A stretch of 64,000 nt of DNA from Halodesulfurarchaeum sp. HSR-GB. GTDB lineage: Archaea > Halobacteriota > Halobacteria > Halobacteriales > Halobacteriaceae. The stretch is from NCBI RefSeq assembly GCF_031432215.1, contig NZ_JAVKGN010000001.1:1479421-1543420 (forward strand), written 5' to 3'. The position numbers were made by a program, and so were the translations under genes. Below the pieces are notes generated by a model that worked only from the letters and a program-made list of their open reading frames with translations, was not told where the DNA came from and did no database searches. Numbering within the stretch: position 1 is the stretch's first letter; the number at the start of each line of letters is the position of its first letter. This document shows, one piece after another, positions 1 through 64,000 of this stretch.

Positions 1-752
1 TTCACCACTGGGTCGAGGAGCTGACGGCCCGATCGGACCGCATCACGGCCCATCAGGAGGAAATCTCGCTTCGGGTCGTACAGATCATCTTCCTCACTGC
101 AGCGGCGATCGCTGCACTCTCCCTGTGGGGGATCGACCTCGGGGGCCTGCTAGTCGGGGCCGGCTTCCTCGGTATCGTGGCGGGGCTGGCCGCCCAGCAG
201 ACGCTTGGCTCCCTCATCGCCGGTTTCGTCCTCATGTTGTCCCGTCCCTTCGAGATCGGCGACTGGGTCCAGATCGGTGAACATGAGGGAATCGTCAGCG
301 AGGTCACGATCGTCAACACCCGGCTCGAGAACTTCGACGGCGAGCTCGTCGTGTTACCAAATGACGCGGTCGGCAACGCCACGATCGTGAACCGGACGAC
401 CAAGGGACGGCTCCGCCTCCGTGTCGAGGTTGGAATCGACTATTCGGCGGACCCGGACCGCGCCATGGATGTCGCGAACGAGGCCTTATCTGAGGTGGAC
501 AACATCCTCTCTGTCCCCCGGCCCAGGGTCATTACCAGTCGCCTGGACGACTCGGCGATCGTCCTCGAACTCCGGTTCTGGATCGACAAGCCGAGTGCCC
601 GTCGCCGGGCCAAGGCGATCAGTGCAGCCATTCGGGCCGTCTCGGGAGCCTTCCAGGAGGCCGGAATCAAGATTCCGTTCCCCCAGCGGGAACTCTCCGG
701 TCGGGGAGAAACTGGCGGGTTCCACGTGGTCGAGAGCGGTGCGGAGGACTGA
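1..752 (+). CDS. MscS-family mechanosensitive channel (5' end cut by window)
   Basis: The reading frame is already open at base 3, so the N-terminus lies outside the window. The visible 249 residues hold the last transmembrane helix, rich in Gly and Ala (GLLVGAGFLGIVAGLAAQQT), which is the pore-lining TM3 type. It is followed by the MscS beta domain (SRPFEIGDWVQIG, then LPNDAVGNATIVN) and the alpha/beta C-terminal domain. Proteins of this family sit in the cytoplasmic membrane and open on membrane tension to release solutes on osmotic downshock. A second, complete paralogue lies at 26113-26982. The family call is secure; gating and selectivity are not visible. Confidence 0.93.
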   Translation, partial: HHWVEELTARSDRITAHQEEISLRVVQIIFLTAAAIAALSLWGIDLGGLLVGAGFLGIVAGLAAQQTLGSLIAGFVLMLSRPFEIGDWVQIGEHEGIVSEVTIVNTRLENFDGELVVLPNDAVGNATIVNRTTKGRLRLRVEVGIDYSADPDRAMDVANEALSEVDNILSVPRPRVITSRLDDSAIVLELRFWIDKPSARRRAKAISAAIRAVSGAFQEAGIKIPFPQRELSGRGETGGFHVVESGAED

Positions 753-792
753 GCGGACAAACGGTTTTATCGCCGGCTTTCGTTGAGCCAGT

Positions 793-996
793 ATGGACTA
801 CGGCCGGGCGTTCTATATTGCGGCCCGGGTCTACGTCTGGGGATTGCTGCTGGCTGGAGTGGCCACTATCTCCGTTCTCTTCTTGCCATCGGGGCTTCCG
901 AGTCCCCGGCTGGCTGGTATCTGGTTCGCACTGGGAGGATTCGGGTCGTTGGTGCTTGTAACCGCGATTCTGATCTACCTCCTGCAAAACTGGTGA
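793..996 (+). CDS. small two-helix membrane protein
   Basis: A 67-residue protein with two hydrophobic stretches (about residues 8-30 and 41-65) and no recognisable domain. It lies 40 bp after the MscS gene on the same strand, so the two may be co-transcribed. The ATG follows a TTTTAT-like box about 27 bp upstream (near 765), compatible with a leaderless start instead. Function unknown. Confidence 0.7.
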   Translation: MDYGRAFYIAARVYVWGLLLAGVATISVLFLPSGLPSPRLAGIWFALGGFGSLVLVTAILIYLLQNW

Positions 997-1054
997 GAAC
1001 ACCCGTCGAGACAAAAGGAGTCAGTCGGCCGCGATAGTGAAGGGGATGAGCGCG

Positions 1055-2119
1055 CTATTCAGATTCTTGTGGCGGTCCCTGGTTCCCGGACCCTGGGTTC
1101 TGGTTGCCCGCGTCCGTCGGTGGTCCGGTCTGTCCAGAGGGGCCGCCACCGTTTCCGCTGTTCGAGCCGGGGGAGTTCTCATCAGGCGGACCCATCGTCC
1201 GGTTGTCCGCTGATGGTCCCGTCGTTCGGTTGTCCGCTGATGGTCCCATTGACTCGTTCGCTGCTGGCCCAGTCGTGTTATCGCCGGGTCCCATCGCCCC
1301 GTTACCGGGGGCGTCCTCAGGTGGGCCTGCGTGTGCGGGTGGGCCCTGTCCCATGTGCTGTCCAGGGTTCGGTCCAACGACCGACCGTGCGACGGCTGCG
1401 GTCTCCGGACCGCTCATGTTCCGGGCCTGGGATCGAAGGGTTTCGAGCTGGGTCGTGTTGATTCCGTGGGCTTGCCGGACGTCCTCGGGGATCGCCTCGC
1501 TCGTCGATTCCGTCTGGTTGATTAGCCGTTCCATGGAGGTAATCTGGGCCTCCAGTCGGGAGACATGCGCGTAGTACGCGCCCTCGGGGATGGTTCCGTT
1601 CTCGTGGGCCTGTTCGAATTCTTCGGTCTGATTTCGGAGGTGGGCCAGTTGGCGTTCGAGCTGTTCGGTCTCGTTCGCCACGAGCCGTGCTTTCGACTGG
1701 TTCGAGTGGGCAGCTGCGACCGAGAGGCCAAAGGCGCGTTCCGAGACACTCCCGCGGATCTCAGCTTGCTGGGTGCTCACGATGGCCGAGAGCTGTGCGC
1801 CCGGAGCCACCGTCTCCGTGGTTTCGTTGGTCTCGTTGAGCGAGTCGGTCTCGTTCGTGTCCGTGTCGTTCACCGGTTCAGTTTCGTTCAAATCCGTCGT
1901 GTTTTCTGTCGTCGTGTTGTCGTCGACCGTCGTGTTTTCCGTGGTCGTATTTTCGTCCGCTATCGTAGTGGTCGTTTCAGTCGTGTTATTCGTGTCCGCA
2001 TAGATCGGGCCAGCGTCGATGGCCTCCTGGTCCGCCGTTACGGCGCCGGCCGCTCCAGCTCCGGCGACGATACCGAGGATGACCATGATCGCTGTGAATA
2101 CAGCCAGTGCACGTCTCAT
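1055..2119 (-). CDS. secreted Asn/Thr-rich low-complexity protein
   Basis: The ATG at 2119 was chosen because it opens a normal signal peptide (MRRALAVFTAIMVILGIVAG); the upstream in-frame ATG would put 21 unlikely residues before it. The mature part begins with about 70 residues crowded with N-x-T/S sites, so it is probably N-glycosylated. A central helical region (about residues 110-230) has coiled-coil character and runs of Gln and Glu. The tail is rich in Gly, Pro and Asn and carries a tandem 9-residue repeat (GPSADNRTT, GPSADNRTM). It lies 74 bp downstream of the membrane-bound winged-helix gene on the same strand, so the two probably work together at the cell surface. No enzyme motif is visible. 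Confidence 0.75.
   Translation of the reverse strand: MRRALAVFTAIMVILGIVAGAGAAGAVTADQEAIDAGPIYADTNNTTETTTTIADENTTTENTTVDDNTTTENTTDLNETEPVNDTDTNETDSLNETNETTETVAPGAQLSAIVSTQQAEIRGSVSERAFGLSVAAAHSNQSKARLVANETEQLERQLAHLRNQTEEFEQAHENGTIPEGAYYAHVSRLEAQITSMERLINQTESTSEAIPEDVRQAHGINTTQLETLRSQARNMSGPETAAVARSVVGPNPGQHMGQGPPAHAGPPEDAPGNGAMGPGDNTTGPAANESMGPSADNRTTGPSADNRTMGPPDENSPGSNSGNGGGPSGQTGPPTDAGNQNPGSGNQGPPQESE
1200..1247. repeat. 21-bp direct repeat, period 27 bp, inside the secreted protein gene
   Basis: The same 21 bases occur at 1200-1220 and 1227-1247. The period of 27 bp keeps the reading frame and encodes two copies of a 9-residue Gly-Pro-Ser-Ala-Asp-Asn-Arg-Thr unit. The near identity at DNA level suggests a recent slippage duplication. 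Confidence 0.9.
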
Positions 2120-2193
2120 CGACTTGCCGTAGTAGCCACGGACAGTTATACCCGGCCGGTCCTGAACGCGGTTTGGGCCCAATTAAGCCCGAT

Positions 2194-3258
2194 TTAGACC
2201 GATTCGTCCCCGGATTCGGGGAGTTTGACGACGTTCTCTCGACCGATCCGGAACTTCTCGATTTCACCGGCCTCCGACATGTCCGAGAGTACCTGGCTCG
2301 TCTTGGCCTCCGTCCAGTCAAGCGCCTCGACGATCTCCTGTTGTTTCGCTCGACCGCCGACCGAGGCGAGGTACTGCTCGACGCGTTCCTCGTTGCTCAA
2401 AAGCTCCGACGGTGGGGTCGGTTCGCCGGATTCCCCCTCCGGTTCGGCCGGCTCGGTGACCGAGCCCGCGCTGTCAGTCGGCTCCGATTCAGTCTCGCGA
2501 TAGACGTACCACCCGCCAAGTACAACCAGTGCGAGGAGAAGCAGTCCGATCGGGACCCAGGGAAGGCCGTCCCCGGCCGCTGTCGTCTCGGTCGTCGTCA
2601 GATCCGGGCTCGTCGTGGGTGTGGGTTCGAGTGTGAGCGCGGGCTGTGTTCCTTCGAACTGGCGAGGGCCCTGCCAGACGACTTCCCCATCACTCGAACT
2701 GGTTGGCGTGGGATCGACCGTGGCCTGCTGGTAGGCCTCGGGCCACTCGATCCGCAGTCGTGTCTCCTCGTCGAGGAACAGCCCCTGCAATGCGTCCCCG
2801 GCCTGGATTTCCCCGTCTGTCACGTTCGCAAAGTTCTCCCAGGTGGCGGTGTAGGTAACGGTCCCATACTGGTTCCCGAGTGTCGGACTCGTTCGGGCCG
2901 TGACGCCGAAATCACGTACGGTCATCGACCGGCCGGTCGATGTTTCCGCCGCGGACACCGTGTTCTGCATGCGGTCGGCAAAGCGGGATACGTAGGTCGA
3001 TTCGTTCTGCTCGATGTCACCTGCCAACTCCTCGAACGCCTGGGTATCGTTTTCGTCGTCCAGTCTGATTGCGTATTCGATCTGGAACGTCGCCGTGCCG
3101 TTCTCGGCTACATCTGCACCGATGATCACGAGATCCGATTCCATCTCCCCGATCTGCTGGGTGTCCGACCCGAGCGTCGTGCCGGCCGTCGCCGGGCCCG
3201 CGAGGACGCCCAGAAGGAGGACAGCCAATCCCAGTGCCCGAAAGCTCCCCCAGTCCAT
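2194..3258 (-). CDS. membrane-tethered winged-helix protein (signal peptide, ectodomain, TM, cytoplasmic wHTH)
   Basis: The start at 3258 gives a good signal peptide (MDWGSFRALGLAVLLLGVLA); the longer in-frame extension is charged and unlikely. A secreted ectodomain of about 220 residues follows, with a DUF4897-like look and several N-x-T sites. Then come a single membrane span (PWVPIGLLLLALVVLGGWYV), an acidic linker and a C-terminal winged helix (RVEQYLASVGGRAKQQEIVE, ending in VVKLPE). This order resembles the COG2512 class of membrane-associated predicted regulators, so extracellular sensing with a DNA-binding output is plausible. The secreted protein at 1055-2119 is downstream on the same strand and a candidate partner or target. 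Topology and function are inferred. Confidence 0.8.
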   Translation of the reverse strand: MDWGSFRALGLAVLLLGVLAGPATAGTTLGSDTQQIGEMESDLVIIGADVAENGTATFQIEYAIRLDDENDTQAFEELAGDIEQNESTYVSRFADRMQNTVSAAETSTGRSMTVRDFGVTARTSPTLGNQYGTVTYTATWENFANVTDGEIQAGDALQGLFLDEETRLRIEWPEAYQQATVDPTPTSSSDGEVVWQGPRQFEGTQPALTLEPTPTTSPDLTTTETTAAGDGLPWVPIGLLLLALVVLGGWYVYRETESEPTDSAGSVTEPAEPEGESGEPTPPSELLSNEERVEQYLASVGGRAKQQEIVEALDWTEAKTSQVLSDMSEAGEIEKFRIGRENVVKLPESGDESV

Positions 3259-3353
3259 ATCACATAGGGATTCCCCAGGGTTGAAATCCTTCCGTTCGGG
3301 GCGAAGTCGAGGTCCCGCGGAGGCTAAGTAGATGGGCCCGAAGCTACCAGGTA

Positions 3354-3815
3354 ATGAAAGTCGTTGGCGTTGCCGGCCGTCGAAACAGCGGGAAGACGAC
3401 ACTACTCGAGCGGCTACTCGAGGCCCTCCCCGAGTCGATCTGTGTCGCGACGGTGAAATCGATTCATCACGACATCGAGTTCGACACCGAAGGAACGGAT
3501 ACACACCGCCATCGCCTGGCCGGAGCAGACAGGGTCATCGGCATCACCCCGACTCAGTCTGCGGAGTTCCGACCGGTGGGCAAGGAAGATGGGGTAACAC
3601 TGACGGACCGGCTGGTCGAACTCCACGAGCAGGGCGTCGACTGGGTGTTCGTCGAGGGGTTCAAGACTGCGGCCCTTCCCACTATTCTCGTGGGCGACAT
3701 CGAGGAAACCGCGGTCGAGGGTGACCTCCTCTTTCGCGTTCCGGACGGGACTGCTGTCGACGGGGACGCAATTTTCAACCGAATTCGTACCGTACCTGAT
3801 TGGAAACCGCCGTGA
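3354..3815 (+). CDS. mobB: MobB-like molybdopterin-guanine dinucleotide biosynthesis GTPase
   Basis: A 153-residue P-loop protein with GRRNSGKTTLLERLLE at the N-terminus, the usual length and motif of MobB. MobB binds GTP and helps MobA make molybdopterin guanine dinucleotide, the cofactor of DMSO-reductase-type enzymes. The SIHHDIEFDTEGTDTHRHR segment matches the family's switch-like region. No other molybdopterin gene is adjacent, so the call rests on the protein alone. It is divergent from the membrane-bound wHTH gene across 95 bp. Confidence 0.88.
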   Translation: MKVVGVAGRRNSGKTTLLERLLEALPESICVATVKSIHHDIEFDTEGTDTHRHRLAGADRVIGITPTQSAEFRPVGKEDGVTLTDRLVELHEQGVDWVFVEGFKTAALPTILVGDIEETAVEGDLLFRVPDGTAVDGDAIFNRIRTVPDWKPP

Positions 3816-3900
3816 GGACCCATTCGGACGGGCTGGAATACGGCTATCGGCACCCCCGACAGCAACCCTTTTGTCCGGCTACCCCAAAACTCCACTAACA

Positions 3901-4293
3901 ATGTCGGAATCGATGAGCGAGTATCTCTCCCAGGACATGCAGTGTGAGGGGCTTCTGGAATGTATGCACGGGCTCAAGGAGCTCGACAAGGATGTGTTTC
4001 TGGTGTTGACCGACGCCGACGAACCGCTCACAGTCGATGACATCGCCGAGGCCGTCGACCGGGAGCGCTCGACGGCCTATCGGTCCGTCCAACGTCTGCT
4101 CCAGTCCGGGTTCATCCAGAAAGAGCAGGTGAACTACGAACAGGGCGGGTACTATCACGTCTACCGCCCCACGGATCCGGATCGGATCGCCGACGACATG
4201 CAGCGACTCCTCAACGACTGGTATGCCAAGATGGGACAGCTCATCACCCAGTTCCGGGACCAGTACGAGGAACGGGCGGTCACCGAGAACTAA
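3901..4293 (+). CDS. TrmB-type winged-helix transcriptional regulator (paralogue 1)
   Basis: A 130-residue protein with a TrmB/MarR-like winged helix: DEPLTVDDIAEAVDRERSTA (helix-turn-helix), then YRSVQRLLQSGFIQKEQVNY and the wing GGYYHVYRPT. A C-terminal amphipathic helix follows (LLNDWYAKMGQLITQFRDQY), probably for dimerisation. It starts at the ATG at 3901; the longer frame upstream is unlikely because a TTTTGT-like box and an MSES start fit better. The protein at 48087-48497 is a close paralogue (see findings). The regulated genes are unknown. Confidence 0.85.
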   Translation: MSESMSEYLSQDMQCEGLLECMHGLKELDKDVFLVLTDADEPLTVDDIAEAVDRERSTAYRSVQRLLQSGFIQKEQVNYEQGGYYHVYRPTDPDRIADDMQRLLNDWYAKMGQLITQFRDQYEERAVTEN

Positions 4294-4333
4294 CTCCCGG
4301 GGTGTTTTGTAACCGGCGTTCGGAAGGCTAGCC

Positions 4334-4651
4334 ATGGCTGTGCCGCCACCGGAAACAGACGAGGACGAGACAGCCATCGCCTTCGGTATCGCCGCTGTCG
4401 ACGGTCTGCTCGATGAAACCGACCTGGACTTCCCCGCCGATCGCCAGGCCGTCGAGACGGCACTGGGAAATCGGGTCGTCCCCTACGATCCCCGGGGAAA
4501 CACTGTCTCACTCACAACCGCACTGGAGGACGTCGAAAAACGGCAGTTCGGATCCCGACAGGAGTTGCTCAACGCGCTCCATCCGGTCTTCGAGGCCAGA
4601 CGAAACGGTGCTGGCCTCCAGGGTTGGCTCCGATCGCTGTTGCCCTTCTAA
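4334..4651 (+). CDS. conserved-looking small acidic protein, unknown function
   Basis: A soluble 105-residue protein, acidic at the N-terminus (ETDEDET), with no recognised motif and no membrane span. It follows the TrmB-type regulator by 40 bp on the same strand and its stop codon abuts the stop of the convergent phosphatase gene. Strong GC3 bias like its neighbours supports it being a real gene. Confidence 0.65.
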   Translation: MAVPPPETDEDETAIAFGIAAVDGLLDETDLDFPADRQAVETALGNRVVPYDPRGNTVSLTTALEDVEKRQFGSRQELLNALHPVFEARRNGAGLQGWLRSLLPF

Positions 4652-5317
4652 TCACAGGACCGTGTTCAGGGCCTCGAGGAACCCGTCGGCGTAACTCCCG
4701 CTGGTCACGATGTCCGCCGCCTCTTTTGCGTCTGGGGTCGCGTTGGCGACGGCGACACCGGTTCCAGCAACCTCGAAGAGTGACACGTCGTTGGGACTAT
4801 CGCCCACCGCGAGGGCTGTTCCCGGGTCGAATTCGAGGTGTGCGGCGAGTGCCTCGAAGGCTGCCCCCTTGCTCACGTCCGGAGATTTGACGTGATAGGC
4901 GTATTCGGAGTCGACGACCTCCAGCCCGTGCTCCGCAGCGATGGCTTCGAGCGGTTCGAGCGGGGACTCGCGGCTCACTGCGATTTCGGTCTCACGCCAC
5001 TTGTTTGCCAGGTCCAGTTCGCCAAACCCCAGGTCGTGGCCCTGGCGCTGGTAGGCCTCGGCGACAGCGTCCGCAGCGGCCCGATCGCCGTGTACCTGGA
5101 GGGTGTCTTCGGCCACGGCGATCCCGCCGTTTTCCGCGACGACCATCGGTTCGAGCCCGGAATACTGGGCCAGTGCGACGGGGAAGGGGAGGGCTTTGCC
5201 CGTCGCAACAATGACTGGGGCCGGCCAGGAGCCGAGGGCATCGATGATCCGGGGGTCGATCGATCGGTCCGGCCGGCTCAACGTGCCATCGATATCGACG
5301 GCGAGTGGCGGGGCCAT
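4652..5317 (-). CDS. pgp: HAD-superfamily phosphatase, phosphoglycolate phosphatase-type
   Basis: The start at 5317 places the HAD motif I (LAVDIDGTLSRPD) at the N-terminus as expected; the eight residues before it are probably not translated. Motif II (VIVATGK) and the C-terminal motifs (KGAAFEALAAHL, LAVGDSPNDVSLFEVAG) are all present. The 221-residue length and the archaeal-type cap domain (helix-rich, about residues 80-150) fit archaeal phosphoglycolate phosphatase, which removes 2-phosphoglycolate, a by-product of DNA repair or oxygenase activity. Other small phosphomonoester substrates are possible. It is 7 bp downstream of panE and likely in the same operon. Confidence 0.85.
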   Translation of the reverse strand: MAPPLAVDIDGTLSRPDRSIDPRIIDALGSWPAPVIVATGKALPFPVALAQYSGLEPMVVAENGGIAVAEDTLQVHGDRAAADAVAEAYQRQGHDLGFGELDLANKWRETEIAVSRESPLEPLEAIAAEHGLEVVDSEYAYHVKSPDVSKGAAFEALAAHLEFDPGTALAVGDSPNDVSLFEVAGTGVAVANATPDAKEAADIVTSGSYADGFLEALNTVL

Positions 5318-5324
5318 AGCCGGG

Positions 5325-6254
5325 TTACTCACGCGACCCATTTGACGGATGTGTTTCAGCCCGAGAACTCGCCAGGCGAATCGCGGCCGCGAGGGTTCGA
5401 TTGACCGGGACGGGAATATTGTGTTCCTCGGCTCGGTCGACGATGGCTCCGTTCAGCGAATCGATTTCCGTTCGTGTGCCTCGCTTCAAGTCCTGTAACA
5501 TCGAGGAACGATTCGTCGCCGTGTCTTCGACGACCTGGACTGCCTGTTCAACCGGGTTACTGACCCGATAGCCCTCGGCCGCGGCGACGCGGGCGGCTTC
5601 CTCGATTGCCGCTTCGAGGAGTTCGCGTCCGGGCCCTGATCGAAGGTGCCCATTTGGCACTCGACCCAGGGCTGTCACCGGATTGATGCCCACATTGACG
5701 AGCACTTTCTCCCAGATGGCGGTCCGAATATCTGACTCGATTTGGATATCGAATCCAGCCTCCCTGAACGTTGCCGTCACCGTAACGAACCCCTCATTTC
5801 CGCCCCAGGGGCGACCGATACGGATCTGTCCCCGGCTTTCGAGACGGACACGGCCTGGCTCCGGGACGAATGCGGCCATTGTCGTCGTCCCGGCGATCAC
5901 TCGGTTTTCGCCGACGGCCTCCCGGATCGTCTCGATGTTCCCCAGGCCGTTCTGTAGCGTGAGTACGTCGACGCCATCGAGAAACGGCTGAACCGCCGCC
6001 ATGGCGGTGTCGGTGTCGTAGCTCTTGACGGCGAGAATCAGCAGGTCCGTGCCGGCGACGGCCGAGGGATCGGTATCGACCTCGATCGCCCGCGAGTGGG
6101 CGGGCTCATCCGGATACTCGATTTGCAGCGAACCACGCTGGAGCGCCCGCAGGTGGTCGTTCTCGTGGCCGATCAGTGTCACCGTGGCGGACTTCGAGAG
6201 CGCTCCGGCGAGTGCCGATCCGATCGCCCCGGCTCCCAAAATCGCCACGCGCAT
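5325..6254 (-). CDS. panE: 2-dehydropantoate 2-reductase (ketopantoate reductase)
   Basis: A 309-residue protein with an N-terminal NAD(P)-binding Rossmann motif (MRVAILGAGAIGSALAGAL). It also has the family segments LLILAVKSYDTDTA, LTLQNGLGN and IWEKVLVNVGINPVTALGRV, and the C-terminal catalytic helical domain (SSMLQDLKRGTRTEIDSLNG, with the Lys and Glu residues expected). PanE reduces ketopantoate to pantoate with NADPH for coenzyme A synthesis. It is the first gene of a probable panE-pgp operon. Confidence 0.93.
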   Translation of the reverse strand: MRVAILGAGAIGSALAGALSKSATVTLIGHENDHLRALQRGSLQIEYPDEPAHSRAIEVDTDPSAVAGTDLLILAVKSYDTDTAMAAVQPFLDGVDVLTLQNGLGNIETIREAVGENRVIAGTTTMAAFVPEPGRVRLESRGQIRIGRPWGGNEGFVTVTATFREAGFDIQIESDIRTAIWEKVLVNVGINPVTALGRVPNGHLRSGPGRELLEAAIEEAARVAAAEGYRVSNPVEQAVQVVEDTATNRSSMLQDLKRGTRTEIDSLNGAIVDRAEEHNIPVPVNRTLAAAIRLASSRAETHPSNGSRE

Positions 6255-6328
6255 GGGCGGGGATTAGTCGGGATGGCTCATAGCCTTTGCCGGGGAAGGC
6301 TTTTCGGGGCGAGCGAAGAAAGAGGTCT

Positions 6329-7234
6329 ATGGAGCGTTCGCGGGGCCAGATCATTCTCGTCGCGGCGTTTGCCCTCGCGGTCGTCTTCGTCGCCCTGGCG
6401 CTCGTCCTCAACACGGCGATTTTCACCGAGAACCTGGCGACCCGCGAAACCGTCGACGAACACGACGCCATCGATCTGCGAGCCGCGGCCACAGACACCG
6501 GCGACATGCTGTTGCGAGCCACAAACGAAAACGACAGCCTTCGCACCGACGCCGCTACGCTCGTGGGAGCCTATCGAGATCGGATCGACACGTACAGCCA
6601 GGCCGAATTCAATCACTCGCTTACCCAGGGAGCAGTCCACCACGTCCGCCTCGAAGAAACACACAACGGCACGATGGTGCACCAGACCACCGACACCACC
6701 TTCGAGTCAGCCGGCGGGCATGACACCTGGCAGGTTGGCTCGGGGGTCACAGACGTGCGGCGGGGCCAGATCACCGTCACGAACGCCTCTACTTCCACGC
6801 CGGTCGTCTTCAACGCCACCAACGGGTCTGCGAGCTGGTCAGTCTCGGTTCAGGGGTCGGCTGATGGGTACGACGTGACAGTCGAGTCTGTCACGGGAAC
6901 CACATCAGTTCACTCGGACGACGGTCCAGCCGTCGTCCTGCGCCCGACGAACGGCACCGTGAACGGGACCGAGATGGACAACCTGCGAGTTCAGTCCCAG
7001 TTCGAGGGCCCCTTCGAGCTATGGATCAGCAACGGTTCGACCGCGACCGGAACCTATCGTCTGATCCACGACGTGCCGTACGCGGAATTCGACGATTCGG
7101 CCTTCGACGGCGTCGATGATCCGATGGCCCACCCGGCCATCTACAACGCCACGCTCTCGGTCGAACTCTCGCGAAGCGATCTGGAGTACGCGACCAACGT
7201 CACCGTCGAGCCGAACGGCCCCGAACCACGCTGA
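6329..7234 (+). CDS. haloarchaeal membrane-anchored secreted protein, pilin/Tad-like N-terminus
   Basis: The start at 6329 gives MERSRGQIILVAAFALAVVF, a short charged N-terminus followed by one long hydrophobic helix, as in proteins of haloarchaeal pseudopilin or TadE-like type (DUF7261-like; not verified). The remaining 270 residues are beta-rich, with many N-x-T/S sites consistent with an extracellular glycosylated domain. There is no lipobox. It probably serves a cell-surface structural role. It converges with rtcA (stops 2 bp apart). Confidence 0.72.
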   Translation: MERSRGQIILVAAFALAVVFVALALVLNTAIFTENLATRETVDEHDAIDLRAAATDTGDMLLRATNENDSLRTDAATLVGAYRDRIDTYSQAEFNHSLTQGAVHHVRLEETHNGTMVHQTTDTTFESAGGHDTWQVGSGVTDVRRGQITVTNASTSTPVVFNATNGSASWSVSVQGSADGYDVTVESVTGTTSVHSDDGPAVVLRPTNGTVNGTEMDNLRVQSQFEGPFELWISNGSTATGTYRLIHDVPYAEFDDSAFDGVDDPMAHPAIYNATLSVELSRSDLEYATNVTVEPNGPEPR

Positions 7235-7236
7235 AA

Positions 7237-8253
7237 TCAGGGTGATCCGGCCGAAATTCGGGTTCGGTCCGTGTCTGTCTGGATGTCCAGTTCGTAGCCG
7301 AACGTCTCCAGCAGGGTACGGGACGAACGGACGTGATCGGTCAGCGTGGGCGTCGTGATCGACCCGCCGCTTCGGGCCAGGAAGGGGAGCAGCTGATCGG
7401 CGAGATGCCGGTCCACGGCCCCGGTTGCCTGGTGAAATCGACGGAACTGCTGGGCCGCGGCTTCACCGACGTCTTCGGCCGGCCAGCCAGGCTCGCCCAG
7501 GGCGTCGAACCCCGCGACCGAATGCTCGTATTCGGCAACTACCAGCACGACGGTTCCGGTCGAGTCTGAATCGACTGATTCGATGCGGGTGGCGATGGGA
7601 ACGTCGATTGCGCTTTCCAGGGCGTCCCTGGCTCCGTTTGCCTGTCGTGTCGGGACCTCGGCTTCCTGTAAGTCCGCGGTTGCGGTCGAGTGGATGGTCA
7701 CCGCCTCCAGTGCCCCACGTTCGAGACCGTTGATCGGAGCCATGTCGGACGGCGAGACGCTGAGTGTCGCGAGACCGCCGCCCTGCGGGTAGAACCCCCG
7801 GCGCTCGACACTGATCTCGGCGGCAAGGCCAAATCGCCTGAGGAAGAGGAGTTTGACGAACCGGTGGTAGCCGATCGGGGGCGACCACTTGACGTCGGTC
7901 CCGCCAGTGGCGGCCACGGAAAACTCGGTATCAGTCGCCATCGCCAGGGGAAGGGCCGCGTCGAAAACCAGCGAAATGCTCCCCGCGGTTCCCACGTCGA
8001 CCTCGACCTCGCCTCCCACGATCTGCCCCGGTCGGAAGATCACCGTCTCCGAGCCGACTTCAGCCCCCTCGTAGTCTGCGTCGGTGAGGGCCCCGATGAT
8101 TCGGATCGCTGTAACGTGCTGGGCCCGAAGACCCGGCTGGTCTCGGGCCCCTCGAACGTGGTCGATCCGGACGGGAACGCCTTCCATCGCGGCGAGGGCA
8201 ACTGCGAGGCGGACGAGCTGCCCGCCGCCCGCTCGTCCGTCGATCCGTTTCAT
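7237..8253 (-). CDS. rtcA: RNA 3'-terminal phosphate cyclase
   Basis: The start at 8253 gives MKRIDGRAGGGQLVRLAVAL, the typical start of RtcA (DGSxGEGGGQ-type); the 42 residues before it in frame do not belong to the family. Other family segments are DHVRGARDQPGLRAQHVTAI, FYPQGGGLATLSVSP and the C-terminal HLADQLLPFLA, where the His is the nucleotidyl acceptor in characterised enzymes. RtcA uses ATP to convert RNA 3'-phosphate ends to 2',3'-cyclic phosphates. The 338-residue length is standard. Confidence 0.93.
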   Translation of the reverse strand: MKRIDGRAGGGQLVRLAVALAAMEGVPVRIDHVRGARDQPGLRAQHVTAIRIIGALTDADYEGAEVGSETVIFRPGQIVGGEVEVDVGTAGSISLVFDAALPLAMATDTEFSVAATGGTDVKWSPPIGYHRFVKLLFLRRFGLAAEISVERRGFYPQGGGLATLSVSPSDMAPINGLERGALEAVTIHSTATADLQEAEVPTRQANGARDALESAIDVPIATRIESVDSDSTGTVVLVVAEYEHSVAGFDALGEPGWPAEDVGEAAAQQFRRFHQATGAVDRHLADQLLPFLARSGGSITTPTLTDHVRSSRTLLETFGYELDIQTDTDRTRISAGSP

Positions 8254-8344
8254 AGCGAGCCTTCGCAGGGCCAACCATTCAACTTGCGGGTGTAATCTCA
8301 CGAGTGGTCCGAAATCGTTTGTGTGGGCCGCCCCTCCCCATCGT

Positions 8345-8899
8345 ATGGACGACGATTCGTCAGCCCCCGACTGGATCAAATCGGTCCGGGAACATCGTGA
8401 AGCGAAATCCCGGGCCTTCGAGTCGGCGGACTCGCCGCTCAGCGAGCCCGCCCAGCAGACCTTCGATGGGCTGGATTTCTTTCCGATCGACGAAAACTAT
8501 CGGGTGACGGGCCGGTTTGAACCGCTGTCGGACCCGGAATCGGTGTCCCTGGAAGCGACCCGGGGGCCACCGGTGCCCTTCGAGCACGTCGGTCAACTCG
8601 GCGTCGAGATCGCGGGCGAACTCCACGTCCTCGCGGTGTATCGGGCCCAGGGGGTCGACGCGCTGCTCGTTCCCTTCCGTGACGAGACGAACGGCGAGGA
8701 GACGTGGTCACAGGGCCGGTACCTGAACCTCACCCCGCCCGAAAAAACGGGCCGCGTATCAGTTCGCGTCGATTTCAACCTCGCCTATCACCCGCTCTGT
8801 GTCTACGACGAGACTGTCAGTTCGGCGATTCCACCAATCGAAAACGAGATTTCGGCGGCCGTCCGGGCAGGTGAAAAAGGCAGACCGACAGAGGAGTGA
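8345..8899 (+). CDS. DUF1684-family protein
   Basis: A 184-residue protein with a cupin-like DUF1684 pattern. The N-terminus (DWIKSVREHREAKSRAF) and FDGLDFFPIDENYRVTGRF are followed by a beta-rich core. The C-terminal half holds FRDETNGEETWSQGRYL, VRVDFNLAYHPLCVYDE and PPIENEI, where family members carry DFN...NPPC-like signatures. The biochemical role of the family is not established. It starts leaderless-like after a CGTATGG context and is convergent with tfb. Confidence 0.85.
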   Translation: MDDDSSAPDWIKSVREHREAKSRAFESADSPLSEPAQQTFDGLDFFPIDENYRVTGRFEPLSDPESVSLEATRGPPVPFEHVGQLGVEIAGELHVLAVYRAQGVDALLVPFRDETNGEETWSQGRYLNLTPPEKTGRVSVRVDFNLAYHPLCVYDETVSSAIPPIENEISAAVRAGEKGRPTEE

Positions 8900-8912
8900 G
8901 ACCGAATCCGAG

Positions 8913-9896
8913 TTAGGCCGGAACGTCCGCGGCTTCGAGCAGTTCCTGGTACCGATTTCGGATGGTTACCTCGGAGACGTTCGTGACCTCGCTGACCTCG
9001 CTCTGGGTGACCCGGCGGTTGGTCAATAGGGACGCCGCGTAGATCGCTGCTGCGGCCAGACCCACTGGGCTCTTGCCACTCGTGACTCCCTTCTCCTGGG
9101 CTGTCGTGAGTAGCTGGCGGGCCCGTCGCTCGACTTCGTCGGCCAGGTCGAGTTCCGAGGCGAACCGGGGCACGTAGCTCGCGGGGTCGGCCGGCTGGAC
9201 CTCCAGACTGAGTTCGCGGACGATGTACCGGTAGGTCCGCTTGAACTCCATCTCGTCGATCCGGCTCACGTTGGCCATCTCGTCCAGGCTCCGGGGCGTG
9301 GACATCTGGCGGGCCGCGGCGTAAAGCGACGCCGTGGCGACACCCTCGATGGAGCGACCGGGGAGCAGGTCCTCCTCCAGCGCTCGACGGTAGATCACGG
9401 AAGCAGTCTCTCGTACTTCCTGGGGAAGCCCGAGCGCGGAGCTCATCCGTTCGATCTCGCCCAGGGCCTGTTTGAGGTTGCGCTCCTTCGAGTTCCGGGT
9501 GCGGAACCGCTCGTTCCAGGTGCGCAACCGCTGCATCTTCTGGCGCTGGCGCGAGGAGAGGGCCCGTCCATAGGCGTCCTTGTCCTGCCAGCCGATGTTC
9601 GTGGAGAGCCCCTTGTCGTGCATCATGTTCGTCGTGGGGGCGCCCACGCGGGACTTCTGGTCCTTTTCGGCGGCGTCGAAGGCTCGCCATTCGGGACCGC
9701 GATCGATTTCGTTTTCCTCGACGACCAGTCCGCACTCCGAGCAGACGGTTTCGCCGCGTTCCTCGTCCGTGTCGAGTCGTCCGCCACACTCAGGACAGAC
9801 GTGCTCGTCGACGGACTCCTCTGTTTCCGATTCCGATTCGTCTACCCGTGTTCGCTGCCGCTCGCCGCTATAGGTTCGGATTGTGGCATCACTCAT
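8913..9896 (-). CDS. tfb: transcription initiation factor IIB
   Basis: A 327-residue TFB. It has an N-terminal zinc ribbon with CPECGGRLD and CSECGLVVEE (four Cys, about residues 33-55), then the B-finger/linker (DRGPEWRAFDAAEKDQKSRV). Two cyclin-like repeats follow, the first with GVATASLYAAARQ and the second with PVGLAAAAIYAASLLTNRRV, ending in the DNA-recognition helix TQSEVSEVTNVSEVTIRNRY. TFB bridges TBP on the TATA/BRE promoter and RNA polymerase. Haloarchaea usually carry several tfb genes, so this may be one of a set with distinct promoter preference. It has its own promoter in a 266-bp upstream gap. Confidence 0.97.
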   Translation of the reverse strand: MSDATIRTYSGERQRTRVDESESETEESVDEHVCPECGGRLDTDEERGETVCSECGLVVEENEIDRGPEWRAFDAAEKDQKSRVGAPTTNMMHDKGLSTNIGWQDKDAYGRALSSRQRQKMQRLRTWNERFRTRNSKERNLKQALGEIERMSSALGLPQEVRETASVIYRRALEEDLLPGRSIEGVATASLYAAARQMSTPRSLDEMANVSRIDEMEFKRTYRYIVRELSLEVQPADPASYVPRFASELDLADEVERRARQLLTTAQEKGVTSGKSPVGLAAAAIYAASLLTNRRVTQSEVSEVTNVSEVTIRNRYQELLEAADVPA

Positions 9897-9960
9897 GGTG
9901 GAAGGACGGAGAGGGGTGGGACCGACTCCCCTGTTCCTTACTCCAAGGTAGGACCGAAAC

Positions 9961-9980
9961 CCATATAAGTCTTTTGCAAA
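9961..9980 (-). promoter_or_regulatory. TATA/BRE promoter of tfb
   Basis: Read on the minus strand the segment gives a purine-rich BRE-like run (CAAAAGAC) followed by a TTATAT box. It lies about 65-70 bp before the tfb start codon, predicting a 5' leader of roughly 40 nt, which is longer than the near-leaderless starts common in this window. The leader is rich in pyrimidine- and purine-patches but shows no clear stem-loop. Confidence 0.6.
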
Positions 9981-10162
9981 AATCGGTCATGATTGTACAT
10001 ACTGTTCTTCGGGGAGGACCGCTCTAACCCGAAAATACTGCCGCTTTTGGACGCCCTAAAAATTGTGCGGGGGTTTACCAAACTACAACACCTCCCTTAA
10101 GTTTCCATCGGTGACCTGTCGCTCGCTGTCCTGCGATTCTGTCGGTTTCGATCCCGTAAAAT

Positions 10163-10591
10163 TCAGCCGTCGAGATTCTCGGCGATGCTCGAAAGCGAGT
10201 CCTCGGGCCGGCCACTTTCGTAGGTCGCCCGCTCCCCCGGTTTCCGAAGCCCGTACCGGTAGCCAGGTTCCACGATGTCAAATTCCACACTCCGGCCGAT
10301 TTCGAGCCCACTTGCCTCGACCCACTCGACAAGGGCATTCTCACCAGCGGATCGGTTTCGGGCCAACCGGGGTGTTTCGGCAGCGTGTCGAATGACCGGT
10401 GTCCCGTCGTCTCGCTCCTCGATCGGGGCCCGGTACTCCCGGCCGTCGAGGACGAGTCTGATCAGAGACCCAGGTTCCTCGTCCAGATCCCCTGCGATCC
10501 GTATTTCCGGACGGGTCGTGCGCCCGCGGCGCTCGATAGTCGCCGATCTGGTCTCGACGGTGGGGTGGTCGTGAGCGATTCGTTCAACCAT
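10163..10591 (-). CDS. conserved-looking soluble protein, unknown function
   Basis: The ATG at 10591 (MVERIAHDH) was chosen; the longer frame overlaps the divergent cation-efflux gene. The 142 residues are predicted soluble and beta-rich in the first 100 residues, with no catalytic motif that I recognise. Similar small proteins are common in haloarchaea, but I cannot assign a role. It is divergent from the cation diffusion facilitator gene. Confidence 0.72.
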   Translation of the reverse strand: MVERIAHDHPTVETRSATIERRGRTTRPEIRIAGDLDEEPGSLIRLVLDGREYRAPIEERDDGTPVIRHAAETPRLARNRSAGENALVEWVEASGLEIGRSVEFDIVEPGYRYGLRKPGERATYESGRPEDSLSSIAENLDG

Positions 10592-10697
10592 TATCCGTCC
10601 TTGGCCAGCGGACCCGGTGAACGTATCGGTCGAGTCCGTTCCTGGCGGTCGAGCCCGAAGGAAACCGTCATGGGCCCGCCCCCCAAACGAAGGGCCG

Positions 10698-11585
10698 ATG
10701 ACGAGCGACGAGGCCGCGTTCCTTCGGGCGTCCTGGGTCAACGTCCTGGGGAACGTCGCGAAAATCGCGGTCGAAGGGACGCTGGGGCTCACGTTCGGCA
10801 GCCTCGCGCTCGTGGCCGACGCGGCCCACTCGCTGGGGGATCTTCTGGCGAGTCTCGTGGTGTTGATCTGGGGTCGGCTGTCCTTTCGGGGCCCGGACTC
10901 GAACCATCCCCACGGTCACGAACGAGTCGAGCCACTGACGGCGCTCTTTGTCGGCGTGACGCTGGTCGGCCTCGCGGTGAAGATCTTCTACGACGCCGTC
11001 ACGGCACTGCTTGAGGGGCCGCAGATTCGCTTCAGTGTGTTGCTCGTGTTCGGGCTTGCCTTCGCGATCGCCGACATGATTCTGGTCTACTGGTACACTG
11101 ACCGGGTCAACCAGCGGTTGAATTCCACGGGGCTGAACGCGCTGGCCACCGACGCCCTGAACGACATCTACACGTCTTTTGCCGCAGTGCTAGGGATCTT
11201 CGGGGCGGGCGTGGGCATGCCGATCGTCGATCCACTGGCCGGTGGGCTGGTGAGTCTCCTCGTACTCAAGGAGGGACTTGGCATCGCCCGCGAGAACGTG
11301 CACTATCTCACCGGTGGCGCGCCCCCACAGCAGGAGATCGAATCGATCAGACAGACCGTCCTCGATCATCCCTCTGTTCACGGCGTCCACGACCTGCGCT
11401 GTCACTACGTCGGCACGAGTATCGAGGTCGAACTTCACGCCGAAGTCGAGGGTGACCTCACGCTCGGGGCCGCTCACGACCTCGAGACGGAGCTTCGCGA
11501 TCGGGTCCTCGAACGGCCCTCGGTCGGGGACGTGCACATTCATCTCGACCCCGAGGGAATGGGCGAATGGCAGGGTTCGAATTGA
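10698..11585 (+). CDS. cation diffusion facilitator (CDF) family divalent metal exporter
   Basis: A 295-residue protein with six predicted membrane spans and the CDF metal-site pattern: ALVADAAHSLGDLLASLVVL in TM2 and ALATDALNDIYTSFAAVLG in TM5, supplying the paired Asp/His residues. A His-rich loop follows TM2 (HPHGHERVEPL). The C-terminal cytoplasmic ferredoxin-like domain (QQEIESIRQTVLDHPSVHGV to HIHLDP) is present. CDF proteins export Zn2+, Mn2+ or Fe2+ by proton exchange; the metal cannot be told from sequence. It converges with the RND exporter gene, with one base between stops. Confidence 0.93.
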   Translation: MTSDEAAFLRASWVNVLGNVAKIAVEGTLGLTFGSLALVADAAHSLGDLLASLVVLIWGRLSFRGPDSNHPHGHERVEPLTALFVGVTLVGLAVKIFYDAVTALLEGPQIRFSVLLVFGLAFAIADMILVYWYTDRVNQRLNSTGLNALATDALNDIYTSFAAVLGIFGAGVGMPIVDPLAGGLVSLLVLKEGLGIARENVHYLTGGAPPQQEIESIRQTVLDHPSVHGVHDLRCHYVGTSIEVELHAEVEGDLTLGAAHDLETELRDRVLERPSVGDVHIHLDPEGMGEWQGSN

Positions 11586-11586
11586 A

Positions 11587-14040
11587 TCAGGGAAGTGAAA
11601 GCCCACCCGCGCTCTCCCAGACGACCACTACCGAGGGCAGCACCAGCACCGACGTGAGATACGAGTACACGATTGCGATGCCGGTGACAAAGCCGAACTG
11701 ACCGAGAATCGGTGTCACCGCGATGACCAACACTCCGATCCCGGTCGCGGTTGTGAGCATCGACCCGGTCAGGGCGCCGCCGGTCCCGAACACCGTCTCG
11801 TCCAGGGCCTCGTGGAGGTTCGTCCCGTCGTACTCGTCGGCGAACCGGTGGGTCATGTGTGCCGAGTAATCGATTCCGAGGCCGATCGCGATCGAGAGGA
11901 CGGTCGCCGTCATGGCGTTGAACGGGATCCCCAGAGCGCGCATCGTCCCGATGATGAACGACACCGTGAGGACGATCGGCACCAGATTGACGATCCCGAG
12001 GGTGGCACTTCCTTCGAGCACCCGATATATGAAAAGCAGGAAGATCGCGGTGAACCCGAGTGCGACGGCCAGACTCCTCACAGCCGAGTCCAGAATGGTG
12101 TCCGAAACCGCCTGAAACACGACGATCTGGCCAGTGGCCGTTGCCGAGAGCCGGTACTGGTCGGCCAAGGTCTTCGCGTCTGCAGAGATCTCTTTCTGTG
12201 AGGACTCGGCTTCGGTGTCATAGACGATCCGGGCCGAGCGGTAATCCTCGGTCAGGTACTGACTGGCCTCGGCGGCGTAGGGCGAGGCGAATAGTTCGTC
12301 GTAAATCGTCGTGAGATCATCATCCGGGACCCCGTCGTCGTTTCGATCGTTCCGTTCAACAAGCGCATCGAACTGTGGGTCGGCCGCGCGATAGTCGTCG
12401 ATGACGTCGATGATGCTTGTCGCGGCCGCCTGCCGGCCGTCCTGCAGGATCGCGTCCGGTGGGTCACGGTTCACGTGTTCGATCGACTGCAGCGCCGTGT
12501 CCCGTCGCATCGAATCCGAGACGTAGACAGTCACCGAGTCCCTGGCAGCACTCTCGAACTCGGCCTCCAGGAAGTTCAGATCGCGAGTCACCGTGTAGGT
12601 CTCCGGGGCGAAGGGCTCCGGGAGCGAGGCGAGATAGTCGGGGACCTCCTCGGGCGGGAGGAAGTCCTCCTCGGAGAACGAGGTGTCGATTCCCGTACCG
12701 TACGCGCCGGCTGCCAGCCCAGACACGAGTAACACGGCGAGGAAGATCCGGGGCCCTCGTCTGGCGATCACGACGCCCACGTCGAGAGCCGAGCCGAGGA
12801 CGCTCCCCTCACGGCCGATCGGTGCACTGGCGAAGGTCGGGAACCCGGTGCGCTCCCGATATCGATCGACCTCCAATTTGAGTGCCGGGAGGAAGATGCC
12901 GAAGATCAGGAAGGTGAAGATGATCCCGATGGCCGCGATCAGGCCGAAATCACGGAGCGGCGGCAGCGAACTGGTGAGATTCGCGGCGAACCCGATGACC
13001 GTCGAGCCAGTCACGATGAAGAAGGCGACGATGAGCTGGCGGGTCATGACGTCCATCGACTCGGCGATTCCCACGCCGGTCACCCGCTCTTCCCGATAGC
13101 GATTGACCGAATGGATGCCGAAGTCGATGCCGACCGCTAGCAACAGCGGCGGGACCGCCGTGAGCATCTGCGTGAAGGGGATCCCGGCCAGACCCATGAA
13201 CCCGAAGGTCCAGACGATCGTCATCACGAGTGCCAAAAGCCCCACCGCCAGATCGAGGGGGTCGCGATAGGCATAGATCAGGAACGTGACGATCAGGAGG
13301 ATCGCGGCGGGGATCACGAGGATGAGCGAGTCGAAAATCACGCTCGCGAATTCGGCGGAGATGATCCCGGTCCCGAAGACCCGGATGTCACCGCCGCCAG
13401 CCTCGACGACTCGCTGGGTTTCGAGCTGGATCGATTGGAGGGGACTGTCGCCGCTCGTGCCGGCCCCGCTTGCCAGTCCGGCCGGCACTTCGTGGGTGAT
13501 CACGGCGATCGTCGCTCCCGCGGTGGCCGACTCCCGGTTGAAGTCGGTACTCAAGATCCCGGTCAGTCCAGGCTGGGCAGTCGCTTCTCGAACGGCAGCA
13601 TCGATCTGCTTCGGTGTGGCCCGCTCGACGGCCCGGATCTGGTCCTCGACGGACCGCGCGCTCGGATCGAGCGTGGTGGCGATCGTACTAGCGGCACTCC
13701 GGGTCGCGGTAATGCGCAATTCAGTCCGATCTTCGAGCCGTTGCTGGGTTCGCAACATCGTCAGCAGCGCCGGCTTCGAGAGGGCGTTCTCCGAGACCTG
13801 TATCAGTTGAGTCGTCCCCTCGTCGGCTGCGAAAGCGGGACCGAACTCCCGGTTCACGTCCTGGAGGGCCGCTTCGGCATCGGTGCCCTCGGAAAACTGA
13901 CTCGTCCCGGTCTCGGTCGAGACGTTGCCCAGTCCGGCACTCATCAGGAGGGTAATGACCAGGAAGACGAGGATGACCGTCCTGGAGCGCTGGGAGACGA
14001 CCGCTGCGATCTGTTCGACGATCGCGTCGTGGTCCACCAT
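11587..14040 (-). CDS. RND-superfamily exporter (MMPL/SSD type)
   Basis: An 817-residue protein with the twofold RND layout. A single N-terminal helix precedes a large extracellular domain (about 35-220) and a five- to six-helix bundle containing GIDFGIHSVNRYREER. The pattern repeats, with a second extracellular domain (about 435-640) and a second bundle containing GLGIDYSAHMTHRFADEYDG. The paired Asp residues in these helix-4 motifs are the usual proton-relay positions. It lies 3 bp after the CARDB protein gene and divergent from a PadR regulator, a layout recurrent in archaea. Likely substrates are lipids or hydrophobic compounds; this is inference. Confidence 0.92.
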   Translation of the reverse strand: MVDHDAIVEQIAAVVSQRSRTVILVFLVITLLMSAGLGNVSTETGTSQFSEGTDAEAALQDVNREFGPAFAADEGTTQLIQVSENALSKPALLTMLRTQQRLEDRTELRITATRSAASTIATTLDPSARSVEDQIRAVERATPKQIDAAVREATAQPGLTGILSTDFNRESATAGATIAVITHEVPAGLASGAGTSGDSPLQSIQLETQRVVEAGGGDIRVFGTGIISAEFASVIFDSLILVIPAAILLIVTFLIYAYRDPLDLAVGLLALVMTIVWTFGFMGLAGIPFTQMLTAVPPLLLAVGIDFGIHSVNRYREERVTGVGIAESMDVMTRQLIVAFFIVTGSTVIGFAANLTSSLPPLRDFGLIAAIGIIFTFLIFGIFLPALKLEVDRYRERTGFPTFASAPIGREGSVLGSALDVGVVIARRGPRIFLAVLLVSGLAAGAYGTGIDTSFSEEDFLPPEEVPDYLASLPEPFAPETYTVTRDLNFLEAEFESAARDSVTVYVSDSMRRDTALQSIEHVNRDPPDAILQDGRQAAATSIIDVIDDYRAADPQFDALVERNDRNDDGVPDDDLTTIYDELFASPYAAEASQYLTEDYRSARIVYDTEAESSQKEISADAKTLADQYRLSATATGQIVVFQAVSDTILDSAVRSLAVALGFTAIFLLFIYRVLEGSATLGIVNLVPIVLTVSFIIGTMRALGIPFNAMTATVLSIAIGLGIDYSAHMTHRFADEYDGTNLHEALDETVFGTGGALTGSMLTTATGIGVLVIAVTPILGQFGFVTGIAIVYSYLTSVLVLPSVVVVWESAGGLSLP

Positions 14041-14043
14041 CGG

Positions 14044-15888
14044 TCAGCGACGGCGATACCAGTAGCCGCCACCGGCAAGCAGAGCGATTCCCACGAGGAC
14101 GGCGACGATCGGCAGGAAGCCCCCGCCCTCCTGTTCCGTGACGGTGACCGGAACCTGGACGGTTTCCGTGAGCTTCGTATCCCCGCCCTCCTCGTACTGC
14201 ACGTCCATCGACAGCGGATAGTCCTTCGTCAGCGCGCCCGCCCCCACGGCGACCTCGAAGGTCACCGTCGAGGATTCGCCCGGCTTGAGTGCGCTGATGT
14301 AGCCCTCGTCGTCATCGGCCGAGAGCGGGTCGTCCGCAAAGATCTTCGGGTTGACGTCGCTGACGGGCAACTCCCCGGTGTTGGTCAGTTCCACGGTGAT
14401 CTCCCCACTCTCGCCGGCCGCGACCGTGGCGTTCGTGGCCGTAATGTCGAACCGATCTTTCTGCGGTTCGATCGCCGTTCGAACGTTGTAGGGCCCCATC
14501 TCGAAGTCACGGTCGTCCTCCTCGTACTGGACCTGGAAGGAAAGCTGTCGGGGGATCGCTTCGGCGTTCGAGGAGACCTCGATCGGGTATCGGACCGTCG
14601 TGGACTCGTTTGCGGCCATTGCCCCGATCGCGTATTCGGTTTCCAGGGGATGGACGTTCTGTCCGGCCCCGGGCAGGCTGAGTACCAGGTCCTCGACGGC
14701 CGATCCGTTGTTGGTGACTGCGAGTTCGAGCACCCCTTCTTCGCCGACCCGGAGTGTCGAATCGGTCCGTTCGAGGACGAACCGATCTCGCTCGGACCCG
14801 ACCGGTGCCATGACAGTCGTCTCGCCGGTTCGCTGCAAGTTGCCGTCCGCGTCCGCATAGGAGAGCGCGAGCGAGAGTCGCTGGGGTGTTGGTTCGGCCG
14901 TGGGTGCGATCGTAATCGGCAGGGTCACGGTCCGGGTCTCACCGACGGGGATGGTTCCGACGCCATACTGGGACATCTCTAGTTGGACGGCCGGTCCGGT
15001 CTGTCCCAGTTCGAGGACTGCGTCTGTCATCTCTCGGGGCCCCGTGTTGCGCAGCGTTGCGACGACCTCGCCACGTTCACCGACCCGTAACGTGCTGTCC
15101 AGAGCGGTGACGTCGAACGACCGGGCCTCGGTGACGAGCACTTCTGCCGTGGCGGGGATCGCGGTCATATCGATTCCGTTGGGCTTCTCGTACTCGACCA
15201 CACTTTGAATCGCGTGCGTGCCGGGATTCGTTCCGGAAACTGCGGTGGCGTCGACAGTCACCGTTCGGGTCTCCCCCGGCTCCCACTCCGCGACGAACTG
15301 GGTTACCATCTCGGACTGGCCACCGACACGCAACCCAGTTCCCTGTGCGGTCGTCTGCACGCTCGCGTCGTGGGCCGTCTGGGTGCCGACGTTCTTGAGG
15401 TTCACTGCGAGTTCGTTCGTCCCGCCCGACGGGACAGTTCCGTTCACCGATTCCACGGCGAAGTGGGCCCGATCTTCGACGACGACCTCTGCGTCGACAG
15501 TTTTCCAGCCGGTGTTGTTGACGGGCCCGTACTCGTATTCGAGATCGATCTCAAGATCGTAGGTTCCCGGCTCGACATCTTCCGGGACTTCGACCGTGAA
15601 TGAACCGGTCACTGGCTGTCCGTAAGCAATCGGCTCGATGAATTTCGTGCCCGAACGAACGGTCATCGGGGTCGAACCGCTCTCCATTTCGGCGGTCACC
15701 ACCCGGGCCGGGGGTGCGTCATCGTCGTCGTTCGTGAACGTCACCACGACCTGTTGGGTCTGACCGGGCGCGACCGAAGGCTCGGAAACCGTCGCGTCGA
15801 TGTCGGGTTCGATCTGTGCTGCGACCGGAACTGAGGCGACAGTCAAACCGATAACGAGAACGAAAAGCAGGGGGAGAAGTCGTTTCAT
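14044..15888 (-). CDS. secreted CARDB/COG1361-type S-layer-like protein, partner of the RND exporter
   Basis: The start at 15888 gives a clean signal peptide (MKRLLPLLFVLVIGLTVASV); the 26 residues before it are not credible. About five Ig-like CARDB repeats follow, each with a version of VxxTNxG...DVxxxL (for example VTNNGSAVEDLVLSLPG and ELTNTGELPVSDVNPKIFAD). A C-terminal membrane anchor (FLPIVAVLVGIALLAGGGYW, then YRRR) closes the protein. Length 614 residues. It is 3 bp upstream of the RND exporter, so the two are translationally linked and probably form an envelope complex. The tail is not a PGF-CTERM. Confidence 0.87.
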   Translation of the reverse strand: MKRLLPLLFVLVIGLTVASVPVAAQIEPDIDATVSEPSVAPGQTQQVVVTFTNDDDDAPPARVVTAEMESGSTPMTVRSGTKFIEPIAYGQPVTGSFTVEVPEDVEPGTYDLEIDLEYEYGPVNNTGWKTVDAEVVVEDRAHFAVESVNGTVPSGGTNELAVNLKNVGTQTAHDASVQTTAQGTGLRVGGQSEMVTQFVAEWEPGETRTVTVDATAVSGTNPGTHAIQSVVEYEKPNGIDMTAIPATAEVLVTEARSFDVTALDSTLRVGERGEVVATLRNTGPREMTDAVLELGQTGPAVQLEMSQYGVGTIPVGETRTVTLPITIAPTAEPTPQRLSLALSYADADGNLQRTGETTVMAPVGSERDRFVLERTDSTLRVGEEGVLELAVTNNGSAVEDLVLSLPGAGQNVHPLETEYAIGAMAANESTTVRYPIEVSSNAEAIPRQLSFQVQYEEDDRDFEMGPYNVRTAIEPQKDRFDITATNATVAAGESGEITVELTNTGELPVSDVNPKIFADDPLSADDDEGYISALKPGESSTVTFEVAVGAGALTKDYPLSMDVQYEEGGDTKLTETVQVPVTVTEQEGGGFLPIVAVLVGIALLAGGGYWYRRR

Positions 15889-16154
15889 GGCTTGGAGTAG
15901 TTGTGAAACCTGTCGTGGCGAACGGGCATAAATCGTCGCATATCCACAACTTCGACCCGGCGTCAATCACTCCCGGCGATGGAATCAGTCGATATGCCCA
16001 GGTCCACGAACGTTGGGTCCGGCGCGGACGGGGACTATTTTCACCAAGACGACACGACTCCGAGTCGCAGTCGGCCGGTTTTCCCATCTCTACTGCGTAC
16101 AAACGTCGTTGGGCGACGATGTTAATAGGCTGTGCGACATATCTCGAAGCAAGG

Positions 16155-16439
16155 ATGATGGACGACTTGACAGGGTTCCAACGGGACCTGCTGACGGTTA
16201 TTGCCGGGCTAGAGGCGCCAAACGGGCTGGAAATCAAATCGGAGATGGAAGACTACTACGAGTCAACGATCAATCACGGGCGACTGTACCCCAACCTCGA
16301 TACCCTGGTCGAGCGGGGCCTCGTCGAGAAGACCAAACAGGACGAACGGACCAACGCCTACCACGTTACGGAATCCGGGCTCACCCTGCTCAAGGAACGC
16401 CGCGAGTGGGAGTCTCAGTACGTTCAGCCAACAGCTTAA
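16155..16439 (+). CDS. PadR-family winged-helix regulator
   Basis: A 94-residue single-domain PadR protein: LTGFQRDLLTVIAGLEAPNG, then the recognition part STINHGRLYPNLDTLVERGL and wing NAYHVTESG. Two adjacent ATGs (16155, 16158) are possible starts. It is divergent from the CARDB/RND operon across 266 bp that holds both promoters, including a GTTAATA box about 34 bp before this gene. Control of the exporter operon is a reasonable inference, since PadR proteins commonly repress neighbouring efflux genes. Its stop overlaps the convergent epimerase stop. Confidence 0.9.
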   Translation: MMDDLTGFQRDLLTVIAGLEAPNGLEIKSEMEDYYESTINHGRLYPNLDTLVERGLVEKTKQDERTNAYHVTESGLTLLKERREWESQYVQPTA

Positions 16440-17374
16440 GTGTCCGTCCGCGCCTCGTAAAGTCGTTCTGTCGCCCGACGGACCGCTTCGTTGCTCGATT
16501 CGTCCGGTTCCCATCCCAGTGCTCGAACTTTCTCGATCGAGAGTCGCATCTTGGGCACGTCGCCGGTCCAGCCACGGTCGCCTCCGGAGAACTCGTATGC
16601 TGGGTCCAGCCCCATTACGTCGCTGACGATGTCCGCGATCTCGATCACCGAGGTCGTGGTTCTGGTCCCGAGGTTGAACACGTTTCGCGCCCCGGTCGCC
16701 TGTTCGACGACCGTGAGCATCCCGTCCACACACGCCTCGATCGACATGTAGGACTTCTCCTGGCGGCCGTTGCCCTTGATCTGTAAGGTTTCGGGATCGG
16801 CCTGGAGTTTCTCGATGAAGTCGACGATCACGGCCCCGGACTGGAGTCGCGGCCCCACGATGTTCGCAAAGCGGAAGATCCAGGCGGTGAGGTCCGCGCT
16901 GTGAACGTACGTCGAGACGAGTGCCTCCTCGGCGGTCTTTCCCGCGCCATACGCGCTGATCGGCTCCTGGGGGTAGTCCTCCGGTGTCGGCCGGGGGGCC
17001 TCCCCGTACACCGTCGAGGAGGAGGTAAAGGCGATGTGTTCGACACCGACCTCGGCCATGCGCTCCAGGATCGAGAGGGTCATTCCAGTGTTCTCCTCGA
17101 ACTGCGAGCGGGGGTTCGGGTCGTTCACGTCCTTTCTGGCGGCCAGGTGAAAGACCACGTCAGTGTCGGCGTCGATGGCCTCGGCGACGACGCTGTCCCG
17201 GGTGAGGTCGCCGTGGACGAACGACGCCCCCTCGGGGATCCACTCGCGCCGGCCGTTCGAGAGGTCGTCGACGACGGTGACAGCGGCCCCGATCGAGAGC
17301 AGGCGTTCGGCGAGATGAGAGCCGACGAAGCCCGCGCCACCGGTCACGACAGCATGACTTTCAGACAGATCCAT
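16436..17374 (-). CDS. NAD-dependent sugar-nucleotide epimerase/dehydratase (extended SDR)
   Basis: A 312-residue protein with the nucleotide-binding motif VTGGAGFVGSHLAERLL, the DLTRD and FHLAARKDV segments, catalytic SSSTVYGE and the YGAGK (YxxxK) pair. It also has RFANIVGPR and the C-terminal LGWEPDESS, all typical of UDP-glucose 4-epimerase-like extended SDRs. It probably makes a sugar nucleotide used for glycosylation of surface proteins or lipids. The exact substrate cannot be read from the sequence. Confidence 0.88.
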   Translation of the reverse strand: MDLSESHAVVTGGAGFVGSHLAERLLSIGAAVTVVDDLSNGRREWIPEGASFVHGDLTRDSVVAEAIDADTDVVFHLAARKDVNDPNPRSQFEENTGMTLSILERMAEVGVEHIAFTSSSTVYGEAPRPTPEDYPQEPISAYGAGKTAEEALVSTYVHSADLTAWIFRFANIVGPRLQSGAVIVDFIEKLQADPETLQIKGNGRQEKSYMSIEACVDGMLTVVEQATGARNVFNLGTRTTTSVIEIADIVSDVMGLDPAYEFSGGDRGWTGDVPKMRLSIEKVRALGWEPDESSNEAVRRATERLYEARTDT

Positions 17375-17460
17375 ACGGGCGGATCCGAACCGGCGGCCAA
17401 GTGTTTTGCGGTACTCGGGAGAATCACAACATATTCCCTCTGCAGGGCGAATGCTGCGGT

Positions 17461-18009
17461 ATGCAGGACGACCGTTCGGTGACGGTGCTTCGCCTGGGAC
17501 ACCGACCGGGTCGGGACGACCGGATGACGACCCACGTCGGCCTTACGGCGCGCGCACTGGGCGCGGACGAAGTGATTTTCCCAGCAAACGCCACCGACGC
17601 CCTGGAGACGACCCGGGATGTCACCGAGCGGTTCGGTGGGCCCTTCGAAGCGAGGCCGACGGATTCGCCGGTTGGTGAGGTTCGGGGCTGGGATGGACCG
17701 GTCGTCCACCTCACGATGTACGGTGAGCCGGTCCAGGAACGCGTGGGAACCATCCAGGCCGAATCAGTTGGCCAGGATCTACTGGTCGTCGTCGGCTCGG
17801 AGAAAGTTCCATTCGATGTGTACGAGGCGGCCGACTGGAACGTCGGCGTGACGAACCAGCCCCACTCGGAAGTCGCAGCCCTCGCCGTGTTTCTCGATCG
17901 GTATTTCGACGGCCGGGAACTCGATCGGAGCTTCGAGAACGCCGAACGACGGGTCGTCCCGACGGCGCTTGGCAAGGAGGTCAAAGAGCCGGGAAGCGAG
18001 GAGCCGTAG
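17461..18009 (+). CDS. trm56: tRNA (cytidine(56)-2'-O)-methyltransferase
   Basis: The start at 17461 (MQDDRSVTVLRLGHRPGRDD) matches the conserved N-terminus of aTrm56, including the RLGHRxxRDxR motif of this SPOUT enzyme. Further on are VHLTMYGEPV and LVVVGSEKVPFDVYEAADWN, which form the SAM-binding trefoil knot. The enzyme methylates the ribose of C56 in the T-loop of archaeal tRNAs. The 182-residue length is typical. It is 45 bp upstream of tfe on the same strand. Confidence 0.94.
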   Translation: MQDDRSVTVLRLGHRPGRDDRMTTHVGLTARALGADEVIFPANATDALETTRDVTERFGGPFEARPTDSPVGEVRGWDGPVVHLTMYGEPVQERVGTIQAESVGQDLLVVVGSEKVPFDVYEAADWNVGVTNQPHSEVAALAVFLDRYFDGRELDRSFENAERRVVPTALGKEVKEPGSEEP

Positions 18010-18054
18010 ACGGCTCAAAAGACTTACCTACCGTGGCGGTCCCATATACCCATA

Positions 18055-18573
18055 ATGGCTTTTGAGGAGCTACTCGAGGACCCTGTCATCCAGAAGTACC
18101 TCAACGAGTTGGTAGGGCCCAAGGGCATGCCCGTTGCCGCGGCCCCGCCGGACGGTGAGGTAACCGACGAGGAGCTTGCGGAGCGACTGGGACTCGAACT
18201 CAACGACGTTCGACGCGCCCTCTTTATCCTCTATGAGAACGATCTGGCGTCGTACCGACGCGTCCGGGACGAGGATTCCGGCTGGCTCACCTACCTCTGG
18301 ACCTTCGAATACGAACACATCCCGGGCAACCTCCACGAGGAGATGGAGCGGCTCCTCGAGGCGCTCGAGGAACGCCGTGAATACGAGCTGAACAACGAGT
18401 TTTACCTCTGTCCGGAGTGCTCGATCCGTTTTGAGTTCGGCGAGGCGATGGATCTGGGCTTTTCGTGTCCGGAGTGTGGATCGCAGCTCGAAGCGATGGG
18501 TAACGACGAGTTGATCGGGGCCGTCGACGAGCGCATCGGCGAACTGAGAAACGAACTCGGGCTGGCGACATAA
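18055..18573 (+). CDS. tfe: transcription factor E (TFE alpha)
   Basis: A 172-residue protein with an N-terminal winged helix (GEVTDEELAERLGLELNDVR, RALFILYENDLASYRR) and a C-terminal zinc ribbon (CPECSIRFEF...CPECGSQLE). TFE stimulates promoter opening by the archaeal RNA polymerase together with TBP and TFB. A CTTACC box about 32 bp before the ATG supports a leaderless transcript. Its stop shares a base with the next start (TAATG), so DUF2110 is translationally coupled to it. Confidence 0.96.
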   Translation: MAFEELLEDPVIQKYLNELVGPKGMPVAAAPPDGEVTDEELAERLGLELNDVRRALFILYENDLASYRRVRDEDSGWLTYLWTFEYEHIPGNLHEEMERLLEALEERREYELNNEFYLCPECSIRFEFGEAMDLGFSCPECGSQLEAMGNDELIGAVDERIGELRNELGLAT

Positions 18574-19241
18574 TGGTCGTCCTCGCATCCAAGGTGTATG
18601 TCCACGGCGGGGCCCGGGAACGGGCGCTTGACTCACTCGAATCGCTCGTCGGCAACGCTATCGGCGACCTCGACGTGGAGTTCGAGGTCGGACTCAGACA
18701 CGATGACTTTCCGACGGTGACCGTCGAGGGTCCCGACGCCGTCGTCGCCAGGAACCTTTTGCGGGAGGAGTGGGGCGAAATCGTGCCCGACCCCGAACCG
18801 GGCACCGTCGCGACGGGAACTCTCGAATCGTGGGACGAAGACGGCTTTACGCTTGATGCCGGTGACACGGTACGGATTCCGGCCACGGAGATCGACCTCG
18901 GCGGCGGCTCACCGTCACAGATCCGCAAGCGGTTCGGGCTGGTTCAACATCTTCCGATTCGCTATGAGGCGGGTGACACACCTCGAATCGCCGACGTGGA
19001 GCGTGATCGGCTGTACGACTGGCAGCGTGCAGAGACCGGGCGGGTCAACGTCAACAGCGCGACCCGGGCCGAAGTCCGTGCCACGGTGAACCGGGCCGGG
19101 CACGCCGGGGACATCATCACGGTCGAACGACTCGGCCTGCTCGAACAGAGCATCGTCTGCAAGTCGGGGACGGACCCGCCAGGCCTGCTCGCAAGCATCG
19201 GGTCGTACCTCGATTCGGAACTCCTCGCCGTCGTTCCATGA
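18573..19241 (+). CDS. DUF2110 family protein
   Basis: A 222-residue soluble protein, first base shared with the tfe stop. Family features include the N-terminal LASKVYVHGGARERALDSLE, the LPIRYEAG segment and a C-terminal domain around VNSATRAEVRATVNRAGHAG. DUF2110 proteins are archaeal and commonly coded beside tfe, so a link to transcription is likely but not shown. Its last four bases overlap the start of the following lipoprotein gene (ATGA). Confidence 0.85.
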   Translation: MVVLASKVYVHGGARERALDSLESLVGNAIGDLDVEFEVGLRHDDFPTVTVEGPDAVVARNLLREEWGEIVPDPEPGTVATGTLESWDEDGFTLDAGDTVRIPATEIDLGGGSPSQIRKRFGLVQHLPIRYEAGDTPRIADVERDRLYDWQRAETGRVNVNSATRAEVRATVNRAGHAGDIITVERLGLLEQSIVCKSGTDPPGLLASIGSYLDSELLAVVP

Positions 19242-19945
19242 GACGTCTCCTCGCCGCGCTCGCACTGGTCGTTCTGGTCGGTCTGGCGGGCTGTACCGGC
19301 GGGGTCGTCGATCAAAACGCGCTCGAAGAACCGGCGACCTACGACTGGGACAGTTCTGCGGAGGTGTCAGTCAACGTTACCGGTGGGAGCTATCAGTCGG
19401 TGACCGCCCTCGGGAACCAGTCGAACGTGAGTCTCTTCGGGCCCGGTGAGTTCGGCGGCGAATCCGCAATTCCCGTGTCCGCAGTTCAGTACCAGTACCC
19501 GAACGGGACGGTAGTGAACGCCTCCGCGGTCGAGGTGGCCGAACGGGACGACCGTACCGTCCTCGAAGCGCCTCGAAGCGGCGGGAAAATCGCCTACAGA
19601 GCGACAGTACAGTCCAATCGCCTCTTCCTTCCGGTGACCGTGAACGGCAGTTACGCCGTCACGCTGCCCGAAGGGACGGACGTGAGCTTGCCAGTCATCG
19701 GCCGGGCGACGCCGGGTGATTACGAGGCCGACCGAACTGGTGAGCGGGTAACTCTCACCTGGTCGAACCCGGAGACCCAGGTCATTACTGTCGAGTATTA
19801 TCAGGAGCGGAACCTCTACATCTTCGCCGGCCTGGTTGGCCTGCTTGGACTGGTCGCTGCCGCTGGCATGCTGTACTTCCGAACGCAGTTGCGGCAACTC
19901 GCGCGTCGCACCGGCGAGATCGGACCGGAAGACGGCCTAGAGTGA
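19238..19945 (+). CDS. membrane-anchored lipoprotein with C-terminal TM (DUF5803-like)
   Basis: A 235-residue protein with a bacterial-type lipobox at the N-terminus (LVVLVGLAGCTGG, Cys about residue 20). A beta-rich extracellular part with N-x-T sites follows, then a single C-terminal membrane span (YIFAGLVGLLGLVAAAGMLY) and a basic cytoplasmic tail. Function unknown. The overlap with DUF2110 and the shared strand place it in the tfe operon. Confidence 0.8.
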   Translation: MRRLLAALALVVLVGLAGCTGGVVDQNALEEPATYDWDSSAEVSVNVTGGSYQSVTALGNQSNVSLFGPGEFGGESAIPVSAVQYQYPNGTVVNASAVEVAERDDRTVLEAPRSGGKIAYRATVQSNRLFLPVTVNGSYAVTLPEGTDVSLPVIGRATPGDYEADRTGERVTLTWSNPETQVITVEYYQERNLYIFAGLVGLLGLVAAAGMLYFRTQLRQLARRTGEIGPEDGLE

Positions 19946-19951
19946 CCGAGT

Positions 19952-20656
19952 ATGACAGCGGAGACCGTTTCCGAATCGAAGACCGTCGCCCTGTTGACCG
20001 TCGGCGACGAGCTATTGGCGGGTGAGACGGAGAACACGAACGCGTCCTGGCTCGCACGGCGACTGCAGGATCGTGGTGCGAGCCTCCGACGGATCGTCGT
20101 CGTCCCCGACGAACTGACGGCGATCGCAGAAACGCTCTGCTCGCTTGTGGCCGAGCACGACGCGGTGATCGTCACTGGTGGGTTGGGACCGACCCACGAC
20201 GACGTGACGATGGAAGCCGTTGCACAGGCCTTCGACAGTGAGATGGAACCACATTCGGACGCGATCGAGTGGTTCGAGCATGAAACCGAGTATGCTATCC
20301 CGGACCTGGTCGAGGGCACGACCCATCTGCCGGCCGGCGCCGAGTTCCTTCCGAACCCGGAGGGAGTGGCCCCCGGTGCGAAAATCGAGTCTGTGTACGT
20401 GCTGCCCGGTGTCCCGCGCGAAATGAAGGCGATGTTCGAACTGATCGCGCCGACGTTCGACGGACCGACGGCCACGACGAAAGTACTCACGTCCGAGAAG
20501 CCCGAAAGCCAACTGGTCGATGTCCTCGCCGAGACGACCCGACGGTTCGACGTGCAGGTCGGGAGCTATCCCGACGAGATGGTCACGATCCGGATTCAGG
20601 GGACCAACACGAAAGCGGTGGAGTCGGCGGCCGCGTGGCTCGATTCGCAGCTGTAA
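19952..20656 (+). CDS. CinA N-terminal/MoaB-like molybdopterin-binding-fold protein
   Basis: A 234-residue protein with the MoCF_biosynth/CinA-N fold. It has LLTVGDELLAGETENTNASW at the N-terminus and the VIVTGGLGPTHDDVTMEAVA motif, with the GGxGPTxDD signature. In CinA this domain with its linker hydrolyses ADP-ribose; in MoaB/MogA the fold adenylates molybdopterin. The CinA C-terminal deamidase domain is absent, as usual for archaeal short forms. It is 6 bp after the lipoprotein gene. Confidence 0.88.
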   Translation: MTAETVSESKTVALLTVGDELLAGETENTNASWLARRLQDRGASLRRIVVVPDELTAIAETLCSLVAEHDAVIVTGGLGPTHDDVTMEAVAQAFDSEMEPHSDAIEWFEHETEYAIPDLVEGTTHLPAGAEFLPNPEGVAPGAKIESVYVLPGVPREMKAMFELIAPTFDGPTATTKVLTSEKPESQLVDVLAETTRRFDVQVGSYPDEMVTIRIQGTNTKAVESAAAWLDSQL

Positions 20657-20717
20657 CACAGTCTTGCAGGCTGCTGGGATCGGCGAGATTTTGAGGGTGC
20701 CTCCCCGACTAGTGGCC

Positions 20718-21785
20718 ATGCGAACGATCGGTTTCGTCGTGAATCCAATCGCCGGAATGGGTGGTCGCGTCGGTCTCAAAGGAACCGACGGCAACGTCGA
20801 AGAAGCCCGGGAACGTGGGGCTGAACAGCGTGCGCCGGAACGTGGTGAGGTCGTGCTGAAGGCCCTCGCGGAGCAGGCCGATTCGGTGTCAGTGCTGACG
20901 TGGGGGGCCGAAATGGGGGCCGAAGAGGCCGCCCGGGTCGGTGTCGACGTCGAAGTCCTGGGAGAGCCTGCGGGCGAGGAGACGTCCCGGGCCGATACGA
21001 TCGCGGCTGTCGAGGCCTTTCTCGACCGGGACGTAGATCTCGTTCTCTTCGTCGGTGGTGACGGCACTGCCGTGGACGTGTACGAAACCATCGCGGAGAC
21101 GGACGGGGAGACACCGATGCTTGGCGCACCCGCTGGCGTCAAGGTGTACTCCTCGGTCTTTGCCGTCTCGCCGGAAGCGGCGGGGAAAATCGCGGCCTCG
21201 TTCGACCGAACCGAGACCCGCGAGGTCAACGACATCGACGAGGACGCGTACCGTGAGGGCGAGGTCCGGGCCGAACTCAGGGGATTGGCGACGGTGCCGG
21301 TCGCCGAGCAACTCCAGTCCTCGAAGCAGATCCTGGGTGGCGACGTCCAGGGACTCGCTACTGGGATCGCCGAGGAGGCCGACCCCGAAACGACCTACGT
21401 CCTGGGCCCTGGTGGGACCCTGGACGTCGTCAAATCTGCGTTCGGGATCGATGGAACCCCCCTGGGGGTCGATGTAATCCGGGATGGCGAACTCCTGGTC
21501 GCCGACGCTTCGGAGGACCAGATCCTGGATGCGCTTGGAGCGAAAAACGAGATCGTGGTTTCGCCGATCGGGGGGCAAGGGTTCATCTTCGGCCGTGGGA
21601 ACGATCAGATCTCCCCGGCAGTCATCCGACAAGCCGACGTGACCGTCGTCGCGTCCGGTGAGAAAATGCAGTCGACGGACGTGTTGCGAGTCGACACCGG
21701 TGACACAGACCTGGACGAGTCCCTGCGGGGCTGGATACGCGTCCGGGTCGGTCGCGTCGAGGAACGGATGGTAAAGGTCGTCTAG
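20718..21785 (+). CDS. ATP-NAD kinase-like protein (COG3199 type)
   Basis: The ATG at 20718 gives MRTIGFVVNPIAGMGGRVGL, the canonical N-terminus of this family; the longer frame overlaps the CinA-like gene. The nucleotide-binding motif LVLFVGGDGTAVDVYETI and the second motif GAPAGVKVYSSVFAVSPEAA are present, as is GPGGTLDVVKSAFGIDGTPLG. The 355-residue length fits COG3199 proteins, related to NAD kinases but with a longer C-terminal domain. The precise phosphoryl acceptor is uncertain. Confidence 0.87.
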   Translation: MRTIGFVVNPIAGMGGRVGLKGTDGNVEEARERGAEQRAPERGEVVLKALAEQADSVSVLTWGAEMGAEEAARVGVDVEVLGEPAGEETSRADTIAAVEAFLDRDVDLVLFVGGDGTAVDVYETIAETDGETPMLGAPAGVKVYSSVFAVSPEAAGKIAASFDRTETREVNDIDEDAYREGEVRAELRGLATVPVAEQLQSSKQILGGDVQGLATGIAEEADPETTYVLGPGGTLDVVKSAFGIDGTPLGVDVIRDGELLVADASEDQILDALGAKNEIVVSPIGGQGFIFGRGNDQISPAVIRQADVTVVASGEKMQSTDVLRVDTGDTDLDESLRGWIRVRVGRVEERMVKVV

Positions 21786-21820
21786 GCGGATCAGCACCTG
21801 TTCCCGAACTATGGGTCAAG

Positions 21821-21848
21821 TATAAGGTCGCCAGCAAATGTATAAGGT
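21821..21848 (+). promoter_or_regulatory. tandem TATAAGGT boxes before the PhoU-like gene
   Basis: The octamer TATAAGGT occurs at 21821-21828 and 21841-21848, exactly 20 bp apart. The first copy is 30 bp before the ATG at 21851, the right distance for the TATA box of a leaderless transcript. The second copy lies across the predicted transcription start and could be an operator or a leftover duplication. Confidence 0.6.
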
Positions 21849-21850
21849 GT

Positions 21851-22879
21851 ATGGATACCAGGAAGGTCCAGCGACTCGGTCCCTCCACGCTCGCGATGAC
21901 GCTCCCGGCGAAGTGGGCCCGGGAGAACGGGGTCGAGAAGGGCGATGAAGTCACGGTGCGGACGAGTGCCGAAGGAACACTCTCTGTCACCCCTGAATCG
22001 GCTCGGGGCGAGGAGACCGAGGCGACGATCACGGTCGGTGATTTCGACGCCGACGCCGTCGAACGAGCGATCATCGGCCAGTACGTCCTCGGTCGACGGG
22101 TCATCCACGTGACGGCCGAAGACACCCTCGAAGGCCCGCACATCAACGCAGTCTACGACGCGGAATCCCAGCTCATGGGACTGGGTGTAATCGAGGAGAC
22201 ACCCGAGCGAATCACCATTCGGTGTTCGGTCGACCCGGAAGACTTCGACCTCGCGAATCTGTTGACACGACTGGAGAACACCGGTCGAACCATGCGCAAC
22301 GAGGCGATGAAGGCGCTGGCCAGGAACAACCACGAACTCGCCGAGCGGGCGCTGAACCGGGAGCGCCAGGCGAACAAGATCTTCGTCCTCCTCCTGCGAC
22401 TGATCTTTACTGCCTACCGAAATCCCTCGCTGGCCCGCACGATGGGGCTCTCGGATGGCTTCCCTCTCATCGCCTACCGCTCGGTGGCGAAGAACCTGGA
22501 ACTCATCGCCGACAACGCGGAGAACATGGCCGAGATCGTGTTGGACGCCGACGACGACCGGCTGGGGCTGGACGATCCGACGGTCCGACGCATTCGGGAT
22601 CACACCGAACGGGTGGACGAACTCACGGAGATGGCCGTGGAGGCGATCGTTTCCCGGGACTTCGAGACCGCCAGGGAGGCCCAGGCCAAGTTTATGGAGC
22701 TCTCGGAACGCGAACTGGGTATCATGCGGGACCTCCCCGAACTGTCGAAAAAGCGCCTGTTGCAGATCCGCGAGGTGCTCGTGGCGCTGCAGCAGACGGC
22801 TGAACACGCCGTCAGAATCGTCGAAATCGCCTCGAACCTGGCGCTCAACGAGCCTTCCGAGTTCACGACCATCTCCTGA
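21851..22879 (+). CDS. AbrB-PhoU fusion regulator of phosphate uptake
   Basis: A 342-residue protein. Residues 1-45 form a SpoVT/AbrB swapped-hairpin DNA-binding domain (MDTRKVQRLGPSTLAMTLPA, KWARENGVEKGDEV). Two PhoU-type three-helix bundles follow, with NEAMKALARNNHELAERALN and ISRDFETAREAQAKFMELSE-like acidic helices. Archaeal proteins of this architecture are thought to control phosphate transport. No pst transport genes are adjacent, so the target is elsewhere. Confidence 0.9.
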   Translation: MDTRKVQRLGPSTLAMTLPAKWARENGVEKGDEVTVRTSAEGTLSVTPESARGEETEATITVGDFDADAVERAIIGQYVLGRRVIHVTAEDTLEGPHINAVYDAESQLMGLGVIEETPERITIRCSVDPEDFDLANLLTRLENTGRTMRNEAMKALARNNHELAERALNRERQANKIFVLLLRLIFTAYRNPSLARTMGLSDGFPLIAYRSVAKNLELIADNAENMAEIVLDADDDRLGLDDPTVRRIRDHTERVDELTEMAVEAIVSRDFETAREAQAKFMELSERELGIMRDLPELSKKRLLQIREVLVALQQTAEHAVRIVEIASNLALNEPSEFTTIS

Positions 22880-22936
22880 CCCGTTCCGTCGACGGTTCTG
22901 AAAGGGTTTTACGCACTGAACGGGTACTCACAATCG

Positions 22937-23161
22937 ATGAGCGACTTCACGGAGGACGAAAAGCGGATCTTGTCCTACCTCCGGGAGAAGGCCAGCCGGG
23001 GGCAGGAGTACTTCCGGGCCCGGAGCATAGCCGATTCACTGGGCCTCTCCTCGAAACAGGTCGGCGTTCGCCTGGCCCGACTGGGGGAGAAAGCCGAGGA
23101 CGTACGGATCGAGAAGTGGGGTCGATCGCGGTCGACGACCTGGCGAGTCGAACGCGCTTGA
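22937..23161 (+). CDS. small winged-helix protein (DUF7123-like)
   Basis: A 74-residue protein that is almost entirely one winged helix: DEKRILSYLREKASRGQEYF, RARSIADSLGLSSKQVGVRL and a basic wing (KWGRSRSTTWRVER). Similar one-domain proteins occur widely in haloarchaea. Its DNA target is unknown. It lies 57 bp after the PhoU-like gene. Confidence 0.8.
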   Translation: MSDFTEDEKRILSYLREKASRGQEYFRARSIADSLGLSSKQVGVRLARLGEKAEDVRIEKWGRSRSTTWRVERA

Positions 23162-23207
23162 TCCCCGGAAGGGGGACGTTTTTGGGACCCGGCGTACAAG
23201 GACCCGT

Positions 23208-23627
23208 ATGACCGCTCGGGTCGAACGGGAGTTTACCGTTTCCGCGTCGCCGGACGCCGTCTGGGAGTTCATCTCCGATCCCGGGAACCGGGCCCGGGCC
23301 ATCAGCGTCGTCGATCGATTCGAGACCAGCGGTGAGACGACAACCTGGTTCATCGAACTGCCGATCCCGATGGTTCGAAAGACCTTCCGCGTGCGGACCC
23401 GGACCGTGGAGCTCACCCCGCCCGAGTACGTCCGCTTCGAGGGCAACTCCTCGGTGTTCGACGTGCTGGGTGAACACCGGATCGTGCCTGGCGAGGATGA
23501 AACGACCATCGTCAACACGTTCACGGTGGACGGCCACGCGCCCGGTGTCGAGGCCTTTTTCAAGCGTAACCTGGATGGGGAGATCCGCAATCTGGAGTCC
23601 GCACTGAAATCACATCTCGAGGAATGA
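23208..23627 (+). CDS. SRPBCC/CoxG-like hydrophobic-ligand-binding protein
   Basis: A 139-residue START-like fold protein. The N-terminal strand VEREFTVSASPDAVWEFISD and the long C-terminal helix (FFKRNLDGEIRNLESALKSH) are the hallmark ends of SRPBCC domains. Members bind lipids or polyketides or act as carbon monoxide dehydrogenase subunit G; no specific ligand can be inferred. It overlaps the nitrilase-family gene by 4 bp (ATGA), so the two are co-translated. Confidence 0.85.
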   Translation: MTARVEREFTVSASPDAVWEFISDPGNRARAISVVDRFETSGETTTWFIELPIPMVRKTFRVRTRTVELTPPEYVRFEGNSSVFDVLGEHRIVPGEDETTIVNTFTVDGHAPGVEAFFKRNLDGEIRNLESALKSHLEE

Positions 23628-24427
23628 AATTCGCCGCGCTCCAGATCGAAGTCGAGGGCGGTGACCCCGCAGGGAATCTCGAACGAGCGGAGCGAGCCAT
23701 CGAAACCGCCGTCGACCGTGGCGCCGACTTGCTCTCGTTGCCGGAGCTCTGGAACGTGGGCTACTTCGCCACCGAGGCGTACGAACGCTTCGCGGAGCCA
23801 CTTTCCGGGCCGACGCTCGACCGGATTGGGACGCTTGCCGACCGACACGACGTGGCAATCGTGGCTGGGAGCATCATCGAAGATTTGGAACAGACCGCTG
23901 GACAGACTCCGGCCGAAACTGGACTCGCCAATACCACGGTCCTGTTCGACGAGTCGGGCGAGCGACAGGCCACCTACCGCAAACACCACCTCTTCGGGTA
24001 CGAATCGAAGGAAGCGGCACTTTTGACTCCCGGCGATTCCCTCGGCATCGCCGAGATTGGAGGGTTGACCGTCGGACTCACCACCTGCTATGATCTCCGA
24101 TTCCCGGAACTCTACCGGAGACTCCTGGACGCCGGGGTAACGTTCGTCGTCGTTCCCAGTGCGTGGCCGTATCCTCGTGTCGAACACTGGATGACATTGA
24201 CCCGTGCGCGTGCCGTAGAGAATTTGACCTATCTCGCTGGAGTGAACGGTGTGGGGGCGGCTGGCGGTCAGGAGTTGATCGGTCGCTCGCGTGTCATTGG
24301 CCCGTGGGGCACGATTCGTGGGAGTGCCGGGACCGAACCGGACATACTCCTCGTCGACCTGGACCCAAAACGCGTTCAAACGGTCCGGAACCGGTTTCCA
24401 GCCCTCGAAGATCGGCGGGATATGTGA
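23624..24427 (+). CDS. carbon-nitrogen hydrolase (nitrilase superfamily, omega-amidase-like)
   Basis: A 267-residue protein with the full Glu-Lys-Cys triad context: LLSLPELWNVGY (Glu), YRKHHLFGYE (Lys) and GLTTCYDLRFPELYR (Cys). Length and motifs fit the omega-amidase/Nit2 branch, which removes toxic alpha-ketoglutaramate, though other amide substrates are possible. It is translationally coupled to the SRPBCC gene. Confidence 0.92.
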   Translation: MKFAALQIEVEGGDPAGNLERAERAIETAVDRGADLLSLPELWNVGYFATEAYERFAEPLSGPTLDRIGTLADRHDVAIVAGSIIEDLEQTAGQTPAETGLANTTVLFDESGERQATYRKHHLFGYESKEAALLTPGDSLGIAEIGGLTVGLTTCYDLRFPELYRRLLDAGVTFVVVPSAWPYPRVEHWMTLTRARAVENLTYLAGVNGVGAAGGQELIGRSRVIGPWGTIRGSAGTEPDILLVDLDPKRVQTVRNRFPALEDRRDM

Positions 24428-24443
24428 AAGCGGCTCGAACAGG

Positions 24444-24450
24444 TTTATAA
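24444..24450 (+). promoter_or_regulatory. TATA box (TTTATAA) not followed by a protein gene on its strand
   Basis: A strong haloarchaeal-type TATA box just after the nitrilase stop. No credible plus-strand ORF follows; instead a strong stem-loop begins about 25 bp downstream, at the expected transcription start. Confidence 0.5.
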
Positions 24451-24472
24451 CGACGGAGGTCCCAGTGTCCAC

Positions 24473-24570
24473 TGCCGGTCACCGACGCTTTTCTCGTCGA
24501 CGACCGGTATGCCCGCCACAGCCCGTCCTCCCCCCTCCCCGGGCCACAACGGGCTTCCCCTCCGCCTTCG
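24473..24570 (+). ncRNA. candidate structured small RNA
   Basis: The gap between the nitrilase gene and the convergent kinase gene holds a compound hairpin: CCGGTC at 24475-24480 pairs with GACCGG at 24502-24507, and CGACG at 24483-24487 pairs with CGTCG at 24495-24499, with a symmetric AC/AC internal loop. A second pairing, AGCCCG (24520-24525) with CGGGCT (about 24549-24554), follows. The predicted TATA box at 24444 puts the 5' end at the base of the first stem. I do not recognise it as any known RNA (no C/D boxes, no ACA motif). The 3' end is a guess; it could run antisense into the kinase gene. Confidence 0.35.
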
Positions 24571-24573
24571 GCT

Positions 24574-25383
24574 TCAGGATGGTCGATCCGAGGCGATCGT
24601 ATTGATCTCGCCTTTCACAGCCGCCGCGTCGAAGTCGTGATCCGGGCGAATGTTGACGAAGTCGAGGAAGTCCACGGCTTGGAGCACGACTTCGATTCCG
24701 TACTCGGTTACGGCTCCATCGACCGCGTCGGCAGCTCCGACGAGGGGTTCCAGTGTCCCGAGTGCACACGCCAGATCGTAGGCCCGTGCCTGGGGGATCC
24801 CTCGTTTCCGGACGGCTGTCGCGTCGATGAAGTACACCTCGTCATCGAGAACGAGGACGTTCTCCGCCCGAAGATCGCCGTGTGTCAACTCGTTGTGATG
24901 CATGGCCGAGAGGGCCGCAAAGAGATCCGGAAGGACTTCTCGCACCCGGGCAGGTGAGAGCTCATCCAGCGTTTGGAACCCATCCAGATAGTCCAGAACG
25001 ACGACCCCCACATCTCCGACTTCGAAGGCTTCGATTGGGGCCGGCGCGTTGACACCCGCCGCCCGCATCTGTCTCGTCGCGTCGAGTTCGTGACGCGCCA
25101 TCGCACCCGGGTCCTCGAAGTGCTCGAAAAAGCCCTCGCTCCCGCTCGAAAACGCGCCGATGTTCCGCGCGCCGGTGAAAACAGCGTGCACGAACGCGTT
25201 CCGGGGTGTGATGATCTTGACGAACCACTGCCGGTCGACCACACAGGGGATCGACAGCCAGTTTTCGGCCTCGAGGAATTCGATCCTGACGTATTCCCGA
25301 TCGTAGCGACTGGCGAGTTCCTGGCCGACCGCTTCCAGGGTATCCCAGCCGACAGTTCCTCGAACCAATTCGCGAACGCTCAC
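24574..25383 (-). CDS. RIO1/Bud32-like atypical serine/threonine kinase
   Basis: The frame is open to 25599, but that start would overlap ribL, and the N-terminal 70 residues there look untranslated. A GTG at 25383 (VSVRELVRGTVGW) gives 269 residues and is preferred. Kinase features are the ATP-binding Lys (RQWFVKIITPR), the catalytic loop THGDLRAENVLV (HGDxxxxN) and the metal Asp in VYFIDATAV, as in RIO-type kinases. A substrate is not evident. It lies 46 bp downstream of ribL and may share its transcript. Confidence 0.82.
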   Translation of the reverse strand: MSVRELVRGTVGWDTLEAVGQELASRYDREYVRIEFLEAENWLSIPCVVDRQWFVKIITPRNAFVHAVFTGARNIGAFSSGSEGFFEHFEDPGAMARHELDATRQMRAAGVNAPAPIEAFEVGDVGVVVLDYLDGFQTLDELSPARVREVLPDLFAALSAMHHNELTHGDLRAENVLVLDDEVYFIDATAVRKRGIPQARAYDLACALGTLEPLVGAADAVDGAVTEYGIEVVLQAVDFLDFVNIRPDHDFDAAAVKGEINTIASDRPS

Positions 25384-25429
25384 GGACGAACTGACGAGGT
25401 GGGTTCCTAAAACGGTTTCCTGGAGCGGA

Positions 25430-25864
25430 CTACTCGGACCCCCGCTGTTCGAGGATCCGTTCGATGATGGCCCCCGTCGAGAGGATTTCCTCGTCGTATC
25501 GCGGTTCACGACCCGTGACACGGTCGACCCGGCAGTCGATTCCCCGTTCGGCGAGTGCCTCGCGAATCCCGTCGGCGTCGTGGTGTTGATCGAACCCAAG
25601 CGCGATCACGTCGGGGTCAATCTCCTCGATCGGGGCAAAGATGTCGGTCTCGTGGCCGACGTGGGCGACGTCGACCGTTTCGAGGGCTGCGATCACGTCC
25701 CGCCGCTGCCGGTTCGACAACACCGGCGGTTCCTTGTGAGTGACGTTCTGTCGGCGGGCGACGATGACGTGAAGCTCATCGCCCATGGCCTTTGCTTCCT
25801 GAAGATAGTGGAGATGACCGGGATGGACGATATCGAACGTTCCCTGAGCGACGACTCGTGTCAT
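25430..25864 (-). CDS. ribL: FAD synthase, archaeal RibL type
   Basis: A 144-residue cytidylyltransferase-fold protein with [20 protein letters not shown] (HxGH nucleotide motif) and [20 protein letters not shown], followed by [11 protein letters not shown]. This matches archaeal RibL, which adenylylates FMN to FAD and has no fused riboflavin kinase. A glycerol-3-phosphate-type cytidylyltransferase is the main alternative. It is first in a probable two-gene unit with the RIO-like kinase. Confidence 0.88.
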
Positions 25865-26112
25865 GCTATGGCAATTTCCCCCTCATTGATAATCACGGCG
25901 TGGTCCGGCTGCTCGGCCGCCCCAGTCGTGATTTCGATACCGGAGCGGTATCGGACATGACGCGGTCTTGTAGGCGGGCCTTGCTAAGCGTACCGATTGA
26001 AGCGTGGAACCTCGAGCCCGATGTCCTTCCAGTCGGAGCCGCCAAACTGTCTCGGGGCCAGGATATCATGACATAGTATTAAGAAATAGCTGCGCCAAGA
26101 TTGAGTCGTGGT

Positions 26113-26982
26113 ATGATACCAATTCAACTCCGGTTCGCCGTCGAACCGTACGTACCGCTCCTATTGACCGCTCTCACGAGGGTTTTTCTGTTCCTGGTCG
26201 TCTTCGGGCTGCTGTATTGGCTGGGTAAACCCATCGTGACTCGGATGGTCCGATCGGCACTCGAGCAACGCGGGTTCGAAGAGACCCTCATCTCCCTCGC
26301 GGTTAGCGTGGCCAGCGGGGTCACAGTGGTATTCGCGATCGCGATCGCCGCGACCGTGGCCGGTTTCGGTGTCGTGCTCGCCGCGTTCGCGACTCTGGCT
26401 GGCGCCCTCGCCCTGGCTGTTGGGTTTGCGGCCCGGGATCTCATCGCCAACTTCGTCGCGGGGATTTTCATCCTCCAGGACAAGCCGTTCGTCGTCGGGG
26501 ACTGGATCGAGTGGAACGACAAAAGTGCCGTCGTTCGGGACATCGAGCTCCGGGTGACGAAACTGGACACCTTCGATAACGAGCTGGTCACGGTCCCGAA
26601 CAGCGAACTCGCTGGGAACGCCGTCTTCAACAACGTGGCGAACGACCGGCGCCGAATCGCAGTCGGTTTCGGGATCGGGTATGGCGACGATATTCAGGAA
26701 GCCCGTGCAGCTATCCTGGAGGAAGCTGCACAGATCGACGCCGTTCTCCAGGATCCGGAACCCAGTGCTCCGGTCGTAGAACTCGGAGACTCAGCCGTCG
26801 TTTTGTCGGGGCGGGTCTGGATCGATCCGCAGGAACACGGGTACGGTGGGGTGCGAGCGCAGTTCGTCGAGGCGGTCAAGGAGCGGTTCGACGAGGCGGG
26901 GATCGACATGCCCTATCCGACGAACGAACTTACCGGCGAGATCGACGTCAACGACGTCGGGGCTCCAGCCCCGAGTGACTGA
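26113..26982 (+). CDS. MscS-family mechanosensitive channel (complete)
   Basis: A 289-residue protein; the ATG at 26113 is preferred over a TTG 12 bases earlier. Membrane helices include YVPLLLTALTRVFLFLVVFG and the pore helix region VVLAAFATLAGALALAVGFA, followed by the MscS beta domain (DKPFVVGDWIEWND, VPNSELAGNAVFNN). The C-terminal domain ends with YPTNELTGE. It is a paralogue of the cut gene at 1-752 but has an N-terminal half adapted differently. A TATTAAGA box lies about 38 bp upstream. Confidence 0.93.
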   Translation: MIPIQLRFAVEPYVPLLLTALTRVFLFLVVFGLLYWLGKPIVTRMVRSALEQRGFEETLISLAVSVASGVTVVFAIAIAATVAGFGVVLAAFATLAGALALAVGFAARDLIANFVAGIFILQDKPFVVGDWIEWNDKSAVVRDIELRVTKLDTFDNELVTVPNSELAGNAVFNNVANDRRRIAVGFGIGYGDDIQEARAAILEEAAQIDAVLQDPEPSAPVVELGDSAVVLSGRVWIDPQEHGYGGVRAQFVEAVKERFDEAGIDMPYPTNELTGEIDVNDVGAPAPSD

Positions 26983-27160
26983 TCGAGTTTCGGTCCTCGT
27001 GGGGCATGTGATCGACCAGAGTAGTTCCCAGAGGGCGATCAAGAAAGCACGCACGAGAATTGCGCGGTAATAGATGTGCTCTCTGTCTGCCCCCTTCCTG
27101 GCCGAACGTTTCACTTCCCGGAAATTTTTGTACCCATCCTGCCGTTTCTTCCTGTAGAAC

Positions 27161-28246
27161 GTGCCACATGATGACTCGCGGTTGCTGACGTGGATAAGAG
27201 AGTCCGGCCCCGTCCTGTTTGGAGCGCTCGCCGCGCTTGGACTCTTCCTTTTTGCCGTACAGTTGCTTGGGGCCTCGACCGAAGCCGCGGCGGGCCCCCT
27301 GGAACGACTCTTCAGACGAATCGTCAGCGGTGACGGTTCGGCACTCGGCGTGAGCTGGCTTGCAACGTACGTGGTGACAAACGGGTCGATCGTCGCTGCG
27401 ATCTCGGTGTCACTCTTCGACGTATCAATTATTAGCAGTACGGAACTGTTTCTGATGGTGATTGGGTCGCGATTGGGGAGTGCGGCGATCGTCCTGTTTG
27501 TCGGGGCGATGGATTATTTCCAGAAACATCGGTATTCGCTGGGTCATGCAACGGAACTGGGGCTTTTGACCTTCATCGTCACGCACTCAATATACCTCCC
27601 GGCGACGGTGTTGGGCTACCTCGTATTGCCATCGCTGGAACACTCGGTCGGCGGTCTCATCGTCGGGAGCGTCACCGGATTTCAGTTGTTGGTCGTCTTT
27701 CAGCCCATTACTCGCGCCGTCGTTTCGTCGCTCGGCGTCTGGCCGGGGCTCGCTATCGCTGTCGGGGTCCTCTTTGCGAGTCTCACGTTGTTCGATCGGA
27801 CACTCGGTCGGGTCAATACCACGTGGCTCCGTGAGGGACTTTTCGGTCGGTTTCGGAACCGCTGGGTGGCCTTCGGCATCGGCCTGTTGGTTACTGCTGT
27901 TACTACCAGCGTGGCGTTCTCCCTGGGTGTGATCGTCCCTCTGTACAATCGAGGCTACGTGAAACGCAGGGAGATCGTGCCGTATATCCTCGGTGCGAAT
28001 ATTGGGACGTTTGCCGACACCCTCGCGGTAGCTATTTTGCTGGAATCACCGGTGGCGCTACTGGTCATCATGACCGTTTTGGGTGCGGGAAGCCTCCTAA
28101 TCACTGGGTTCCTGGTGTGGTATCCAGCGTACTACCGGCCCGTCGCGAATGTCCAAAACCATCTTGAAACTGATCGACGGGTGCTCGGAGCGTTTTTACT
28201 TGCTTTACTCCTCGTGCCCGTTTTGCTGGTGGTTCTGCCGATGTAG
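27161..28246 (+). CDS. Na/Pi-cotransporter-like membrane protein, divergent
   Basis: A 361-residue protein with about nine membrane helices, from a GTG start at 27161. The N-terminal FGALAALGLFLFAVQLLGAS and the second-repeat segment VPYILGANIGTFADTLAVAI are characteristic of the Na/Pi cotransporter (NptA/PNaS) family. The QSSS sequence that binds phosphate and Na+ in both repeats is replaced by VTNGS in the first and VAFSL in the second. It may therefore carry another solute or be regulatory. The downstream Usp gene (51 bp away) suggests an old transporter-Usp pair. Confidence 0.78.
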   Translation: MPHDDSRLLTWIRESGPVLFGALAALGLFLFAVQLLGASTEAAAGPLERLFRRIVSGDGSALGVSWLATYVVTNGSIVAAISVSLFDVSIISSTELFLMVIGSRLGSAAIVLFVGAMDYFQKHRYSLGHATELGLLTFIVTHSIYLPATVLGYLVLPSLEHSVGGLIVGSVTGFQLLVVFQPITRAVVSSLGVWPGLAIAVGVLFASLTLFDRTLGRVNTTWLREGLFGRFRNRWVAFGIGLLVTAVTTSVAFSLGVIVPLYNRGYVKRREIVPYILGANIGTFADTLAVAILLESPVALLVIMTVLGAGSLLITGFLVWYPAYYRPVANVQNHLETDRRVLGAFLLALLLVPVLLVVLPM

Positions 28247-28297
28247 CTCAACGTTCGAGGCCCGAGTTACTTCTTGGGCCGGTTCGAATTGGGAGCT

Positions 28298-28726
28298 ATG
28301 ACCAGTATTGAACGCGTGCTCGTGGCTTTCGATGGGACACAACTTTCCCGGTAGGCCCTCGAGCATGCCCTCGACGTGTATCCCGAGGCATCGATTAGAG
28401 TGCTTCACGTGATCGATTACGTAGAAGAGAGTTACAGTGCCAAACTGTTGGTCGGGTCCGAACGGTTGCGCGAGCGGGCCCATGAACGCTCCGAGCGGTT
28501 ACTCGAACAGGCAGAAGAAATCGCGAACGTAAAGAATCGGTCCATTAGCACCACGACTACAATTGGGCCGGCTCCCCGGGAGATTATCGAGTTCGCAGAC
28601 AGCCACGACATCGATGTCATCGTTCTCGGGAGTCACGGTCGATCGGGCCTTTCACGGGTGCTTCTCGGATCGGTAGCTGATACGGTGACACGCCGTGCCT
28701 CGTCGGCAGTCTGTGTCGTTCGATAA
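28298..28726 (+). pseudogene. universal stress protein (UspA family) interrupted by an in-frame TAG
   Basis: From the ATG at 28298 the frame reads MTSIERVLVAFDGTQLSR, then TAG at 28352-28354, then ALEHALDVYPEASIRVLHVI and on to a full Usp C-terminus (GSHGRSGLSRVLLGSVADTV, the ATP-binding G-2x-G-9x-GS motif). The stop falls exactly where family members have an ordinary residue before the ALEHAL helix, so a single base change explains it. Translation could restart at GTG 28376, but that product would lack the first beta strand and nucleotide-binding Asp. Sequencing error, recent inactivation or readthrough are the alternatives. Confidence 0.85.
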
Positions 28727-28781
28727 TTTGTGTTGCCGCTTCGATTTAGCGGATCCGGGCCGGCCCCAGTAATTTCAGGGG

Positions 28782-29048
28782 TCAGGCCGGTTCGGGCGTC
28801 GATTCGCCCGTCTGTTCCTCGGCCGTCGTGTTTAGTCGGTACAGGCTCTGCCTTGCATCTCGCAGGTACACGTCCTCGGTGATGTAGTTACACTCGTCGA
28901 GTCTGTCAAGGGCATAGCGGACCGTCCGGGCGGAGAGGTTCGTCTCCTCGACCAGGGCTTTCTGCGTGAGCGGGGCGTCGTACTCCAGGACCGTGTAGAC
29001 CAGCTTTGCGCTCGGCGGGAGGTCGTTCAGACAGGGTTCGGGTGCCAT
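28782..29048 (-). CDS. small winged-helix (MarR-like) regulator, paralogue A
   Basis: The ATG at 29048 gives an 88-residue one-domain protein: CLNDLPPSAKLVYTVLEYDA, PLTQKALVEETNLSARTVRY, ALDRLDECNYITEDVYLRDA and RQSLYRLN. This type is common and well conserved in haloarchaea. It follows the sensor kinase gene by 55 bp on the same strand but has its own promoter-like box (29068-29079), shared with its paralogue at 32955. Regulon unknown. Confidence 0.85.
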   Translation of the reverse strand: MAPEPCLNDLPPSAKLVYTVLEYDAPLTQKALVEETNLSARTVRYALDRLDECNYITEDVYLRDARQSLYRLNTTAEEQTGESTPEPA

Positions 29049-29067
29049 ATTCGGACAAAATTGCCGG

Positions 29068-29079
29068 TTATGGGTAAGC
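29068..29079 (-). promoter_or_regulatory. promoter box GCTTACCCATAA of winged-helix paralogue A
   Basis: The box begins 31 bp before the ATG at 29048. The same sequence with one change lies at the same distance from the ATG of paralogue B (32924-32935). It occupies the TATA position of a leaderless transcript. Confidence 0.55.
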
Positions 29080-29103
29080 AGCGAGCCCAATTGTGTGGGC
29101 ACC

Positions 29104-31392
29104 TCAGGAGCGATCCACATCGACTCCCGTGATCTCGAATCGAGCGCCGCCGGATTCGCTCTCGGTGACGGTTAGCGTCCAGTCATGTGCGTTCGTGACT
29201 TGCTCGACGATACTCAATCCGAGGCCGGTCCCGTCAGCCGCAGTCGAATACCCGATTTCGGTGATCGACTCTCGCTCGGGCGGTGGAATGCCTCGACCGT
29301 CGTCAGCGACGTAGAACCCGTCCTCGAGATTTCCGACGGTCACCGTGACAGCGGGTCCAGCGTGTTCGACGGCGTTCCCCAGGAGGTTCTCGAACAACTG
29401 TCGAAGCCGGCTGCGATCGGCGGCGATCGTTTTGTGTGTCGTAACCTCGATCGATGCCTCCCTGGTTTCGATGGTGTCCCAGCTCTGTTTGACTACCGTC
29501 TCGATATCGATGGCCTGCATCTCCCCGACGGAGTCGCCTCGACGAGCGAGTTCCAGGAGGTCCTCGATCAGGTCGTTCATGCGGGTCAGTGACTGTTCGA
29601 TCGGATCGAGGTGATCGCTCTCACAGTCCGCTTCGAGTAGTTCCAGTCGGCCCTCCGCGACCATGAGTGGGTTCTTTAGGTCGTGGCTCACGACCGATGC
29701 GAAGCGTTCGAGTCGTTTCTCGCGGGTTTTTCGTTCCGTGATGTCTCTTGCGACGCTCAAAATCGCCTGTTCGCCCCTGTAAGTGATCAGGCTGGAACTG
29801 ATTTCGACGGGAATCTCCCGGCCCGACTTCGTCCGGTGTTTCGTCTCGAAAACCTGTTGTTCGTCCTCGGGCATCCCCTCGATCAACGCGGCGATCTCAT
29901 CGTCGGACAGTCCCGCGTCGATGTCTTCGGGTGACATGTCCCGAAGTTCGGTTTCGGTATAGCCGAGTGTCTCCACTGCGGTGTCGTTCGCGGTGATGAA
30001 CTGGCCGTCCTGGCTGATTACCCAGACGCTGTCGTTCATCCCGTTGATCAGTTCCTCGTACTCGTCCCGAGCTTGCTCCAGTGCTCGTTCTCGCTCTTTC
30101 TGGGCCGAAATGTCCGTGTACCACACGTAGGAACCCTCGATCCCCGCCTCGTCCGCCCCGTACGGAATCAGTTGAAAGAGAAACTCCCGTGGCCCAGCTT
30201 TCGTCAGTCGAGTCACTTCCCCCGTGATCGATTCCCCGGATTCGGCTCGTTCTCTCCGCTCGACGTGGGTCTCGATCTCGTCTTCGGGGATGAGAACCTC
30301 GTTGACGGGTTCACCGATCAGATCTTCACGTGGATACCCGAACACGTCCTCGAATGCCGAATTCACGTCGGTAAAGCGATGTGTGTCGTCCTCGGCTGGC
30401 CGTGAGGCCGCAATCGGTGTCGGGGCGTTCTCGAAAAGGGCCGTCCGTCGGTCACGTTCCTCTCGCAACCTCTCCTGGATGGTTGCAGCGTGAATCGCGT
30501 GGCCGATGTCAGTTCCGAGTTCGGAAAGCAATTCTCGGGCCGGTCCTTCGAACGGCCACTGGAAGTCCGAATAGAGCACGAGCACGCCATACGTTCTGGA
30601 TTCGGTGGCCAGCGGAACTGCCGCCATTGCCTCGAATCCCCGTTTTGAGGCGGCGGTCTCCCACGGTCCACCCGGATCAACTCCACCGGTTCGAACTTCG
30701 ATCGTCCCTGTCCCGATAGCATCCTGGACGAGGCCCGCTCCGCTCGGGATCGACTCGGCGTCCGGGTCTGTCTCGGGAATCTGGATCGATTGACAGTCCC
30801 CACCGCTCGAACGGGGGCGGAGCTCGCGGGCATTCTCGACTGTCTCACCGGTCCAGACCACGTCGAACGGACTGTCGGCAGCCATCGATTCACAGATCCC
30901 CTCACTGATTTCCCGACGGGTTTGGGCTCGAATTAGCTGCTGATTGATTTCCCGTCGGATGGCTCGCAACCTGTCGAGTCGCTGTCGGTTGTCTTCGGCT
31001 CGTCGCTCGGCGACGGCGTTTTCGATCCGAGTGGCGAGTAACCCGTAATCGTCCGTGCCTGAACGTTTTTGCACGTAGGTGTTCGGCCCGGCTGTGAACG
31101 CCTCTTCGGCGACTGCTTCGGTCCCGTCATCGGTGTACAGGACGAAGGGAAGTTCGTCGTCCACGTTTCTGATGTCACGAAGCAACGCAAGTCCGTTCGA
31201 TTCGGAGAGAGCATACACAGAGACCACACAGTCAAATTCGGTCCGTGAGAGTGCGTCCAGCGCTTCGGAGACGGTTGTCGCGATTGCAGTCTCGAAGGAT
31301 GTGTCCGTCTGGGCGAGGCCAGCCACAGTTCGAGTCGCTAGATCACGGTTAGCGACGAGAAGGACACGGATGGGGTGAGACGTGTCATCCAT
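29104..31392 (-). CDS. sensor histidine kinase: pseudo-receiver, GAF, two PAS, HisKA, HATPase
   Basis: The ATG at 31392 (MDDTSHPIRVLLVANRD) starts a 762-residue soluble kinase. Residues 8-120 form a receiver-like domain lacking the phospho-acceptor Asp (Val59 in CVVSVYALS) and the acidic pair, but keeping Thr (LYTDDG) and Lys (YVQKRSG). A GAF domain follows (about 150-310), then PAS at about 325-440 (FENAPTPIAASRP to WYTDISAQ) and PAS at about 450-560 (MNDSVWVISQDGQFITANDT to VARDITERK). The HisKA H-box is RFASVVSHDLKNPLMVAEGR. The HATPase has NLLGNAVEHAG, DDGRGIPP and TGLGLSIVEQ. No receiver partner is adjacent. It probably senses a cytoplasmic redox or ligand signal. Confidence 0.92.
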   Translation of the reverse strand: MDDTSHPIRVLLVANRDLATRTVAGLAQTDTSFETAIATTVSEALDALSRTEFDCVVSVYALSESNGLALLRDIRNVDDELPFVLYTDDGTEAVAEEAFTAGPNTYVQKRSGTDDYGLLATRIENAVAERRAEDNRQRLDRLRAIRREINQQLIRAQTRREISEGICESMAADSPFDVVWTGETVENARELRPRSSGGDCQSIQIPETDPDAESIPSGAGLVQDAIGTGTIEVRTGGVDPGGPWETAASKRGFEAMAAVPLATESRTYGVLVLYSDFQWPFEGPARELLSELGTDIGHAIHAATIQERLREERDRRTALFENAPTPIAASRPAEDDTHRFTDVNSAFEDVFGYPREDLIGEPVNEVLIPEDEIETHVERRERAESGESITGEVTRLTKAGPREFLFQLIPYGADEAGIEGSYVWYTDISAQKERERALEQARDEYEELINGMNDSVWVISQDGQFITANDTAVETLGYTETELRDMSPEDIDAGLSDDEIAALIEGMPEDEQQVFETKHRTKSGREIPVEISSSLITYRGEQAILSVARDITERKTREKRLERFASVVSHDLKNPLMVAEGRLELLEADCESDHLDPIEQSLTRMNDLIEDLLELARRGDSVGEMQAIDIETVVKQSWDTIETREASIEVTTHKTIAADRSRLRQLFENLLGNAVEHAGPAVTVTVGNLEDGFYVADDGRGIPPPERESITEIGYSTAADGTGLGLSIVEQVTNAHDWTLTVTESESGGARFEITGVDVDRS

Positions 31393-31833
31393 TTTCTGGT
31401 AGCTGGTAGGTTCTGCTGGTATGCCTGTAGTACTTTCCCCAAACCGGGGGCTAGCGTGGAACAAGAAAAACTCCCGGAAGAGGGGGGAATCCCGGGAGCA
31501 TGGCAGGCAAATGGGGGAGAGGGGGTGGGCTCGTCTGGGCGTTGAGCCCGTTCTTAACTAACCGTTCATTCAGCCATAAGTTTTCTGTTCACCCTGGGTT
31601 CCTCCTCTATCTGGTTCGCGGGCTTGTTCACATCGCAAGGCAATGTGAAATTGGCAATTGACTTTGGTTTGTTAGCCACAATGGAGGTGAGTGAGTACCT
31701 CCTCCTTTCATTCAGTCAGGAATGATTGATCGGCACCTTCTATTGGACGGGGCCCCGGCCGCTGAAAACAGTGAGACGGAGGTCTGTCGGGGGCCCACTC
31801 GACAGGCAACCCAGCGATTGGAGGGAGCAATCC
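31393..31833. other. 441-bp non-coding gap with inverted repeats
   Basis: No credible gene is seen. The gap is less GC-rich than its surroundings in the middle (31560-31690). It holds a 7-bp inverted repeat (CTCCCGG at 31471-31477 with CCGGGAG at 31492-31498) in the region upstream of the sensor kinase, and a 6-bp one (GGAGGT at 31683-31688 with ACCTCC at 31697-31702). Both kinase and SHOCT promoters must lie here. Confidence 0.6.
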
Positions 31834-32124
31834 ATGCTCGGTAGCCTCCTCGTCATGCGGGGTGGCGGAATGGTCGGTCCGGGTGGGTTCTGGGTCCCAG
31901 TGGTTCTGCTCGTCGTTCTGGGGCTCTTTGCCTACGAATACCTGCGGTCCCCGAAACACGGGCGGGGTATGGCTCGGGACAAACAGCACTCGCGGCGTGG
32001 GCACTCGACAGGGGCACCCAAGACGGACGAAGAGCGGATCGAGGACCTCAAGGACCGATTCGTGGCTGGCGAACTCTCAAAAGAGGAGTACGAAAAACGC
32101 CTCGAAGTCCTTTACGACAGTTAG
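31834..32124 (+). CDS. SHOCT-domain membrane protein
   Basis: A 96-residue protein starting at the ATG at 31834, which has a good Shine-Dalgarno (GGAGGG at 31820-31825). One membrane span (GFWVPVVLLVVLGLFAYEYL) is followed by a basic linker and a C-terminal SHOCT motif (RIEDLKDRFVAGELSKEEYE, then KRLEVL). SHOCT is a short oligomerisation motif found in many small membrane proteins of unknown role. Confidence 0.87.
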   Translation: MLGSLLVMRGGGMVGPGGFWVPVVLLVVLGLFAYEYLRSPKHGRGMARDKQHSRRGHSTGAPKTDEERIEDLKDRFVAGELSKEEYEKRLEVLYDS

Positions 32125-32188
32125 GCGGCCGAACGTACCCGAATATGTTCGTCGGACATCCTTTTCGGTCTGAGGCCCTCTGACCAGT

Positions 32189-32584
32189 ATGGAACGATCT
32201 GACTGGGGTGGCGACCTGACAAAGACCACGACCGTGGCAGTTCGCTGTACCGGCCACGTTCGCGATGCCGTGGGGGCACACGAACTCACCTACTCCTTTG
32301 CCGGCGAGACACTCGGAGATTTTCTGGCTGCCTTTTTCGAGGCGTATGACGTCGAGGAGTTGGTGTTGGCAACGACTCCCGAAGAAGAGACCACCGATGG
32401 ATGGGCGGACCCGCCGGAAGAACTCCCCGGGACCTGGAGTCGGAATCCACCGGGCGAACGAACCCGTCGGTTCGCCCGGATCACGATCAACGGGACGTTC
32501 AACGTCCACCTGGACGGGTTCCGGACGAAACTGGAAGACGGGGATCGGGTGGCGATGATGAATCCCTTCGTCTTTTGCTTCTAA
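32189..32584 (+). CDS. MoaD/ThiS-like beta-grasp protein without a Gly-Gly tail
   Basis: A 131-residue protein. TTVAVRCTGHVRDAVGAHEL, FAGETLGDFLAAFFEAYDV and the C-terminal FARITINGTFNVHLDGFRTK then LEDGDRVAMMNPFVFCF follow the beta-grasp order of MoaD/ThiS/SAMP proteins. A roughly 30-residue insert (EEETTDGWADPPEELPGTWS) sits in the middle. True sulfur carriers and archaeal modifiers end in Gly-Gly; this one ends in Cys-Phe, so it cannot be activated in the usual way. Family assignment is moderate. Confidence 0.68.
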   Translation: MERSDWGGDLTKTTTVAVRCTGHVRDAVGAHELTYSFAGETLGDFLAAFFEAYDVEELVLATTPEEETTDGWADPPEELPGTWSRNPPGERTRRFARITINGTFNVHLDGFRTKLEDGDRVAMMNPFVFCF

Positions 32585-32592
32585 GCCGAACC

Positions 32593-32763
32593 TCACTCGA
32601 CTTCGACGGTGTCCATTCGGTTCCGAACTCGTTCGTCACTCGGGGGCGTTTTCCCGTGGTCGGCTTCGGCGTGTCGTTTCACCTGTGAGATGATCTCCGC
32701 TGGGTCTGCTGCCCGGATCAGGAACACACAATCGGGGGCCTGACACTCGAACTGATATGCCAT
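32593..32763 (-). CDS. DUF1059 family small protein
   Basis: A 56-residue protein; the start at 32763 gives MAYQFECQAPDCVFLIRAAD, the family N-terminus with a C-x4-C pair. It is followed by EIISQVKRHAEADHGKTPP, where a DUF1059 zinc-finger-like fold places its His residues. The Cys2His2 arrangement suggests metal binding. Function unknown. Confidence 0.82.
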   Translation of the reverse strand: MAYQFECQAPDCVFLIRAADPAEIISQVKRHAEADHGKTPPSDERVRNRMDTVEVE

Positions 32764-32923
32764 GGTCGGGTTTTGGGGCGATAAGCGGTTACTTCTGCTC
32801 CCGAACATCTTCGACGGAACGACTTCCAAGGGCTGTTTTGGCTTTGTATGCTGTTCACGAAACCGCTTCGAGGCGACTCACGGGACTGTTACCCGGTGCC
32901 AAACCCAATCACATTCCCATCGG

Positions 32924-32935
32924 GCTTACCCACAA
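32924..32935 (+). promoter_or_regulatory. promoter box GCTTACCCACAA of winged-helix paralogue B
   Basis: The box starts 31 bp before the ATG at 32955 and differs by one base from the box at the same distance before the paralogue at 29048. Confidence 0.55.
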
Positions 32936-32954
32936 ACTGGCCCAAACTGTTGAT

Positions 32955-33215
32955 ATGAAGCGCCCAGATTGTGTCGACGAGATGGCCCCGCACACACAGA
33001 TGGTCTTCGAGACCCTCGCCAAAGAATCGCCCATGACCCAAGCGGAGCTCCTCGAAGCGACCCGGCTCCCATTTCGGGTTGGATGTGATGCGATTTCCGA
33101 ACTGACCGAAGCGGACCTGATCACAGCGGAAATTCATGCACATGGAAGACGCCGTCTTTATCAGGTGCAGACGACCGATACTCGATCCGCCGACGAGCAA
33201 GTCGTGAGTGCCTGA
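32955..33215 (+). CDS. small winged-helix regulator, paralogue B
   Basis: An 86-residue protein of the same type as 28782-29048: MKRPDCVDEMAPHTQMVFET, SPMTQAELLEATRLPFRVGC (recognition region), AISELTEADLITAEIHAHGR and RRLYQVQ. Its recognition helix differs from paralogue A (LPFRVGCDAI against LSARTVRYAL), so it likely reads another site. The long in-frame extension upstream (from 32757) is rejected because the shared promoter box fits this ATG. It is upstream of katG by 155 bp. Confidence 0.84.
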   Translation: MKRPDCVDEMAPHTQMVFETLAKESPMTQAELLEATRLPFRVGCDAISELTEADLITAEIHAHGRRRLYQVQTTDTRSADEQVVSA

Positions 33216-33334
33216 AATACACAGTTGACGGCCGAAAACCACCCGGCTGTCAGATTTGTTCGGACACCAGTTTGGACCGCAAAACTCCTCGTTTTCCAGG
33301 GAAGTCCCACTCTTCTTCCGCACGTAGACTTTAG

Positions 33335-35533
<2,199 letters not shown>

Positions 35534-35538
35534 GCTCA

Positions 35539-35634
35539 TTGACCTCCTCCCACGTTCACAAGACCTTCGGTCTTGTGTAGCCCACCAGAACGCGAAGCGT
35601 TCTGGGGACGGCTAAAGCCGTGGGATTCCCACGG
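35539..35634. mobile_element. IS200/IS605-like palindromic remnant (PATE/MITE-type)
   Basis: The gap between katG and ilvD starts with TTGAC then CCTCCTCCCACG, resembling the left end of haloarchaeal IS200/IS605 elements. It then holds three back-to-back stem-loops: CACAAGACC/GGTCTTGTG (9 bp, loop TTC, 35557-35577), CCAGAACGC/GCGTTCTGG (9 bp, loop GAA, 35585-35605) and ACGGC/GCCGT (35608-35621). It closes with CCGTGGG-ATT-CCCACGG (35618-35634), resembling the right end. No transposase or TnpB is present, so it is a short non-autonomous element. An origin from IS605 ends is inferred from resemblance. Confidence 0.6.
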
Positions 35635-35688
35635 TACCGCACCGCTGGAGTATTCCGAAATAGCCGGTTTTCGTGGCTAACGCAGCCC

Positions 35689-35694
35689 TTTAAA
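35689..35694 (+). promoter_or_regulatory. TATA box (TTTAAA) of ilvD
   Basis: It lies 24-29 bp before the ilvD ATG at 35718, so the transcript is probably leaderless. The palindromic element ends about 55 bp upstream of it. Confidence 0.6.
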
Positions 35695-35717
35695 TGTCGT
35701 GAGAGAGTTGCTCTCGT

Positions 35718-37451
35718 ATGCCAAACCAGGGAGATTCCGACCTGTTCCAGTACGAGAAGGACCCCTCGTTGCCGAGCAACGAAGTCGTCCAGGGCGCCGA
35801 ACGAGCACCGCACCGGGCGATGTTTCGGGCTATGGACTACGACGACGAGGACCTCGCGTCGCCGATGATCGGCATCGCGAATCCGGCCGCTGACATCACG
35901 CCGTGTAACGTCCACCTCGATGCCGTCGCCGAGAGCGCTCGGGAAGGCATCGATTCGGCGGGCGGAATGGCGATCGAGTTCGGGACAATCACCATCTCGG
36001 ACGCCATCTCGATGGGCACAGAGGGGATGAAGGCATCGCTGATCTCCCGTGAGTTGATCGCGGATTCCGTCGAACTGGTCGCCTTCGGTGAGCGAATGGA
36101 CGGCCTGGTCACGCTTGGTGGCTGTGATAAGAACATGCCGGGCATGATGATGGCCGCGATCAGAACGGATCTTCCAGCGGTCTTTCTCTATGGCGGCTCG
36201 ATCATGCCGGGCGAACACGACGGTCGGGAAATCACGATCCAAAACATGTTCGAGAGCGTGGGTGCGGTCAGCTCCGGCGAGATGGAACCGGAGGAACTGG
36301 ACCGAATGGAACGAGTGGCCTGTCCGGGACCGGGCTCGTGTGGCGGGATGTTCACCGCCAACACGATGGCCTCGATCGCGGAGACGCTGGGATTTGCACC
36401 GCTGGGGTCCGCCTCGCCACCAGCCGAACACGATTCCCGGTACCAGGAAGCCGACCGTGCCGGACGACTGGCCGTGGAGGTCGTCTCGGAACGCCGTCGA
36501 CCCTCCGACTTTCTCACCCGGGAATCCTTCGAAAACGCCATCGCACTCCAGGTTGCGGTCGGTGGGTCGACCAACGCCGTGCTGCACTTGCTCGCGATGG
36601 CCGCCGAGGCCGGTGTGGATCTCGACATCGAGACGTTCAACGAGGTGAGCGCTCGCACACCGAAGATCGCTCACCTCCAGCCAGGTGGGAGTCGCGTCAT
36701 GAACGACTTGCACGAAATCGGTGGCGTGCCAGTGGTACTATCAGCCCTTCACGAGGCCGGACTGCTCCACGGTGACGCCATGACCGTGACGGGTCGGAGC
36801 CTCGCGGCGGAACTCGATCGGATCGATCCACCGTCGATCGACACACTCGACGTTTCCTTCTTGCACCCCGTCGAGAATCCGATTCACGAGCGGGGAGCGA
36901 TTCGAATTCTCACGGGCAACCTCGCGCCGGACGGTGCGGTCATCAAAATCACCGGGAAGGACCACCTCGCCCACGAGGGTCCGGTCCGGGTTTTCGAGTC
37001 GGAGGAACCGGCCATGGAGTACGTCGAGGCGGGTCGCGTCGAATCTGGGGACGTCATCTGCATCCGCAACGAGGGACCGCGAGGCGGCCCGGGAATGCGT
37101 GAAATGCTCGGGGTTACCTCGGCCGTCGCCGGCCAGGGCCACGCCGAAGACGTCGCCCTGTTTACTGACGGTCGGTTCTCCGGCGCAACCCGGGGACTCT
37201 CGATCGGGCACGTGGCACCCGAGGCGTTCGTCGGGGGCCCGATCGCCGCGCTCGAAGACGGTGATCAGGTCCGGATCGACATCGACGAACTCGAACTATC
37301 GGTGGACCTGACACCGGCGGAGATCGAGGACCGACTCGACGATCACGATCCGGAGCCGACCTACGAGAACGGCGTCCTGGCGAAGTACCATCGCGACTTC
37401 GGGTCGGCGGCCAACGGAGCCGTCTCGAATCCTGGCGTCCAGTGGGAATAG
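35718..37451 (+). CDS. ilvD: dihydroxy-acid dehydratase
   Basis: A 577-residue IlvD/Edd family enzyme. The iron-sulfur ligands are Cys in [27 protein letters not shown] and [17 protein letters not shown]. The C-terminal catalytic Ser region is [20 protein letters not shown]. It dehydrates 2,3-dihydroxy-isovalerate and -methylvalerate to the keto acids of valine and isoleucine synthesis. No other branched-chain genes are adjacent. Confidence 0.97.
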
Positions 37452-37460
37452 CCGTCGAGA

Positions 37461-38009
37461 CTAGCGTGGCCCGGGTTTCGCCACCAGTTTGAACGTGTTG
37501 TACCGTTCTTCGGCCTCGAGGACGTCGAAGAACTCGGAGACGACCTCGGCGGCACTTTCTGCGGAGTAAAGCTTCTCGCGTGGCGGAATGTCATCTGTCG
37601 CGGCGTTCTGGCTCCAGTCGATGACGAACAGTTTCCCCCCAGGTTCGAGTACCTCCTGAAAGGTTTCGAGTGCCTTCTCGAGGTCGATTTCGTGAAGGGA
37701 GAGGATCGAGAAGATCACATCGGCCTGCTCGATTTCGATCTCAGAAGCGCGTGAGTGGACGAGTTCGACGTTCTCCGGCACGCCTTTCTCCCGGTAGAAC
37801 TCGTGCATTCCTTCCTGGAAGTCCACGGCATAGACTTTCCGGGCACGAGTCGCCATGTCGTCCGTGAAAAACCCAGTTCCCGAACCGATATCGACTACCG
37901 TGTCTCCGTCGTCAATAGCACCTAATAGCTCCTCCTGGGACACGATTCGACACCTGGTTTTGTCCTCTAACTGTGCTGCTTTTTCTGAATCGAGGATATG
38001 CTCGTCCAT
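37461..38009 (-). CDS. class I SAM-dependent methyltransferase
   Basis: The start at 38009 (MDEHILDSEKAAQLEDKTRC) removes a 105-residue in-frame extension that overlaps the UbiA gene. Motif I is DTVVDIGSGTGFFTDDMATR, then VYAVDFQEGM, and motif IV is ADVIFSILSLHEI. The 182-residue length fits small-molecule methyltransferases of COG2226 type. Acceptor unknown. It converges with ilvD. Confidence 0.86.
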   Translation of the reverse strand: MDEHILDSEKAAQLEDKTRCRIVSQEELLGAIDDGDTVVDIGSGTGFFTDDMATRARKVYAVDFQEGMHEFYREKGVPENVELVHSRASEIEIEQADVIFSILSLHEIDLEKALETFQEVLEPGGKLFVIDWSQNAATDDIPPREKLYSAESAAEVVSEFFDVLEAEERYNTFKLVAKPGPR

Positions 38010-38101
38010 CGCGGTCACTGTGTCGTCTACCGGCGTCTCGTATTTCACCCTTGAGGAGTCGGCACGACCGGCCCGGCGAATGAAACTCGACACGAACGGA
38101 C

Positions 38102-39073
38102 TCACCAGGGTAGTTGAATTCCCACTGCCGCCGCCACGATGACGAGACTGAGCCCGCTGACTATCGCTCCGTACGCGGCGGTGACGATCACGGCCAATCG
38201 CGATGCTGCCTGTTGGTCTCCGGATCGGGCCCCAGTAACAGGGCCCCAGCCGATGAGACAGACGCCAACCGCAACGACGAGCCCGATCATCCCGGCACCA
38301 GGGAGGATTTGCTCTAGTGCCCACACTCCAGCGGCACCCCCCAGGAGAAACGCCACGAGCCCGATGTGGACGACGCGCCGGGCACCCAGTCGAACCGCCA
38401 GGGTTCGTTTGCCGGTTCGGCGATCACCGTCGATATCCGGAAGCGTCGTCGCGACATTCATCCCGAAGGTAAGTGGGACGAGGGTCCCGAGAATGGGCAG
38501 GATGTTCCGCGTGACAGCCCCGTCTTGAAGGAGGAATCCGAACAGGGGGACCAGAACTCCGGCCAAGACGACGACTGTCAGTTCTCCGAGCCCCCTGGCG
38601 ACGAATCTGGCTGGTGGCGAGGAGTAGGCCCACCCCAAAGCGATGGCGAGAAAGACGACGCCGAGTAGCAGGGGCCTGCACGCAATCATGGCAAGCACGC
38701 AAGTCAACCCAAGGGCTACCAACACGGCGGCACGGCCCAGCCACCTCGCGAACTCGTCGGGGATATCGTATTCCACGAGCGCTCCACTGCCGCCTGTGAG
38801 CAGTGAGGGGGCCGCCGTCTGATCGGTCTCGCGGTCGTGATACTCGTTGTAAAAGTGAGTCTGCAATTGGATCGTCAAGACGACCGCCAGCCCGATGAAA
38901 AACGGGACGGCGGCTAGTGCCCGTGGGTCCCGGGCGGCCCCCAGCGCACCGACGAGATAGAGTGGGATCGTCCCGAGCAGAAAATACGGGCGAGCCATGG
39001 CGATTGCTGCCCGGACGGAAATACGGGTCCGTGTCCACAGGTCCGTGGCGGTCCCGGTTGACGAGTTCGACAC
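38102..39073 (-). CDS. UbiA-family prenyltransferase (MenA-like)
   Basis: A multi-span membrane protein with both Asp-rich motifs of UbiA enzymes: QTHFYNEYHDRETDQ (NxxxDxxxD) and LPDIDGDRRTGKRTLAVRLG. The GTG at 39073 gives about 323 residues including a basic N-terminal helix before ARPYFLLG; the ATG at 38998 is the alternative. These enzymes attach isoprenoid chains to aromatic or quinone precursors, such as 1,4-dihydroxy-2-naphthoate for menaquinone, or to glycerol phosphates. The substrate is not determined. It is divergent from the dehydrogenase at 39246. Confidence 0.86.
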   Translation of the reverse strand: MSNSSTGTATDLWTRTRISVRAAIAMARPYFLLGTIPLYLVGALGAARDPRALAAVPFFIGLAVVLTIQLQTHFYNEYHDRETDQTAAPSLLTGGSGALVEYDIPDEFARWLGRAAVLVALGLTCVLAMIACRPLLLGVVFLAIALGWAYSSPPARFVARGLGELTVVVLAGVLVPLFGFLLQDGAVTRNILPILGTLVPLTFGMNVATTLPDIDGDRRTGKRTLAVRLGARRVVHIGLVAFLLGGAAGVWALEQILPGAGMIGLVVAVGVCLIGWGPVTGARSGDQQAASRLAVIVTAAYGAIVSGLSLVIVAAAVGIQLPW

Positions 39074-39245
39074 TGTGGAACACTGTTCGCTATTGACTGT
39101 ATTGATCCTTTCACTGGCGGTCGGAGGGATGCTACGGGGCTTGACTCCAACAGGTAACGATACGGGCAATTGGTTACCAAGCGCGATCCAAACGGAAGAT
39201 TTCAGCCGGGGGAACCGGTTTCAGTGCGGGAACCCAACACCACGT

Positions 39246-40268
39246 ATGCCTGACTCGAACCGCGAATGGGTGTTTGTCCAGCGGCCGTCTGGTGAACCTG
39301 GCATGAACAGCTTCGAACTCCGAGAGGGTGAGGTACCGGAAACTCAACCCGGCGAACTCCTCGTCCACGTTCACTATCTCTCCGTCGATCCCTACATGCG
39401 GGGGCGAATGCGAGACACCGAGTCGTACGCTGAACCCTGGAACATTGGCGAGCCGATGGAAGGCGCCGTCGTGGGCGAAGTCATCGAGAGTAACAGCGAC
39501 GCATACGACGTCGGTGACCTCGTGACTGGCATGGGAACCTGGGCGGACTACAGCGTTCTCGACGCCCAGAGTGTCACTTCTGTCGATTCTTCGGTCGCGG
39601 ACTTGCCGGCGTACCTCGGGGTACTCGGAATGCCCGGTCGGACCGCGTACTTCGGGCTACTTGAGGTCGGTGACCCCAAACCCGGAGATACCGTCGTCGT
39701 CTCCGGTGCCGCTGGCGCAGTCGGGTCCGTCGTCGGCCAAATCGCGAACTTAAACGGGTGTCACACCGTCGGCTTTGCGGGTTCCGACGAGAAAGTAAAG
39801 TGGCTCACCGAGGCCCTCGGTTTCGACGCTGCAATCAATTACAAGGCGGTCGATGATTACCGTGCAGCACTCGATGAAGCAGCCCCTGACGGGGTCGACG
39901 TCTACTTCGACAACGTCGGCGGGCCGATTACGGACGCAGTATTCACGAAACTGAATCTCGATGCCCGTGTCGCGGTCTGCGGACAGATCGCTCACTACAA
40001 CGACGAGGGCGTGCCGACTGGCCCGCGAAAACTTCCGCAGCTCATCCCCGTGCGTGCGAAAGTCCAAGGTTTGCTCGTCCACGACTATCTGAATCGGTTC
40101 GAAACGGCCGACGAGCAACTCCTCGAGTGGGTAGCCGCCGGCGAAATCGACCACCGGGAAAGTATCGTTGATGGGCTCGAAAACGCACCGAACGCCTTCC
40201 TCGGGCTTTTCTCCGGGGAAAACATCGGCAAACAGGTCGTCGCGGTTTCCGAACCCGCGAGCCGGTAA
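39246..40268 (+). CDS. NADP-dependent medium-chain reductase (CurA/prostaglandin reductase-like)
   Basis: A 340-residue zinc-free MDR protein. REWVFVQRPSGEPGMNSFEL and VHYLSVDPYMRGRM are the family N-terminal signatures. VVVSGAAGAVGSVVGQIANL is the nucleotide motif, and DVYFDNVGGPITDAVFTKLN follows. Members reduce the C=C bond of alpha,beta-unsaturated ketones and aldehydes with NADPH, a way to detoxify lipid-peroxidation products. The ATG at 39246 is preceded by a run lacking coding character. Confidence 0.92.
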   Translation: MPDSNREWVFVQRPSGEPGMNSFELREGEVPETQPGELLVHVHYLSVDPYMRGRMRDTESYAEPWNIGEPMEGAVVGEVIESNSDAYDVGDLVTGMGTWADYSVLDAQSVTSVDSSVADLPAYLGVLGMPGRTAYFGLLEVGDPKPGDTVVVSGAAGAVGSVVGQIANLNGCHTVGFAGSDEKVKWLTEALGFDAAINYKAVDDYRAALDEAAPDGVDVYFDNVGGPITDAVFTKLNLDARVAVCGQIAHYNDEGVPTGPRKLPQLIPVRAKVQGLLVHDYLNRFETADEQLLEWVAAGEIDHRESIVDGLENAPNAFLGLFSGENIGKQVVAVSEPASR

Positions 40269-40604
40269 TTAATCATGCTTCGCGTGGGTTTTCGCAAAGC
40301 CCACTGTGCACGGCGGCATTAATTACTCGATCGACGGAGCGGATTGAGGGGCTGAAATTTTGAGTTGACGCGGGCTGGTTGTGTCCACCTGTTCGCGATG
40401 CCCTGTTACCGTGCTCTTTGTGATCTCACAGACGAAATTGACGGGCCAAAGAAGGGGGGGGGGGAGTTTAGACTGGATTTCGAATCGCTCGAATCCCCTA
40501 TGGGACTGGTATGCAAGCGGGCCCGCTCCCCGTTTAGACAAATACCTAACATTTCCTAACATTCATATAATTTGTCCAATACTATTCTCACGGGAGGAAG
40601 TGAT
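40269..40604. other. 336-bp non-coding gap with G11 run and promoter of the alcohol dehydrogenase
   Basis: No credible gene is seen. The gap holds a run of 11 G at 40454-40464. Near its end, two direct repeats of CCTAACATT (40545-40553 and 40555-40563) stand 10 bp apart immediately before a CATATAA box. Confidence 0.65.
40545..40597 (+). promoter_or_regulatory. promoter and ribosome binding site of the alcohol dehydrogenase
   Basis: Two CCTAACATT repeats one helical turn apart (40545-40553, 40555-40563) abut a TATA box (CATATAA, 40564-40570). A strong Shine-Dalgarno (GGAGG, 40593-40597) lies 7 nt before the ATG at 40605. The repeats are placed where an archaeal activator or a variant BRE would be read. 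Confidence 0.55.
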
Positions 40605-41657
40605 ATGAAAGCATTTGTCATGACGGAGATCGGGGAGACAGACATCATCGAAAAAGAGCGGCCGGAACCGGGGCCGATGGACGCGATTTTGAAGCCGACC
40701 AAGGGGCTCATCTGCACGTCGGACACCCACACCGTTCACGGTGCGATCGGCGAGCGCGAAGATCTCACACTCGGCCACGAGATCGTCGGCGTCGTCGACG
40801 AAGTCGGGGAGGAGGTCACGGACTTCGAACCGGGGGACCGGGTCGCCGTGGGTGCGATCACACCCGACTGGAACTCGGAGGCCGCCCAGGCCGGGCATCC
40901 ATCCCAGTCGAACCAGGCACTCGGCGGGTGGAAGTTTGCTAACGTCAAGGACGGCACGTTCGCGGAGTACGTCCACGTCAACGACGCCGATGGCAATCTT
41001 GCGCACATTCCCGACGGCGTCACGGATCACGAGGCGGTATACACCACGGACATGATGTCCACCGGGTTCAGGGGCGCCGAAAACGCCGATATCCCGATTG
41101 GCGGTACCGTTGCTGTCTTCGCGCAGGGCCCTGTTGGTCTCATGGCCACCAAAGGGGCCGTGCTCCAGGGCGCAGGCGAGATTATTGCCGTGGAAACCGT
41201 TCCGGAGCGACAAGAACTGGCCCGTGAATACGGTGCCGACCATGTCGTCGACTTCGCAGAAGAGGATGCGGTCGAGGCCATCATGGAATTGACTGATGGC
41301 AAAGGCGTCGACTCGGCCATCGAGGCTCTTGGGGCTGACCAGACCTTCCAGGACGCCATCAAGGTCACGAAGCCTGGAGGCACCGTCTCGAACATTGGAT
41401 ACCACGGCGATGGGGAGTTCCGCCACGTCCCGCGTGAGGAGTGGGGCGTCGGCATGGCCGAGATATCGATCGTCACCGACCTCTGTCCCGGGGGCCGCCT
41501 CCGCCTCAAGCGCCTTCTCCGACTTCTCGATCAGGGCGTTGTCGATCCCACGAAGATGACGACCCACGAGTTCGACTTCGACGACATCGAGGAGGCATTT
41601 TGGATCATGGACGGGAAAGAGGACAACGTCATCAAGCCCCTCGTCAACTTCGAGTGA
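40605..41657 (+). CDS. zinc-dependent secondary alcohol dehydrogenase (TbADH-like)
   Basis: A 350-residue protein closely patterned on the Thermoanaerobacter/Clostridium secondary alcohol dehydrogenases. Catalytic zinc ligands fall at Cys37, His58, Glu59 and Asp149 (ICTSDTHTVHGAIGE, LGHEIVG, TTDMMSTGF). GITPDW-like VGAITPDWNSEAAQAG, GWKFANVKDGTFAEYVHVND and LCPGGRLRLKRLLRLLDQG follow the same order. The NADP-binding Gly198 of TbADH is Glu197 here, pointing to NAD+. The structural-zinc loop is absent, as in that group. It has its own strong Shine-Dalgarno. Confidence 0.93.
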   Translation: MKAFVMTEIGETDIIEKERPEPGPMDAILKPTKGLICTSDTHTVHGAIGEREDLTLGHEIVGVVDEVGEEVTDFEPGDRVAVGAITPDWNSEAAQAGHPSQSNQALGGWKFANVKDGTFAEYVHVNDADGNLAHIPDGVTDHEAVYTTDMMSTGFRGAENADIPIGGTVAVFAQGPVGLMATKGAVLQGAGEIIAVETVPERQELAREYGADHVVDFAEEDAVEAIMELTDGKGVDSAIEALGADQTFQDAIKVTKPGGTVSNIGYHGDGEFRHVPREEWGVGMAEISIVTDLCPGGRLRLKRLLRLLDQGVVDPTKMTTHEFDFDDIEEAFWIMDGKEDNVIKPLVNFE

Positions 41658-41993
41658 AACTGTAAGGGGCGGCTCGTACGGGTAATCATACTACGTTTTT
41701 GACAAACCCGATGGTCATGTGTGGCCACGTATCGGGACGTATTTGAACCGCGCAAAACGCTCGCTTCGCTCACGTTTCTCTACTTTAAATCCTTCGTGCG
41801 TTTCGCTCAGGCCAAAACAACGGCCTTCGCTGTAATGCTCGCGGTTACACCGCTCGCAAAATCGAGACACTCACTTCGTTCGTGTCTCGCATGCTCCGAC
41901 AGGGATTTGAACCCGATGGCAAATCCTCCCTGTTGGTCGGATTTGCGCGGCTCAAATCCCTTTCTATCGCATTTTCTCACTACGTTCGAAAAG
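41658..41993. other. 336-bp non-coding gap, palindrome-rich, tRNA-adjacent
   Basis: No credible gene is seen, and short ORFs across it have no protein-like composition. It contains the imperfect palindrome GAGACAC...GTGTCTC (41864-41870 with 41882-41888) and several CTCGCTTCGCTCAC-type motifs. GGATTTG and its reverse complement CAAATCC alternate at 41903, 41920, 41939 and 41953. It also holds the duplicated tRNA end listed separately. It looks like residue of an integrated element. Confidence 0.6.
41892..41914 (-). repeat. 23-bp duplicate of the tRNA-Glu 3' end (att-site remnant)
   Basis: The 23 bases are identical to 41994-42016, the 3' 23 nt of the tRNA-Glu gene (part of the T-arm plus acceptor strand and discriminator base). 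The copies are 102 bp apart in direct orientation. Such duplications arise when a tRNA-targeting integrase inserts an element. Here almost nothing remains between the two sites. Confidence 0.85.
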
Positions 41994-42068
41994 TGCTCCG
42001 ACAGGGATTTGAACCCTGGTCATTGCCTCGAGAGGGCAATATGATTGGCCGGACTACACTATCGGAGC
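41994..42068 (-). tRNA. tRNA-Glu (CUC)
   Basis: The minus strand gives a 75-nt cloverleaf: acceptor GCTCCGA/TCGGAGC with discriminator A, anticodon stem TTGCC/GGCAA around loop CTCTCGA, and T-arm CAGGG TTCAAAT CCCTG. The anticodon CTC reads GAG. CCA is not encoded and there is no intron. Its 3' end is duplicated 102 bp away. Confidence 0.96.
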
Positions 42069-42170
42069 GTGTGCACTCAACCATATTCCCCTGCTGTGTT
42101 TAACGGTTATGTTTCGAGTGAGCCGTGTGAGGGGCTACCGGGGCCCGGTGGCTCGGGTGTCTTCGCGAGT

Positions 42171-42440
42171 TCACTCCGTAGCGAGCCCATAGTAACCCGG
42201 CTCGTCGTCCGCACGCGGTTCCGCGACGACCAGATCGTCCGCGTGCACCATGATCCACGGGATCGCCCAGTCGAGGAGAATCGCCTCGGTCTCCTGGTCG
42301 ATCTCCGCGTCCGGATCGAGTTCTTGGAGGAGTCGGGCGATCTCGTAGACCGTGTACATCTGATCTGCCGCCAGCAGATCAGCAGGTTCGTAGAAAGTCG
42401 CGGGGTGAATAGTCTCGAAGTCGGTTTTTGGCACCGGCAT
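42171..42440 (-). CDS. small acidic haloarchaeal protein, unknown function (DUF5827-like)
   Basis: An 89-residue soluble protein, strongly acidic, starting at the ATG at 42440 (MPVPKTDFETIHPATFYEPA). The segment MYTVYEIARLLQELDPDAEI and the C-terminus AIPWIMVHADDLVVAEPRAD look well conserved, but I know no function. It lies 41 bp downstream of the superoxide dismutase gene. Confidence 0.72.
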   Translation of the reverse strand: MPVPKTDFETIHPATFYEPADLLAADQMYTVYEIARLLQELDPDAEIDQETEAILLDWAIPWIMVHADDLVVAEPRADDEPGYYGLATE

Positions 42441-42481
42441 ACAGAGTGAGCCGGCGCTCTCGCTTGTAAGATTGGCGGTCG

Positions 42482-43096
42482 TTACTCGACCCGAGAGCTG
42501 ACCTTCTCGAAGTTCTCGGCGACGTCGTCCCAGTCGATTACCTCGAAGAAGGCATCGACGAAGTCGCCGCGGGCGGGCCCGTAGTCGAAGTAGTAGGAGT
42601 GCTCCCACACGTCGAGGGCCAGGATGGGGTGAGCACCCCACAGCGCGCCGTCGTTGTGCTTCTGGACGGCCAGGTTGCGAAGCTGTTTTGCGACTGGGTC
42701 ATAGACCAGCAGCGCCCAGCCACCGGCTGAATACCCGGCTGCCTCTTCGAATTCCTGCCGCCAGGCCTCATACGAGCCGAAGTCCTCCTCGATTCGCTCT
42801 CGCAGTGCGCCTTCGGGTTCGCCGCCACCGTTCGGGGACATGTTGTCCCAGAACATGGTGTGGAGATAGTGGCCCGAGCCGTTGTGGCTCACCGATCTGA
42901 GGGCTGCCTGCGTGCCGTGGGTCTCTCCGGTTTCGCGGGCCTCGGCGAGGGCCTCCTCGGCACTGTCCAGGCCGTTGACATAGCCCTGATGGTGGGTATC
43001 GTGGTGCCACTCGAGTACCTGTTCGGAGATATGTGGTTCGAGGGCGTCGTAGTCGTAAGGCAACTCCGGCAGTTCGGGGTGCGAACGCTCGCTCAT
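42482..43096 (-). CDS. sod: superoxide dismutase, Fe/Mn type
   Basis: The start at 43096 gives a 204-residue protein of standard length. Metal ligands align with known SODs at His31 (EWHHDTHHQGYV), His80 (HYLHTMFW), Asp163 and His167 (ALDVWEHSYY). Haloarchaeal members are usually manganese enzymes. It removes superoxide in the cytoplasm. Confidence 0.96.
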   Translation of the reverse strand: MSERSHPELPELPYDYDALEPHISEQVLEWHHDTHHQGYVNGLDSAEEALAEARETGETHGTQAALRSVSHNGSGHYLHTMFWDNMSPNGGGEPEGALRERIEEDFGSYEAWRQEFEEAAGYSAGGWALLVYDPVAKQLRNLAVQKHNDGALWGAHPILALDVWEHSYYFDYGPARGDFVDAFFEVIDWDDVAENFEKVSSRVE

Positions 43097-43201
43097 TGGG
43101 AATACACCACATGAGTCAATGGTTGGAATCCGGATAAACGTTTGTGAGGGGGCACACAGGGACCCTTTACAAACTGGCATGGAGCCCTTGGTGGGTGCAA
43201 T

Positions 43202-44602
43202 TCACCCGCCGCGGGCCCGTTCGAACATCTCGATCGTCTGTTCGCGGCGCTCGGCGTGGTCTACGATCGGATCCGGATAGTCGGGGGCCAACTCGTCCCG
43301 ACGGTCCGTGTCGACGTCCGGCCAGGAATGAATGGTTTCGGGATCAACGTTCTGAAGCTCCGGTACGTAGGTTTTGATGTACTCGGCATCGGGGTCGTGA
43401 CGCTCGCCCTGGGTCATCGGGTTGAAGATCCGGAAGTACGGCTGGGCGTCGGTTCCGGTCGAGGCAGCCCACTGCCACCCCCCGACGTCGTTTGCGGTCT
43501 CGTGATCCAGGAGTTGTTTGCGGAACCAGGCATACCCTTCTCGCCAATCGATCTGAAGGTCTTTCGTCAGAAACGAGGCGACGATCATCCGTAACCGGTT
43601 ATGCATGAACGATTCTGCCTGTAACTGACGCATGCCGGCGTCGACGATCGGATAGCCCGTTTCGCCCTGGGTCCAGGCCCGAAACGCCGCCGGGTCCGCC
43701 CGCCACTCGATCGGGTGCTCGAAGTCCTTGAAGTTCTCCGTGACCGTCTCGGGATGGGCGTCGAGTACCTGTATGTAGAAATCCCGCCATGCAAGCTGAC
43801 GGCGATACTCCTCGACAGAATCGATGGCTGTCTCTGTGGGCGCCGTCGCATCTGCCTCGTCGACGGCGTTCCGGAGTTCCCGAATCCCGAGCAGACCAAA
43901 GGCGAGGTCCTGGGAGAGTCGCGAGGTGCCGTCTGCGGCCGGGAGATCGCGGGTTTCGGCATACTCGTAAATCGGACCGTCCAGAAATCGCTCCATTCGA
44001 TCTTCTGCAGCCTGCCGACCAGCGGGGAGTGGGAGGCTGTCGACTGGCGAGGCCTGTATCTCGTCAATATCACGCGCCTGCCGGTCGGAAAATACCTCCG
44101 GCGACGGCTGGGGAGCGGGTGCGGGAACGTCCCGATCGATCCACTTCTTGTAGTAATACGAAAACACCGAGTAGTGATCCCCAGCCGAAGTCAGGATCGA
44201 ACCGGGTTCGTAGAGGGTCATGTCCGAAATTTCGAGTGTCGACACCTCCTCGGGAAGACGGTCTCGAACGGTCCCGTCTCGCTTTGTCGCCAATTTGGAG
44301 TAATCCGTGTTCCAGACGACTCGGTCGGCCTCCGTCTCCGCGGCCAATTCGGGGAGCGCAGTCCGAGGATCGCCCTGGCGGATTTCCAGATCAGTCCCGA
44401 GCGTGCGATAGGTTTGCTGTAACGACGCCAGTGATGCATGATAGAACCCACGTCGAGCGGGGCCGGCATACGTCTGGACTGCTGGATCGACGACAACGAC
44501 AGGAATGACCTGGCCGTACTCACTCGCCGCCTCCAGGCCACGATTGTCGACGGTGCGGAGATCGCGACGATGCCAGAACAGCGTGGGTCCCGAGTCGGTC
44601 AT
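43202..44602 (-). CDS. phr: deoxyribodipyrimidine photolyase (CPD class I)
   Basis: A 466-residue flavoprotein. The N-terminal photolyase domain (LFWHRRDLRTVDNRGLEAAS) and the C-terminal FAD domain with SRLSQDLAFGLLGIRELRNA, QLAWRDFYIQVLDAHPET, TGYPIVDAGMRQLQAESFMH, NRLRMIVASFLTKDLQIDWR and DVGGWQWAASTGTDAQPYFR are complete, including the Trp electron-transfer chain. It repairs UV-induced cyclobutane pyrimidine dimers in light. Confidence 0.96.
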   Translation of the reverse strand: MTDSGPTLFWHRRDLRTVDNRGLEAASEYGQVIPVVVVDPAVQTYAGPARRGFYHASLASLQQTYRTLGTDLEIRQGDPRTALPELAAETEADRVVWNTDYSKLATKRDGTVRDRLPEEVSTLEISDMTLYEPGSILTSAGDHYSVFSYYYKKWIDRDVPAPAPQPSPEVFSDRQARDIDEIQASPVDSLPLPAGRQAAEDRMERFLDGPIYEYAETRDLPAADGTSRLSQDLAFGLLGIRELRNAVDEADATAPTETAIDSVEEYRRQLAWRDFYIQVLDAHPETVTENFKDFEHPIEWRADPAAFRAWTQGETGYPIVDAGMRQLQAESFMHNRLRMIVASFLTKDLQIDWREGYAWFRKQLLDHETANDVGGWQWAASTGTDAQPYFRIFNPMTQGERHDPDAEYIKTYVPELQNVDPETIHSWPDVDTDRRDELAPDYPDPIVDHAERREQTIEMFERARGG

Positions 44603-44665
44603 ACCGACCCCTCGCAGGCCTGGATCCTCAACGTTTGGCTCGGGGAAGGAGGAAAGTCAGTGGGG

Positions 44666-44704
44666 TGCCGTAAAACGGCAGGGTGTCAGGGGTGCCAAAA
44701 AGGC
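44666..44704 (-). terminator. candidate tandem hairpins after the peroxiredoxin gene
   Basis: TGCCGT-AAA-ACGGCA (44666-44680) is a 6-bp stem; a weaker GCC-AAAAA-GGC (44694-44704) follows. Read on the minus strand the loops are T-rich, consistent with transcript ends downstream of the peroxiredoxin gene (stop at 44727). GGGGTGCC precedes both stems as a direct repeat. Confidence 0.35.
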
Positions 44705-44726
44705 GGGGTTGAGGGTGTCGTGTAGC

Positions 44727-45404
44727 CTAGCGGTCGCGAAGGGTGAACCACCAATCTTTCGCGTCGTAGCCCTTCTCCGCTGCTTCCTCCAGGCGGGCCG
44801 CGGCGTCCTCGTCAGTTCCGGGCGGCGGCAGAAGGACCTTGTCACCGAAGAGGTCGTTCTCGGGCCAGTCGGCCGGGGTCGCGACGCCTTCGGCGTCGCT
44901 GAACTGCAGCGCTTCGAGCGAGCGGATGATCTCGTCGATGTTGCGGCCGATCTCCTTGGGGTAGTAGAGGATCTGACGGATGACGCCCTCAGGGTCGACG
45001 AGGAACACGGCCCGAACCGTGCTGGTCCCGTCGCCGGGGTGAATCATGCCCAGTTCGGTGCCGACCGTCCCGGTCTCGTCCGCGATGATCGGGAAGCCGA
45101 TGTCGATGTCGAGTTCCTCCTCGATCCAGTCGGTCCACTTGATGTGTGAGTGGATGCGATCGACCGAGAGGCCGATGAGGTTCGCGTTGAGCTCCTCGAA
45201 CTCCTCGCGGCGCTGTTCGAATGCGGCGAACTCGGTCGTACAGACCGGGGTGAAGTCTCCCGGGTGGCTGAACAGGACGAACCACTCGTCCTCGTAGTCG
45301 TCAGGGAGTCGCTTGGCCCCGTGGGTCGTTTCGACCGTCAGGTCGGGGAATCGGTCCCCGATCAGGGAAAGCCGTGGGGTGTCGGATTCGGTGTCTTCTG
45401 CCAT
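44727..45404 (-). CDS. 1-Cys peroxiredoxin (Prx6-type)
   Basis: A 225-residue peroxiredoxin. The active site is [20 protein letters not shown], with peroxidatic Cys55. No other Cys occurs in the protein, so it is 1-Cys. The long C-terminal arm ([20 protein letters not shown], then a C-terminal tail) is that of Prx6-type archaeal enzymes, which form decamers. It reduces H2O2 and organic peroxides; the reductant may be the nearby thioredoxin. Confidence 0.95.
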
Positions 45405-45551
45405 TGCAATCCATCGTTGCAGGTGGACAATGAAAAACTTTGCTAATCACAATGCAAGTTTTGGGATCTAGCAGATTATTTTGGTTTGCCACGGCCATCA
45501 GGCTCACAACCGGACCACAAGAACTGTCTGACAGGCCACCGAGATCGAGCC

Positions 45552-45944
45552 ATGTTCGATATCGAGCCGATCGGCACCGTTCACACGCCGATCGAGACCT
45601 CACAGGAGGCGCCGAGCCAGGGATTGAAAGACGACATCGAGGGGACCATCGAGATCGACCCGGCGTACGAACGGGCGCTGCAGGGAATCGAGGTCGGAGA
45701 CGAAATCGTCGTCGTCTGGTTCGCCGACGAGGCGGACCGATCGTTGCTCGAACTCGACAAGGTTCCGGGTCGAGGGGTGTTCAACTCCCGATCTCCCGCA
45801 CGCCCCAACCCCATCGTCATTACGCCCTGTACGGTGACCGAGGTGTCAGGAACCGAAATCGGGGTTCGTGGGGTCGACATGATCGACGGGTCTCCCGTGC
45901 TGGATCTCAAATCGACGCTCCATCGGGACCTCAACCAGCCCTGA
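45552..45944 (+). CDS. trmO: tRNA (t6A37) methyltransferase TrmO-like
   Basis: The start at 45552 (MFDIEPIGTVHTPIETSQEA) gives 130 residues. The TsaA/YaeB fold signatures DEIVVVWFADEAD, GVFNSRSPARPNPIVITPCT and GVDMIDGSPVLDLK are complete. TrmO adds a methyl group to N6-threonylcarbamoyladenosine at tRNA position 37 using SAM. Its stop abuts the convergent methyltransferase stop. Confidence 0.92.
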   Translation: MFDIEPIGTVHTPIETSQEAPSQGLKDDIEGTIEIDPAYERALQGIEVGDEIVVVWFADEADRSLLELDKVPGRGVFNSRSPARPNPIVITPCTVTEVSGTEIGVRGVDMIDGSPVLDLKSTLHRDLNQP

Positions 45945-46571
45945 TCAGGCCCGTGCGCTGAGTGCGACGAACGAGCCCTCGCCCGTTCCCTCTCGAACGG
46001 GATCAGGCTCGTCCAATTGGTCCGGCAGGTCGAAGATCGTCTGTCGGGTCTCGAAGTGATCGAAGCCGGCCGTCTGGAGCGCCGATTCGATCTCTTCGGT
46101 GGTATAAAAGGTCGCGTCGCGGTAGAACGGACTCTCGTCTTTGATCGCCTGGTATTGCTTGCCGACCTTGCTTTCCCGGTCGATGAACCCGAGGAGCAAC
46201 TGTCCACCGTCGGTGAGGACCCGGTTCGCCTCAGCCAGTGCGGCCGGAAGGTCCTCGAAGAAACACACGGTCGTAACCATGAGCACGGACTGGATGCTAT
46301 TACTGGCAATCGGGAGCTGTTCGCCAACGCCACGCAGACACTTGATCCCCCGAGCGACGGCGTGTTCGAGCATCTCGGGCGCCGGCTCGACGCCGTACGT
46401 TACGTCCAGGGGCCCAGCAAATTGACCAGTCCCAACCCCCACCTCTAGGGACCGGGTGCCCGGCTCCCAGAGCGCCTCGAGGGCAGCCACCTCTGATTGA
46501 TAGGCCGCTTCGAAGGTCTCGAACCAGGCCTCGTACTGCTCAGTGTGTTCGCGAAACGGGGCCGTCCTCAT
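45945..46571 (-). CDS. class I SAM-dependent methyltransferase (UbiE-like)
   Basis: A 208-residue protein with motif I RSLEVGVGTGQFAGPLDVTY, then GVEPAPEMLEHAVARGIKCL, GVGEQLPIASNSIQSVLMVT and ANRVLTDGGQLLLGFIDRES. These are hallmarks of the COG2226 group. The acceptor is not known. It is divergent from the CoA-disulfide-reductase-like gene over 92 bp. Confidence 0.88.
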   Translation of the reverse strand: MRTAPFREHTEQYEAWFETFEAAYQSEVAALEALWEPGTRSLEVGVGTGQFAGPLDVTYGVEPAPEMLEHAVARGIKCLRGVGEQLPIASNSIQSVLMVTTVCFFEDLPAALAEANRVLTDGGQLLLGFIDRESKVGKQYQAIKDESPFYRDATFYTTEEIESALQTAGFDHFETRQTIFDLPDQLDEPDPVREGTGEGSFVALSARA

Positions 46572-46663
46572 CTTATCGGGCTACCGAACCCAATGACAAA
46601 ATCTTGTTGCCAATTTGCCAACCCGTCACAATGCTTATTTTCGCGCTGGGCCTTCGCTCGTCC

Positions 46664-48019
46664 ATGACTGATCCATTCGTCGTCATTGGTGGGGACGCTG
46701 CCGGAATGAGTGCGGCCAGCAAGGCGAGACGGGAGGCTCCGGACCGGGATATCGTCGTCTTCGAACGCGACGAGTGGGTCTCGTATGGGGCCTGTGGGCT
46801 GCCCTACTATGTCAAGGGCGAAATCGACTCGCTCGACGAACTGGTCTCCGTGACGCCAACGGAATTCCGGGAGGAACGGAACATCGATCTTCGGACCAAT
46901 CACGAGGCGACGGCGATCGATCCCGAGAACCAGGTCGTAATCGTCGATGGGCCGGACGGAGTCATCGAGCAGCCCTATGGCGAGTTACTGATTGCGACCG
47001 GGGCCAGTGCGATCGTCCCCCCGATCGACGGGATCGAACTGGCTGGGGTCTATACGCTTCACGACATGGCGCACGGGAAAGCGATCAAAGACCGCCTCGA
47101 ATCCGACGACAGCGTCGACCGAGTCGGAATCGTTGGTGGTGGGTACGTCGGCATCGAGATGGCAGAAGCCTTCCACGCCCACGGGCTCGATGTCCACCTC
47201 TTCGAGATGCTGGAACACGTGCTGGCCCCGTTTGGTGAAACGGTGGGGACGCGTGTCGAAGAACACCTTCGGGAGCAAACCGTCTCGCTTTACCTCGATA
47301 CGACCGTCGAGGGATTCGAAGGGGCGGAATCTGTCACGGCGGTCGAGACACCGGATGGTTCGGTCCCGGTAGACATGGTACTGGTTGGCGCTGGCGTGAC
47401 TCCCAATACCGCGCTGGCCGACTCGGCCGGGATCGAAATCGGCGAGAGCGGGGCAATTGCAACCGACGAGCACGGGCGCACCTCGGTGCCGAACGTCTAC
47501 GCAGCCGGTGATTGTGCGGAGATGACCCATACGGTGACGGGCGAACCGACACACGTTCCACTCGCCCTGACGGCAAATCGGGCTGGCCGAGCCGTGGGCC
47601 AGACGGTAGCAGACGATCCGGCTCCGGTCGGAGAGATCGCCGGAACGGCGTCGGTCAAAGCCTTCGACCTGCAGGCAGCCCGGACCGGGCTGTTGGACGA
47701 GACGCGAGCGGCGGAGGCCGGGTTCGATTTGGTCTCCCGGACGATCACCACACGGTCCAGGGCGGGGTACTACCCCGGCGGGTTTCCGATCGACGTGACG
47801 CTTACAGCGGATCGCTTGACGGGGCGTGTTCTCGGCGCGAGTATGGTGGGGGAGGAAGGAGTTCCAAAGCGTATCGACACCGTCGCGACTGCCCTGCATG
47901 CGGGCATGACCGTCGAGGAACTGGAATCTCTCGATCTCTCCTATGCGCCGCCGTTCGGACCGACCTGGGATCCCGTCCTCACGGCTGCGAAGGTCCTCTC
48001 GGGATCGATCGAAAACTGA
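46664..48019 (+). CDS. pyridine nucleotide-disulfide oxidoreductase, CoA-disulfide reductase/NADH oxidase-like
   Basis: A 451-residue flavoprotein from the ATG at 46664. The FAD motif is FVVIGGDAAGMSAASKARRE, the single active-site Cys44 lies in YGACGLPYYVKGEIDSLDEL, and the NAD(P)H motif is RVGIVGGGYVGIEMAEAFHA. The second FAD contact is VYAAGDCAEM. A C-terminal dimerisation domain ends with YAPPFGPTWDPVLTAAKVL, the CoADR signature. It may keep low-molecular thiols reduced or reduce O2. An imperfect TTGCCAA repeat lies in its upstream gap. Confidence 0.93.
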   Translation: MTDPFVVIGGDAAGMSAASKARREAPDRDIVVFERDEWVSYGACGLPYYVKGEIDSLDELVSVTPTEFREERNIDLRTNHEATAIDPENQVVIVDGPDGVIEQPYGELLIATGASAIVPPIDGIELAGVYTLHDMAHGKAIKDRLESDDSVDRVGIVGGGYVGIEMAEAFHAHGLDVHLFEMLEHVLAPFGETVGTRVEEHLREQTVSLYLDTTVEGFEGAESVTAVETPDGSVPVDMVLVGAGVTPNTALADSAGIEIGESGAIATDEHGRTSVPNVYAAGDCAEMTHTVTGEPTHVPLALTANRAGRAVGQTVADDPAPVGEIAGTASVKAFDLQAARTGLLDETRAAEAGFDLVSRTITTRSRAGYYPGGFPIDVTLTADRLTGRVLGASMVGEEGVPKRIDTVATALHAGMTVEELESLDLSYAPPFGPTWDPVLTAAKVLSGSIEN

Positions 48020-48086
48020 GTCGCTGTGTGTAATATTGGATGTACCGAGCAAGACTTTTGACCCTCGACCGAGAAGGTCCGATTGA

Positions 48087-48497
48087 ATGGTCGAGGCGTT
48101 GAACCGTCATCTCGAGCGGGACCTCGAGTGTGAGACCCTCCTCGAGTGTCTCTACGATCTCAACGAACTGGATCGGCACTGTTTCCGTGTCCTATCGAAG
48201 GCCGAGGACCCGCTCACCGTCGACGAACTGGCCGATTCGGTCGACCGTGAGCGGTCGACCGTCTACCGGTCCGTCCAGCGCCTGCTACAGTTCGGACTCG
48301 TCAGAAAAGAGCAGGTCAACTACGACCGCGGTGGATACTACCACGTCTACCGGATCACGGATCCTGACGAGATCGCCGACGAGATGCAGGCCAAACTCAA
48401 CGACTGGTACGCCCAGATCGGCTATCTCATCGGACGGTTCCGCGAGAAGTACGGGGAGGGATCGGACGACACCGCTTCACCGCCGCCCGTGACGTAA
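48087..48497 (+). CDS. TrmB-type winged-helix regulator (paralogue 2)
   Basis: A 136-residue paralogue of 3901-4293. It shares ELDRHCFRVLSKAEDPLTVD, RERSTVYRSVQRLLQFGLVR, KEQVNYDRGGYYHVYRITDP and a matching C-terminal helix. The identical helix-turn-helix core (DRERST.YRSVQRLLQ) suggests both read the same or similar sites. It is 67 bp after the CoA-disulfide-reductase-like gene and may be co-transcribed. Confidence 0.86.
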   Translation: MVEALNRHLERDLECETLLECLYDLNELDRHCFRVLSKAEDPLTVDELADSVDRERSTVYRSVQRLLQFGLVRKEQVNYDRGGYYHVYRITDPDEIADEMQAKLNDWYAQIGYLIGRFREKYGEGSDDTASPPPVT

Positions 48498-48509
48498 TCG
48501 ACTTCGATT

Positions 48510-48941
48510 TCAGGCCGCGCCTTCCCGTTCGAGCAGCCGGCGAATGTCGCTCTTCTCCCGGACGCCGACGATCCGCTCGGCAACCTCACCGTCGACGAAG
48601 AGGATCATCGTCGGCACGCCCTGGACGCGATGCTGCTGGGCGAGTTGTTGCAGTTCGTCGACATCCACTTTCGCCATCGTGGCATCCGTTTCGGCTGCGA
48701 GTTCCTCGACGATCGGGGCGAGCATCTTGCACGGTCCACACCAATCCGCGTGGAAGTCCGTGAGCACGACATCGTGGGACTCGAGTACCTCGTTGAAGTG
48801 ATCCGGCGAACGGATATGAATCGGCTCGTCGGGAGAGCCCGCAGTGGTCCCCGTCTCGTCGGTGGTCTCACCCATCTCCGACTTGATCTCCGTCCGTTTT
48901 TGTTCGCGTATCGATTCGAGTTTGTCCGATGTCTCGCTCAT
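48510..48941 (-). CDS. thioredoxin
   Basis: A 143-residue thioredoxin with a charged N-terminal extension of about 40 residues. The active site is FHADWCGPCKMLAPIVEELA (Cys68, Cys71), followed by AKVDVDELQQLAQQHRVQGV and PTMILFVDGEVAE with the cis-Pro. It reduces protein disulfides in the cytoplasm and could serve the peroxiredoxin at 44727. The extension is common in haloarchaeal thioredoxins. Confidence 0.95.
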   Translation of the reverse strand: MSETSDKLESIREQKRTEIKSEMGETTDETGTTAGSPDEPIHIRSPDHFNEVLESHDVVLTDFHADWCGPCKMLAPIVEELAAETDATMAKVDVDELQQLAQQHRVQGVPTMILFVDGEVAERIVGVREKSDIRRLLEREGAA

Positions 48942-49033
48942 GGTACTCCCAGGTATCCGACGGGGCTACTTTAGGGTTATGTAATAGGCGCACAATACCA
49001 CTGTTGGACCGTGCATCGACCCGCTAGTCCCTC

Positions 49034-50185
49034 TCAGGTTGTGTCCAAGGCATCGAGGACGCGGTCGACGTCTCGCGTGCTGTTGACGGCATGGAACGAA
49101 AGGCGAATTGACTCGGGTAACGGGACGGCCCGGAGGGTAATCGAGTCCTCGGCCAGCCGTTCGACGGTCCGTTCCGGATCCGGGTCACGAACGGTCACCA
49201 GCCCGGAACGGCCATCCTCGGGACTTCGAAGGCGGGCCGGCTCGATTCCCGCCACGAACCGGTCGCGGTGCTCGCGGATCCGGTCGTGAATGGTCTCCGC
49301 GCCGATCCTCTCGATTGTCTCGATCGCCCGCCGGAGACCGGCAAAGGGGGCGGGACTCATCGTTCCGAGTTCGAATCGTGTGGCGTCGGGGTGGAACTCG
49401 TATGTCCCACCCGAAGACGAGGCGACGCTTCGATACCCGATCTGGGTCGGCTCCAGATCGTCGACGACTGCCGTCGAGACGTAGAGGAACCCGGCACCCC
49501 AGGGCCCCAGAAGCCACTTGTGGCCCGCCCCAGCGACGATGTCGGCGCCCCAGGCCGACACGTCGATCGGGTGCTGGCCAGGCACCTGGACGGCATCAAC
49601 CAGTGCGAGGGCATTTTGTTCGTGTGCCAGGTCGGTCAACTCCGAAACGGGATGAACACGACCGTACAGCCAGTCGATCGCGCTGAAACAGAACAGTTGG
49701 GCATCCTCGAGGGCGTCTGCGGCTGCCGACTGGTCGATCCGACCGTCTTCGGTCTCGATCACTCGAATCTCGATATCGGCCCGTTCCGCGAGCCGCGTCC
49801 AGGGAAGCCGACCGGCGGCGTGTTCCAGATCCGTCGTGACGACGACAGCACCGGGTTCGAAATCGATGGCCGAGGCGATTCGGTTGATTCCCGCCGTCGT
49901 ACTCTGAGTCAGTGCGATCTCCGTTGCATCGGCACCGACGAAGTTCGCGATTCGGTCTCGCGTCACGTCGAAAATTTCGTCGGCGACGGTGTACATACCG
50001 TCACCGGCGGCCTCGTACTCGTGATACTCCAGGGCGGATTCGGTGGCCTCGACGACAGTTCGTGGGCTGGGGCCGCTCGCCCCCCAGTTGAGATAGGTGT
50101 GATCCGCGAGGGCAGGAATCGATTCGCGGAGCGTCTCGATCGTCGCTGGCGGTTCGGCCGCTGGTCGCCAGGGGTGGTCGGCCAT
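49034..50185 (-). CDS. class V aminotransferase (cysteine desulfurase family)
   Basis: A 383-residue PLP enzyme. HTYLNWGASGPSPRTVVEAT is the class V N-terminus, LTQSTTAGINRIASAIDFEP and TTDLEHAAGRLPW follow. The PLP Lys is in VAGAGHKWLLGPWGAGFLYV. The SufS/NifS cysteine-desulfurase active-site Cys is not evident, so it may act on another amino acid, such as selenocysteine- or isopenicillin-epimerase-like members. The substrate is undetermined. Confidence 0.87.
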   Translation of the reverse strand: MADHPWRPAAEPPATIETLRESIPALADHTYLNWGASGPSPRTVVEATESALEYHEYEAAGDGMYTVADEIFDVTRDRIANFVGADATEIALTQSTTAGINRIASAIDFEPGAVVVTTDLEHAAGRLPWTRLAERADIEIRVIETEDGRIDQSAAADALEDAQLFCFSAIDWLYGRVHPVSELTDLAHEQNALALVDAVQVPGQHPIDVSAWGADIVAGAGHKWLLGPWGAGFLYVSTAVVDDLEPTQIGYRSVASSSGGTYEFHPDATRFELGTMSPAPFAGLRRAIETIERIGAETIHDRIREHRDRFVAGIEPARLRSPEDGRSGLVTVRDPDPERTVERLAEDSITLRAVPLPESIRLSFHAVNSTRDVDRVLDALDTT

Positions 50186-50219
50186 ACTGACACAGCGAAT
50201 GGCAAGCCCTTGAATCCAC

Positions 50220-50828
50220 CTAGAGCAGGCGGTCGATAGCAGGCGCGAGGTGTCGGTATCGGGGCGACTCCGGTCGCTCCCCGTTCACGAACACTGTCGG
50301 GGTCTTGGAGACGTCTCGCTCGTCGCCGAGGTCCCTGTCAGCTTCCAGACGCGAGCGGTACTGCTCTTCCCGAGCCGCCTTTTCGACCGTCTCCGGGTCG
50401 GCCCCCACAGCCGCGGCCAGGGTCCCGAACAACTCGACTGAGAAGTCCTCTTCGGTTTCGTAGAGCCGGTCGGCGTAGTCGAAAAACGTCTCCGAACCGT
50501 GTTCGGCCTGGACTGCTCGGGCCGCACTCGCTGCCTTCCAGGACCACTCCTCGTCCAGAAACGGGTAATCGTACCGTTCGAATCGAACCTGCCCGGATTC
50601 GACGTACTCGCTCTCGATCCGGGGGCGGATCTCCAGGGCGAATTGCTTGCAGTATCCACAGGTGAAATCTTCAAAGGACTGGACGACAACGGGTGCGTCA
50701 GTCGACCCGAGTGACGGTGTCGGGAGTGAATCGTCCGATTCTGGAACTGGTGGGCTCACACACCCGGCGATCGCGCCGAGTCCCACTGCCGAGCCACTGC
50801 GAAGCAACGCACGACGCGTCAGGCGCAT
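50220..50828 (-). CDS. DsbA-like thiol-disulfide oxidoreductase lipoprotein (Tat signal)
   Basis: A 202-residue exported protein. The N-terminus has a twin-arginine signal (RLTRRALLRSG) and a lipobox ending AGC (Cys23), as is usual for haloarchaeal Tat lipoproteins. The thioredoxin-fold domain has the active site FEDFTCGYCKQFALEIRPRI (Cys57, Cys60) and cis-Pro loop DVSKTPTVFVNGER. It probably forms or repairs disulfides at the outer face of the membrane. Confidence 0.9.
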   Translation of the reverse strand: MRLTRRALLRSGSAVGLGAIAGCVSPPVPESDDSLPTPSLGSTDAPVVVQSFEDFTCGYCKQFALEIRPRIESEYVESGQVRFERYDYPFLDEEWSWKAASAARAVQAEHGSETFFDYADRLYETEEDFSVELFGTLAAAVGADPETVEKAAREEQYRSRLEADRDLGDERDVSKTPTVFVNGERPESPRYRHLAPAIDRLL

Positions 50829-50881
50829 ACTCGCTGGGGGCAGTCACCTCCATATAAAGGACCCGGTCTCGGACAGGCAGG

Positions 50882-51724
50882 TCATTCGAGTGTCGCCGAG
50901 ACGTAGCCGACGACCGAGTCCGGTTCACCTGCCGTGTCTCCACTCGTGGCGTACTGGCGAATTGTTCCTGTCTCCGCGCTCAAATCCGCACTTGCCTGGA
51001 GGACCGAAGCCGTCGGGCCCCAGCCACACATGGTGTGTCCGGATCGGGCAGCCTGCACGATGGGATCCGCATTCAGGCTGCTGATCGCGTCGAGAATAGG
51101 CCCGTCCTGCTCCCGGGCGACTGGAGCGGGTTCGTAGTGTGTAAGGTCCGTCGACGCGAGAAGGACCGCGTTCCGGTCGGCAGTGAGTGCGTTCGAGAGT
51201 GCCGCTCTCAGTTGCTCGATCGTCGCCTCGTTCTGCCTGGACATGACGATCGGGAGAATCGGAACCGGGTCGTCGTAGAGATACTGGAGGAACGGCACCT
51301 GCACTTCCAGAGAGTGTTCGCCTGCGTGAGTCGCTTCGTCAATTGTGAGGCCGGGGAAATCGGCCAGTTTGTCCCGGAGCGAATCGCTGACGGGGGCCGT
51401 CCCGAGCGGCGTCTCCCAGGCTGAAGCCCCGCTGATAGCGAGCGGTGCGCCGGCGGCACTGTGGTTCGGCCCGATCAGCACGACCACGTCCGGGCGTCCA
51501 GACGCCGCCAGCCTGGAGAACCCGTGGGCTGCGATGGGACCCGAATATGGGTACCCTGCGTGGGGCGAAACCAGCCCCACGAGCGAGGCTTCGCGGTCAG
51601 TGACATCCGGAGGGGCGCCCGGTCCCACCGAATGTTCGAAAGCCGATTGGATCTGCTCACGCAAGCCAGGCGCAGTGCCGGCGTAGAACTGCCCGGCGAC
51701 GGAGGGGGATCTGACCCTTGACAT
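50882..51724 (-). CDS. MEMO1 family protein (AmmeMemoRadiSam system protein B)
   Basis: A 280-residue MEMO protein: RSPSVAGQFYAGTAPGLREQ at the N-terminus, SPHAGYPYSGPIAAHGFSRL and VVLIGPNHSAAG with the metal-binding His residues. LASTDLTHYE and HTMCGWGPTASVLQA complete the site. The fold is related to extradiol dioxygenases. It is 5 bp downstream of the AMMECR1 gene. The radical-SAM third member of the system is not in this window. Confidence 0.93.
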   Translation of the reverse strand: MSRVRSPSVAGQFYAGTAPGLREQIQSAFEHSVGPGAPPDVTDREASLVGLVSPHAGYPYSGPIAAHGFSRLAASGRPDVVVLIGPNHSAAGAPLAISGASAWETPLGTAPVSDSLRDKLADFPGLTIDEATHAGEHSLEVQVPFLQYLYDDPVPILPIVMSRQNEATIEQLRAALSNALTADRNAVLLASTDLTHYEPAPVAREQDGPILDAISSLNADPIVQAARSGHTMCGWGPTASVLQASADLSAETGTIRQYATSGDTAGEPDSVVGYVSATLE

Positions 51725-51729
51725 GCAAT

Positions 51730-52347
51730 CTAGTCCCCCGCGGAGATTCTGACGGCTTCGATCTCACCTCTGGGTTCACGTTCCTGGAATACCTGGGCAC
51801 TGAACCGTTCGACCTCGGTTGGCGTGTCCCGCCAGCAATCGGTGGGCAATCCCGCCTTGCGACAGGTCTGTGCCAGGAAGGTCCTTGCGTCCCAGCCCTG
51901 GTCGACGGCGACCTGCGGCAGGAGCAGCCCACGGTCTCCGTCCCGCCCCACGATCAGGCCGTCCCGGCCGACTTCGATAGCCGAGGGGTCGGGAGATTCA
52001 ATGGGCTCGGGCGGCGTCAGCACGCTCACTTCGACCGTGAGGGGGGCCAGTTCCGACTCCACGACGGGAGGGAACCGCGGATCGTCGGTCGCGGCGCCGA
52101 TTGCCGCCGCGTGAATGGCCTCGATTGCCGGTTGACTGGCTGACGGTCTGCCAATACACCCCCGGAGATCCCCTGCTTTCTCAAGTGTGACGAACGCACC
52201 GCGATTTACCTCGAATACCGGGTCCACTGCGTCCGCTCGCTCGGGCGTGCGATCCTCGCGAACAGCGTCTTCGACGACCTGTCGGGCGTATTCGACGGCC
52301 CAGGCCCCCTGCGAGTGGTTCAAGTACTGGGCGGACCGCTGGTTCAT
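51730..52347 (-). CDS. AMMECR1 domain protein (AmmeMemoRadiSam system protein A)
   Basis: A 205-residue protein with the AMMECR1 signatures: FEVNRGAFVTLEKAGDLRGC, IGRPSASQPAIEAIHAAAIG, PLTVEVSVLTPPEPIE and LLLPQVAVDQGWDARTFLAQ. LRGCIG is the invariant motif. Role unknown; recent work links AMMECR1-MEMO pairs to a radical-SAM modification, which cannot be tested here. Spacing of 5 bp to MEMO1 supports one operon. Confidence 0.93.
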   Translation of the reverse strand: MNQRSAQYLNHSQGAWAVEYARQVVEDAVREDRTPERADAVDPVFEVNRGAFVTLEKAGDLRGCIGRPSASQPAIEAIHAAAIGAATDDPRFPPVVESELAPLTVEVSVLTPPEPIESPDPSAIEVGRDGLIVGRDGDRGLLLPQVAVDQGWDARTFLAQTCRKAGLPTDCWRDTPTEVERFSAQVFQEREPRGEIEAVRISAGD

Positions 52348-52401
52348 ATCGAATGAAACGGGCCGGTCACCGAAAAACGCTACTCCCCAGATCTAGGGAG
52401 G

Positions 52402-53979
52402 TTACTCCGCAGAGATGACGTCGTCGATACGGACGATCATCGTCGCGGCCTCGGTGGCCGAACTCAGCACTTCACGCTTGACTGCGACGGGATCGAGGAC
52501 GCCGTATTCGACGGGATCCTCGACGGTCCCGCGTTCGGATTCGGCCAGAATGCCGCCGCGGCCGCTCTCGTTTGCGGCCCGGACCTCGACGAGGGCGTCG
52601 ATCGGGTCCATGCCAGTGTTCTCGGCGATCGTTCGCGGGATCGAGTCGAGCGCGTCGGCGAAGGCTTCGACGGCGAGCTGTTCGCGGCCCTCGATGCCTG
52701 CTGCGGCCGACCGAACGGCGTTAGCGATTCGAACCTCGGTGCAGCCCGCACCGGGAACGACGCCGCCGGATTCGGCTGCAGCCAGGACGGCGTCGACGCC
52801 GTCGTTGACGGCGCGTTCGAGTTCGTCGAGCACGTGGGCCGTTCCCGCGCGAACGAACAGGGTCACGGCTTCGGCTTCGGCACCGCCGGAGACAAAGAGG
52901 AGTTCGTCGTCGCCGAACCGCTCGACGGAGAGGCTCTCGGCGGAACCGAGATCAGCCGCGTCGATGTCCTCGACAGTTGCGAGGCGACTTGCACCCGTCG
53001 TCCGGCTGATCGCGTCGGCGTCGTCGGAGCTGAGCGAGTCGAAGGCGAGAATGCCGGCGTTCGCGAGGAAGCCCGCAGTCATGTCTGCGACGTCGCCCGT
53101 GACGAAGGCCGCGTCGACGCCAGCCTCGGCCAGGGCGTCGGCGTACTGACGGAGTTCTTGCTGTTCGGCCTCGATGGCCGTGTCGAGCTGAGAGGCGCTC
53201 TGTACGTTGTACTCAACGTCGGCTTCGGCTTCGCGAGTGTCAAGGTCGGTGTCGACGACGGCCACGGTGGCGTCCTCGACGAGCCGGGGCATGTCCTCGC
53301 GAAGCGGCTCCTCGTCGATGACGACACCATCAACGACCTCGGTCGCGCTGGAGGACTCCCCGGCCTGGGTTACGATCTGGATGTTCTCGTCGTGGACGGT
53401 TCCCCCGGACTCCACCTGGCGGACGGCATGAACGATACTCTCGGCCAGGGTTTCGGCCGTGATGCCGCCGGTCCCCTTGCCAGTCATCGAGGAGCGGGCG
53501 ACCTTCGTCAGCAGATCGTCGTCGAGATCGACGTCGAGTACCTCCTCGTCCAGGGCGTCGAGAGCGATGTCGCGTGCCTGGGAGAAGCCTTCGACGATGG
53601 TCGTCGGGTGAATCTCGTCTTCGATGAAGTCCTCGGCCTCGGAGAGCAGTTGGCCGGCGAGGATTGCGGCGCTGGTCGTGCCATCGCCGACAGCCTCCTC
53701 CTGGGACTCGGCGACCTCGACGAGCATCTGGGCGGCCGGATGCTCGATGTCCATCTCATCGAGGATCGTCGCCCCGTCGTTCGTGATGACGACGTCCCCC
53801 GAGTCGCTGACGAGCATCTTGTCCATCCCCTTCGGTCCGAGGGTGGTCCGGACCGATTCGGCGATGGCCTTGCCCGCCGTGATATTCGTCGTACGGGCGT
53901 CTTTGCCCTGTGTTCGCTCTGCGTCTTCGTTGAGGATGAAGACTGGCTGTCCTCCACCCATTCGCTGAGATCCGGACAT
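52402..53979 (-). CDS. thermosome (group II chaperonin) subunit
   Basis: A 525-residue chaperonin subunit. The equatorial ATP site is [33 protein letters not shown] and [20 protein letters not shown]. The apical domain contains [20 protein letters not shown], and [20 protein letters not shown] precedes the C-terminus, which ends DDVISAE without the Gly-Met-rich tail seen on many haloarchaeal subunits. It folds proteins in an eight- or nine-membered double ring. A TATA box and TGGTAC repeats lie just upstream. Confidence 0.96.
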
Positions 53980-54001
53980 GGTTCACCGGAAGGTAGAATT
54001 G

Positions 54002-54026
54002 TGGTACAATATATACGTTTTGGTAC
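54002..54026 (-). promoter_or_regulatory. thermosome promoter with flanking TGGTAC repeats
   Basis: An AT-rich TATATAT box (54009-54015) lies about 30-36 bp before the ATG at 53979. The hexamer TGGTAC occurs on both sides of it, at 54002-54007 and 54021-54026, as direct repeats 19 bp apart, a plausible operator pair for heat or stress control. Confidence 0.5.
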
Positions 54027-54036
54027 CGACCGGCCT

Positions 54037-56037
54037 TCACTGGTCTCGTTGGCCGGCAATCAAGCTGGTGAGGAGGAGGGCAATCAACCCAACTGCGTGG
54101 GTGAATCCTGGTGTCTCTGTCGGAGTTGTCTGGTGTGTTTCGGTGTATTCGGCGACGTTGATCGTAACGGAGCGGTCACCTGTAGTTATCGTGTGCTCGC
54201 CTGTATCCTCCAGGGTTATCTGCTGGGTCCGTTCTGCCGTCTCGTTCACATCCAGGTCGAGGTCTATCGGCTCTAATGCGGTGCCATCAAGCCGTGGCGT
54301 CACTGTTCCCGTCGCAGGTCGGTCACCTTGATTCGCGATGGCGACGGTGAGCGTCACTGACTCACCCGGTCGAATCGTCGCGGGTGTGGCCCCCAAATCT
54401 GTCACCACAGGGGTTTCCGGTTCCGCGACTTTGACAGTCCAGCTCTTCGTTCCAACCACGAGCTGGCTCGTGCCAATTTGCTCGACCGTGTACGAGAGTC
54501 GATGATCCGCGCTCTCACCACTATCGAGTGTGCCAGTTGCGTTGGCGACTGGAACGCCGTCCACAGTTAGCGGCACCTCGTAGGCCCCCGTCGTTCCCCC
54601 GTCGTTCGTGATCGTGACCGGAATCGAGATCCGTTCACCGGGGACGAGCGTGGGCATCGATCCAGTGACCGACGTGTTCCGGTAGGGCCCGCTAATCTCG
54701 ATCGGAGCGTTCACGTCGGTCAGGAACACGGATGGGGAAGCCCCAAACGCAGTCTCGTGGTCCTGTGCGGACCACATCGATGGTGTCCGCGTGGTCGTTA
54801 TGAACCGGTCGAGTTCCCCCGCCATCGTCTCCCCGCCGAGTTCAGCGAGTTCGGCGTCGAGAAACGCCTGATCGATCAGCCCATCGCGGGCGTTCATCGC
54901 CGTGAAGAGGTGGCGAGCAGAACGAGTTCGATCCGTGGTGGCCCGAATCCGGTAATCGATCGTTCCGTAAACGAGTGCTCCTTTGACGTAATTGGCCAGC
55001 GACCCCCAGGTATCCGGCTGGGAGAGAACCGTCTCGTCGTATCGGGCGTTTGTCCCTCGTTCGAGGTGTTCGGCAAAGGTCTCGAAGTCGATCCGCCCTT
55101 GATCCAGCGTCAGGGCGGCGGCGTAGTACTCGGGCATCGCCTCCCGGATCCACCGCGTGTCAGTCGTCGTTTCGAAATCCTGGCGAAGGTGGACGAACTC
55201 GTGGACCCAGACGTTGTTCGGGTCCGAAACCGACTGATCGGCCCGGACCCAGGCGTCCGTCTGCTGGGCCAACCCGTAGGGACCCCACTCGACGCTCGTC
55301 GGGGCGGCGATGAGGAGGCTCCGTTCGACCGGACTGGGTGGCAACGCTTGCTCGCCGGCTTCGATCGTATCGAGAATGGATTCGGGTTCGGACTCCAGGG
55401 TCGCGGCGTCCGGAACCACCAGCGAGACGGTCTGATCGCCGATATCCCGGGTCGTCGTCGAGTGCGGGCCGAGATAGACCATTCGATCACCGGCCACCCC
55501 AGAACCGGCGACCTCAGTTCGGGTCTCGAAAGTGGGCCTGGTGGTCCCCCGATAACGCCACCAGACGCTCGTGCTGGGAACCGAAACTAACGCCCAGTCG
55601 CCCGTGTCCACGAACATCAAGCCGCTCTCCGTATCGGGTTCCGCGCGGCCGGGTTTGTAGTGATACTGCCCGGTTCGGTTCGCATCGAGTGCCAGCGAGA
55701 TAGAGGGGCTTGCCGTCTCGCCGTCCCAGGTGTAATTGCCCGTGCCGTCCGCGCTGAACCCATTCGTGTCGGTCACGGTGGCTCGCTCCGGCACGGACGT
55801 TTCGAGTTCGAAGACCTGGTCCGGAACCGCAAATTGCATGCGGACGTCGACGACACCCGGTTCCCCAGGAGTGAGCGAGAAGGTGAACGTCCGAACGATT
55901 TCGTCCTCCGAGGCGGTAAGTGCTGACTGAGCCGCCTGGTCCGTTCCTGTCGCGGGAGTGCTTGCGCCAACTGGGGCGACGACCAGGGACCCAACGAGCA
56001 GGAGTACAAGTACCAAGACACCCACGGAACGACGCAT
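54037..56037 (-). CDS. secreted gluzincin-type metallopeptidase with CARDB domains and PGF-CTERM-like tail
   Basis: The start at 56037 gives [20 protein letters not shown], a clear signal peptide. A beta-rich N-terminal domain of about 220 residues is followed by the zinc motif [14 protein letters not shown] (His279, Glu280, His283) and [19 protein letters not shown] (Glu299 as third ligand candidate), typical of gluzincins. Two Ig-like CARDB repeats come next ([20 protein letters not shown] and [17 protein letters not shown]). The tail is [20 protein letters not shown] ending GQRDQ, resembling a PGF-CTERM archaeosortase signal with Thr in place of the usual Gly. Length 666 residues. Substrate unknown. 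Confidence 0.82.
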
Positions 56038-56134
56038 ATCTTCCAGGTTGGGACCGGTTGCCTTAGTCACCACGCTCCGGGAACCGACAGTTGTCCGTCA
56101 ACGTTTACCCGCTGGGCGGGGTAGCTTCCCCCAA

Positions 56135-56416
56135 ATGGTCGAGAACATCATCTGGCCGGCCTACTTCGACGCGGATCTCTCCCGCAGCGAGGGGCGACGC
56201 GTTCCGAGCGCAATGGCGGTGGCAGACCCAACCCCCGAGGAGATCGCCGAGGCGGTCAAACAGGTCGGGTACGACGCGACGATCGAACCGGACCTCGCCT
56301 ATCCCCGCCAGTCCCGGGACCGGACGGGCCGAGTGGCCGTGGCAAACGCCGACGACGCCGGGAAGAGTGACCTCCTGCAGGCCGTCGCCGCCTACGTGCA
56401 GGCACTCAGGGACTGA
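56135..56416 (+). CDS. srp19: signal recognition particle 19 kDa protein
   Basis: A 93-residue protein starting at the ATG at 56135. [40 protein letters not shown] and [20 protein letters not shown] are the SRP19 core. It binds SRP RNA and promotes SRP54 binding for co-translational membrane targeting. Its stop overlaps the gar1 start by one base (TGATG). Confidence 0.95.
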
Positions 56417-56649
56417 TGCAGCGACTCGGAACCGTCACCCGGGTCACCGGCAGTCTGCTGGTCCTCGAATCGGCGACCGACGATCCCCCGCAGATCGGGA
56501 CCATGGCCCTCGACGAAACGCTCGAAACGGTCGGGCGCGTGGTCGACGTGTTTGGCCCGGTAGCGGCCCCCTATCTGGCGGTTACCCCGGACGATTCGGT
56601 CAGGCCCGCGAGCTTGCTCCAGCAACCGCTTTACTGGCGACCGGACTGA
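56416..56649 (+). CDS. gar1: H/ACA ribonucleoprotein subunit Gar1
   Basis: A 77-residue protein with the Gar1 core: [39 protein letters not shown]. Gar1 is a component of archaeal H/ACA RNPs that guide pseudouridylation and helps release the RNA product. Coupled to srp19 by a one-base overlap. Confidence 0.9.
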   Translation: MQRLGTVTRVTGSLLVLESATDDPPQIGTMALDETLETVGRVVDVFGPVAAPYLAVTPDDSVRPASLLQQPLYWRPD

Positions 56650-56691
56650 CAAAACACAAGGGCCAAGGGTCAGACCGGGGTAACTCAGTCC

Positions 56692-57651
56692 ATGCATTCT
56701 CGTGGCCGGATCGCGATCGTGATCCTCGGTGCCGTCGGATTCTTCCTCGCCGTGCAGCTCGGGGCGCTGTTTCTCCAGGGGCCGTTTTCGGCAGCTGGGT
56801 TCCAGGCCGTCGAAGACCCGAGTGACCCGGCGAATGCGGCCTTCTACGTCGGCGTCCTCCTCGTGGCGACGGTCGGCATGCTGGCGCTCCTGAAGTACGA
56901 TTTGACGGCACTCCTGCGGGCGTTTGTCGTCCTGACGAGCGGGCTGATCTCGGCGTACGTCTTCTCGGTCGTTCTCCCGCCCATCATTGACTTCCCTGGG
57001 TTGTTCCATCTGGGGGCGGTCATCGGGGCGGCAGCGGTAATCGTCGGCCTCGCAGTCTACCCGGAATGGTGGGTCATCGACGCCTCGGGACTGGTCATGG
57101 GAATGGGCGCTGCAGCGCTGTTCGGTATCAGCCTGGACATTCTGCCCGTCCTTCTCTTGCTTACAGTGCTGGCTGTCTACGACGCCATCAGCGTATACGG
57201 CACCGAACACATGCTGACCCTGGCGACGGGTGTGATGGAACTCCGGGTGCCTGTGCTGATCGTCCTCCCGACCACACGCTCGTTCTCGTTTCGGGAGATG
57301 GTCGCCGAGATGAAAGCCGAGACGGACCCCGAAACGGAAGAGTCAGCGGATCCGTTCGAGCGGGACGCCTTCTTCATCGGCCTCGGGGACGTGGTCATTC
57401 CGACGATCCTGGTCGTCAGCGGGACGGTATTTCTCGAAACCCCGCTTTTGTTCGGGCTCGAAGTGGCCGCGCTCGGGGCAATGGTCGGCACGCTGCTCGG
57501 GCTGCTCGGGCTCCTAGCGATGGTCGTGAAGGGGCGACCCCACGCTGGTCTGCCCCTGCTCAACGGCGGCGCGATCACGGGGTACCTGGTTGGCGCACTC
57601 GCTGGCGGCGTTCCGATCGTGGAGGCACTGGGTCTGGCCCCGTATCTCTAG
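56692..57651 (+). CDS. presenilin/signal peptide peptidase-type intramembrane aspartyl protease
   Basis: A 319-residue protein with about nine membrane helices. The catalytic aspartates are Asp164 in LLTVLAVYDAISVYGTEH (YD motif) and Asp233 in FFIGLGDVVIPTILVV (GxGD motif). The PAL motif position is occupied by GLPLLNGGAITGYL. Such enzymes cleave transmembrane segments inside the membrane. A TATA-like box may lie in the 42-bp gap after gar1. It converges with a methyltransferase gene, overlapping by 4 bp. Confidence 0.93.
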   Translation: MHSRGRIAIVILGAVGFFLAVQLGALFLQGPFSAAGFQAVEDPSDPANAAFYVGVLLVATVGMLALLKYDLTALLRAFVVLTSGLISAYVFSVVLPPIIDFPGLFHLGAVIGAAAVIVGLAVYPEWWVIDASGLVMGMGAAALFGISLDILPVLLLLTVLAVYDAISVYGTEHMLTLATGVMELRVPVLIVLPTTRSFSFREMVAEMKAETDPETEESADPFERDAFFIGLGDVVIPTILVVSGTVFLETPLLFGLEVAALGAMVGTLLGLLGLLAMVVKGRPHAGLPLLNGGAITGYLVGALAGGVPIVEALGLAPYL

Positions 57652-58214
57652 GGCGAATCCACCCGGCCGACCATCGTGTAGACGAAGCCGGTTTCCAGTG
57701 TCTGGACCGTGAAGCCCGCGGCTTCGAGAGCCGCCGAAATCGACGAGGCGGACACGAACGTCGACTCGAACCCAACCAGTCGCTCGCCCAGTGCCAATCC
57801 GCGGCCCCGGATGGTCGTTGGATCGAAATCTCTGAGAACGAAGACGCCTCCGGGCCGCAGGATTCGGTGTACCTCGCCCAGGACCGCCTCGATCGACGGC
57901 AGGTGGTGGAGGGCGTCGACTGAAACCACGGCGTCGACGCTCTCGGCCGGGAGGGGGATGGACCGGGCATCACCACGGACTGTCTCGAACCCGTTCTCCC
58001 GGGCCTGTTCGAGCATGGGCCGACTGGCGTCGAAGATGATCGTCTCCGGGCTGACGGCCCGGCCGGCCCGGCCCGTCCCGCCGCCCAGATCGAGCACACG
58101 CTGGACCGGCCGCTCGGCGAGTTCCAACCCCGCGGCGAGTGGCGCGGCATCGGTCCCCGGCAGGAACAGGTCGTAGACGGGGGCGAACCGGTCGAATATC
58201 GGGACGTCGTGCAC
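57648..58214 (-). CDS. class I SAM-dependent methyltransferase
   Basis: A 188-residue protein: VQRVLDLGGGTGRAGRAVSP (motif I), DASRPMLEQARENGFETVRG, DARSIPLPAESVDAVVSVDA, LGEVHRILRPGGVFVLRDFD. A COG2226-like enzyme of unknown acceptor. The last four bases overlap the end of the presenilin-type gene. Confidence 0.88.
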   Translation of the reverse strand: MHDVPIFDRFAPVYDLFLPGTDAAPLAAGLELAERPVQRVLDLGGGTGRAGRAVSPETIIFDASRPMLEQARENGFETVRGDARSIPLPAESVDAVVSVDALHHLPSIEAVLGEVHRILRPGGVFVLRDFDPTTIRGRGLALGERLVGFESTFVSASSISAALEAAGFTVQTLETGFVYTMVGRVDSP

Positions 58215-58263
58215 GGTCGACCCAGGGGCGGGTTCCTTAAGCCTGCCACGCTAACGGCGAGGT

Positions 58264-58794
58264 ATGGAGTACGCGGTCCTGGGGGTCCCGCCGGATGGCC
58301 CCTCGCTCACACTGGACTGGCAGACCTTCGCCTATGCCGGAAAATTCGAGATGACCAACACGGGAAAGGCCGTGCTTCGCGAGGCAGAATCGGTCCTGGC
58401 GGCAGCGGCGTTCAACGGCGACCGGGAGGACGACGACCAGGCGTGGATTCGCTATCTCACGGTTCGGTCGGACCGACGTGGCGAGGGACTCGGCCCTCGA
58501 CTGGTCTGTAATCTTCGTGAAACGCTGCTCGAACTGGGCTATGAGCGCATTGCGATCGCCGTCAACAATCCGATCGCGTATCGCGCGCTCTATCGCGCCG
58601 GTTTCGGTTTCACAGGCCAAGAAACCGGAATCGCGGAACTGGTGCTTACCTGGCCCGCCGACCGGAGTGGAGAGCGCTACCGGGCCGGCTTAGATCGCTT
58701 CACAGACCGTGACCTACCCGAAGGGCAGGCACAACTCCTCGACCGGTGGATACAAGATGAGAGCCCACCCGAACCGATGAACGGTATCCCTTAG
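58264..58794 (+). CDS. GNAT-family N-acetyltransferase
   Basis: A 176-residue protein with a GNAT acetyl-CoA site at [20 protein letters not shown] (the RGxG P-loop-like turn) and [27 protein letters not shown]. The substrate is undetermined. Members with this length acetylate small molecules or protein N-termini. It precedes fen by 26 bp on the same strand. Confidence 0.9.
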
Positions 58795-58819
58795 GCCCCC
58801 TCGGCCGAAGGAACTCACG

Positions 58820-59803
58820 ATGGGGCTCGCAGATCTCAGACAGCTGGCGGTGCTCTCGGAGGTGGCCTACGAGGATCTGGATGGTGACGTAGTGGCCGTC
58901 GACGCGCACAACTGGCTCTACCGCTATCTCACGACCACGGTGAAGTTCACCCGCGATTCGGTCTACACGACGGGTGAGGGCGAAGAAGTCGCCAACCTCA
59001 TCGGGGTCGTCCAGGGGCTGCCGAAGTTCTTCGAACACGATCTGACGCCGGTCTTCGTCTTCGACGGCGGCGTCACAGAGCTCAAGACCGAGGAGGTGAC
59101 ACGCCGACGCGAGAAACGCGAGGAAGCCGAAAAGCGAATGGAAGCAGCCAGGGAAGCCGGCGAACGAATCGAAGCCGCCAGATTGGAGTCACGAACCCAG
59201 CGGCTGACCGACGTGATCCACCGGACGACACGCGAACTCCTTGTCCATCTCGACATTCCGATCGTCGAGGCCCCGGCCGAAGGTGAGGCCCAGGCCGCCG
59301 CGATGGCCCGAAACGATCCCGACGTGGATTATGCCGGCAGCGAGGACTACGACACGCTCCTGCTGGGGGCCCCCTATACGCTTCGCAAACTCACTACCAG
59401 TGACGACCCGGAACTCATGGACTTCGAGGCGACCCTTTCGGAACACGACATCACGTGGTCCCAGCTGGTCGATATCGGCATCCTCTGCGGGACGGACTTC
59501 AACGAGGGGCTTCGAGGCTACGGTCCCAAAACGGCCCTCAGCGCGGTCAAGGAACACGGCGACCTCTGGGGCGTGCTTGAGGCCGAGGACGAGTACATCG
59601 AGTACGCCGATCAGATCCGGAACCTGTTCCTCGAACCGGACGTGACGACCGAGTACGATCTCGACCTCTCGATCGATCCGGATATCGACGCCGCCAGGGC
59701 CTACGTCACCGAAACCTGGGAGATCCCACCCGAGGAAGTCGCCCGTGGCTTCGAGCGGATCGAGGATTCGGTCGCCCAGACCGGGCTCGATCAGTTCACG
59801 TAA
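58820..59803 (+). CDS. fen: flap endonuclease 1
   Basis: A 327-residue FEN1. The N-domain contains [20 protein letters not shown] and [20 protein letters not shown], the I-domain [20 protein letters not shown], then [20 protein letters not shown], and the helix-hairpin-helix-like [20 protein letters not shown]. These carry the catalytic acidic residues. It removes 5' flaps during Okazaki-fragment maturation and repair. The usual PCNA-binding PIP box is expected at the C-terminus, and TGLDQFT has the QxxF-like ending. Confidence 0.96.
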
Positions 59804-59843
59804 GAAAGGGGATGTTTTACGGGGCCGGACACGAATCGCCTCC

Positions 59844-61253
59844 ATGACCGTGGGAGACGACGAGCGAATCGAAGTCGACAGCCTCGGCGAGATCAGCGTC
59901 CCGGCCGACGCCTACTGGGGAGCCCAGACCCAGCGCGCGATCGAGAACTTCCCGATCAGCGACGAACGAATGGACCGGCGGTTCATCAGGGCACTTGGCA
60001 TCGTCAAGCGAGCCGCAGCGGCGGCGAACGCCCAGCTTGGGATGATTCCCGAGGAGATCGCCGAAGCGATCCAGGCGGCGGCCACGGAGGTCATCGAGGG
60101 TGACCTCGACGAGCACTTCCCGGTCGACGTGTTCCAGACCGGCTCTGGGACCTCGACGAACATGAACGCAAACGAGGTGATCGCGAACCGGGCCGCCGAG
60201 ATCATGGGCGAACCGATTGGCAGCAAGGCGGTCCACCCGAACGATCACGTGAACTTCGGGCAGTCCTCGAACGACGTGATTCCCACGGCCATGCACGTTG
60301 CGGCTCTCGAAACCATCGAGGACGACGTGGAACCCGCCCTCCGCACGCTCCGGGATGCACTCGCCGAGAAGGAAGCGGCCTTCGACGGGGTCGTCAAGAC
60401 CGGTCGGACCCATCTGCAGGACGCGACCCCAGTTCGGCTGGGCCAGGAGTTCGGCGGCTATCGCAGCCAGATCGAGAAAGGTATGGAGCGGATCGAAGCG
60501 ACCAAAGCCGAACTCCGGGAACTGGCCCTGGGCGGGACCGCCGTCGGCACCGGGCTCAACACCCATCCGGAGTTCGCGGAGCTGGCAGCCGCAGAGATCA
60601 GCGACGTGGCTGGAACGGAGTTCAGCGAAGCGGACAACCACTTCGAGGCCCAGGCCGCTCACGACGCGATGGCATCCGTCCACGGGGCGCTCCGGACCGT
60701 CTCCGGTTCGCTCGACAAGATCGCCCACGACCTCCGACTTCTTTCCTCCGGGCCTCGAAACGGCCTCGGTGAGATCGAACAACCCGAGAACCAGCCCGGG
60801 TCCTCGATCATGCCCGGGAAGATCAACCCGGTCGTCGCCGAGTCGGTCAATCAAATTCACGCCCGAATCGTGGGCAACGACGCCACCGTCTCGAAAGGCG
60901 GAGCGGGCGGTCAGCTCGATTTGAACCTCTACAAACCGGTGATCGCCACCGACTTCCTTCAGTCCGCTCGCCTGCTTGCGAACGGCGCGGAGACCTTCGC
61001 GATACGATTTGTGGCCAACCTCGAAGCGAACGAGGAGGCTTGCGCCGAACAGGTCGAACGAAGCCTGGCGCTGACCACGGCGCTGAATCCAGCCATCGGC
61101 TACGATGCCGCCGCGGAGGTCGCCAAAGCAGCGCTCGAAGAGGGAAAGACCGTTCGGGAGGTTGCCGTCGAGCGGGGCTACCTCACCGAGGCAGAAGCCG
61201 AGGAGGTCATCGACCCCGAGGCAATGACCGAACCCGGGATCCTGACCGACTAG
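59844..61253 (+). CDS. fumC: fumarate hydratase, class II
   Basis: A 469-residue FumC; the ATG at 59844 gives RIEVDSLGEISVPADAYWGA at the N-terminus, excluding a 33-residue extension that overlaps fen. Signatures: TGSGTSTNMNANEVIANRAA, PNDHVNFGQSSNDVIPTAMH, the signature SSIMPGKINPVVAESVNQI with its catalytic Ser. It interconverts fumarate and malate in the citric acid cycle. Confidence 0.97.
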   Translation: MTVGDDERIEVDSLGEISVPADAYWGAQTQRAIENFPISDERMDRRFIRALGIVKRAAAAANAQLGMIPEEIAEAIQAAATEVIEGDLDEHFPVDVFQTGSGTSTNMNANEVIANRAAEIMGEPIGSKAVHPNDHVNFGQSSNDVIPTAMHVAALETIEDDVEPALRTLRDALAEKEAAFDGVVKTGRTHLQDATPVRLGQEFGGYRSQIEKGMERIEATKAELRELALGGTAVGTGLNTHPEFAELAAAEISDVAGTEFSEADNHFEAQAAHDAMASVHGALRTVSGSLDKIAHDLRLLSSGPRNGLGEIEQPENQPGSSIMPGKINPVVAESVNQIHARIVGNDATVSKGGAGGQLDLNLYKPVIATDFLQSARLLANGAETFAIRFVANLEANEEACAEQVERSLALTTALNPAIGYDAAAEVAKAALEEGKTVREVAVERGYLTEAEAEEVIDPEAMTEPGILTD

Positions 61254-61295
61254 GGTCACCCAGTCTTTCAAGAGGGTGGGAATCCCAGTTCGCCC

Positions 61296-61757
61296 ATGGA
61301 ACGTCTCACACCCCGCGTACAGATCTTGTGGGGAGTCGTCGCGGTTCTCCTCGCTGCGGTACTGGCAGGTGTTCTCGCCGGCGTGACCTTCTGGTTCGAG
61401 TGGCGATTCCCGACGGCGGCGATCGGTGCCTTCCTCCTCTTGGCGGTCCTCCTACTCGGCCATGCCCATCTCAGATTTCGGCTCTGGCGTTACGAACTGC
61501 AGGACGATGCACTCTTCCTGCATCGGGGCGTGTTCACCCGCGTTCGGACGGTCGTCCCGTACGTGCGGGTCCAGCACGTCGACACCCAGCGAAACCCCTT
61601 CGAGCGGGCACTCGGCCTGAGCCGAGTCGTCGTCTACACGGCGGGCTCCAGGGGGGCGGACGTGAGGATTCCGGGACTCAAACCGGATCGAGCGGAGTCA
61701 CTCCAGGAACGGCTTCGGGCACTCGCCGGCGAACACGAAGCAGACGATGGCGTCTAA
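61296..61757 (+). CDS. PH-domain membrane protein (YdbS-like)
   Basis: A 153-residue protein with two membrane spans (ILWGVVAVLLAAVLAGVLAG, TAAIGAFLLLAVLLLGHAHL) followed by a bacterial-type PH domain (bPH2): YELQDDALFLHRGVFTRVRT, VVPYVRVQHVDTQRNPFERA, LGLSRVVVYTAGS. It overlaps the next gene by 11 bp, so the two proteins are likely subunits of one membrane complex. Function of the pair is unknown. Confidence 0.9.
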   Translation: MERLTPRVQILWGVVAVLLAAVLAGVLAGVTFWFEWRFPTAAIGAFLLLAVLLLGHAHLRFRLWRYELQDDALFLHRGVFTRVRTVVPYVRVQHVDTQRNPFERALGLSRVVVYTAGSRGADVRIPGLKPDRAESLQERLRALAGEHEADDGV

Positions 61758-63246
61758 GCTCCACCCTCTGACCGTTCCGGTTCGTGGTGCCAGCCGAGCG
61801 CTCGGGCTGGCGATTGCCGGATCGGTCCTCGGCTCGATGATTCAGGAACCGTTGCGTGCAGCAGGGCTGCTCCCGTTCTGGATGCCTTCCCTCGGGATGG
61901 TGTTGGCCGTGCTGTTCGTCATTGGAGCACTCGCATACGAGATACTGCGGTACCGGTTTTTCACCTACGAACTGACCGACGATTCCCTGTACATTCACTC
62001 GGGCGTGCTCTTCAGGCGTGAACGGGACATCCCCCTGGGTCGCATTCAGAACGTGGACATCACCCGGTCGATATTCCAGCGGGCCCTCGGGATCGGGGCC
62101 GTCGGGATCGAGACCGCCGGTGGCAGTTCGACGGAAGCGGCCCTCAATTTCGTTTCCCGGGCCGAGGCAACTCGACTCCAGGAAGGGATCAGAACCCGAA
62201 AGCGCAGTCTCGACGAGTCCGAATCCGTTAGCGCGGACACCGAAGACACGACTGCGGAGTCCCACGAACGTCTCTTCGAGCTTTCGGACGAGGATCTGGT
62301 GCTTTACAGTCTCCTCTCCTTCGACCCGCGGCTGTTCTCGATCGTCTTCGTCCTCGTGCCAACTGTGGCCCCATTTGCAACCGAGTATCTCGCCGGCCGG
62401 GCGGCTGCAGTCGTCTTCGTCCTCGGTCTGTTCGGACTTGTGCTTGCAGGGCTGGCCGTCTGGATCCTCGGCGGATTCAGTCGATTCGTCGGCTACTACG
62501 GGTTCACGCTCACGCGCGTGGGCGACGAACTCCGGTACGAACGAGGCCTCCTCCAGCGGTACGACGGCTCGATCCCCGCGGGCAAGATCCAGACGATCGT
62601 GATCGAGGAGAACGTGCTCATGCGGCACTTCGGCTACGCCTCGCTCACGATCGAGACGGCTGGCTACGGCCCGGGCTCGGAGTCCGGGGCCGAATCGGCC
62701 GTGCCCCTCGCGAAACGGGACCGACTCCTCGAACTCGCTCGCGATGTCGAGGAGTTCGGCGCGGTGGAATTCGACCGGCCGGCCCCGGAGGCCCGTCGGC
62801 GCTACACCGTCCGGTACGCTATCGTCGTCACGGCGCTGTTGGGGGCTGGCTTCCTGGGGAGCTGGCTCGTGGGACCGGTCCCCTGGTATGGCCTCGTGGC
62901 GCTTTACGCGGCGGTCCCGATCGCGGCCCGAAAGAAATGGGCCCATCGAGGCTGGGACATCGTCGACGGATACGTAATCACGCGGACCGGATTTTGGCGG
63001 CGACGGACACACGTGGTGCCTGACGACCGCGTCCAGACCGTGATCGACCGCCGGACGCTCTTCCAGCGACGCTGGGGGCTTGGGACGGTCGTGATCGATA
63101 CCGCCAGTTCCGGTGGCTTCGGCTCCCAGGAGGCCAGCGTCATCGACGTTCGCACGACAACGGCCGATGCGGTGCGGACGGCCGTCACCGAGAAACTGCT
63201 GTATGCGGTTGGGATCCTTGCGGAGCCACCCGAACCGAGAGACTGA
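61747..63246 (+). CDS. multi-PH-domain membrane protein (YdbT-like)
   Basis: A 499-residue protein with six or so membrane spans in three pairs, each followed by a bPH2 domain: ELTDDSLYIHSGVLFRRERD and IPLGRIQNVDITRSIFQRAL, then LRYERGLLQRYDGSIPAGKI, then TRTGFWRRRTHVVPDDRVQT. It has the paralogue-like arrangement of Bacillus YdbT. Proposed roles include resistance to antimicrobial compounds in bacteria; in archaea the role is unknown. Overlaps YdbS-like gene by 11 bp. Confidence 0.9.
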   Translation: MASKLHPLTVPVRGASRALGLAIAGSVLGSMIQEPLRAAGLLPFWMPSLGMVLAVLFVIGALAYEILRYRFFTYELTDDSLYIHSGVLFRRERDIPLGRIQNVDITRSIFQRALGIGAVGIETAGGSSTEAALNFVSRAEATRLQEGIRTRKRSLDESESVSADTEDTTAESHERLFELSDEDLVLYSLLSFDPRLFSIVFVLVPTVAPFATEYLAGRAAAVVFVLGLFGLVLAGLAVWILGGFSRFVGYYGFTLTRVGDELRYERGLLQRYDGSIPAGKIQTIVIEENVLMRHFGYASLTIETAGYGPGSESGAESAVPLAKRDRLLELARDVEEFGAVEFDRPAPEARRRYTVRYAIVVTALLGAGFLGSWLVGPVPWYGLVALYAAVPIAARKKWAHRGWDIVDGYVITRTGFWRRRTHVVPDDRVQTVIDRRTLFQRRWGLGTVVIDTASSGGFGSQEASVIDVRTTTADAVRTAVTEKLLYAVGILAEPPEPRD

Positions 63247-63280
63247 ACGGTTTTAACCCTCCCACACGGACCAGTCCACA

Positions 63281-64000
63281 ATGACCGAGTTCGATTACGA
63301 GGAGCTGGGCCTCGTCGCGGGACTGGAGATCCATCAGCAACTCGATACCGAGACGAAGCTGTTCTGTAACTGTCCGACGACCCAACGGGAGGCTGCGGAG
63401 TCGGTCCGGTCGTTCACGCGTTATCTACACCCCACGCCGAGTGAACTCGGCGAAGTCGACGAGGCCGCCCTGGAGGAGAGCCAGGTCGAACGGGAGTTCG
63501 AGTACCTGGGATACGACTCGACCTGTCTGGTCGAGGAGGACGACGAACCCCCACATCCCATGGACGACGAGGCGCTGGAGCTCAGCCTGGAGATCGCCCA
63601 ACTGCTCTCGATGACGCCCGTCGATCAGGCCCACGTCATGCGCAAGGTCGTCATCGACGGGTCGAACACCTCCGGCTTCCAGCGAACCTCGCTGATCGCG
63701 ACCGACGGCGAGATCCAGACCGACGCTGGCCCGGTGGGTATCGAGGACCTGATGCTCGAAGAGGAGTCGGCCCGGCGGGTCGAGGAGACCGATTCGGGGG
63801 TCGTATTCTCCCTCGATCGGCTCGGGGTACCACTCGTCGAGATCGGAACGGACCCCGACATCACCAGCCCCGAACAGGCCCGCGAGGCGGCGGGTCGACT
63901 CGGGATGATTCTCCGCTCCACCGGCGGCGTCAAACGCGGCCTGGGAACGATTCGACAGGACGTGAACGTCTCCATCGAGGAGGGTGCCCGGGTCGAGGTC
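63281..64000 (+). CDS. gatE: Glu-tRNA(Gln) amidotransferase subunit E (3' end cut by window)
   Basis: The first 240 residues of an archaeal GatE. The N-terminus [20 protein letters not shown] with [13 protein letters not shown], the internal [40 protein letters not shown] and [20 protein letters not shown] are GatB/E signatures, and the IHQQLDT and [11 protein letters not shown] forms point to GatE. With GatD it makes Gln-tRNA(Gln) from Glu-tRNA(Gln), since archaea lack a direct route. The gene continues past the window end. A TTTTAACC box lies about 30 bp upstream. Confidence 0.95.

Follow-up and report, generated by a model that had tools for sequence, protein, structure and literature searches.

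The locus

The window (the whole 64,000-nucleotide stretch of Halodesulfurarchaeum sp. HSR-GB analysed here) carries a universal stress protein (Usp) gene directly behind a Na+/Pi-cotransporter-family carrier gene (Table 1). Read from its ATG, the Usp frame translates as MTSIERVLVAFDGTQLSR, a stop, ALEHALDVYPEAS...GSHGRSGLSRVLLGSVADTVTRRASSAVCVVR and a final stop; the internal TAG at codon 19 is followed by 123 open codons, and the next stop comes only at 28724-28726. The initial annotation had described a Usp gene split by a single in-frame amber codon, with its ATP-binding motif within 28625-28720, and both observations held: the frame has one internal TAG, and the complete G-2X-G-9X-G-S motif lies inside that interval. 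When read through with X at the stop, the frame scored 103.5 bits against the Pfam Usp model (PF00582, cut-off 24 bits), and the portion after the TAG scored 85.5 bits on its own. It is this homology that identifies the stretch as a gene, because an open run of 123 codons is by itself unremarkable in a GC-rich window (P about 0.11 by chance).

Table 1. Features of the carrier-Usp locus, in coordinates of the window
Feature	Position	Strand	Basis or content
Na+/Pi-cotransporter-family carrier (PF02690), 361 aa, upstream partner in same-strand pair	27161..28246	+	Pfam match, synteny
Usp (PF00582) gene with one in-frame TAG, frame otherwise intact	28298..28726	+	translation, Pfam match
In-frame TAG, codon 19	28352..28354	+	AAG (Lys) in the 3 closest orthologues, Arg codons in the other 7 syntenic ones
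Possible restart ORF from GTG 28376, 116 aa, without strand 1 and Asp	28376..28726	+	ORF reading
G-2X-G-9X-G-S nucleotide-binding motif, intact, 3' of the TAG	28628..28672	+	translation, homologue alignment
Degraded C-terminal motif SAVC (VPVT in 10 syntenic orthologues)	28703..28714	+	orthologue comparison
941-bp tract, 100% identical to G001	28310..29250		TAG, rest of Usp, winged-helix gene, end of histidine kinase gene

As in other members of the UspA/Usp family, the match to PF00582 runs over the whole length and includes the glycine motif; the frame differs from the family in being cut at codon 19 and in having alanine in place of an invariant proline. Its best match in the PDB was the MJ0577-type ATP-binding Usp (1MJH, E 1.5e-11). 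Nucleotide-binding residues are present on both sides of the TAG: an Asp at codon 12 before it, conserved in 58 of the 59 homologues that have a residue at that position, and the glycine motif after it, whose G114 and G124 are kept in 61/61 homologues. The two would stand on the same polypeptide only if the TAG were read through. The genome itself contains 22 Usp matches, and this copy is the only one with an internal stop. Among the approximately 150 best-scoring Usp matches listed from a search of 394 genomes, a stop was found only here and in the counterpart from the same genus.

A conserved carrier-Usp gene pair

The neighbour of the Usp gene had been called a divergent Na/Pi-type carrier. 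The carrier assignment stands, whereas the orientation does not: both genes lie on the plus strand, with the carrier ending 51 bp upstream of the Usp. We found the same order, carrier and then Usp on one strand, in 10 further haloarchaeal loci, including loci on a plasmid of Natribaculum breve and in Salinigranum salinum, and all 10 of these syntenic Usps, which come from outside the genus, are uninterrupted. Loci L110, L111, L120, L121 and L124-L130 carry the conserved PF02690-Usp pair (ten haloarchaeal loci). At the site of the TAG, a change from AAG would require a single base substitution. The more distant Usps that we examined (below about 48% identity) had no adjoining carrier match, so that the carrier-linked Usps look like a distinct subfamily tied to the PF02690 carrier, with a signature around VLHVIDYVEESYSAK. 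A match in genome G002 (L027/L057) was rejected as an orthologue; it is 47% identical, and its 3.4-kb contig shows no adjacent match to the carrier.

Haloarchaeal Usp genes that adjoin transporters of other families (APC, FNT, SSS) are described in passages of PMC3102087. Here too the Usp directly follows a transporter gene, but its neighbour is a Na/Pi-type carrier of family PF02690, a pairing that those passages do not mention. Our literature search found no paper on this Usp gene. As to the carrier, its dN/dS between the window's genome (G000) and the same-genus genome G001 was 0.243, the highest of any gene for which the comparison gave a measurable value; with low dS and a small comparison, this hints weakly at relaxed constraint or at adaptive change.

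An identical tract common to two genomes

Genome G001, from the same genus, has the identical TAG at the same Usp codon. The window and its G001 counterpart differ by 8.5% over 60.9 kb, and yet the 941-bp tract is 100% identical between them, synonymous and intergenic sites included. Identity falls away sharply at both ends: the 100 bp preceding the tract contain 10 differences and the 100 bp following it 19. No other identical run exceeds 310 bp, and among the remaining non-overlapping 941-bp windows the lowest count of differences is 12. Across the Usp gene as a whole, the two genomes show one synonymous difference. Besides the broken Usp, the tract contains a winged-helix gene (28782-29120) and the 3' end of a PAS/GAF histidine kinase gene.

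Because the identity spans synonymous and intergenic sites, selection on protein cannot be its cause, and 941 bp at 100% against 8.5% elsewhere indicates that the broken allele probably moved recently between lineages by recombination. We infer that the simplest cause of the tract is a recent exchange between these lineages by homologous recombination. With the G001 copy of the TAG inside the exchanged tract, the two genomes represent neither two independent losses nor conservation of the codon; the shared TAG is one event and so carries no evidence on selection since the lesion. We therefore rejected the possibility that the TAG has been kept by selection since the species split. Conservation of the TAG in orthologues, which the initial annotation had raised, is thus true only in the trivial case of the G001 copy, and it is false for the syntenic loci outside the genus, 10/10 of which encode Lys or Arg at that site.

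A further observation concerns the region 25001-28000, where divergence to G001 is generally lowered: most 500-bp bins lie at about 1.6-4%, and 26501-27000 is the exception. This suggests further exchanged segments beside the main tract.

Age and possible decay of the Usp gene

We fitted a codon model to 11 sequences with the TAG codon masked. The branch leading to the window Usp had an omega of 0.041, compared to 0.091 elsewhere, and omega = 1 was rejected (p = 2.6e-9); since dS is saturated, these values say only that the gene was constrained for most of the branch. The carrier, used as a control, had a similar omega (0.059). Strong constraint over most of the branch implies that the lesion is young relative to it, consistent with the recent origin that had been proposed initially. 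On constraint since the lesion nothing can be learned from an identical tract. Furthermore, a neutral frame at 8.5% divergence would acquire no further stops with P = 0.34, and hence the open frame is no proof of function.

At the C-terminus, the VPVT of the 10 syntenic orthologues has become SAVC in the window Usp. Pro 137, invariant in 61/61 homologues, is lost, as is the hydrophobic residue at position 136 that nearly all of the 61 homologues possess. Judged from this alignment, the lost proline is one sign of decay. Departures from conserved columns are ordinary overall, the window frame ranking 21st of 61.

Alternative readings of the TAG

Amber readthrough had been offered as one explanation of the split frame: near-cognate decoding or an undetected suppressor tRNA would yield some full-length Usp. 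The well-kept downstream frame is compatible with this, and the predicted fold of the RNA around the TAG is slightly more stable than those of shuffled sequences, although as a stimulating structure it is weak (z = -1.64). The search for decoding components argues against it. No CUA anticodon was found among the 44 tRNA genes detected in the genome; ARAGORN assigned anticodons to 41 of them, and manual reading of the remaining three, which bear introns, gave Arg-TCT, Met-CAT and Gln-TTG. This list is incomplete: it lacks tRNAs for Trp, Pro-GGG, Pro-CGG and Ser-CGA. A pattern for intron-less CUA tRNAs gave 4 hits in the genome, the same chance level as in the reversed control, and ARAGORN accepted none. 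The best score for pyrrolysyl-tRNA synthetase (PylS) was 25 bits against a cut-off of 178, which only one control genome exceeded, and a pyrrolysine reading was rejected on this ground. In the window, from which stop usage was estimated, TAG ends 13/56 predicted genes and is an ordinary stop. The only archaeal cases of stop readthrough listed in a 2021 review (PMC8211752) are selenocysteine and pyrrolysine. Pyrrolysine recoding likewise involves an in-frame UAG in an otherwise open gene, but here no PylS over the cut-off and no CUA tRNA were found, and the gene is not a methylamine methyltransferase. We consider readthrough very unlikely. More improbable still is a variant in which the genus decodes this amber codon often enough to matter although it has no dedicated suppressor tRNA, so that the shared TAG serves as an off-switch and still lets a little full-length Usp form beside the carrier.

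Alternatively, translation may restart at GTG 28376, only 7 codons past the stop, or at a later GTG, and produce an N-terminally shortened Usp of about 116 residues with a role of its own, such as that of a non-ATP-binding partner in a dimer. The Usp score of the post-TAG frame speaks for such a product. However, it would be deprived of strand 1 and, as the initial annotation had stated, of the nucleotide-binding Asp, which is nearly universal; in addition, no Shine-Dalgarno-like sequence precedes GTG 28376, the invariant C-terminal proline is lost, and no relative has a Usp of such shorter form among the matches listed. We regard this reading as unlikely. A sequencing or assembly error had also been suggested, and single-base lesions are typical of errors, but the same TAG in a second genome, with flanks that differ by 8.5% and one synonymous difference within the gene, makes this explanation hardly credible: it would need cross-contamination of both assemblies, confined to 941 bp.

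Elsewhere in the window, candidates for other stop-interrupted genes were rejected, as the three longest in-frame extensions past a TGA proved to be neighbouring genes in the same frame. These ordinary pairs, named by eye, are a CARDB-like gene and an RND exporter (11587-15966, minus strand), a membrane protein and a competence-damage-type gene (19238-20656, plus strand), and a photolyase and a superoxide dismutase (42482-44602, minus strand).

Discussion

The locus is probably a carrier-linked Usp gene that a nonsense mutation recently turned into a pseudogene and that spread between two species by recombination. One substitution, most probably from the Lys codon AAG to TAG, would have inactivated the Usp of a conserved carrier-Usp pair. 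Translation would then end after 18 residues, presumably with no functional nucleotide-binding Usp as the result. Recombination would subsequently have carried the broken allele, within a tract of at least 941 bp, from one haloarchaeal species to a related one, and too little time would have elapsed since then for more stops to arise in the frame. In the same genomic setting, none of the 10 carrier-Usp loci has a stop. A broken allele in a short identical tract of diverged genomes is likewise what is seen when homologous recombination spreads nonsense pseudogenes among prokaryote species, and we see no notable difference here. This would be ordinary recent gene loss. Usp control of the carrier may have been lost with it, as the initial annotation had proposed; with 21 other Usp matches in the genome, absence of this Usp may be tolerated.

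As read from the two genomes, the locus offers a clean example of recent gene loss, in which a short exchanged tract appears to reveal a broken allele on its way from one haloarchaeal species to another. It further suggests that a Na/Pi-type carrier and one Usp subfamily form a conserved pair. The window would thereby provide a natural Usp-less carrier, and its comparison with the intact pairs may reveal the role of the Usp.
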